Positions 1 through 32,032 of a stretch of 32,032 nucleotides of DNA are shown piece after piece. The position numbers and the translations under genes are program-made. The stretch comes from an uncultured Burkholderiales bacterium (GTDB lineage: Bacteria > Pseudomonadota > Gammaproteobacteria > Burkholderiales > Burkholderiaceae_C). Under the pieces are notes generated by a model, which made no database searches, was not told the DNA's origin, and saw only the letters and a list, made by a program, of their open reading frames with translations. The stretch lies in NCBI GenBank assembly GCA_903844825.1, contig CAIMVC010000039.1, positions 1-32,032 of the forward strand, written 5' to 3'. How positions within the stretch are numbered: position 1 is the first letter of the stretch; the number at the start of each line of letters is the position of its first letter.

Positions 1-223
1 CCCCTGCAGGGGGACAGGGCGTCAGACGTGGCTGACAGGGCCTGCCTGTCAGCCGTGCGCTCAGCGCAGGCGCAAATGGTGAGCCTGACGGACAGCACCG
101 ACGCGCGCCGGCCGCCTAGCCCGCGGCCACTGGCGAACCACGCCGACGCGGCTCGGGCGACTTGCCTCAGTTATGAACAGGCCAGGATCCGGCTTTGGGC
201 ACCTGCTGTGCCAACTGTCAGGG
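1..223. other. Intergenic region downstream of msrA
   Basis: I see no convincing gene here. The first 12 bases are a perfect palindrome around a PstI-like core (CCCCTGCAGGGG), and a strong hairpin lies at 30-54 (separate entry). Open frames that cross this stretch are shadows antisense to msrA. Confidence 0.5.
30..54. terminator. Perfect 10-bp inverted repeat (possible bidirectional terminator or REP-like unit)
   Basis: GGCTGACAGG and CCTGTCAGCC are exact inverse complements separated by a 5-nt loop (GCCTG). No T-tract follows on either strand, so this is not a textbook intrinsic terminator. It lies about 170 bp past the msrA stop and could end transcripts from msrA or from a gene left of the window. 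Confidence 0.35.
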
Positions 224-763
224 CTAGGTGCGCACGCGATCAGCGAAGGTCTTGCGGAATTTCTCGACTTTGGGGCCGACCACAAAAGCGCAGTAACCCT
301 GGTTCGGGTTGTTCTCAAAATAGTCCTGGTGGTAGTCCTCGGCCGGCCAGTAGTGTTGCAGCGGCTCGACCTCGGTCACGATGGGCTGGGAGAACAGCTT
401 TTGCTCGCGCATGCGCGCCAGCATGTCGTCGGCGATCTGCCGCTGCTCGGGCGTACTGTAGTAAATGCCGCTGCGGTATTGCGTGCCCGCGTCATTGCCC
501 TGCCGGTTCAGCGTGGTCGGGTCATGGATGACGAAAAATATCTCGAGAATCTCGCTCAGCGTGATCTGCGCCGGGTCAAACACCAGCTTGACCACCTCGT
601 TGCAGCCCGTGCGCCCGCTGCAGACCTCCTGGTAGCTCGGCTGGCTGGCCTGGCCGTTGCAATAGCCCGACTCCACGTCGGTGACGCCGCGCGCTTTGAC
701 GAACACCGCCTCTGTGCACCAGAAGCAGCCGCCGCCGAGCGTGATGGTTTGCAATGGGTTCAT
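224..763 (-). CDS. msrA: Peptide-methionine (S)-S-oxide reductase MsrA
   Basis: 179 aa, normal length for a single-domain cytosolic MsrA, which reduces methionine-S-sulfoxide in proteins. The signature GCFWC is at residues 12-16, with C13 as the nucleophile. Conserved family blocks follow: SGY at 32-34, the TG-x-x-E block at 52-56, HDPTTLNRQG at 80-89 and GTQYRS at 93-98. C158 near the C-terminus is a candidate resolving cysteine. Oddities: the usual TGHAE block reads TGCNE (His replaced by Cys54) and GYAGG reads GYCNG, so the protein has several extra cysteines (C35, C48, C54). There is no signal peptide. It lies 48 bp downstream of the LysR gene on the same strand and could be cotranscribed or have its own promoter. 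Confidence 0.93.
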   Translation of the reverse strand: MNPLQTITLGGGCFWCTEAVFVKARGVTDVESGYCNGQASQPSYQEVCSGRTGCNEVVKLVFDPAQITLSEILEIFFVIHDPTTLNRQGNDAGTQYRSGIYYSTPEQRQIADDMLARMREQKLFSQPIVTEVEPLQHYWPAEDYHQDYFENNPNQGYCAFVVGPKVEKFRKTFADRVRT

Positions 764-811
764 CTCTCAAGTTCCTGTCAATCGGTTGGGTTCATGATCC
801 AGGCCAAGGCT

Positions 812-1762
812 TCACGCTGGCCCTGCCGCAGCGTCGGCGGCAAGTATTTCAGGGCCCGATCCTGCCACAGCGGCGCCCGCGCTCAGCAAGCTGGCCCTCA
901 CAGCTTCGACAAACAGGCCCCGGGCCGCGCTGGCGCGTGTGGTTTTCCAGAGGCAGCGGGTTTCATACAGGGCCGCCGCGCCACTGAGCGGTAAAAAGCT
1001 GGCCCCCGCCAGCGCCGATTGCCGCAGCGCCGCCGGCACCAGGGCCACGCCCATGCCCTGTGAGACCAGCGAGACCACGCTCAGCCAGTGGCGCAGCTCG
1101 TAGCGAATCTCGGGGTAAAAGCCGGCCTGGCTGCACAGGGTCAGGATGCGCTCATGGTAGTCCGGTGAGACCTGGCGCGAGACCACGGCAAACGGCTCTC
1201 CCTGCAGCAAAGGCAGCGCGATGGCCTGGCGGTTGGCCAGCGCGTGCGCCCGCGGCAGGCAGCACCACAGCGGCTGGCTGGCCACCAAAATCCCCGACAG
1301 CTCAGGCGGCACGCGCGGGGTGTGCACAAAACCTACGTCCAGCCGTTCTTGCGCCAGCTCGGTCAGCTGCTCGCTGGAACTGAGCTCGCGCAGCAGCAGC
1401 CGCAGCTGCGGGTGCCGGCTTTGAAACTGCTCCAGAATGCGCGGCAAGCCGCTGTAGAGCATGGTGCCTGAAAAGCCGATGGTCAGGCTGCCCGCCATGC
1501 CATCGCCCACATCCCGCGCCAGATTGGCCGCCTGAGCGGCCTGGTCGAGCAGGGCGCGGGCCGCAGGCACAAAGGCTTGTCCGGCTGCCGTGAGTTGCAC
1601 CAGCTTGCTGTTGCGCGTGAACAGCCTGGCGCCGACCGAGGCCTCCAGTTGCTGGATGTTCAGCGACAAGGGCGGCTGCGACATCGACAGCCGACGCGCC
1701 GCCCGGCCGAAGTGAAGCTCCTCGGCCAGCACCAGAAAGTAACGGAGGTGCCTGAATTCCAT
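812..1762 (-). CDS. LysR-family transcriptional regulator, probable regulator of glutaryl-CoA dehydrogenase (GcdR-like)
   Basis: 316 aa, typical LysR length. The N-terminal winged helix-turn-helix begins MEFRHLRYFLVLAEELHFGRA, with the recognition-helix region SMSQPPLSLNIQQLE at about 26-40. A LysR substrate-binding domain spans about 90-300. It is divergent from an acyl-CoA dehydrogenase of the glutaryl-CoA type across a 143-bp gap that holds a T-N11-A motif (1786-1798). The classic LysR layout, in which the regulator represses itself and activates the divergent gene with a CoA-pathway coinducer, is therefore likely. The role in glutarate or lysine degradation is inferred from that neighbour. 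No clear Shine-Dalgarno sequence precedes the ATG. Confidence 0.88.
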   Translation of the reverse strand: MEFRHLRYFLVLAEELHFGRAARRLSMSQPPLSLNIQQLEASVGARLFTRNSKLVQLTAAGQAFVPAARALLDQAAQAANLARDVGDGMAGSLTIGFSGTMLYSGLPRILEQFQSRHPQLRLLLRELSSSEQLTELAQERLDVGFVHTPRVPPELSGILVASQPLWCCLPRAHALANRQAIALPLLQGEPFAVVSRQVSPDYHERILTLCSQAGFYPEIRYELRHWLSVVSLVSQGMGVALVPAALRQSALAGASFLPLSGAAALYETRCLWKTTRASAARGLFVEAVRASLLSAGAAVAGSGPEILAADAAAGPA

Positions 1763-1785
1763 AAATAGCTAAATCATATCGTTGG

Positions 1786-1798
1786 ATCAATATTTGAT
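1786..1798. promoter_or_regulatory. Candidate LysR box between the divergent LysR gene and gcdH
   Basis: ATCAA-TAT-TTGAT is an interrupted palindrome that contains a T-N11-A match (1787-1799), the generic LysR-type binding motif. A flanking ATATC...GATAT pair encloses it. It sits 24 bp upstream of the LysR start and about 108 bp upstream of the gcdH start. The location fits, but the motif is common in AT-rich DNA. Confidence 0.4.
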
Positions 1799-1905
1799 AT
1801 TAGACAGCTATTCATGCTTGCCCAACAATCCAGCGTCTGGCCCTAAACTCCAGCCAGCGTCAAACGCCACACTTTTTCACAAGACAGCCACAGGACACCG
1901 CGAAC

Positions 1906-3102
1906 ATGAAAGCCAAATTCAACTGGGAAGACCCGTTTTTTCTGTCCGAGCAACTCAGCGAGGACGAGCGCGCCGTGGTCGACGCCGCCCATGACTTTTG
2001 CCAGGAAAAGCTGCAGACCCGGGTGCTGATGGCGGCGCGTCATGAAACCTTTGACCGCGAGATCATGAACGAGTTTGGCGCCATGGGGTTTTTGGGCTCG
2101 ACCATTGAAGGCTACGGCTGCTCGGGTCTGAACTACGTCAGCTACGGCCTGGTGGCGCGTGAAGTCGAGCGGGTGGACAGCGGCTACCGCAGCGCCATGA
2201 GCGTGCAGAGCTCGCTGGTGATGCACCCCATCAATGCCTACGGCGACGAAGCCCAGCGCCAGAAATACCTGCCCAAGCTGGCCACGGGCGAATGGGTCGG
2301 CTGCTTCGGCCTGACCGAACCCAACCACGGCTCCGACCCGGCCAGCATGCTCACCCGCGCCAAGCCGGTCGATGGCGGCTTCATCATGAAGGGCGCCAAG
2401 ATGTGGATCACCAACGCGCCGATTGCCGACGTTTTTGTGGTCTGGGCCAAGCTCGAAGACCCGGACGGCAAGGTCGGCGGCCAGGAAAGCATTCGCGGTT
2501 TCATTCTCGAAAAAGGCATGAAAGGCCTGAGCGCCCCGAAGATCGAGGGCAAGATGAGCTTGCGCGCCTCGATCACCGGTGAGATCGTGATGGACGACGT
2601 GTTTGTGCCCGAAGCCAACCTGCTGCCCAACGTCAGCGGCCTCAAAGGCCCCTTTGGCTGCCTGAATAAAGCCCGCTACGGCATCGCCTGGGGTGCGCTG
2701 GGTGCGGCAGAAGACTGCTGGTTCCGCGCCCGCCAGTACACCATGGACCGCCAGCAGTTTGGCCGTCCGCTGGCACAAAACCAGTTGATCCAGAAAAAAC
2801 TCGCCGACATGCAAACCGAAATCGCCCTGGGCCTGCAGGCCTGCCTGCGCGTGGGTCGCCTGATGGACGAGGACAAGGCCGTGCCCGAAATGATTTCACT
2901 GATCAAGCGCAACTCTTGCGGCAAGTCCCTGGACATCGCCCGCATGGCCCGCGACATGCATGGCGGCAACGGCATTCACGACGAGTACCACGTCATTCGC
3001 CACATGATCAACCTGGAAACGGTCAACACCTACGAAGGCACGCACGACGTGCACGCCCTGATTCTGGGTCGGGCGCAAACCGGCCTGCAGGCGTTTTATT
3101 GA
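1906..3102 (+). CDS. gcdH: Glutaryl-CoA dehydrogenase (acyl-CoA dehydrogenase family)
   Basis: 398 aa, family length. It oxidatively decarboxylates glutaryl-CoA to crotonyl-CoA with FAD, in lysine, tryptophan and glutarate catabolism. Family-specific blocks are [18 protein letters not shown] (about residues 90-107; this Arg binds the glutaryl carboxylate in the family), the FAD-binding [11 protein letters not shown] (about 135-145) and MWITNAP (about 166-172). The C-terminal [17 protein letters not shown] holds catalytic base E377. A weak AGGAC lies about 12 nt upstream of the ATG. It is monocistronic in this window and divergent from the LysR gene. Confidence 0.95.
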
Positions 3103-3116
3103 TCTGAGCTCGGGTC

Positions 3117-3130
3117 GGCTCTGGGGAGCC
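3117..3130 (+). terminator. Small hairpin after gcdH
   Basis: GGCTC-TGGG-GAGCC is a perfect 5-bp stem with a 4-nt loop, 15 bp after the gcdH stop. No T-run follows, so terminator activity is uncertain. The rest of the 249-bp gap to the convergent autotransporter gene shows only one looser stem (AAGTGG/CCACTT, 3225-3249). Confidence 0.25.
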
Positions 3131-3351
3131 CTCACGCTCGGATTGCCGCGCGGCTTTGTCGCTCAATGTTGGCCAAATTCAGGCCGATTATTGTGACGTT
3201 GATGCTGGACGCTCCACCCCGCTTAAGTGGCATGAAAAAACTTCCACTTTGGCGCATTGACGCCGGTATTGGGTGGCAGAGTCCATCCCATCCAGGGCCC
3301 AAAGGGCTGCGGCGGGCCAGGAGCTCCCGTATTTTTGAAGCCGCCATTACG

Positions 3352-6165
3352 CTACAAACCTACCGAGTAGGTCGCCGTTACGGTCAGCCTGGAAGCGTCC
3401 AGATAAGGATCGCGGCTGTAGCTACCGCTGATGCCTAAGCGCTGATTTTTCGCGAGGTCAACATAGGCGCCCAGCGTTGCAGTACGCCGGTTCTTGGCGA
3501 AACCAGCGTCTGAAAAATGAGGACTCAAGCCGGAGATGCCTGTCGCTGCGTGAACGCCCCGGCCACTGCTGACATCGGACTCCGCGCCAGCGCTGGCAAA
3601 AACAGTCGCCGTGGGCGTGACGCGATGGGACAAACCCAGTCCGATCATGGCGGTGCTGACATGGCTCCTGAAGGCGTTGTACGTTAATGGTGCAGTGACC
3701 TCGGCGCTCGCCGTCTCGCTGTAGCCGGCGAGATTTTTTCTTGTGTAGCGTAGCCCGGCATAGGGCCAGACCAGCAAGTCGTCGCGCACGGCCCAACCGT
3801 AGTTGGCAATGACTTGCATGCCCTGGTTGTTCAACTTGGAAGATCCGATGCCGGCCTCGGAACTCCCCACCATGCCACGCGCGATCATGGCCGTCTTTCG
3901 CGCATAAGCCGCTGAGAATTTCACCTCGGCGCCCACACCGTCTGTCCGCTGGCTCCATGCGCCAAACACCCCCAGCAAGGGACTGCTGTTCGAAAGTTTG
4001 ACGACAGCCGAGCCGGGGCCGGACAGGTTCTGGTCGGCATACAGGCCCAGGCGGTAGCTGCCGCCGGGCAAACGATAGGCTGCTATCAGCAAACCACCCT
4101 GCTGGTTGGCGCCTTGGGATTGGGTGTTGCGGGCGCCAGCCGACACACACAGAGCCTGCGCTTGCGGCGTCTTGCAGTCATAGGAAAAACTATGGGTCAG
4201 CACGGAATCTTGCATCGCAAACGCTGCTTGCAAAGACGAGGCCGTGTTTACCAGCGATTGCTGGGTATCGGCGGTGGAAGCACCGGTGACGACCAAATCC
4301 CAGACGCTATCAGCGACGCTCTTGAGGTTAAAGACGAAGCCGTTGTAGTTGCCTGCAGTATTGACAAAGTGGGCTCCGGTGATGCCAGAGAAAACGCCTG
4401 AGTAAGTGCCTTTGCCGACAGTCGAGCCGGTATCAATATTAAAATTCAGGGCCCCTGAAATGGTTCCGAAAGTGACCCGCCCATAGCGGGTGGGAGACTC
4501 AATCATGATGTTGTACTTGGTCGGTAAAATACCCTGGTAGGTGATGGCCGATTTGTTGTTTAGGCTGTTGATTTGGCCGCCGTAGGTCAGGCCCGTCTCG
4601 AAATCCGTATAACTGAAGTTTCTAATGCCAAAGCCATCGGCTCCGGCCAGGATGCGCCCGGTATTGGTGAGGCTGGTGATGGTTCCACCGTTCACGATGC
4701 CGTCGATGTCCCCGCTGATCGTGCCTGCGTTTGACAACTGGACAATGTTGCCCCAGTTCTGCAGGCCGGTGTTGTAGCCGCTGATGATGCCGGTCACGGT
4801 GTTGTTGATTAAATTAACGCTGCCGGGATATCTGACGCCAGCGATAACGTTGCTGCCGTTGACCAGCCCGGCCGCATCACCATAGATGACTCCCGAGTTG
4901 TGTACAGAGCCGATATGCCCGACGTTGGAAACGCCCACACTGCTGGCAGTCATGCTGCCAGAGTTTGCAAGCGTGCCGATGGTCGCACCGGTGTCGTTGT
5001 AGACCGCGTTGAAGCCGAATTGCAAGAATCCGGAATTATCGAAATTTACTATGCTCCCGCTGTTGTAGACGGCTTGATTGCTGCCGGTCATGATGGCGTT
5101 TTCACCCCGATTCACGATGGCGCTGATGCTGCCGGCGTTGTAGATGCTGTTAGTGCCGTTGACTGCTTGAGTGTTGAAGATAAGGTCGATCAGGCCAAGG
5201 TTCGTAATCGCCCCAGACGATGATGAGCCGCCGCTAAGCCGGCCGTCATTGGCGATGGAACTGATGACGCCTCCCGCGCTATTTAAAATCGCAGCGTTGA
5301 GTTCAGCGCCCCCATTAATGGCTCCCGTATTGCTGATTCGTGCGGAAGTGCCAATGCCCACCTGAACGCCAGGCCCATTGATGCCGGCCACCGAACCACT
5401 GCCTGCCGCACCGCCTGCGCCGCCTTCGATCATGCCGGAATTATTCAGGGTGCTCAGGTGTCCCAGGTACACGCCTGCGCCGCCGCTACCGCCTGCGCCG
5501 CCGCCCGCCTCACTGTCACCACCAGCCCCGCCCGCGCCAGCGGCAATGCGTCCGGTATTGTTCAGTGATACGCCCGGATTCACGATGGCGCCATAGCCGC
5601 CCGCGCCACCACCTCCGCCTCCTCCTGCTGATTCAGGGCCACCGCTGGAACTGCCCCCTTGGCCGCCATCACCGCCGAGGATGACTGTCGAATTCGAGCC
5701 CGACGAACTAAAAACCGCGCCGCTTGCACCCCCGCCGCCACCGCCACCGCCTGAATAGCCGCTGACGCTCTGCCCGTCCCCGCCGCGGCCACCCATGCCG
5801 CTGTTGCCACTGGCCAGTCCGCCCGCACCACCGGCGCCACCGGCAGGAGGAAAGTCAGGGTGTGTTGCACCATTGCCGCCGACGCCGCCCACCAGTCCTG
5901 CGCCGCCACCGCCACCACCGTTGCCCAGGCCAATCTCGGTGCTGCCATTGGCGCCAGCGCCGCCTAGTGAGCCCGCAGAACTTGCTCCGCCCGCAGAAAC
6001 ACCGAGACCGCCACCCGCACCGCCAGCAAAGGTTTGGGCTACGCCATGGTCGCCAAAACCGATCAAGCTGGTGACAAAAATTATTTCTAAAAGCCTATAT
6101 TTACTCGAGAAAACGGCAAATAAATAAGTTGAATTTGTTGAATTATTTTGGTTGTTAGTATTCAT
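3352..6165 (-). CDS. Glycine-rich autotransporter (type V secretion) with C-terminal beta-barrel
   Basis: 937 aa. Residues 1-44 look like an extended signal peptide: a polar Asn/Thr start, then a hydrophobic stretch LLEIIFVTSLIGFG, with likely cleavage after GVAQ. Residues about 45-270 are extremely Gly-rich (runs of GGGGGGAG and GGAGGAGG). Residues about 200-550 contain irregular repeats of the kind 'aIyN.G.I..i.NsG.I.G', typical of beta-helical passengers. A linker with a paired-Cys block (YDC...ALCVSAGAR, about 673-687) precedes an autotransporter beta-domain at about 690-937. The chain ends TYSVGL rather than in the usual terminal Phe or Trp. Likely a surface adhesin or self-associating protein; the ligand is unknown. 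The upstream region is AT-rich, unlike its surroundings. Confidence 0.85.
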   Translation of the reverse strand: MNTNNQNNSTNSTYLFAVFSSKYRLLEIIFVTSLIGFGDHGVAQTFAGGAGGGLGVSAGGASSAGSLGGAGANGSTEIGLGNGGGGGGAGLVGGVGGNGATHPDFPPAGGAGGAGGLASGNSGMGGRGGDGQSVSGYSGGGGGGGGASGAVFSSSGSNSTVILGGDGGQGGSSSGGPESAGGGGGGGAGGYGAIVNPGVSLNNTGRIAAGAGGAGGDSEAGGGAGGSGGAGVYLGHLSTLNNSGMIEGGAGGAAGSGSVAGINGPGVQVGIGTSARISNTGAINGGAELNAAILNSAGGVISSIANDGRLSGGSSSSGAITNLGLIDLIFNTQAVNGTNSIYNAGSISAIVNRGENAIMTGSNQAVYNSGSIVNFDNSGFLQFGFNAVYNDTGATIGTLANSGSMTASSVGVSNVGHIGSVHNSGVIYGDAAGLVNGSNVIAGVRYPGSVNLINNTVTGIISGYNTGLQNWGNIVQLSNAGTISGDIDGIVNGGTITSLTNTGRILAGADGFGIRNFSYTDFETGLTYGGQINSLNNKSAITYQGILPTKYNIMIESPTRYGRVTFGTISGALNFNIDTGSTVGKGTYSGVFSGITGAHFVNTAGNYNGFVFNLKSVADSVWDLVVTGASTADTQQSLVNTASSLQAAFAMQDSVLTHSFSYDCKTPQAQALCVSAGARNTQSQGANQQGGLLIAAYRLPGGSYRLGLYADQNLSGPGSAVVKLSNSSPLLGVFGAWSQRTDGVGAEVKFSAAYARKTAMIARGMVGSSEAGIGSSKLNNQGMQVIANYGWAVRDDLLVWPYAGLRYTRKNLAGYSETASAEVTAPLTYNAFRSHVSTAMIGLGLSHRVTPTATVFASAGAESDVSSGRGVHAATGISGLSPHFSDAGFAKNRRTATLGAYVDLAKNQRLGISGSYSRDPYLDASRLTVTATYSVGL

Positions 6166-6522
6166 TGGTTGAGTACTTTTATTTATTGATAGTCCGATAC
6201 TCGAGATAATACGGCAACGAATCTTCCGGCAGTCGGTTTGGCGTGGTTCGCAGTGTGATATTCAAGGCAACCATATATTCGGACTTTGATGTGCTTTTTC
6301 AGTCATGGCGAGCGGCGGAACTGCAACCTCTCCGATTCAGCCCAAAGTAAAACAAAGTCTGCTAAACAAGGAGCGTCCTTGGGGCAATGACAAATCTTCT
6401 GTGTCTGCGAGGCCGCAGGCCGTGGCAGTCCATGGGCTCAAGCCGGACCTTGCACCGCGGGCCGCCTGCGCAAGGCGCACAATCGCGCACTCACCAGCCC
6501 TTTTGAAGCGACCCGCCAGCCC
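6166..6522. other. 357-bp intergenic region between divergent autotransporter and zinc-ribbon genes
   Basis: The part next to the autotransporter (6166-6300) is distinctly AT-rich and must hold its promoter. Read on the minus strand it contains TATTAT and several TA-rich candidate -10 boxes, but I cannot pair one confidently with a -35. The 6305-6522 part is GC-rich and contains an open frame without codon signature or a ribosome site. I see nothing else in it. Confidence 0.4.
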
Positions 6523-6774
6523 ATGACCGAAGACCTGAACCGCCAGAGCGAACTTAAGAAAATGGACTTGTGCGACGCCTGCGCCGGCATCCAGCGCAAC
6601 TGGCGTCGTGCGCCCGGCCACGCTGAATTGCTGCAAGGCCAGAACCACCAGGAAAAGCGCGGTCCTACGCTGGTGACGATTACCCGGTACCAGTGCGACC
6701 GCTGCGGCACCTCCTGGGCGTACGAGAACAACAAGCGCGATCAGCACGTGGGCTGGTCTGTGGTGGGCCGCTAG
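6523..6774 (+). CDS. Small zinc-ribbon-like hypothetical protein
   Basis: 83 aa. Two CxxC pairs (C17/C20 in LCDAC and C58/C61 in QCDRC), about 38 residues apart, suggest one four-cysteine zinc site. The second pair sits in a ribbon-like context (ITRYQCDRCGTSWAYE). No membrane segment or signal peptide. It lies 67 bp upstream of the RIO kinase gene on the same strand and may share its transcript. I do not recognise a named family, and the ribosome site is weak. The conserved-looking cysteine pattern is the main reason to accept the gene. Confidence 0.6.
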   Translation: MTEDLNRQSELKKMDLCDACAGIQRNWRRAPGHAELLQGQNHQEKRGPTLVTITRYQCDRCGTSWAYENNKRDQHVGWSVVGR

Positions 6775-6841
6775 CCCGCTGCGTTGTCCGTCCCGTGGCC
6801 TGGCCCGGGCGCTCGGGTGCGCCGAGAGCACAATCGCGTCC

Positions 6842-7720
6842 ATGAAACCACCCGCCAGACTGCAAAGCCTTGTTGAAGAAGGCCTGATCGATACCGTGGT
6901 TCGCCAGCTCATGAGCGGCAAGGAAGCCATGGTCTTCGTGGTCCGCTGCGGCGACGAGACCCGTTGCGCCAAGATTTACAAAGAGGCCAGCCAGCGCAGT
7001 TTTCGCCAAGCGGTGGACTACACCGAAAACCGCAAGGTCAAGAACTCACGGCAGGCACGCGCCATGGCCAAGGGCAGCAAGTACGGGCGCCAGGCCCAGG
7101 AGGCGGCCTGGCAAAGCGCCGAGGTCGACGCCCTGTACCGGCTGGCGGCGGCCGGCGTGCGGGTGCCCCAGCCCTATAACTTTCACGAAGGCGTGCTGCT
7201 CATGGAGCTGGTCACCGACGCCAACGGCGACGCCGCGCCCCGCCTGAACGATGTGGCCTTTACCCGCAGCCAGGCGCTGGCGCATCACGCGACGCTGATC
7301 GCCGAGGTGGTGCGCATGCTCTGCGCCGGCGTGGTCCATGGCGACTTGTCGGAATTCAATATATTGCTGGCCTACACGGCTAGCGCAGATGGCAGAGGCG
7401 GCAGCGAAGGCCCGGTCATCATTGACCTGCCCCAGGCGGTTGACGCTGCCGGCAACAACCACGCCCAACGCATGCTGCTGCGTGACGTGGCGAACCTGCG
7501 CGACTTCTTTGGCCAATTCGCCCCCGAACTGTTGACGACCCAATACGGGCCCGAGATGTGGAGCCTGTACCAAACGGGTCTGCTGACCAACGACACGCCT
7601 TTGACCGGCCGCTACCAGCGTGCCCAGGCCGACGTGGACATGCAAAGCGTGCTGCGCGAAATTGACGATGCGCGTGCCGAAGACGCGGCGCGGCGGCTGC
7701 GCATGGCGTCCACCGCCTGA
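6842..7720 (+). CDS. RIO-type atypical serine/threonine protein kinase
   Basis: 292 aa. Kinase landmarks in order: a P-loop-like LMSGKEAMVFVV (23-34), the ATP-anchoring Lys in CAKIYK (K44), the RIO-type substrate-loop region rich in basic residues (55-82), the hinge LLMELV (119-124), the catalytic loop HGDLSEFNILL (166-176; D168, N173) and the metal-binding IIDLPQAV (193-200; D195). RIO kinases act in ribosome maturation in archaea and eukaryotes; their targets in bacteria are poorly known. Neighbours are a zinc-ribbon protein upstream and a ribosome-assembly GTPase downstream, which suggests a translation-related group. A short Gly/Ser-rich insertion (TASADGRGGSEG) lies between the catalytic loop and the metal site. 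Confidence 0.9.
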   Translation: MKPPARLQSLVEEGLIDTVVRQLMSGKEAMVFVVRCGDETRCAKIYKEASQRSFRQAVDYTENRKVKNSRQARAMAKGSKYGRQAQEAAWQSAEVDALYRLAAAGVRVPQPYNFHEGVLLMELVTDANGDAAPRLNDVAFTRSQALAHHATLIAEVVRMLCAGVVHGDLSEFNILLAYTASADGRGGSEGPVIIDLPQAVDAAGNNHAQRMLLRDVANLRDFFGQFAPELLTTQYGPEMWSLYQTGLLTNDTPLTGRYQRAQADVDMQSVLREIDDARAEDAARRLRMASTA

Positions 7721-7775
7721 ACGGGCGGGCCCGCAGCGTTCACAATCCCTGCTTTAAAAGAAAGAAAGCGCACAG

Positions 7776-8768
7776 ATGGCGATTCAGTGGTTTCCCGGTC
7801 ACATGCACCTGACCAAAAAAGCCATCAGCGAGCGGATCAAGGAAATTGATGTCGTGATCGAGCTGCTCGACGCCCGCCTGCCGGGCTCCAGCGCCAACCC
7901 GATGCTGGCCGAACTGACCGAGGGCAAGCCGGCCCTGAAGGTTCTCAACAAGCAAGACCTGGCCGACCCCACGCGCACCCCCCTGTGGCTGGACTACTAC
8001 AACAGCCAGCCGGGTACCCGCGCCATCGGTCTGGACGCCAGCATGAGCACGCCGGCCAGGGCCCTGATCGAGGCCTGCCACACCCTGGCACCTACGCGCG
8101 GCAGCATGGTCAAGCCCATGCGCGTGCTGATCTGCGGCATTCCCAACGTCGGCAAGTCCACCCTGATCAACACCCTCACCGGCAAGCGTGCCACCAAGAC
8201 GGGTGACGAGGCTGGCGTGACCAAGATCGAGCAGCGCATCGTGCTGGCCGACGGCTTTTACCTGTTTGACACGCCGGGCATGCTCTGGCCGCGCATCATC
8301 GTGGCCAAAAGCGGCTACAACCTGGCCGCCAGCGGCGCCATCGGCCGCAACGCCTTCAACGAAGAAGAGGTCGCACTCGAGCTGCTCGACTACCTCATCG
8401 CCCACTATCCCGACCTGCTCAAGGCCCGCTACAAGGTCGAGCTGCCGGCAGGTATCACCGACGAACAGCTGCTCGAAGACATTGGCCGCAAGCGCGGCGC
8501 CGTGCTCAGCAAAGGCCGCGTCAACCTGCAAAAAGCTGCCGAGATCGTGATCTACGAATTTCGCCAGTCCACCCTGGGCCGCATCACGCTGGAAACCCCA
8601 GAGGCGTTTACCCAATGGCTCGAAGCCGGCCAAAAGCTAGACGCCGAACGCCAGGTCAAAAAAGACGCGATTGAGCTCAAGCGCAACATCAAGCTCAAGA
8701 AGGTGCCCCGGCCCCCGCGCGACCCGCAGCGCGGCCCGGACCGCATCGACAGCGACCCAGCGACCTGA
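7776..8768 (+). CDS. ylqF: YlqF/RbgA-type circularly permuted ribosome-biogenesis GTPase
   Basis: 330 aa. The GTPase motifs occur in permuted order: G4 NKQD at 58-61, then G1 GIPNVGKST at 121-129, then G3 DTPG at 165-168. The N-terminus IQWFPGHMHLTKKAI is the hallmark of the YlqF/MTG1 group, which acts in late assembly of the large ribosomal subunit. A C-terminal RbgA-like helical region follows (about 195-300), and the tail is Lys/Arg/Pro-rich. It begins 55 bp after the RIO kinase gene and is probably cotranscribed with it. Confidence 0.93.
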   Translation: MAIQWFPGHMHLTKKAISERIKEIDVVIELLDARLPGSSANPMLAELTEGKPALKVLNKQDLADPTRTPLWLDYYNSQPGTRAIGLDASMSTPARALIEACHTLAPTRGSMVKPMRVLICGIPNVGKSTLINTLTGKRATKTGDEAGVTKIEQRIVLADGFYLFDTPGMLWPRIIVAKSGYNLAASGAIGRNAFNEEEVALELLDYLIAHYPDLLKARYKVELPAGITDEQLLEDIGRKRGAVLSKGRVNLQKAAEIVIYEFRQSTLGRITLETPEAFTQWLEAGQKLDAERQVKKDAIELKRNIKLKKVPRPPRDPQRGPDRIDSDPAT

Positions 8769-9106
8769 CCACCCCGGTCGGCAGCACGCCTGGTGGACGG
8801 CAGGTTTTGCAAATAATCAAGCCCCTCAAGGCGGGTCGCAAAGCCGTTTGCGTTCGTGTTGTTTGATGCGGCGTGATTGGCTTATCGCCAGTCCCTGTCA
8901 TAGGCTGGTGGATGCTGACTTTGTCTGGAATATACTGATCAGTAGGTGTCTTTTGAATGTCATCTTTTGCATGGAGTCCTGAGCTTCGTCCGGCCTCGCT
9001 TGCAGCTTAGGGGGCATTCTTTTTCCCGGCGACCCTACACCTCTGGCCAGCGCTGACAGGCCTGTGCGCGTGAGGCCCGGGCCCCTGTTCACTTCAAGGA
9101 GATTTC
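8769..9106. other. 338-bp intergenic region with a palindromic operator-like site
   Basis: No open frame here has coding character. The region must contain the promoter of the downstream four-gene operon. Its clearest element is the palindrome at 8933-8944, which overlaps a TATACT box (separate entry). A good Shine-Dalgarno (AAGGAG) lies just before the next start at 9107. Confidence 0.5.
8931..8944 (+). promoter_or_regulatory. Palindrome TACTGATCAGTA overlapping a TATACT -10-like box
   Basis: A perfect 12-bp palindrome (8933-8944) overlaps TATACT (8931-8936), a 5/6 match to the sigma-70 -10 box. No good -35 is visible at 16-18 bp, as expected of a promoter that needs an activator. The symmetry resembles TetR- or GntR-family operators. 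It lies 163 bp upstream of the Bug gene. No cognate regulator lies beside it. Confidence 0.4.
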
Positions 9107-10066
9107 ATGACCACACGAAGAAACGCTCTGCTGGCCGTCGGCGCGCTCGCCGTTCCCTTTGTCGCACGCAGCCAGAACCTGCGGCCGCTGAGGATCATCA
9201 TTCCGTTTCCTGCTGGCGGGATCTCGGATGCGATGGCCCGGATTCTGGCCACCCGCCTGAGCGCGGAACTGGGCCGGTCGGTGCTGGTGGACCCGCAGCC
9301 CGGTGGCAGTGGGCTGATTGCCGCACGCCGCACCTTGAACGTGCCGGCCGACGGGACGACCTTGCTGATCATTTCCCCGACGATGTTGATCATCCTGCCC
9401 AAGACCATGAAGCTGGAGTTTGACCCCATTGAGGAGTTTGTTCCGGTCACCAACATTGGCTCCAACCCGCTGGTGCTTGGCGTTCACAAGTCGGTGCCGG
9501 CCAACAACCTGCGCGAGTTCATTCAGTATGCCCAGACGCAGCCTGCCAGCGCCCTGACTTTTGCGTCAGGCGGCGCGGGGACCTCGACGCACCTGGTCGC
9601 CGAGCTGTTCTTCAAGCGCGCCGGGCTCAAGCTGGTGCATGTGCCTTACAAGGGTGGAGCGCCTGCTGTGCAAGACCTGCTGGCCGGCCATGTGCAGGCC
9701 TATTTTGGTAACCCGGCCGAACTCATCACGCACAAGGACAGCGGCAATATCCGCCTGCTGGCCAGCTCTGGCGAGACGCGCATGGCCGAATTGCCGGAGG
9801 TGCAGACCCTTGGCGAAGTCTTGTCCGGGCTGTCGCTCGTGACTTGGAACGGTCTGGGTTTTCGCAAGGGCACGCCGGTGGCCGACATCGAGCGTGTGTC
9901 GCAGGCGATTCAGCGAATTTCGAAGGAGCCGGAGTACATCCAGAGCATGAACAAGATCGGTGTGACGCCGGTGGGCAACACCCCCGAGCAGTTTGGCGCG
10001 GCGATTAGGCGCGACCGGCTGCTCTGGAACGAAGCGATCGACAGCGCAGGAATCAAACAGTCCTGA
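9107..10066 (+). CDS. Bug/TctC-family periplasmic tricarboxylate-type solute-binding protein
   Basis: 319 aa, typical Bug length. A signal peptide at 1-23 has a twin-Arg start (MTTRRNALLAVGALAVPFVA). Family blocks are IIPFPAGGISDAMAR (31-45), VDPQPGGSGLIAA, PYKGGAPAVQDLLAGHVQ and the C-terminal GNTPEQFGAAIRRD. Bug proteins bind carboxylates or related small molecules in the periplasm and may work with TctAB permeases encoded elsewhere, or as sensors. None is encoded here. Strong AAGGAG ribosome site. It is the first gene of a four-gene plus-strand group whose enzymes suggest a hydroxy- or unsaturated dicarboxylate ligand, which is inference. Confidence 0.93.
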   Translation: MTTRRNALLAVGALAVPFVARSQNLRPLRIIIPFPAGGISDAMARILATRLSAELGRSVLVDPQPGGSGLIAARRTLNVPADGTTLLIISPTMLIILPKTMKLEFDPIEEFVPVTNIGSNPLVLGVHKSVPANNLREFIQYAQTQPASALTFASGGAGTSTHLVAELFFKRAGLKLVHVPYKGGAPAVQDLLAGHVQAYFGNPAELITHKDSGNIRLLASSGETRMAELPEVQTLGEVLSGLSLVTWNGLGFRKGTPVADIERVSQAIQRISKEPEYIQSMNKIGVTPVGNTPEQFGAAIRRDRLLWNEAIDSAGIKQS

Positions 10067-10141
10067 GCCGGCGCCGCGCTGCCAGGGTCCGCTCGGGCCG
10101 GGCAGATCCGAGCGCTCAATGTCAGACAACACGGAGAAAGC

Positions 10142-10936
10142 ATGCCAGGAGACCAGGACAACAAGGCTGCCGGTGACGAGCCGCGGCCGGTGATTTTGCT
10201 CGCGGGGGCTGCGCACGGGATAGGCCGGGCCATGGCCCTGCAGGCCAGGCAGCGGGGTGCCCGGCTGGCGATTTGCGATATTGACCAGGCCGGCTTGCAG
10301 GCTCTGACGAGCGAACTGGCGATGGGCGAGGATGCCCTGCTGTTGCCGGTGGACATCACGCAGGCGGGGAGCGTGGCCGACTTTGTGACGGCTGCCTTGG
10401 CGCGCTTTGGCCGAATCGACGCGGCCATCTGCAATGCCGGCGGCATGATTTCGCTGGTTCATGATGGCCTGGTGACGTCCAACATCCGTGCCTTCAAGGA
10501 CATCCCGCCGGCTGACTGGAAGTCGATCGTGGACCTCAATTTGTACGGCGCGCTGAATCTGGCGCACGCCGTGCTGCCCGGCATGCTCAGCCGTGGTCAG
10601 GGGCGCATCGTCTTTGTGTCCTCGGTCTCGGGCCTTGTGGGTGGCGCCGGACTGAGTGTTTACGCAGCCGCCAAGGGCGGTGTGATTGCGTTTGCCAAAT
10701 CGCTGGCGCGGGAGGTCAGCGCAGCGGGTGTGTCGGTCAATTCGGTGGCACCGGGCGGCGTCGCGACGCGGGCCTTTCCGGCTGGTTCACCCTCGGCCGA
10801 GCGGCGTGTTCAGAGCGTGGCCATCGGCCGGCTAGGCCTGCCCGATGAAATCGCCAACGTGGCGATTTACCTGGCGACCGACGCGCCGCCTTACCTCACG
10901 GGCGAGGTGATTTCGGTCTCAGGCGGTCCCCCTTGA
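10142..10936 (+). CDS. Short-chain dehydrogenase/reductase (SDR)
   Basis: 264 aa, a classical SDR: cofactor motif AGAAHGIGRA (21-30), D46 at the end of beta-2 (CDID) favouring NAD(H), NAG at 98-100, catalytic S161, Y174 and K178 (YAAAK), and the C-terminal YLTGEVISVSGG. Residues 102-122 form a long loop before alpha-E and could shape the substrate pocket. The natural substrate cannot be read from sequence. The gene starts 75 bp after the Bug gene with a good GGAGAAAG ribosome site. Its stop overlaps the proposed TTG start of the next gene, so it is cotranscribed with it. Confidence 0.92.
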   Translation: MPGDQDNKAAGDEPRPVILLAGAAHGIGRAMALQARQRGARLAICDIDQAGLQALTSELAMGEDALLLPVDITQAGSVADFVTAALARFGRIDAAICNAGGMISLVHDGLVTSNIRAFKDIPPADWKSIVDLNLYGALNLAHAVLPGMLSRGQGRIVFVSSVSGLVGGAGLSVYAAAKGGVIAFAKSLAREVSAAGVSVNSVAPGGVATRAFPAGSPSAERRVQSVAIGRLGLPDEIANVAIYLATDAPPYLTGEVISVSGGPP

Positions 10937-11952
10937 CCGGGCAGTCCAAGGCCATGAAGGATTCCCTGCCAGCCGCGATGCGTCCCGCAGCGGACCCGGC
11001 GCTCAGGGTGGCCGCCGTGTCGCCCTCGTTTTGTGAGCACCCGGTGCTGTGCGCCGAGCTGCTGGCCCTGTTTCCGCAGGCCAAGATCAACGCCGGGCTG
11101 CGCCGGCTTGAGGGGGCCGAGCTGATCGAGTTTTTGCGGGGTCACGACGTGGCCATGGTCGGCCTCGAGTCCATGAGCGCGGCGGTGCTGGCGGCCTTGC
11201 CGGACCTGAAGATCATTGCCAAGCTGGGCACCGGCGTCGACATGCTGGACGCCCAAGCCATGGCCGAGCGCGGTATCCGTCTGGGCTGGAAGGCCGGCGC
11301 CAACGCCTTGTCCATTGCCGAGCTGGTGATTGCCTTTGCCTTGGTCGGGCTGCGTCACATGGGCGCGGGCAACCAGGCCCTGCGGCAGGGGCAAGACGTG
11401 ACCCGGCGCATGGGGCGGCTGCTCAGCGGGCGGGTGGTCGGCTTGCACGGTTGTGGTCACATCGGTCAGGCCGTCGTGCGCTTGCTCAAGCCCTTTGCTT
11501 GCCAGATTTTGGCCTGCGACGTGGCCGACCGGTCGGGCTTTTACGCCGAGCACGGGGTTCAGGCCGTGAGCTTTGACGAATTGCTGCGGCGCTCTGAAGT
11601 GCTGTCCATTCACGTGCCGCTGATGCCCGAGACCGACGGGCTTTACGGTGCGTCGGTGCTGCGCCAGTTGCGCCCGGACTGCGTGTTGATCAATACCGCC
11701 CGCGGGGCGCTGGTTGACGAGGATGCGCTGTACGAGCGGCTGGTGTCGGGCGCGCTCAGCGCGGCTTGCGCCGACGTCTTTGCCGCCGAACCCTCATTTG
11801 AGTCCCGCTTGATCGCGCTGCCGAACTTTTTTGGAACGCCCCACATTGGCGGCAGTGCTGCCGAGGCTCGGCTGGCCATGGGCCGGATCGCCCTCGAAGG
11901 CATCTTTGACAATTTCGTGCCGACCCCCGGCGTTCATCCTTTCGACGCGTAG
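10933..11952 (+). CDS. D-isomer-specific 2-hydroxyacid dehydrogenase (NAD-dependent)
   Basis: 339 aa from a TTG whose TTGA overlaps the SDR stop; an in-frame ATG at 10954 is a reasonable alternative start. Rossmann motif VVGLHGCGHIGQAV has GxGxxG at 173-178. The catalytic triad of the family is present: R257 (NTARG), E286 (FAAEP) and H304 (PHIGG). HVPLMPETDGLYG (227-239) is the usual substrate-cleft strand. It resembles the phosphoglycerate/hydroxypyruvate dehydrogenase group without the ACT domain. It may reduce a 2-keto acid or oxidise a D-2-hydroxy acid produced in the same operon. Confidence 0.92.
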   Translation: MTGQSKAMKDSLPAAMRPAADPALRVAAVSPSFCEHPVLCAELLALFPQAKINAGLRRLEGAELIEFLRGHDVAMVGLESMSAAVLAALPDLKIIAKLGTGVDMLDAQAMAERGIRLGWKAGANALSIAELVIAFALVGLRHMGAGNQALRQGQDVTRRMGRLLSGRVVGLHGCGHIGQAVVRLLKPFACQILACDVADRSGFYAEHGVQAVSFDELLRRSEVLSIHVPLMPETDGLYGASVLRQLRPDCVLINTARGALVDEDALYERLVSGALSAACADVFAAEPSFESRLIALPNFFGTPHIGGSAAEARLAMGRIALEGIFDNFVPTPGVHPFDA

Positions 11953-11964
11953 AGGCGGCGGTTC

Positions 11965-12696
11965 ATGACAGCTTATTTTGGTCACCGCGCCCGCCTGGGT
12001 CTGATCGTTCCGCCGAACAACACCGTCAACGAAGCCGAGTGGGCCAGCGCCATGCCCGCCGGTGTGACGATGCATGCCCTGCGCATGCGCCTGAACCCGC
12101 TGGCACGCTCCGACGAGGAACTCGGCATCCTGCGCCAAGACCTGCAGGCGGCCTGCCAGTTGTTTGCAGAGGCTGAAATCAGTGCTCTGGCTTTCGGCTG
12201 CACGGCCCCTTCGGCGGTCAGTCCGCGCCAGCAGATGGAGGCGATGATGACGGCTGCCTCGGGCCTGCCGGCGGCCACCGCTGCGGCGGCCGTGGTCGAT
12301 GCGCTGCTGGCGGTTGGCGCGAAGCAGGTGGTGTTGATGTCGCCATTTTCGGCCGCCGTCACCGAGCATGAAGCCCGCTTCATGGCGCAGGAAGGGCTGG
12401 AGGTGCTGAGTCAGCAATCGTTGGGCCACGGGACCTACCAGCCCGGCAAAAAGCTCGAGATTCACCGCATCGCGCCAGAGCAGGTGCTCAAGGCCGTTGC
12501 GCAGATTGACCATTCGCAGGCCGATGCCATCGTCGTTTCGGGCACCAACCTCGTGACCTTTCCGGTCATTGAAGAGATCGAGGCACTCACCGGCAAGCCG
12601 GTGGTCAGCAGCAACCAGGCGCTGCTGTGGTCCACCTTGCGCAAGGCCGGCATCGCCGATGCCTTGCCGCTAGGCCGTCTTTTCAAGCTGAGTTGA
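11965..12696 (+). CDS. Maleate cis-trans isomerase / Asp-Glu racemase-superfamily protein with one active-site Cys replaced
   Basis: 243 aa. The N-terminus RLGLIVPPNNTVNEAEW matches the maleate isomerase/arylmalonate decarboxylase branch, where PPxNxxxE binds a carboxylate. The first catalytic cysteine is present (FGCT, C79). At the second site, where maleate isomerases carry SCTN, the codon is GGC, giving SGTN (G193). Family two-Cys isomerisation would therefore be impaired; a one-Cys decarboxylase, hydrolase or altered racemase is possible. It follows the hydroxyacid dehydrogenase gene by 12 bp with an AGGCGG ribosome site, and is the last gene of the operon. Confidence 0.82.
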   Translation: MTAYFGHRARLGLIVPPNNTVNEAEWASAMPAGVTMHALRMRLNPLARSDEELGILRQDLQAACQLFAEAEISALAFGCTAPSAVSPRQQMEAMMTAASGLPAATAAAAVVDALLAVGAKQVVLMSPFSAAVTEHEARFMAQEGLEVLSQQSLGHGTYQPGKKLEIHRIAPEQVLKAVAQIDHSQADAIVVSGTNLVTFPVIEEIEALTGKPVVSSNQALLWSTLRKAGIADALPLGRLFKLS

Positions 12697-12729
12697 CCCC
12701 CGCCTGAGCAGGCCAGGCCGTGTGCCTTG

Positions 12730-13584
12730 TCAGCGCCGATCCGCGTGGTAGCTTCCCGTTCCGCGCTGAATCAGGCGGTCGTCCGGCAGGCAATCGCCAG
12801 GCTGGTAGCTGGGGCCCTGGTCCAGCCGGGCGTAGTAGGGGGCAAAGTCAATGTTCGCCAGGGCGAGCAGGTCTTCGAGCTGCTCGAGCACGAAGTAGCT
12901 CTCCTGAAAGTTGTCTATGCGGTAGTTGGTGCGCATCACCCGCTCCAGGTCAAAGCCGATCCGGTTGGGTGAGTCGCTGTGTACGGCGAAGCTGCTCTCC
13001 GACGACGATGAGGCGATGCCGGCGCCATACAGGCGCACATCGCCGCCTTGCCGCACCAACCCGAATTCGACGGTGTACCAGTAGACCCGGGCCAATTCCT
13101 TGAGTTTTCCCAGCCGCTGGGCGCGCAATCCGGCCTGGCCGTAGAGTGCCATGAAGTCGGCCATGACCGGGTTCATGAGCATGGGCACATGGCCAAAGAC
13201 GTCATGAAAAATGTCGGGCTCCTGCAGGTAGTCCAACTCACTGGCGCTGCGAATAAAGCGGCCCGCCGGAAAGCGGCGATGGGCCAGGTGCTCAAAAAAA
13301 ACCTCGTCGCTCACCAGGCCGGGCACGGCCACCACGCGCCAGCCGGTTTCTTGTTGAAGCACCTGCGAGAGTTGTTCGAAGTCCGGGATGCGCTCGGCCT
13401 GCAGGGGCAGGCGGCGCATGCCTTGCACAAAAGCATCGCAGGCCAGCCCGGGCAGCAACTGCATCTGGCGCTGGAACAGCGTCTGCCACACGGCGTGCTC
13501 GGCGGCGCTGTAGCTGGCCCAGTGCTGGGGAACGGTCCCGTCTGCGGCTGGCGTGGACCCGGTGCTGGGGTTCGATAAGGGCAT
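12730..13584 (-). CDS. phhA: Phenylalanine 4-monooxygenase (pterin- and iron-dependent)
   Basis: 284 aa, normal for the monomeric bacterial enzyme. It hydroxylates L-phenylalanine to tyrosine with tetrahydropterin and Fe(II). Iron ligands are visible: H127 and H132 in PDIFHDVFGHVPML and E173 in YWYTVEFGLV. The ESSFAVHSDSPNR region (196-208) forms part of the substrate site. The 3-bp gap after hppD means the two genes form one transcript, hppD first. The pterin recycling enzyme PhhB is not encoded in this window. Confidence 0.95.
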   Translation of the reverse strand: MPLSNPSTGSTPAADGTVPQHWASYSAAEHAVWQTLFQRQMQLLPGLACDAFVQGMRRLPLQAERIPDFEQLSQVLQQETGWRVVAVPGLVSDEVFFEHLAHRRFPAGRFIRSASELDYLQEPDIFHDVFGHVPMLMNPVMADFMALYGQAGLRAQRLGKLKELARVYWYTVEFGLVRQGGDVRLYGAGIASSSSESSFAVHSDSPNRIGFDLERVMRTNYRIDNFQESYFVLEQLEDLLALANIDFAPYYARLDQGPSYQPGDCLPDDRLIQRGTGSYHADRR

Positions 13585-13587
13585 GGC

Positions 13588-14664
13588 TCAGCTCGCTTGC
13601 AGTACGCCACGGCGAATCTGGTCACGCTCCAGCGATTCGAACAGGGCCTTGAAGTTGCCTTCGCCGAATCCGTCGTCGCCCTGGCGCTGGATGAATTCAA
13701 AAAAGACCGGGCCGAGCAGCGTTTGCGAAAAGATCTGCAGCAACAGACGGCGCTCGCCACCGCTGGCCACGCCATCGAGCAAGATGCCGCGGCTTTGCAG
13801 CGCGCTCACGTCCTGGCCGTGGTCGGGCAGCCGTTCATGGAGCATCTCGTAGTAGGTCGCCGGCGGGGCGCTCATCAGCGGCACGCCCGCCTGCTTGAGG
13901 CTGTCGAGCGTGCTCATCAGGTCATCGCTGAGCAAGGCGATGTGCTGGATGCCTTCACCGTTGAACTGCATCAGGAACTCCTCGATCTGGCCACTTTTGC
14001 CCGAACCGTCTTCGTTCAGCGGAATGCGGATCAGGCCGTCCGGCGCGGTCATGGCCTTGCTGGTCAGACCGGTGTATTCGCCCTTGATGTCGAAGTAGCG
14101 GATTTCTCTGAAATTGAAAATGCGCTCGTAAAACGCCGACCAGTAGGCCATTCGGCCGCGGTAAACGTTGTGCGTGAGGTGATCAATCAGCTTGAGGCCG
14201 TGACCGACGGGTCGGCGGTTCACGCCGTCGATAAAGCGAAAGTCGATGTCGTAGATCGACTGACCGTCCTCAAAGCGATCGATCAGGTACAGCGGCGCGC
14301 CGCCTATGCCCTTGATGGCGGGCAGTCGCAGTTCCATGGGGCCGGTCGGAATCTCCATCGGCTGCGCGCCCAGCGCCAGCGCCCGGGCATACGCCTTGTG
14401 CGAGTCCTTGACCCGAAAAGCCATGCTGCAGGCCGACGGGCCGTGCTCGGCGGCAAAGTAGGCGGCGGCGCTTTTGGGTTCGCGGTTGACAATGAAGTTG
14501 GTGTCTCCCTGCCGGTACAGGTCCACATCCTTGGAGCGGTGATGCGCCACCAGCGCAAAGCCCAGTTGCTCCAGCACCGGCTCGATCAGGCCGGCTTGCG
14601 GCGCGGCAAATTCGACGAATTCAAAACCCATCAGCCCGGCGGGATTATCAAAAAGGTCGGCCAT
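13588..14664 (-). CDS. hppD: 4-hydroxyphenylpyruvate dioxygenase
   Basis: 358 aa, family length. It converts 4-hydroxyphenylpyruvate to homogentisate in tyrosine degradation. It consists of two vicinal-oxygen-chelate domains; Fe(II) ligands are H162 (IDHLTHNV), H241 (GIQHIAL) and E323 (FFEFIQR), with the C-terminal gate helix [15 protein letters not shown] (332-346). Together with phhA it takes phenylalanine to homogentisate if an aromatic aminotransferase is supplied elsewhere. It is divergent from an Lrp-family gene that probably regulates it. Confidence 0.96.
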
Positions 14665-14733
14665 GTTGCTGCGCTTTCAAGGAGTTGTTTGAGGCTTTTA
14701 TTGTGCTCAGAAGCGGCTGCAACGTGGATGCAT

Positions 14734-14766
14734 CTTGAGGCCGGAAGCAGGCGAACTATGCATAAT
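14734..14766 (+). promoter_or_regulatory. Promoter of the Lrp-type gene, with possible leaderless start
   Basis: TTGAGG (14734-14739), 17 bp, then TATGCA (14757-14762), with an overlapping CATAAT (14761-14766). The expected transcription start falls only a few bases before the ATG at 14773, and no Shine-Dalgarno sequence is present, so the mRNA could be leaderless or nearly so. Two TGCA palindromes 7 bp apart (14760-14774) could be part of an autoregulatory site. This is a prediction from sequence only. Confidence 0.35.
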
Positions 14767-14772
14767 TACTGC

Positions 14773-15285
14773 ATGAATAATTCAAAAAGTGCGGATCTAA
14801 CGCTCGATACGTGCGACATCAGCTTGCTGGCCGCGCTGCAGCGCGATGCGCACGCCACCCACCAGACGATCGGCGAGCAGGTGCATTTGTCGGCCTCCCA
14901 GGTCAGCCGGCGGGTACAGCGGTTGGAGTCGGCGGGCCTGATCAGCCGTTATGTGACCTTGCTCAACCCGGCAGCGTTGGGTCTGGGGGTGCGGGCCCTG
15001 AGTTATGTCACGCTGACGCGCCATGGCGGTGATGAGGGGCTGGCTTTTGAGCGCGAGATCGCGGGCTTTGCCGAAGTGCTGGAGTGCTACGCGGTGGCTG
15101 GCGAGTCGGACTACATCCTGCACATCGTGGCGGCCGACCTGCCCACGCTGTCGGAGTCGGTGCTGCGCCGACTCACGCGCATTGCGGGCGTGGGCAGCAT
15201 CCGCTCGAACATTGTGTTGAACTGCATCAAGTCGACCACCGAGCTACCGCTGGCGCATTTGCAGGTGCCGCGGCGCCAAGGCTAG
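14773..15285 (+). CDS. Lrp/AsnC-family transcriptional regulator of the hppD-phhA operon
   Basis: 170 aa from the ATG at 14773 (MNNSKSADLT); an ATG at 14758 is also in frame. The much longer upstream open frame is antisense to hppD and not credible. An N-terminal AsnC-type winged helix (LDTCDISLLAALQRDA, then HLSASQVSRRVQRLESAGLI) precedes a RAM effector domain with the GESDYILHIVAADL core. Lrp-family genes beside hppD typically activate tyrosine catabolism with an aromatic effector; here that role is inferred from the divergent arrangement. Confidence 0.9.
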   Translation: MNNSKSADLTLDTCDISLLAALQRDAHATHQTIGEQVHLSASQVSRRVQRLESAGLISRYVTLLNPAALGLGVRALSYVTLTRHGGDEGLAFEREIAGFAEVLECYAVAGESDYILHIVAADLPTLSESVLRRLTRIAGVGSIRSNIVLNCIKSTTELPLAHLQVPRRQG

Positions 15286-15331
15286 GGGGCCGATCGGATG
15301 GGTCAGGGCTGCCGGCCCGCCGCTGGCGTGT

Positions 15332-15583
15332 TCAGTGCCGCGATCGCATCAGCCGGCGCAGATAGCTCAGGCCAAAGCCCAGCCCCAGCGCGAGTGCAAA
15401 CCAGCCCACCAGTGAAGACTTGGCCACGATGCCCTGCATGCCGGGGGAGACGATGAAGTAAGGCGAGATCAGCACCCCCAGCCCGATCAGCGCGCACAAG
15501 ATGGCTTTGAACAGCAGTTCCTTGTCGGCCTGGGCGCTCTTGGTGTTGGTAAAGGATCGGGTCGGTTCGCTGGGCAGGGGCAT
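15332..15583 (-). CDS. Small two-helix membrane protein of unknown function
   Basis: 83 aa. After a polar N-terminus (1-21) come two hydrophobic segments, ILCALIGLGVLISPYFIV (about 28-45) and SLVGWFALALGLGFGLSYL (about 56-74), ending in a basic tail RRLMRSRH. This predicts an inner-membrane hairpin. It is convergent with the Lrp gene (46-bp gap). I recognise no family. The hydrophobic pattern and clean frame support it as a gene. Confidence 0.65.
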   Translation of the reverse strand: MPLPSEPTRSFTNTKSAQADKELLFKAILCALIGLGVLISPYFIVSPGMQGIVAKSSLVGWFALALGLGFGLSYLRRLMRSRH

Positions 15584-15691
15584 GTTCGAGCTTTAAGGGC
15601 CATGGCTGGCGTGTGAAAGGCTCGAGGATAGTCTTTTTACGCAGGCCTTTCGCCGCGGCCGCGCCGCTAGCCCCACCCGCCTCAGAGGTAA

Positions 15692-15750
15692 GGGGTCAAG
15701 GGCGGGGTTAAGGGCGGGGCTAAGGGACGGGGTTAAGGGGCTGGGTTAAG
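15692..15750 (+). repeat. Degenerate 12-bp tandem repeat with nine G-tracts (putative G-quadruplex)
   Basis: About five copies of a GGGCGGGGTTAA-like unit. On the plus strand there are nine runs of three or four G separated by 1-5 nt. The array ends at the stop codon of the FAD/Fe-S dehydrogenase gene (stop complement at 15746-15748), so its 3' UTR is C-rich and the template strand G-rich. It lies between two minus-strand genes and could act in transcription pausing or termination, or be a replication-slippage array. Confidence 0.7.
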
Positions 15751-18700
15751 ACAAGGCGTGCGGCCCGGCCACAGCCGGTAACGGCGGCCGCAGTTGCCCG
15801 GCCATCAGGGCCGCCACATGCACCGCCTCGCGTTGGGTGCCGTCGTGAATCTGATGGCGGCAACTGGTGCCGTCGGCGACCACCACCGCCTCGGGCCGGG
15901 CACGCACGGCGGGCAGCAGGCTGAGTTCTGCCATTTGCACAGAGATATCGTGGTGCCGGGCTTCGTAGCCAAAACTGCCGGCCATGCCGCAGCAACTGGA
16001 CTCGATCAGTTCGGGCTGGGCACCTGGGATCAGACGGAGCACCTCCAGGATCGGGCTGACCGCGTCGAAGGCTTTTTGGTGGCAGTGGCCGTGCAGCAGG
16101 ATCGCCTGGTCGATGGGCTGGAGTTGGGACTTGAGTGCTTCAAGCCGTCCGGCTCGGGCCTCGCGGGCCAGAAATTCTTCAAACAGCAGCGCTTGCTCGC
16201 TGACGGTCTGCGCCTCCTGGCCCAGCCCCATGACCAAAAATTCGTCGCGCAAGGTGAGCAGGCAGGACGGCTCCAGCCCGACGATGGGGATGCCTTGCTG
16301 TGCAAACGGCAACAGGCTGGCCAGCATCTCGCGCGCCTTGGTCCGGGCCTGCTCGACCATGCCGCTGGCTAGTTGGGTGCGGCCACAGCACAGGTGCTGG
16401 CCGTTGGGGCGGGCTTTGGTGGCAACGTGCACGCTGTAGCCTGCGGCCTGCAGAACTTGCAGGGCCGCTGCCGCGTTGCCCGCTTCGAAGTAGCCGTTGA
16501 AGGTGTCGACAAAGAGCACCACCGGCCGCTTGGCCACCAGTACTTCCTCAAAGCTGCAGCCGGCGTGGGCTGTGTTGAAAAAGTGCTGCCGCTGCCAGAT
16601 CGGCAAGCTGCGCCTGGCCGACAGGCCCAGCCATTGTTCGCTCAGCCTCGCCAGGCCGGGGATCTTGTCACGCAGGTTGAGCAGGGGTGCCAGACGGCTG
16701 GCCCAACGGGCGTAGTCGGGCAGGTAGGCGACCAGCTTGTCCTTGAGGCTGTAGCCGTGCCGCGCCTTGTAGTGGTGCAAAAACTCCACTTTCATCTTGG
16801 CCATGTCCACCCCGGTGGGGCAGTCGCGCTTGCAACCCTTGCAGCCGACGCACAGGTCCATGGCCTCGTGCACGGCTTGGCTGGTCAGGGCCTCGCTGGC
16901 CTGCAGGCCTTCGATCTGTCCTGACAGTGCCAGCCTGAGCGTGTTGGCGCGGCCCCGCGTGAGGTGTTTTTCGTCACGTGTGACGCGGTAGCTTGGGCAC
17001 ATGGTGCCGGCGTCAAACTTTCGGCAGTGGCCGTTGTTGTTGCACATCTCGACAGCCTTGGCCAGGCCTTGTGCCGGATCACCGCCGGTGCCGGGCGCGC
17101 TGGTTTTTTCGGTGACCGGGTCGTTTTGCACGTCCCAGGCGCGCCAGTCGAGTGCGGTGCGGATCGGGATCACCTGGTAGCCCGGCGCGTAGCGCATGAG
17201 GCGGGTGTCGTCCATTCGCGGGGGCTCGACCATGCGCTGCGGGCACAGCAAATTGAGCGGGTCCATCGCCGCCTTGATGCTGGCGAAGGCTTGCGTGATC
17301 TTCGGGCCGAATTGCCAGGCAATCCATTCGCCACGGCACAGGCCGTCACCATGTTCGCCGCTGTAGGCGCCTTTGTACTTGCGCACCAGGGCCGAGGCCT
17401 CTTCGGCGATGGCGCGCATCTTGCCAGCGCCGTCCCGCCGCATGTCCAGAATCGGGCGTACGTGCAGGGTGCCGACCGAGGCGTGGGCGTACCAGGTGCC
17501 TTTGCAGCCATGCTTTTTAAACACCTCGGTCAGGGCGTCGGTGTACTCGGCCAGGTGCACCAGCGGCACGGCGCAGTCCTCGATAAAGCTCACGGGCTTG
17601 CCGTCGCCCTTGAGGCTCATCATGATGTTCAGCCCGGCCTTGCGCACCTCCCAGAGGTTTTTTTGCGGGGCGTCGTCGATCATTTCAACCACCGAGCCGG
17701 GCAGGCCCAGGTCGCCCATGAGCTCGACGAGTTCGCGCATTTTCGGGATCAGCGCGGCCTTGGAGGCACCCGCAAACTCGACCAGCAAGATGGCTTCGGG
17801 CTGGCCCAGCAGGGCGGTGCGCACGGTCGCGGCAAAGGCCGGGTTTTGCAGCGACAACTCGATCATGGTGCGGTCCACCAGCTCGACGGCCGACAAGCCG
17901 CCGCCGAGCTTGACGATGTGCTGGGCAGCGTCCATGGCCGCGTAAAAGGTCGGGAAGTTGACCACGCCCAGCACTTTGGCGCGGGGCAGCTCGCTCAGTT
18001 GCAGGGTCAGGCTTTTGGTCAGTGCCAGCGTGCCTTCGCTGCCAATGAGCAGGTGCGCCAGGTTGACCGAGCCGTCCTGGGAGTAGGCGCGCTCGCTCTG
18101 GTTGTTGAAGATGTCCAGGTTGTAGCCGCCCACGCGGCGCATGACCTTGGGCCAGTGCGCGTTGATCTCGGGCGCCAGCTCGTCGGCCAGGGCCCGCACC
18201 TGCTCGCCCAGCGCCAGTGCCTTGCCGCTGGCCTGGCTGAAGGCGCCCAGTGTGAGCAGCTCGCCCGCCGAGGTCCAGGCCTGGGCACCGAGCACGTTAT
18301 GCACCATGTTGCCGTAGGCAATGCTGCGGCTGCCGCAGGAGTTGTTGCCCGCCATGCCCCCCAGCGTGGCTTGCGCGCTGGTCGAGACATCGACCGGGTA
18401 CCACAGGCCGTGTTTTTTGAGCGCCGCATTGAGGTGGTCCAGCACGATGCCGGGTTCGACCACCGCGGTGCGCGCCTCGGGGTCCATGCTGAGGATCTTG
18501 CGCACATGCTTGGCGTGGTCAATCACCAGACCGGCGCCCACCGTCTGCCCGCACTGGCTGGTGCCACCGCCACGCGCCACGATGGGCACACCCAGGTCGC
18601 GGCAAATGCTCAGCGCCACGGGCACGTCGTCGGCGCTGCGTGGCACCAAAACGCCGATCGGCAGGCTCTGGTAGATCGATGCGTCGGTCGCGTAGCGGCC

Positions 18701-18847
18701 ACGGTCGGCTGGCGAAAACAGCACCTCGCCCTGCGTGTGGCTGGCCAGGCGCGCGGCCAGCTTGCCGGCGACTTCGTTGCTGAGCCTGGCGACGGCGTCA
18801 TACGTCCCGCTGGCGGCTGTGACCTGGCGTGGCAGCGGCGCGTTCAT
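15746..18847 (-). CDS. Fused FAD-linked and Fe-S 2-hydroxyacid dehydrogenase (GlcD-GlcF / YdiJ type)
   Basis: 1033 aa from the ATG at 18847, which overlaps the GntR stop by ATGA; a longer frame upstream of it runs inside the GntR gene. Domains: PCMH-type FAD-binding (about 45-270; IVARGGGTSQCGQTVGAGLVID), FAD-linked oxidase C-terminal domain (about 285-555), a ferredoxin-like part with two cysteine clusters (C602 onwards in CNNNGHC; C666, C669, C672, C676 in CVGCKGCKRDCPTGVD), and two CCG-type domains (CCGRTQ; SCCGMAGSFGYE) with HGHCHQKAF. Proteins of this design oxidise D-lactate, glycolate or D-2-hydroxyglutarate and pass electrons to the membrane chain. With a glyoxylate-using aminotransferase divergent from it, glycolate is an attractive but unproven substrate. 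Confidence 0.9.
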   Translation of the reverse strand: MNAPLPRQVTAASGTYDAVARLSNEVAGKLAARLASHTQGEVLFSPADRGRYATDASIYQSLPIGVLVPRSADDVPVALSICRDLGVPIVARGGGTSQCGQTVGAGLVIDHAKHVRKILSMDPEARTAVVEPGIVLDHLNAALKKHGLWYPVDVSTSAQATLGGMAGNNSCGSRSIAYGNMVHNVLGAQAWTSAGELLTLGAFSQASGKALALGEQVRALADELAPEINAHWPKVMRRVGGYNLDIFNNQSERAYSQDGSVNLAHLLIGSEGTLALTKSLTLQLSELPRAKVLGVVNFPTFYAAMDAAQHIVKLGGGLSAVELVDRTMIELSLQNPAFAATVRTALLGQPEAILLVEFAGASKAALIPKMRELVELMGDLGLPGSVVEMIDDAPQKNLWEVRKAGLNIMMSLKGDGKPVSFIEDCAVPLVHLAEYTDALTEVFKKHGCKGTWYAHASVGTLHVRPILDMRRDGAGKMRAIAEEASALVRKYKGAYSGEHGDGLCRGEWIAWQFGPKITQAFASIKAAMDPLNLLCPQRMVEPPRMDDTRLMRYAPGYQVIPIRTALDWRAWDVQNDPVTEKTSAPGTGGDPAQGLAKAVEMCNNNGHCRKFDAGTMCPSYRVTRDEKHLTRGRANTLRLALSGQIEGLQASEALTSQAVHEAMDLCVGCKGCKRDCPTGVDMAKMKVEFLHHYKARHGYSLKDKLVAYLPDYARWASRLAPLLNLRDKIPGLARLSEQWLGLSARRSLPIWQRQHFFNTAHAGCSFEEVLVAKRPVVLFVDTFNGYFEAGNAAAALQVLQAAGYSVHVATKARPNGQHLCCGRTQLASGMVEQARTKAREMLASLLPFAQQGIPIVGLEPSCLLTLRDEFLVMGLGQEAQTVSEQALLFEEFLAREARAGRLEALKSQLQPIDQAILLHGHCHQKAFDAVSPILEVLRLIPGAQPELIESSCCGMAGSFGYEARHHDISVQMAELSLLPAVRARPEAVVVADGTSCRHQIHDGTQREAVHVAALMAGQLRPPLPAVAGPHALS

Positions 18848-19524
18848 GCCTGTGCCTCCTGATGGGCCTGGAGTTGCTCTTGCACCACCTGGCGTTTGTT
18901 GTCCAGGTGCGTCAGCAGCAGGGCGCGCAGGCCGGCGCTGTTGCGCTGGCTCAAGGCGGTGATCATGAGTTCGTGTTCCTTGACCGCCAGGTGCCATTTG
19001 GCCTCGTCCTGGTTGGAGCGAAAGCGCAGCGCTTGCAGACGGGCGTTGACCTGGCGGTACAAGGCGGTCAGCACCGGATTTTTGGCTGCCGCGTTGATGG
19101 CGGTGTGAATGGCGGCATTGAGCCGGTAGTAGCCCGGCAGGTCGCGCCGGGTATAGGCGGCCAGCATTTCGTAGTGCATGGCCTGGATCTCGGCGAGCTC
19201 CGCGTCGGTGATGCGTTCGGCGGCCAATTCGCCGGACTGCGCTTCGAGCGCGGCCATCACCTCAAACGTGTGCAGTGCATCGGCCTGGGTCAGCCGCACT
19301 GCAATGGCGCCCCGGTTGGGCAGCAACTCGACCAGTCCCTCGGCGGCCAGCATCTTGATGGCCTCGCGCAGGGGCGTGCGCGAGACCTGCAGCACCTCGC
19401 TGAGTTCGCGCTCATTGAGCTTGGCGCCCGGGGCGATGCGGCTTTCAAGCAGCATCTGGCGCAGGCGCTGGGCCACCTGCTCATGCAGGCTTGGGCGGGG
19501 AATGGGAATGACGGTGGCGGGCAT
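18844..19524 (-). CDS. GntR-family (FCD/FadR subfamily) transcriptional regulator
   Basis: 226 aa from the ATG at 19524 (MPATVIPIPRPSLHEQ). A longer in-frame start at 19617 would run across the gene's own promoter and operator-like site, so the shorter form is preferred. The N-terminal winged HTH spans about 12-75 (LHEQVAQRLRQMLLE, then LNERELSEVLQVSRTPLREAIKML), followed by an all-helical FCD effector domain (about 85-215). FCD regulators usually respond to small carboxylates and repress neighbouring catabolic genes. Its stop overlaps the start of the dehydrogenase gene (ATGA), giving translational coupling. Confidence 0.9.
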   Translation of the reverse strand: MPATVIPIPRPSLHEQVAQRLRQMLLESRIAPGAKLNERELSEVLQVSRTPLREAIKMLAAEGLVELLPNRGAIAVRLTQADALHTFEVMAALEAQSGELAAERITDAELAEIQAMHYEMLAAYTRRDLPGYYRLNAAIHTAINAAAKNPVLTALYRQVNARLQALRFRSNQDEAKWHLAVKEHELMITALSQRNSAGLRALLLTHLDNKRQVVQEQLQAHQEAQA

Positions 19525-19530
19525 AGGGAA

Positions 19531-19561
19531 ATTTTGTATGCAAAATAGGGCGGAGTCAATT
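19531..19561 (-). promoter_or_regulatory. GntR promoter with overlapping palindromic operator
   Basis: Read on the minus strand: TTGACT, 17 bp, CAAAAT. The near-palindrome ATTTTGYATRCAAAAT (19531-19546) covers the spacer end and the -10 box. The same motif occurs at 19720-19735 in the divergent promoter with the same geometry. Occupancy would block polymerase, consistent with autorepression. Confidence 0.6.
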
Positions 19562-19708
19562 GCCTGACCCTGGTTGACGGCCTGGCGCCTGTGGCAGACC
19601 GGAGTTTTTGAGAGCATCAGCTTTTTTATTCGTAAATTCGGTGTTGATGCGAACGATCTGAATCGCGCTGATCAGAGCAACCGGCTCGACCGTTCAGGGT
19701 ATGGCCTC

Positions 19709-19737
19709 TTGACAGGCGTATTTTGTATGCAAAAAAT
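19709..19737 (+). promoter_or_regulatory. Aminotransferase promoter with the second copy of the operator
   Basis: TTGACA (19709-19714) is a consensus -35; after 17 bp comes AAAAAT (19732-19737), a weak -10. ATTTTGTATGCAAAAA (19720-19735) lies across the spacer and -10 and matches the 19531-19546 site in all but its last base. It is probably a GntR-family repressor site controlling the aminotransferase-Bug-molybdenum hydroxylase genes. Confidence 0.6.
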
Positions 19738-19762
19738 CACTAATCTACACGGAGCCCCCTCT

Positions 19763-20983
19763 ATGCAAAGCCTGGACTTTCACCCTACCGGACGCCACTT
19801 TTTGCAGATTCCCGGGCCGTCGCCGGTGCCCGATCGTGTGTTGCGGGCCATGAGCCAGCCGACCATTGACCACCGTGGCCCCGAATTCGCGGCGCTGGGC
19901 CTGAAGGTGCTGGCCGATATCAAGCAGGTCTTTCAAACCCGGCATCCGGTGATCATTTACCCGGCCTCCGGCACCGGCGCCTGGGAGGCCGCGCTGGTCA
20001 ACACCCTGAGCGCGGGCGACCATGTGCTGATGTACGAGACCGGTCACTTTGCCTCGCTATGGAACAAACTGGCCGAGCGCATCGGCTTAAAAACCGAGGT
20101 GATGGGCCTGCCCGGCCCCGACGCCTGGCGCCACGGCGTGCGCGCTGACCTGATTGAAGAACGGCTTCGCGCCGACACCCAGCACAGCATCCAGGCCGTG
20201 TGCGTGGTCCACAACGAAACCTCGACCGGTGCCACCAGCAACATTGCCGCTGTGCGCCGTGCCATTGACGCGGCCAGGCACCCTGCGCTGCTGATGGTCG
20301 ACACCATCTCGGGCGTGGGATCGGCCGACTACCGGCATGACGAGTGGGGGGTTGACGTCAGCATGGGCGGCTCCCAAAAGGGACTGATGCTGCCGCCCGG
20401 CATCAGTTTTAACGCCGTCTCCCCCAAAGCCATCGAGGCCAGCAAGAAAGCCCGCATGCCGCGCTCCTTCTGGGCCTGGGACGAGGTGATCGAATTCAAC
20501 AAGACCGGCTACTGGCCAACCACGCCCAACACCAACTTGCTCTACGGTCTGAGCGAAGCCTGCGACATGCTGCTCGAGCACGGGCTGGGCGTGGTGTTTG
20601 CCCGCCACCAGCGCTGGGCCGAAGGGGTGCGTTCGGCGGTGCGGGCCTGGGGCCTGCAGATTCAGTGTGCCGACCCGGCGGTGTACTCGCCGATCCTGAC
20701 CGGCGTCATGATGCCCGATGGGGTTGACGCTGACGGGGTGCGCAAGATCATTCACGAGCGCTTTGACTGCTCGCTGGGCACCGGGCTGGGCAAGGTCAAG
20801 GGCCGGATGTTTCGCATCGGCCACCTGGGCGACACCAACGACCTGACCTTGCTGGCGGCCTTGTCGGGCTGCGAGATGGGACTCAAGCTGGCCGGCGTAA
20901 AACTGGCCGGTTCCGGCGTGCTGGCGGCCATGGACTATTTTTCGAGCCATGCCGCTGTGCTGCCGCAGCGCCAGGCGGCCTGA
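19763..20983 (+). CDS. Serine-glyoxylate-type aminotransferase (class V, PLP-dependent)
   Basis: 406 aa from the ATG at 19763, preceded by GGAG; the open frame extends further upstream but would cross the promoter. Landmarks: IPGPSPVPDRVLRAM (16-30), PASGTGAWEAAL (67-78), HNETSTG (150-156), D180 that pairs with the pyridine nitrogen, the PLP Lys K206 in GSQKGLMLPPG, and the C-terminal RIGHLGDTND (351-360). The family moves amino groups between serine or alanine and glyoxylate, giving hydroxypyruvate and glycine. The divergent 2-hydroxyacid dehydrogenase could supply glyoxylate, which would make this a glycolate/glyoxylate module. Confidence 0.9.
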   Translation: MQSLDFHPTGRHFLQIPGPSPVPDRVLRAMSQPTIDHRGPEFAALGLKVLADIKQVFQTRHPVIIYPASGTGAWEAALVNTLSAGDHVLMYETGHFASLWNKLAERIGLKTEVMGLPGPDAWRHGVRADLIEERLRADTQHSIQAVCVVHNETSTGATSNIAAVRRAIDAARHPALLMVDTISGVGSADYRHDEWGVDVSMGGSQKGLMLPPGISFNAVSPKAIEASKKARMPRSFWAWDEVIEFNKTGYWPTTPNTNLLYGLSEACDMLLEHGLGVVFARHQRWAEGVRSAVRAWGLQIQCADPAVYSPILTGVMMPDGVDADGVRKIIHERFDCSLGTGLGKVKGRMFRIGHLGDTNDLTLLAALSGCEMGLKLAGVKLAGSGVLAAMDYFSSHAAVLPQRQAA

Positions 20984-21042
20984 GGCGGCGGCCCCTCTAT
21001 CCCTAAGCCTCACCCCTGCCAATTTACCTGGAGACTCACCCC

Positions 21043-22020
21043 ATGCAACGCAGAACCTTTGTCAGTGCAGCGGCCGCCAGTGCGGCGGTTGTGGCCTCGC
21101 CCATGCTCCGCGCCCAGACCCTGCCCAGCGGGCCGGTGCGCATTGTGGTGGGCTTTCCGCCCGGCGGTGGCACCGACGCGCTGGCCCGCGTGGTCGGCCA
21201 AAAGCTGTCGGTCCTGTGGAACCTGTCGGTGCTGATTGATAACAAGGCCGGCGCGGCTGGCGTGATTGCGGCCGACTACGTGGCCAAGCAGCCCGGCGAC
21301 GGCAACACGCTGCTGATGGCCCACATCAACAGCCACGCGCTCGCCCCCAGCCTGGTGCCCAAGCTGGGCTATGTGGTCGAGCGCGATTTCATGCCCATCA
21401 CGCTGGTCGGTGTGACGCCCAACCTGCTCATTTGCAACGAAGCCCAGAGCGCCAAAAGCGTCAAGGACCTGGTCGAGCTGTGTAAAAAGAACCCCGGCAA
21501 GATCAGCTTTGCTTCGGCTGGCGGCGGCTCGGCCCAGCATCTGGCGCTGGAGATGTTCAAGCTGCGCGCCGGCATTGATGCGCTGCACGTGCCCTACAAA
21601 GGCTCCGGTCCCGCCTTGACCGACCTGATTGGTGGGCAGGTGAATTATTGCTTTGAGACCATGACCTCGGCCACGCCGCATGTCAAAAGTGGCAAGGCGG
21701 TGGCGTTGGCGCAAACCCGCGCCAAGCGCGCCAAAGGCCACCCCGGCGTGCCGACCATGGATGAGTCGGGTTTCCCCGGTTTTGACGCCACCACCTGGTA
21801 CGGCCTGGTCGGCCCCGGCAGGATGCCGTCGGTCATGGCCAAACGCATGAACGAAGACATCAACCGCGTCATGGCCATGCCCGACGTGATGGACAAGTTC
21901 GAGCAATACGGTGCCGAAGACGGGGGCGGCTCGACCGAGCGCTTTGCTGAATTCATCAAGACCGAGCAAGCCAAGTGGGCCAAGGTCATCAAAGACGCCA
22001 AGGTCAGCACTGAGGGCTGA
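21043..22020 (+). CDS. Bug/TctC-family periplasmic solute-binding protein (second copy)
   Basis: 325 aa. The signal peptide is Tat-like (MQRRTFVSAAAASAAVVASPMLRA), with cleavage near residue 24. Family blocks are IVVGFPPGGGTDALARV (34-50), DNKAGAAGVIAADYVA, PYKGSGPALTDLIGGQVNY and WYGLVGPGRMPSVMAKRMN. GGAG lies upstream of the ATG. It follows the aminotransferase gene by 59 bp and probably captures the substrate of this locus. It is clearly diverged from the 9107-10066 paralogue, so the two likely bind different ligands. Confidence 0.93.
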   Translation: MQRRTFVSAAAASAAVVASPMLRAQTLPSGPVRIVVGFPPGGGTDALARVVGQKLSVLWNLSVLIDNKAGAAGVIAADYVAKQPGDGNTLLMAHINSHALAPSLVPKLGYVVERDFMPITLVGVTPNLLICNEAQSAKSVKDLVELCKKNPGKISFASAGGGSAQHLALEMFKLRAGIDALHVPYKGSGPALTDLIGGQVNYCFETMTSATPHVKSGKAVALAQTRAKRAKGHPGVPTMDESGFPGFDATTWYGLVGPGRMPSVMAKRMNEDINRVMAMPDVMDKFEQYGAEDGGGSTERFAEFIKTEQAKWAKVIKDAKVSTEG

Positions 22021-22067
22021 ACGCGTGCGCCTGGCCTTACCCCCGGTTCACTGAATGAATGTTTGCG

Positions 22068-22089
22068 ACCCGCGCTGAACACGGCGGGT
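22068..22089 (+). terminator. Weak hairpin between the Bug and molybdenum hydroxylase genes
   Basis: ACCCGC and GCGGGT form a 6-bp stem with a 10-nt loop, about 48 bp past the Bug stop and without a T-run. It could attenuate readthrough into the hydroxylase gene. The rest of this 169-bp gap has a T-run (22151-22157) but no confident promoter. Confidence 0.25.
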
Positions 22090-22189
22090 TCAAAGGGCTT
22101 TACAGTAAGCGCTGCACACCGTTTGTCAGCCAACCGCCGCTGATGAGCTCTTTTTTTGACCTGTTTCTCGCTTTCTCAGGAGACATCCC

Positions 22190-24529
22190 TTGACGACCAG
22201 CCCTCTTCACGCTTCGCAGGCCACCCGTTTTGGCAGTGGTCAGGCCATCACCCGACTCGAAGATGACGCCTTGCTCCGCGGCCAGGGCCGCTTCACCGAT
22301 GACGTGGTCAGCGACGTGGGAGCGGCCGACGCCTCGCACCTGGTTTTTGTGCGCTCGGTCTACCCGCATGCGCGCATCGCGTCGATTGATGCCGACGCTG
22401 CCCGCCAGATGCCGGGCGTGTTGCTGGTGGTCACCGGCGCCGAGATGGTGGCCGCTGGCGTCAAGCCCATGGCCGGGGTGGCCGGTTTTGTGCGCGCTGA
22501 CGGCGTGACCGCCCAGGCGCCACGCTTTCCGCTGGCGCACGAGCGGGTGCGCTTTGTCGGCGAGCCGGTGGTGGCGGTGGTGGCGCGTACACGCCAGCAG
22601 GCCCGCGACGCGGCTGAAGCGGTGATGGTCGACTATGAAGAGCTGCCCATGGCGGTGAGCATCAACGCGGCGCTCGCCGGCGAGGCGGTGTTGTGCCCCG
22701 AGGCGCCCGACAACATCGTGGCCGAGATGCGCCACGGCAAGGCCGATGCGGCCGCGCAGGCCTTTGCCGCTGCCGCCCATGTCGTCAAGCTCGACATCGT
22801 CAATCAGCGCCTGGTCGCCCTGACGCTGGAGCCGCGCTCGGTGCTGGCTTGCTACGACCCGGCCAGCAAGGGCCTGATCGTGCGGCTGAGCTCGCAAATG
22901 CCGTCGGGGCTGCGGACCTCTGTTTGCGATGTGCTGGGCCTGCCGCGGGAAGCCGTGCGCGTGTTGATCGGTGACGTCGGTGGCGGCTTTGGCATGAAGA
23001 CCGGGGCCTATCCGGAAGACCTGGCCACTGCCTACTGCGCGCACCAGTTGCAGGGCAACGTCAAGTGGATCGCTGATCGCAGCGAAGACTTCGTCGCCTC
23101 CGCCCACGGCCGCGACCTGCAAACGCATGCCGAAATGGCGCTGGCCGCCGACGGCAAAATTCTGGCCCTGCGCCTGGCCTCGCAGGCCAACGCGGGCGCC
23201 TATCCCACCGGCACCGGCGTGGCCATTCAGTTGCTCATCGGCCCCTGGGTGCAAAGCAGCGTCTACGACATCCAGACCATCGACTTTCACTTCAAGGCGG
23301 TGATGACCAACACCGCGCCCACCGGCGCCTACCGTGGCGCGGGCCGGCCCGAGGCCATCTTCATCATGGAGCGCCTGATGGACGAGGCCGCCCGCCAGAT
23401 GGGGCTGGACCGCATCGCTCTGCGCCGGCGCAACTTCATCAGCCCGGCGCAGATGCCTTATAAAAACCCGATGGGCCAGACCTATGACGTCGGTCACTTC
23501 GAGTCCATCATGGACCAAAGCCTGCAACTGGCCGACTGGGCTGGTTTTGAGGCCCGCGCCGCCGAATCGGCCAGCCGCGGTCTGCTGCGCGGCCTGGGCA
23601 TTGCCACCTTTTTGGAATGGACGGGCGGCAACGTCTTTGAAGAGCGCGTCACGCTGGAGGTGCAAGCCGACGGCATGATCGAAGTGTTTTCTGCCGTCAA
23701 CGCGATGGGGCAGGGCATTGCCACCACGCTGGCGCAGCTGGTGGTCGACAGCTTTGGCGTGCCCATCGACAAGGTGCGCGTGGTGCTGGGCGACACCCAG
23801 CGCGGCGACGGCTTTGGCAGCGCCGGCTCGCGCTCGATCTTCACCGGCGGCTCGGCCATGCGCATAGGCGCCGAGCGCACGATCGACAAGGCGCGCCAGC
23901 TCGCAGCGCAAGAATTCGAGGCCGCCGAACAAGACGTGTTGTACGCCGAAGGCAGCTTCAGCGTCAGCGGCACCGACCTGCGCATCGGCCTGTTTGAGCT
24001 GGCCGCCAAGCAGCCCGAGCAGCGTATCTTCATGGACTCGACCAGCACCGTCAGCGGCCCGAGCTGGCCCAACGGCTGCCATATCAGCGAAGTCGAGATC
24101 GACCCACTGACCGGCAAGGTGTCGGTGGCAGCGTACGCCTCGGTCAACGACGTGGGCCGGGTCGTCAACCCGCTGATCGTGCGCGGCCAGCTCGACGGCG
24201 GCGCGGTGCAGGGCATCGGCCAGGCGCTCTACGAACAAGTGGTCTACGACGCTGAAACCGGCCAGCCCCTGACTGGCAGCCTGATGGACTACACCGCCCC
24301 ACGCGCCGACGACTCGCCCTTCTTCAAGACCGAGATGGACATCTCCATCCCCTGCAAAAACAACCCGCTGGGCGTCAAAGGCGTGGGCGAACTCGGCACC
24401 ATTGGCGCCACACCTGCCGTGGTCAATGCCGTGGCCGACGCACTCGCACGCAGCGGCCAGGCCGACAAGTGCGGCCAGCTGCAAATGCCCCTGACGCCAG
24501 CGAAGGTGTGGGCGCTGATGCAGGGCTGA
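22190..24529 (+). CDS. Xanthine dehydrogenase-family molybdopterin-binding large subunit (CoxL form II-like), orphan
   Basis: 779 aa. The TTG start is chosen because a strong AGGAGA lies 7 nt upstream. It belongs to the molybdenum hydroxylase large-subunit fold: an N-terminal a/b hammerhead domain (about 20-135; RLEDDALLRGQGRFTDDV), then Mo-cofactor domains. TGAYRGAGR (A380-R386) is the form II pattern, unlike AYRCSFR of true CO dehydrogenase. AMGQG precedes the middle of the Moco region, and the catalytic Glu is E734 in GVGELGTIG. Substrates of such proteins include aldehydes, purines and N-heterocycles. The [2Fe-2S] and FAD subunits normally needed are not encoded next to it. Confidence 0.88.
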   Translation: MTTSPLHASQATRFGSGQAITRLEDDALLRGQGRFTDDVVSDVGAADASHLVFVRSVYPHARIASIDADAARQMPGVLLVVTGAEMVAAGVKPMAGVAGFVRADGVTAQAPRFPLAHERVRFVGEPVVAVVARTRQQARDAAEAVMVDYEELPMAVSINAALAGEAVLCPEAPDNIVAEMRHGKADAAAQAFAAAAHVVKLDIVNQRLVALTLEPRSVLACYDPASKGLIVRLSSQMPSGLRTSVCDVLGLPREAVRVLIGDVGGGFGMKTGAYPEDLATAYCAHQLQGNVKWIADRSEDFVASAHGRDLQTHAEMALAADGKILALRLASQANAGAYPTGTGVAIQLLIGPWVQSSVYDIQTIDFHFKAVMTNTAPTGAYRGAGRPEAIFIMERLMDEAARQMGLDRIALRRRNFISPAQMPYKNPMGQTYDVGHFESIMDQSLQLADWAGFEARAAESASRGLLRGLGIATFLEWTGGNVFEERVTLEVQADGMIEVFSAVNAMGQGIATTLAQLVVDSFGVPIDKVRVVLGDTQRGDGFGSAGSRSIFTGGSAMRIGAERTIDKARQLAAQEFEAAEQDVLYAEGSFSVSGTDLRIGLFELAAKQPEQRIFMDSTSTVSGPSWPNGCHISEVEIDPLTGKVSVAAYASVNDVGRVVNPLIVRGQLDGGAVQGIGQALYEQVVYDAETGQPLTGSLMDYTAPRADDSPFFKTEMDISIPCKNNPLGVKGVGELGTIGATPAVVNAVADALARSGQADKCGQLQMPLTPAKVWALMQG

Positions 24530-24737
24530 GCTCGGGGAGAGTGGCGCTGATTTTTGTGGTTTTGGCAGCGCTTTGGCTCGAGTTTTGACTCGCTTGCGTC
24601 CGGCTGCTAAGTCAAGCGAGAAACCCGCGACATGGCGGGCATTCGCCCAATAGCCGCCTTGGAAGGTTGATTTGTTTGTAGTTCTTTCGGGCTAGACTCA
24701 TTCGCACTTCCAACCAAACCATCACCCACATCACGCC
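24530..24737. other. Intergenic junction between the catabolic locus and the helicase/nuclease cluster
   Basis: 208 bp. It holds two small stem-loops: GCGCTG/CAGCGC (24544-24571) and CGAGT-TTTG-ACTCG (24579-24592). They could end the hydroxylase transcript, but no T-tract follows. Further right is a weak promoter candidate: TTGATT (24667) or TTGTTT (24672) with TAGACT (24693-24698), at non-ideal spacing. No Shine-Dalgarno precedes the helicase start. Base composition becomes less GC-rich from here on. I see no attachment site, integrase or tRNA. Confidence 0.4.
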
Positions 24738-27700
24738 ATGGAAAACGTCTTTGATTTTCGGGATCAATTGATCTCCGAATACAGCACCTTCTCGCGAAGC
24801 TTTTCCAAAATTGCCGCCTCTGACATTTCTTTGAAGGTAGAGCGGGAATACAACGAAGGCCGCTACTGGCCCGAGCCGCTGATTCAGATCAACCCCAACT
24901 ACCGCAGAAGCGCCACCGTTCAACAGCTGGCTGCCAAGGGCGATCTGCATGCCGCGTGTGGCGAGTTATTCAAAGCCAAAAAGCCTGAGGGCACGCCTGT
25001 CGATTTGTTTTTGTACGCACACCAGATGGAAGCCTTGGCAAAAGCCGGCCAGGATAAAAGCTATGTGGTGACGACCGGCACAGGATCGGGCAAGTCGCTT
25101 TCGTTCTTTATCCCCATCATCGACCGCATCCTCAAAGCCAAACAGGCCGATCCCAAGCCACGTACTCGTGCCATCGTTATCTACCCGATGAACGCACTGG
25201 CCAACAGCCAGCTGGAGGAGCTCGACAAGTTTTTGCACGGCTACGCACCGGGCCAGCAGCCTTTCACAGTCGCCCGATACACCGGGCAGGAGGGCGCCAC
25301 TGAGCGCGAACGCATCAAAAACAATCCCCCAGACATCCTGTTAACCAACTTCATGATGCTGGAGCTGATTCTCACGCGCCACGAAGAAATTGACCGTGGT
25401 GTCGTTGACCACTGCCAAGGACTTGAGTTTTTGGTGTTGGACGAATTGCACACCTACAGGGGTCGTCAAGGTGCTGACGTGGCCATGCTGGTGCGACGCC
25501 TGCGTGAGCGCTTGCAAGCCAACAAACTGGTTTGCATTGGCACATCCGCCACCATGTCCTCCACGGGTACCCAGGCTGACCGCAACAAGACTGTTGCCGA
25601 AGTGGCCTCCAAACTTTTTGGCACCACCATCACCGAGCACGATGTCATTGGTGAAACTCTGGATCGAGTGACCAACCGTGCCAAAAACGTAGATGCCATC
25701 AAGCCCTACCTCAAGTCGTCTTTATCGCAAACCAGCTTCTTGTGGCCCAGTTACGAAGCTTTTCAAGACGACCCTATGGCCATCTGGGTCGAACTGAACC
25801 TGGGCATTGAACTGCCCGCACAAGAAGCGCCGCGCCGCGCCAAGCCCATGACCCTCAAAGACGCTGCAGCGAGGCTGGCCGATGATGCGGGTTGTGACTT
25901 CGATCTGGCCCGTGAAGGCCTGCAACTGTTTTTGGTGGCCGCCCACGAAGTCAAAACCGAACAGGGCCGCCCCCCATTTGCCTTCAAGTTGCACCAATTC
26001 ATCAGCGGACCGGGCAAGGTGCTCGCGACGTTGGAGCCAGCAGGCAAGCGCCACATCACACTGGACGCTCAGCGCTTTGCCCCTGGTCGACAAGACGAAG
26101 GCACGCGCCTTTATCCGGTGCACTTTTGCCGCGATTGCGGGCAGGAATACCACCCCGTCTGGCGATCTGGCAACGCTCAACAGGAATACGGCCCCCGCGA
26201 AATTGACGACATCTCTTCCGACGAAAACGAAGACGCACATTACGGCTTCTTGTGCCCGCAAACCACAGGCCAAAGCTTCAACGGTCAGCTCGAAGAGTTA
26301 CCAGAAACATGGCTCGACCTGAGCAAAGCCGAACCCAAGATCAAAAGCACTTACCGAAAAGCCGTGCCTCAACCCGTCACCTTGGGGCCTGATGGCCTGC
26401 ACGGCCGGGGTGGAGAAGATTTCTGGTTTATCCCCGGCAAGTTCAGGTTTTGCCTGCGCTGCGGCCTGTCCCACGAGGTTCACGGCAAAGACATCAACCG
26501 ACTGGCCAGCTTGTCCGGTGAGGGGCGCTCATCGGCCACCACCATTCTGACTCTGACCGCCATTCGCCAACTGTTTGCCGAGGGCGAACCCCAGACGGAC
26601 CAACCCGACCCCCGAAAAATTTTGGGCTTCACCGACAACCGCCAGGATGCAGCACTGCAAGCGGGACACTTCAACGACTTCATCTTTTTGCTCACGCTGC
26701 GCGCAGCGCTCATTGGTGCCTTGCAAAACAACCAAGGCTTGCTGACTGAAGAGGTGCTGGCCAGTCAAGTGTTCAAAGCATTGGGGTTCGAGCAAGTCGA
26801 CCAAGGCACACTCACTGAATACCTCAAGAACCCCAAGATCATGGGTCTTGCCCGGCAAGACGCCCAAAAGACCTTGCGCTTCATCATTGGCTACCGCCTA
26901 TTGCGCGATCTGCGTCGCGGCTGGCGCTTCAACAACCCCAATCTGGACCAGCTCAACCTGCTGAACATCCATTACCGGGGCATTGCAGAATTTGCGGCCG
27001 AAGAGTCCTTGTTTGCAGGCAACCCCGTGTTGTCCAAACTCTCACCAAAGCACCGAACAGAGCTTTCGGTTTGCCTGTTCGACCACATGCGCCGAGGCCT
27101 TTGCTTGCAAAGCATGTACCTCGACCCCATCGAGCAAGAACGTGCCAAAGCCACCGCCTTCCAATACCTGAACGACCGCTGGGCGTTCGCGTACGACGAA
27201 AGCCTCGAAACATCCAAATACCTCATCTTGGGCAAGCGACCTGAATACCGAGGCAAACCTCGCACAGACTTGGTCCCGGGTGGTCCCCGTACCCGATTGC
27301 TCAAAGACATCAAGTTGTCCCCGTTGTGGAAGAGCAGCCCCGCTGCCGCCGTGGTCAGCGGCTGGAAAGACCCTCAATGGACCGCATTCATTGAAGACCT
27401 GCTCAAGGCGGCATCCCATTACGGTTACGTCCAAAAATTCGACATCGACTCGCAGTTGCTCGGCTGGCGCTTGAACGCCAGCAGCATGGACTGGCTACTG
27501 GTGCACGACGAAGACATTGACACAGACACCCGACACAACGCCTACTTTCGCAACCTCTACTTGGCCGTTGCTCAAACCTTGCAGCAATCCCAGCACGCGC
27601 TTTTCAACTTTGAAGCGCAAGAGCACACCGCGCAAGTTGATGCCGGACGCCGCCAGCTGTTGGAGCAGCGCTTCCGTTACACCACCAAAGACCGCCAAGA

Positions 27701-30068
27701 CTGGGCAGAAAACCCCGCCAACGATGCGCCTTTGCAGCGTTTGCCGGTCATGTTCTGCTCGCCCACCATGGAGCTGGGTGTGGACATTTCGGCGCTCAAC
27801 GCCGTGTATTTGCGCAACGTGCCGCCCACCCCGGCCAACTACGCGCAGCGCAGCGGGCGCGCGGGCCGCTCCGGGATGCAGGCGCTGGTCATCACCTATT
27901 GCGCAGCCCTCAGCCCGCACGACCAATGGTTCTTTCACCACGCCACCGATATGGTGCATGGCATCGTCAAACCGCCCACACTGGATTTGGCCAACCGCGA
28001 CCTGGTTGAAAGCCACCTCCACGCCATCTGGCTCTCAGCAGCACAAGTTCAGCTCGACACCAGCATTGCGCCCATGCTGGAGCTGGACAAAGAAAAGCAA
28101 CCCCTCAAAGACGCTTTGTGGCAAAAAATCAATTCGACCGAAGTCAACCAACGGGCCGCCCAAAGCGCCCAGGCCTTCATGAATCAGGTGGTGACCGAAG
28201 TCCAAAACAGCCCTTGGTATTCAGCCGAGCATGCGCAGCAAACCATCAACCGTGCACCTGAAGATTTTTCAAAGTCATTTGAGAGATGGCGCACCCTGGT
28301 CGAGGCCACGCGCAAGCAAATGGACATGGCCAACGCCATCACCCAAAGCTACACCACCAGCAACGCCGAAAAACTTAACTCCCAGCGCCGCTACGGCGAT
28401 GCTGCCAAGCAATACGCCTTGCTGCTCAAAACTGGCAACGCCCAAAACAACGACTTCTACACCTACCGTTACCTGGCCAGCCAAGGCTTTTTGCCGGGCT
28501 ACAACTTCCCGCGTTTGCCTCTCATGGCCTGGATTCCCGCCAAAGGTGGGGCAGGGGGCAAAGACGACGATGGCAGCATGGTCAGCCGTCCGCGCTTTCT
28601 GGCCCTGTCAGAGTTCGGCCCCCGCAGCCTGATCTACCACCAAGGCCGCATGTACCGCGTTGTGCGAGCCAAGCTCAACGTCGGCAACACAGACCACATC
28701 TCCGGTAGCAGCTCTCTGGCCACCGTCACCAGCCGCGTGTGCAGTGCTTGTGGCTATGCCCACATGAGCCAGCTGGGAGGCGGTGACCCCATCGTGGACC
28801 GTTGCGAGAATTGCGACGCCCTCCTGACCGACAACGACTGGGTCAAAAACCTCTACCGCATCGAAACAGTCGAGACCATGGCCGTCGAGCGCATCTCCAT
28901 CAACGACGAAGACCGTCAGCGCCAGGGCTTTGAGCTTCAAACCACTTATCGTTTTTTGCCAGGCCCCAACGGTCAAATCTCCAAAGTCAAAACCATCGTC
29001 CAGCCGAGCGCAGATGCCAACGAGGCGCCACTGGCCGAACTCACCTACGCCCCCGCCGCGCTCATCTGGCGGATTAACCGGGGCTGGCGTCGCCGCAAGG
29101 ACAAAAACCAGCTGGGCTTTTACATCAACCCCGTCACGGGCCAGTGGAGCAAAAAAGACGAACCTGGCGCGACTGATGCGGGTGAACCCGAGGACGGCTT
29201 GTTGGACAAGGTGCCCAATCAGCAAATCGTTCCTTTTGTCGAGGACTATCGCAACATACTGATTCTTCAGCCGTCCAAGCAAACGCTGGACCTGGAAACC
29301 ATGGCCACCTTGCAAGCTGCCCTCAAGCGCGGCATTGAGATGACCTACCAGATCGAAGAATCCGAGCTGGTGGCTGAAGCCTTGCCCACCCAAGACAACC
29401 GCCAAGCCATCATGTTCTACGAGGCGGCCGAGGGTGGTGCTGGCGTACTCACACGCCTGGCCAGCGAGCCCCAAGCCCTGGCCCAAGTGGCCGCAACGGC
29501 TCTCAAGCTGTTGCACCACAACGCACCCACAGGCCCGTGGAAGTTTGATGAACTGCCTGATTTGGAGCAGCTCGACAAAAACGGCCATCACATTTGCGAA
29601 GCCGGTTGTTACCAGTGCCTGTTGTCCTACTTCAACCAGCCTGACCACGACAACATCAACCGCCGAAACGAAGACGCCCTCAAGCTGTTGGTGGCCATGG
29701 CCAACGCCCAGGTGCTTGCTGCCCCGGTGGTTCAAGTGCCCATGCCGTCAACTTTGGCCCCCACTGACGACCCCAGGGCATCCACCATTTCAGCTGACCT
29801 CACAGACACCTGGCTACAAGCACTTCAGCAAGGAGGTTATCAACTGCCCGACAAAGTGCGTGTGCCCGTGGCCGATGGTTTGGCCGTAGCAGCCGGTTTC
29901 TACAAGCATGCCCGATTGACGGTCTTGCTGGATGCCGTCTCTGATGAGGTGATTGAACGTCTGCAAGACAAGGGCATCACCGCGCTGCTCATGTCTGATC
30001 CCACAAAATGGCCCGCTCAATTTGCCGCATTTGCCCATGTCTTTGGGCCTGGTTTGACGGCTCAGTGA
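24738..30068 (+). CDS. Giant DEAD/DEAH-box helicase with C-terminal DUF1998 (DruE-like / DrmA-DrmB-like), putative anti-phage defence
   Basis: 1776 aa. Helicase domain 1: Walker A TGTGSGKS (113-120), motif Ia YPMNALANSQ (149-158), the DNA-contacting PDILLTNFMMLELIL (198-212), Walker B variant DELH (235-238) and motif III GTSATM (268-273). Domain 2: PTMELGVDIS (1009-1018) and motif VI QRSGRAGR (1037-1044). Between them is an unusually long insert with two CxxC pairs (C464/C467, C572/C575). A further four-Cys ribbon lies at C1335, C1338, C1356, C1359. The DUF1998 core is at about 1550-1645: YEAAEGGAGV (1561-1570) and C1620, C1624, C1627 in CEAGCYQCLLSY, with H1637. Residues 1720-1770 resemble a degraded nuclease-like tail. 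Size and architecture recall Druantia DruE; the DUF1998 part also recalls DISARM DrmB. It is probably an ATP-driven DNA translocase. The nuclease gene starts 16 bp after it. Confidence 0.88.
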   Translation: MENVFDFRDQLISEYSTFSRSFSKIAASDISLKVEREYNEGRYWPEPLIQINPNYRRSATVQQLAAKGDLHAACGELFKAKKPEGTPVDLFLYAHQMEALAKAGQDKSYVVTTGTGSGKSLSFFIPIIDRILKAKQADPKPRTRAIVIYPMNALANSQLEELDKFLHGYAPGQQPFTVARYTGQEGATERERIKNNPPDILLTNFMMLELILTRHEEIDRGVVDHCQGLEFLVLDELHTYRGRQGADVAMLVRRLRERLQANKLVCIGTSATMSSTGTQADRNKTVAEVASKLFGTTITEHDVIGETLDRVTNRAKNVDAIKPYLKSSLSQTSFLWPSYEAFQDDPMAIWVELNLGIELPAQEAPRRAKPMTLKDAAARLADDAGCDFDLAREGLQLFLVAAHEVKTEQGRPPFAFKLHQFISGPGKVLATLEPAGKRHITLDAQRFAPGRQDEGTRLYPVHFCRDCGQEYHPVWRSGNAQQEYGPREIDDISSDENEDAHYGFLCPQTTGQSFNGQLEELPETWLDLSKAEPKIKSTYRKAVPQPVTLGPDGLHGRGGEDFWFIPGKFRFCLRCGLSHEVHGKDINRLASLSGEGRSSATTILTLTAIRQLFAEGEPQTDQPDPRKILGFTDNRQDAALQAGHFNDFIFLLTLRAALIGALQNNQGLLTEEVLASQVFKALGFEQVDQGTLTEYLKNPKIMGLARQDAQKTLRFIIGYRLLRDLRRGWRFNNPNLDQLNLLNIHYRGIAEFAAEESLFAGNPVLSKLSPKHRTELSVCLFDHMRRGLCLQSMYLDPIEQERAKATAFQYLNDRWAFAYDESLETSKYLILGKRPEYRGKPRTDLVPGGPRTRLLKDIKLSPLWKSSPAAAVVSGWKDPQWTAFIEDLLKAASHYGYVQKFDIDSQLLGWRLNASSMDWLLVHDEDIDTDTRHNAYFRNLYLAVAQTLQQSQHALFNFEAQEHTAQVDAGRRQLLEQRFRYTTKDRQDWAENPANDAPLQRLPVMFCSPTMELGVDISALNAVYLRNVPPTPANYAQRSGRAGRSGMQALVITYCAALSPHDQWFFHHATDMVHGIVKPPTLDLANRDLVESHLHAIWLSAAQVQLDTSIAPMLELDKEKQPLKDALWQKINSTEVNQRAAQSAQAFMNQVVTEVQNSPWYSAEHAQQTINRAPEDFSKSFERWRTLVEATRKQMDMANAITQSYTTSNAEKLNSQRRYGDAAKQYALLLKTGNAQNNDFYTYRYLASQGFLPGYNFPRLPLMAWIPAKGGAGGKDDDGSMVSRPRFLALSEFGPRSLIYHQGRMYRVVRAKLNVGNTDHISGSSSLATVTSRVCSACGYAHMSQLGGGDPIVDRCENCDALLTDNDWVKNLYRIETVETMAVERISINDEDRQRQGFELQTTYRFLPGPNGQISKVKTIVQPSADANEAPLAELTYAPAALIWRINRGWRRRKDKNQLGFYINPVTGQWSKKDEPGATDAGEPEDGLLDKVPNQQIVPFVEDYRNILILQPSKQTLDLETMATLQAALKRGIEMTYQIEESELVAEALPTQDNRQAIMFYEAAEGGAGVLTRLASEPQALAQVAATALKLLHHNAPTGPWKFDELPDLEQLDKNGHHICEAGCYQCLLSYFNQPDHDNINRRNEDALKLLVAMANAQVLAAPVVQVPMPSTLAPTDDPRASTISADLTDTWLQALQQGGYQLPDKVRVPVADGLAVAAGFYKHARLTVLLDAVSDEVIERLQDKGITALLMSDPTKWPAQFAAFAHVFGPGLTAQ

Positions 30069-30084
30069 ACCCGAGTAACACGCC

Positions 30085-31158
30085 ATGCCCACAAACACCC
30101 CTCTCGCAACGGCTGATCTGCACAATTTGGTCCACGACCTCAGTCGGGTCCACGTCGCCTTGCAGGGGCGTGCCGCACGTTCGGTTGACCTGGCCCTGGT
30201 CGTGCGCAACTGGTTGTTCGGCTGGTCACTGGTTCATCACCAAAAAGCGGTCAAAGACCGTGCCAGCACCTACGGCAAAGCGGTCTTAGAGCAGGTGTCA
30301 CTGCAAATGTCTCAACAAGGTATCAAAGGGGTTTCGCCCACCAGCCTTCGCCAATACCGCAACTTTTACCTGGCCTTTGAAAAGATTCAGCAGACGCTGT
30401 CTGCTGAATCTCCACCCGGCGAACAAATTGACACCCTCTGGCGACAGTTTTCACTGGGTTGGTCGCATTACGTCGTGCTGCTGACCATCGACGATCCCGA
30501 TGCACGGGCTTTTTATGAACTTGAAGCCCGCCAAAACAGCTGGGGCGTCCGCGAGCTCAAGCGGCAGTTGGCTGCATCGCTGTTCGAGCGACTGGCGCTG
30601 GGGCGCAACAAGGCGGACATCAAGCAACTTGGGAAAGACGGACAAATCATCAGCCAGCCCAAAGACATTATCAAAAACCCCTACGTTCTGGAGTTTTTGG
30701 ACCTTCCAGAGCCGCACAGCTACTCCGAGCATGAACTCGAAACGGCCATCATCAACCGCATTGAAACCTTTCTGCTGGAACTGGGCAAAGGCTTCTTGTT
30801 CGAGGCCCGTCAAAAGCGCTTTACTTTTGACGACGATCATTTCTATGTCGACCTCGTGTTCTACAACCGCTTGCTCAAATGCTACGTCCTGATCGACCTC
30901 AAACGCGACAAGCTGACACACCAAGACCTCGGTCAGATGCAGATGTACGTCAACTACTTTGACCGCCATGTCAAAACACCTGACGAATCGCCCACCATCG
31001 GCATCGTGCTGTGTCACCGCAAAAATGACGCATTGGTTGAACTGACCCTGCCTGACAACGCCAACATCTACGCCGCCAAATACCAGCTCTACTTGCCATC
31101 CAAAGACGAGTTACGGGCGCAAATCCAGGCTTCCCTGGATCTACAAGACAACTCATGA
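30085..31158 (+). CDS. DUF1016/YhcG-type PD-(D/E)XK nuclease domain protein
   Basis: 357 aa. An N-terminal helical DUF1016_N region spans about 12-175 (RNWLFGWSLVHHQ; SLRQYRNFYLAFEKIQ; SWGVRELKRQL). The C-terminal PD-(D/E)XK fold spans about 195-345: E240 (FLFEARQ), D256 (FYVDLVFYN), then I-D271-L-K273 and Q284 (LGQMQMYVNYFD). The second acidic residue is Asp (DLK), where most YhcG relatives have Glu (ELK); both fit the PD-(D/E)XK rule, so cleavage remains plausible. YhcG-like nucleases occur widely in or beside restriction and other defence loci. It starts 16 bp after the helicase and overlaps the next gene by ATGA, so the three genes form one transcriptional unit. Confidence 0.88.
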   Translation: MPTNTPLATADLHNLVHDLSRVHVALQGRAARSVDLALVVRNWLFGWSLVHHQKAVKDRASTYGKAVLEQVSLQMSQQGIKGVSPTSLRQYRNFYLAFEKIQQTLSAESPPGEQIDTLWRQFSLGWSHYVVLLTIDDPDARAFYELEARQNSWGVRELKRQLAASLFERLALGRNKADIKQLGKDGQIISQPKDIIKNPYVLEFLDLPEPHSYSEHELETAIINRIETFLLELGKGFLFEARQKRFTFDDDHFYVDLVFYNRLLKCYVLIDLKRDKLTHQDLGQMQMYVNYFDRHVKTPDESPTIGIVLCHRKNDALVELTLPDNANIYAAKYQLYLPSKDELRAQIQASLDLQDNS

Positions 31159-32032
31159 CCCTCGCTACGCAAACCGCCGCACATTTCCAACCCGGCAACC
31201 TCGTTCGCGCACGTGGGCGCGAATGGGTTGTTCAGGCCGACTCATCTGTTGAAGAAGGCGGCGGCCTCTTGCGTTTGCGCCCCTTGGGCGGTTCTGACGA
31301 AGACACCATTGCCCTGATTCCCGAGCTGGAATTCACGCCCGTGGTGCCCGCCACATTTCCCTGGCCAGATGCCAACCAACCCGGTAACCATGCAGCCGCT
31401 TTGCTCATGCGAGACGCCCTGCGCCTCAAGCTTCGGGCCGGTGGTGGCCCGTTTCGCTCGTTTGGCAATATCGCGGTGGAGCCTCGTGCCTATCAGCTGG
31501 TGCCATTGCTCATGGCCTTGCGCCTGACCACCGTGCGCCTGCTGATTGCCGACGACGTGGGTATCGGTAAAACCATTGAAGCGTGCCTGATCGTGCGCGA
31601 GCTGATGGACCGTGGCGAAATCACCCGCTTTGCGGTGTTGTGCCCACCTCACTTGGTCGAGCAGTGGCAAGGCGAATTGCTCAGCCGTTTCAACCTGCAG
31701 GCCGTGGCACTCACCTCAGCCAGTGCCAGCCGTATAGAGCGTGAAATTCCCCACGGTGTCAGTTTGTTTGACCACCACCCCATCGTGGTCGTCAGCCTGG
31801 ACTACATCAAAAGCGAACGTCACCGCGAGCACTTCTTGAGCATTGCCCCCGAATGCATCATCGTGGACGAAGCCCACACCTGTGCCAGCAGCGGCGCTGG
31901 CAAGCAACTGCGCTTTGAGCTCTTGCAGCGCTTGGCCAAAGACGAAGCGCGCCATCTTCTCTTGCTCACCGCAACCCCGCACTCGGGTGACGAAACCGCG
32001 TTCTACAACCTGCTGTCTTTGCTCAACCCCGA
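31155..32032 (+). CDS. SNF2-family helicase, DrmD-like (5' part; runs off the window)
   Basis: First 292 codons only; the frame is open at the right edge. The start ATG overlaps the nuclease stop (ATGA). The N-terminus (GNLVRARGREWVV, 14-26; LLRLRPLGGSDED, 38-50) is the pattern I associate with DISARM DrmD. SNF2 motifs follow: VEPRAYQLVPLLMAL (108-122), Walker A DDVGIGKT (133-140), CPPHLVEQW (163-171), Walker B DEAH (238-241) and motif III LLTATPHSGDE (270-280). The C-terminal helicase domain must lie beyond the window. In class 1 DISARM a DrmD gene is followed by the adenine methylase DrmMI, so the next gene is the critical one. Confidence 0.88.
   Translation, partial: MTLATQTAAHFQPGNLVRARGREWVVQADSSVEEGGGLLRLRPLGGSDEDTIALIPELEFTPVVPATFPWPDANQPGNHAAALLMRDALRLKLRAGGGPFRSFGNIAVEPRAYQLVPLLMALRLTTVRLLIADDVGIGKTIEACLIVRELMDRGEITRFAVLCPPHLVEQWQGELLSRFNLQAVALTSASASRIEREIPHGVSLFDHHPIVVVSLDYIKSERHREHFLSIAPECIIVDEAHTCASSGAGKQLRFELLQRLAKDEARHLLLLTATPHSGDETAFYNLLSLLNP

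Follow-up and report, generated by a model that had tools for sequence, protein, structure and literature searches.

The window, which is the whole stretch of DNA analyzed here and an entire contig of 32,032 bases, very probably ends in the 5' portion of an operon of ARMADA Type I in which a YhcG gene has been inserted between the first two genes. Three genes on the plus strand make up this part of the contig. The first (24738 to 30068; 1776 aa, ATG start) encodes a YprA-family (DUF1998) DEAD-box helicase, the YprA protein of ARMADA Type I. It is followed by an extra gene between the two helicases encoding a YhcG/DUF1016 PD-(D/E)xK nuclease (30085 to 31158; 357 aa, ATG start), and by a gene for a BrxHII/RapA-like (DrmD-related) SNF2 helicase (31155 to 32032), which is open at its 3' end and is cut by the contig end after 878 bases, leaving the first 292 aa. 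The YprA and yhcG genes are 16 bases apart, while yhcG and the SNF2 gene share an ATGA overlap. This layout had been given by the first-pass annotation and was confirmed in the list of open reading frames and in the sequence, and Pfam and PADLOC profile searches bore out its naming of the products, namely a DEAD/DUF1998 helicase, a YhcG nuclease and, incomplete, an SNF2 helicase. The core of the locus is known; the extra YhcG gene makes it an unusual variation on ARMADA Type I.

ARMADA is a class of defense systems presented in a preprint of September 2025 (Bell et al., 2025; PMC12458937). As described there, Type I operons generally encode a YprA helicase, a BrxHII/RapA-like helicase and a PglX-like methyltransferase, in that order (PMC12458937). 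The window resembles Type I in having a YprA helicase with DUF1998 first and a BrxHII/RapA-like helicase after it, in being a tight operon on a single strand, and in belonging to the same sequence group. It differs in that YhcG is located between the helicases, that a methyltransferase is not visible, and that the C-terminal nuclease motif of the helicase is lost. Type II has the same helicase and methyltransferase families, but is described with the order BrxHII, PglX, YprA, followed by a GajB-like helicase that carries a RelE-like domain (PMC12458937), and this order was not found in the window, where YprA precedes the SNF2 gene.

Aligned with 17 homologues from the same family, the YprA helicase showed 44-73% identity. 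It matched the Pfam families DEAD (2.4e-26), Helicase_C (6e-8) and MZB, the MrfA Zn-binding domain (3.1e-9), the last of which we take to be the DUF1998 module. On the plus strand, the DEAD helicase domain (RecA1) covers residues 94-275 (25017 to 25562), the Helicase_C (RecA2) region residues 985-1046 (27690 to 27875), and the zinc-binding MZB (DUF1998) module residues 1525-1628 (29310 to 29621). In RecA1, Walker A up to K119-S120 and the DELH motif at 235-238 are conserved, both falling in invariant alignment columns. Of the fused OB-CON-DUF1998 module that is a feature of ARMADA I, the DUF1998 part was found in the window through the MZB match. A BrxA-like helical insertion is expected after RecA1, and residues 283-470 were predicted to be largely helical (pLDDT 88.7); Foldseek found no match for these residues in the PDB at E<=0.001.

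The SNF2 gene product was found to match SNF2-rel_dom in Pfam (1.6e-17) and to be 79-86% identical to its counterparts at the six ARMADA I loci that are closest within the family. The best PADLOC model was DpdE (PDLC02853; 2e-94), followed by DrmD (8.3e-48) and BrxHI/BrxHII (1.4e-32), and the NCBIfam DrmD model matched at 4.2e-53, under the curated cut-off (180.9 vs 610 bits), the gene being truncated. The earlier label "DrmD-like" is a fair one, and a BrxHII/RapA-like gene is described as common to ARMADA and DISARM Class I (PMC12458937). Its position downstream of YprA is that of ARMADA I, here after YhcG and with a break at residue 292. By analogy with related operons, a PglX-like methyltransferase gene is expected beyond the contig end; the third gene of locus L036 matches both the DrmMI (6.3e-70) and the Eco57I methylase (5e-16) models. 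Neither the remainder of the SNF2 gene nor a close PglX-like methyltransferase gene was found elsewhere in the source genome, which consists of 464 contigs and is 88.92% complete with 3.55% contamination.

YprA relatives were found at E<=1e-20 in 34 of 299 same-family genomes, the window's own included, and 17 of the others were full length or nearly so. At E<=1e-200, 16 of 399 genomes had one at the level of the order, 9 of 369 at that of the class and 13 of 398 at that of the phylum, each number including the genome of the window. For the wider contig search the best 80 of 586 confirmed relatives were used, and the census therefore leans to close relatives. It comprised 143 loci, of which 10 with a helicase reading frame of at most 1,500 aa were dropped (broken, split or contig-end-cut helicases, such as L053 and L202), and the remaining 133 were reduced to 124 distinct loci at 98% identity. 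In this sample, which includes the best 80 of 586, an SNF2 gene was located downstream on the same strand in 116 of 124 loci including the window (115 of the 123 others), and both SNF2 and a PglX/DrmMI-like methyltransferase were present in 108 of 124, the window not being among them. Eight loci had SNF2 without the methyltransferase, and seven of these, window included, had less than 2.1 kb left after the helicase.

The helicase tree had 49 rows, and a branch with an SH-aLRT value of 100 sets apart a group of 41 ARMADA I rows, one of them the window. The window lies next to L035, L036 and L037, with L035 and L036 nearest. For this tree 41 of 111 helicases were used, with gene order and similarity, rather than the sequences of the preprint, deciding which rows counted as members. 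It is a tree of the quick kind, with outgroup branches of 3-6 changes per column and a program warning of long-row joins, and the order outside the 41-row group is not interpreted because long branches meet there. L265, L266, L267 and L269 carry the label Druantia III in the tree; the 41-row group is independent of this label. L269 has a methyltransferase upstream and a UvrD/GajB-like gene downstream and fits ARMADA II better, despite DruE3 being its best PADLOC match, and in L270, also with DruE3 as its best match, the genes run SNF2, methyltransferase, YprA, as in Type II.

Since the SNF2 gene accompanies YprA in 115 of the 123 other loci and the window lies inside the tree group, the core does not represent the undescribed type that the first-pass annotation had thought possible. 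A new three-gene defense type made of a giant helicase, YhcG and DrmD is highly improbable. It would agree with the three proteins each fitting models that belong to separate known or candidate systems in PADLOC and NCBIfam; however, no second locus with such an order was found among the 124 distinct loci sampled, and both helicases are those of ARMADA I.

The known systems to which the proteins point also differ from the window. Druantia is defined by DruE together with type-specific partners, such as DruH in Type III. DruE models were the top PADLOC matches of the window helicase (best DruE1, 6.4e-95), while DrmA matched weakly (best 4.1e-15). However, the helicase falls outside the Druantia-like tree rows, and its neighbors differ: up to the contig end no Druantia partners were found, the helicase being followed by YhcG and SNF2 and preceded by a molybdopterin dehydrogenase gene. 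With DISARM Class 1 (DrmD, DrmMI, DrmA, DrmB) the window shares a DrmD-related SNF2 helicase, and the methyltransferase of its relatives is related to DrmMI. Unlike in DISARM Class 1, no DrmC is visible up to the contig end, and the helicase and the DUF1998 module, described as separate genes in DISARM and as typically fused in ARMADA (PMC12458937), are a single gene in place of separate drmA and drmB. Of the hybrid proposed earlier, the likeness to DISARM and Druantia and the assignment of both roles, DrmA and DrmB, to a single giant helicase stand, the latter in line with the fusion reported in the preprint (PMC12458937), while the proposal of a type of its own does not.

The YhcG protein matched DUF1016_N (1.5e-27) and YhcG_C (1.6e-55) in Pfam, with the DUF1016 N-terminal domain at residues 26-169 (30160 to 30591, plus strand) and the YhcG_C nuclease domain at residues 194-347 (30664 to 31125, plus strand). 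The PADLOC match to the candidate family PDC-S02 was full length (2.5e-126). NCBIfam gave no match for YhcG, and both helicases matched there below the cut-off only; a PDB sequence search with YhcG also gave no match. D256, D271 and K273 were invariant in 17 aligned sequences (the window and 16 others), so that the predicted catalytic residues are intact. The protein resembles YhcG/DUF1016 nucleases of the PDC-S02 family in its DUF1016_N domain, its PD-(D/E)xK YhcG_C domain and its catalytic residues, but this copy sits inside an ARMADA operon. In a 2005 study YhcG was predicted to be a PD-(D/E)xK nuclease, and its association with a type I restriction-modification cluster is described there for Methanosarcina acetivorans only (PMC1189080).

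The best YhcG relatives in 399 genomes of the order had 57% identity over 342 residues and 63% over 248 residues. Ten neighbor proteins were scanned at 7 of 16 related YhcG loci, and an N6 methylase, HsdM, HsdS or HsdR was found in 6 of the 7, with an integrase at L216. Therefore, judged by its relatives, the yhcG gene of the window seems to derive from a restriction-modification-associated family. The main text of Bell et al. mentions neither DUF1016 nor YhcG (PMC12458937), and no paper on YhcG within ARMADA was found among the open-licence literature, supplements aside.

A joint role of YhcG with the ARMADA operon has about an even chance. It is quite possible, if somewhat short of probable, that YhcG is a passenger, a defense-associated nuclease gene that landed in the operon and acts alone or not at all, without being an ARMADA part. 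With a family profile built from 17 YhcG proteins, YhcG was found between YprA and SNF2 in 1 of 124 distinct loci (in a sample including the best 80 of 586 relatives), namely the window, and none of the other sampled loci (143 in total, including the best 80 of 586) had a YhcG match anywhere in the stretch examined. A joint function therefore has no support from conservation. The same slot is occupied elsewhere by unrelated genes on the same strand: a protein of 290 aa marginally matching M78/IrrE in L045, L076 and L078, inserts of 455 aa in L072 and 226 aa in L075, and a JukB-like insert in L242. Small minus-strand reading frames counted as inserts in L059, L060, L105, L225 and L291 are probably spurious. 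Slot 2 likewise holds varied genes, a PDC-S27 ATPase (L042, L043), a Schlafen-type gene (L222, which is the L061 locus) and a Phd/VapC pair (L201). Against a mere passenger speak the intact predicted active site, the finding that related yhcG genes likewise adjoin methyltransferases, and the tight fit on both sides, where the 16-base gap and the ATGA overlap compare with the 6-18 bases between YprA and SNF2 in L035, L036, L037, L039 and L040. Because of the ATGA overlap with the SNF2 gene, yhcG is probably co-expressed with the ARMADA operon on the same transcript.

The same junctions bear on a possible assembly artefact, in which the yhcG gene of a restriction-modification locus would have been wrongly joined to an ARMADA operon. 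The fragmented state of the genome and its contamination make such a join conceivable; however, both YhcG junctions look like ordinary operon junctions, and for both of the genes flanking them, YprA and SNF2, the best matches come from the same two relatives, L035 and L036. We consider an artefact very unlikely.

The C-terminal domain of the YprA helicase (residues 1640-1776; 29655 to 30065, plus strand) aligns with the DUF559/Vsr-like PD-(D/E)xK domains that other helicases of ARMADA I carry. In the preprint the C-terminal domain of ARMADA I helicases is predicted to be an active Vsr-type nuclease (PMC12458937). The window copy lacks the DFxY and [I/V]DGPHH motifs, and its nuclease domain is predicted to be inactive. 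The domain was predicted to have an alpha-beta-beta-beta-alpha-beta layout (pLDDT 83.7). The DUF559 model matched 22 of 37 aligned C-terminal domains, that of the window not being among them, and a PDB sequence search gave a single weak match (3hrl, E 0.083). With the predicted structure, Foldseek found no fold match in the PDB at E<=0.001; the non-significant matches include the nucleases PvuRts1I, VRR_NUC and a cap-snatching endonuclease. Scored by our own pattern, under which "no motif" includes partial and truncated cases, the motif set was kept in 38 of 111 helicases in an earlier sample and in 44 of 124 loci in the final census, and was absent, partial or cut off in 79 of the 123 loci other than the window.

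The first-pass annotation had let YhcG replace the usual nuclease component, and in its present form this reading has YhcG taking over from the dead C-terminal PD-(D/E)xK nuclease of YprA and supplying the cut. In favor of this, the window lacks the motif, which 44 of the 124 loci have. However, its loss amounts to two changes on 40 scored tree tips, with 20 of 21 motif-less rows forming one group. For this reason the loss is old and probably precedes the arrival of YhcG. It is also common to relatives that manage without YhcG, which was found in none of the 123 other loci. We therefore regard replacement by YhcG as unlikely.

A swap of the lost helicase nuclease for an HNH protein was considered as well. 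In loci whose sequence extended 2,500 bases or more beyond the methyltransferase, a stand-alone downstream HNH gene was first counted in 27 of 42 motif-less, 1 of 15 motif-bearing and 0 of 1 partial loci. When 20 loci were recounted with longer flanks, the contrast was gone (8 of 10 motif-less vs 8 of 10 motif-bearing, with L039 scored as a miss although earlier flagged with a cut 81-aa match). The swap was rejected, the contrast being an artefact of flank length, and this also removes a point in favor of a replaced helicase nuclease.

The ARMADA system tested in the preprint is of Type II, not Type I (PMC12458937). In E. coli it protected against 13 of 80 phages with no signs of cell death, that is, non-abortively, and protection was lost or weakened when its helicase or methyltransferase motifs were mutated (PMC12458937). 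ARMADA is listed among systems that restrict by unknown mechanisms in a 2026 article in PLoS Pathogens (PMC12904381). By analogy with the tested Type II system we infer that the operon of the window serves anti-phage defense. Going by the E. coli Type II system and the protein families, the PglX-like methyltransferase expected beyond the contig end would mark host DNA, unmarked phage DNA would be translocated and unwound by the SNF2 translocase and the YprA helicase, and phage replication would be blocked without the host cell being killed. YhcG would most likely add a PD-(D/E)xK cut to the DNA engaged by the helicases.

More speculatively, ARMADA I may be a platform with exchangeable effectors, in which a large lineage lost the helicase nuclease long ago and single operons took up stand-alone effectors at two slots (YhcG, IrrE/M78-like, PDC-S27, Schlafen-type, VapC), the window representing a restriction-type nuclease wired in as cutter. 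We hold this to be rather doubtful. The operon as such would show that ARMADA has room for a further nuclease packed closely between core genes and that a large branch of Type I can do without the helicase's own nuclease, and it would make testable what cuts or blocks phage DNA in ARMADA.

Ten reading frames upstream of the cluster were scanned; seven were metabolic, one was an AsnC-type regulator and two were without any match. The GC content of the cluster was 57-58.5%, compared to 62.6-67.1% in the preceding 12 kb. A reading of the cluster as foreign DNA was set aside, and the drop is just a hint of horizontal gain, because positions 3001-6500 are equally at 58%. Plasmid records with a YprA relative at E<=1e-100 numbered 56, and the 9 that were examined had no YhcG match. 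Eight YprA relatives were found on viral contigs, the best segment being 44% identical in one and 26-38% in the other seven.

Of the 124 ARMADA Type I helicases sampled, 80 have no Vsr-like nuclease motif in the C-terminal 140 aa, or have it only in partial or truncated form, and in a quick tree a single group takes in 20 of the 21 ARMADA I helicase rows without the motif. In the slot between the YprA and SNF2 helicase genes, a protein of approximately 290 aa recurs among the loci collected for comparison, in L045 (9792-10661), L053, L076, and L078. The L045 protein has a marginal match to M78/IrrE, and those of L045 and L053 match the C-terminal part of RT_III-A.

Downstream of the operon, a gene for a 660-aa LmuB/SMC-like ATPase was often present (12 of the 20 ARMADA I loci with long flanks), and an HNH_2 endonuclease gene (approximately 230-310 aa) was located farther downstream in 16 of the 20. 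Examples of this region include L038 (16733-19514), L036, and L240, among others. Neither gene is named with ARMADA in the main text of the ARMADA preprint (PMC12458937).

The genome of the window, G000, may also carry an ARMADA Type II locus, split across the ends of two unjoined contigs. Contig C166 (L004, 3-5332) contains an SNF2 gene followed by a cut methyltransferase gene. Contig C90 (L269) likewise has a cut methyltransferase gene, together with a gene of 351 aa, one for a YprA-family helicase of 2136 aa and a UvrD/GajB-like gene. The best PADLOC match of the 2136-aa helicase was DruE3.

Loci L273 and L274 are perhaps split-helicase relatives of ARMADA. The YprA-like gene is half-size in both (818 aa in L273, 850 aa in L274) and adjoins an SNF2 gene, which scored 850 bits (L273) and 827 bits (L274) against the ARMADA I profile; L273 also has a methyltransferase gene.

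In the ARMADA I operon of the Acidithiobacillus caldus SM-1 megaplasmid (L201), an IS21 element lies close to where the SNF2 gene begins, and the methyltransferase gene is preceded by a Phd/VapC pair.
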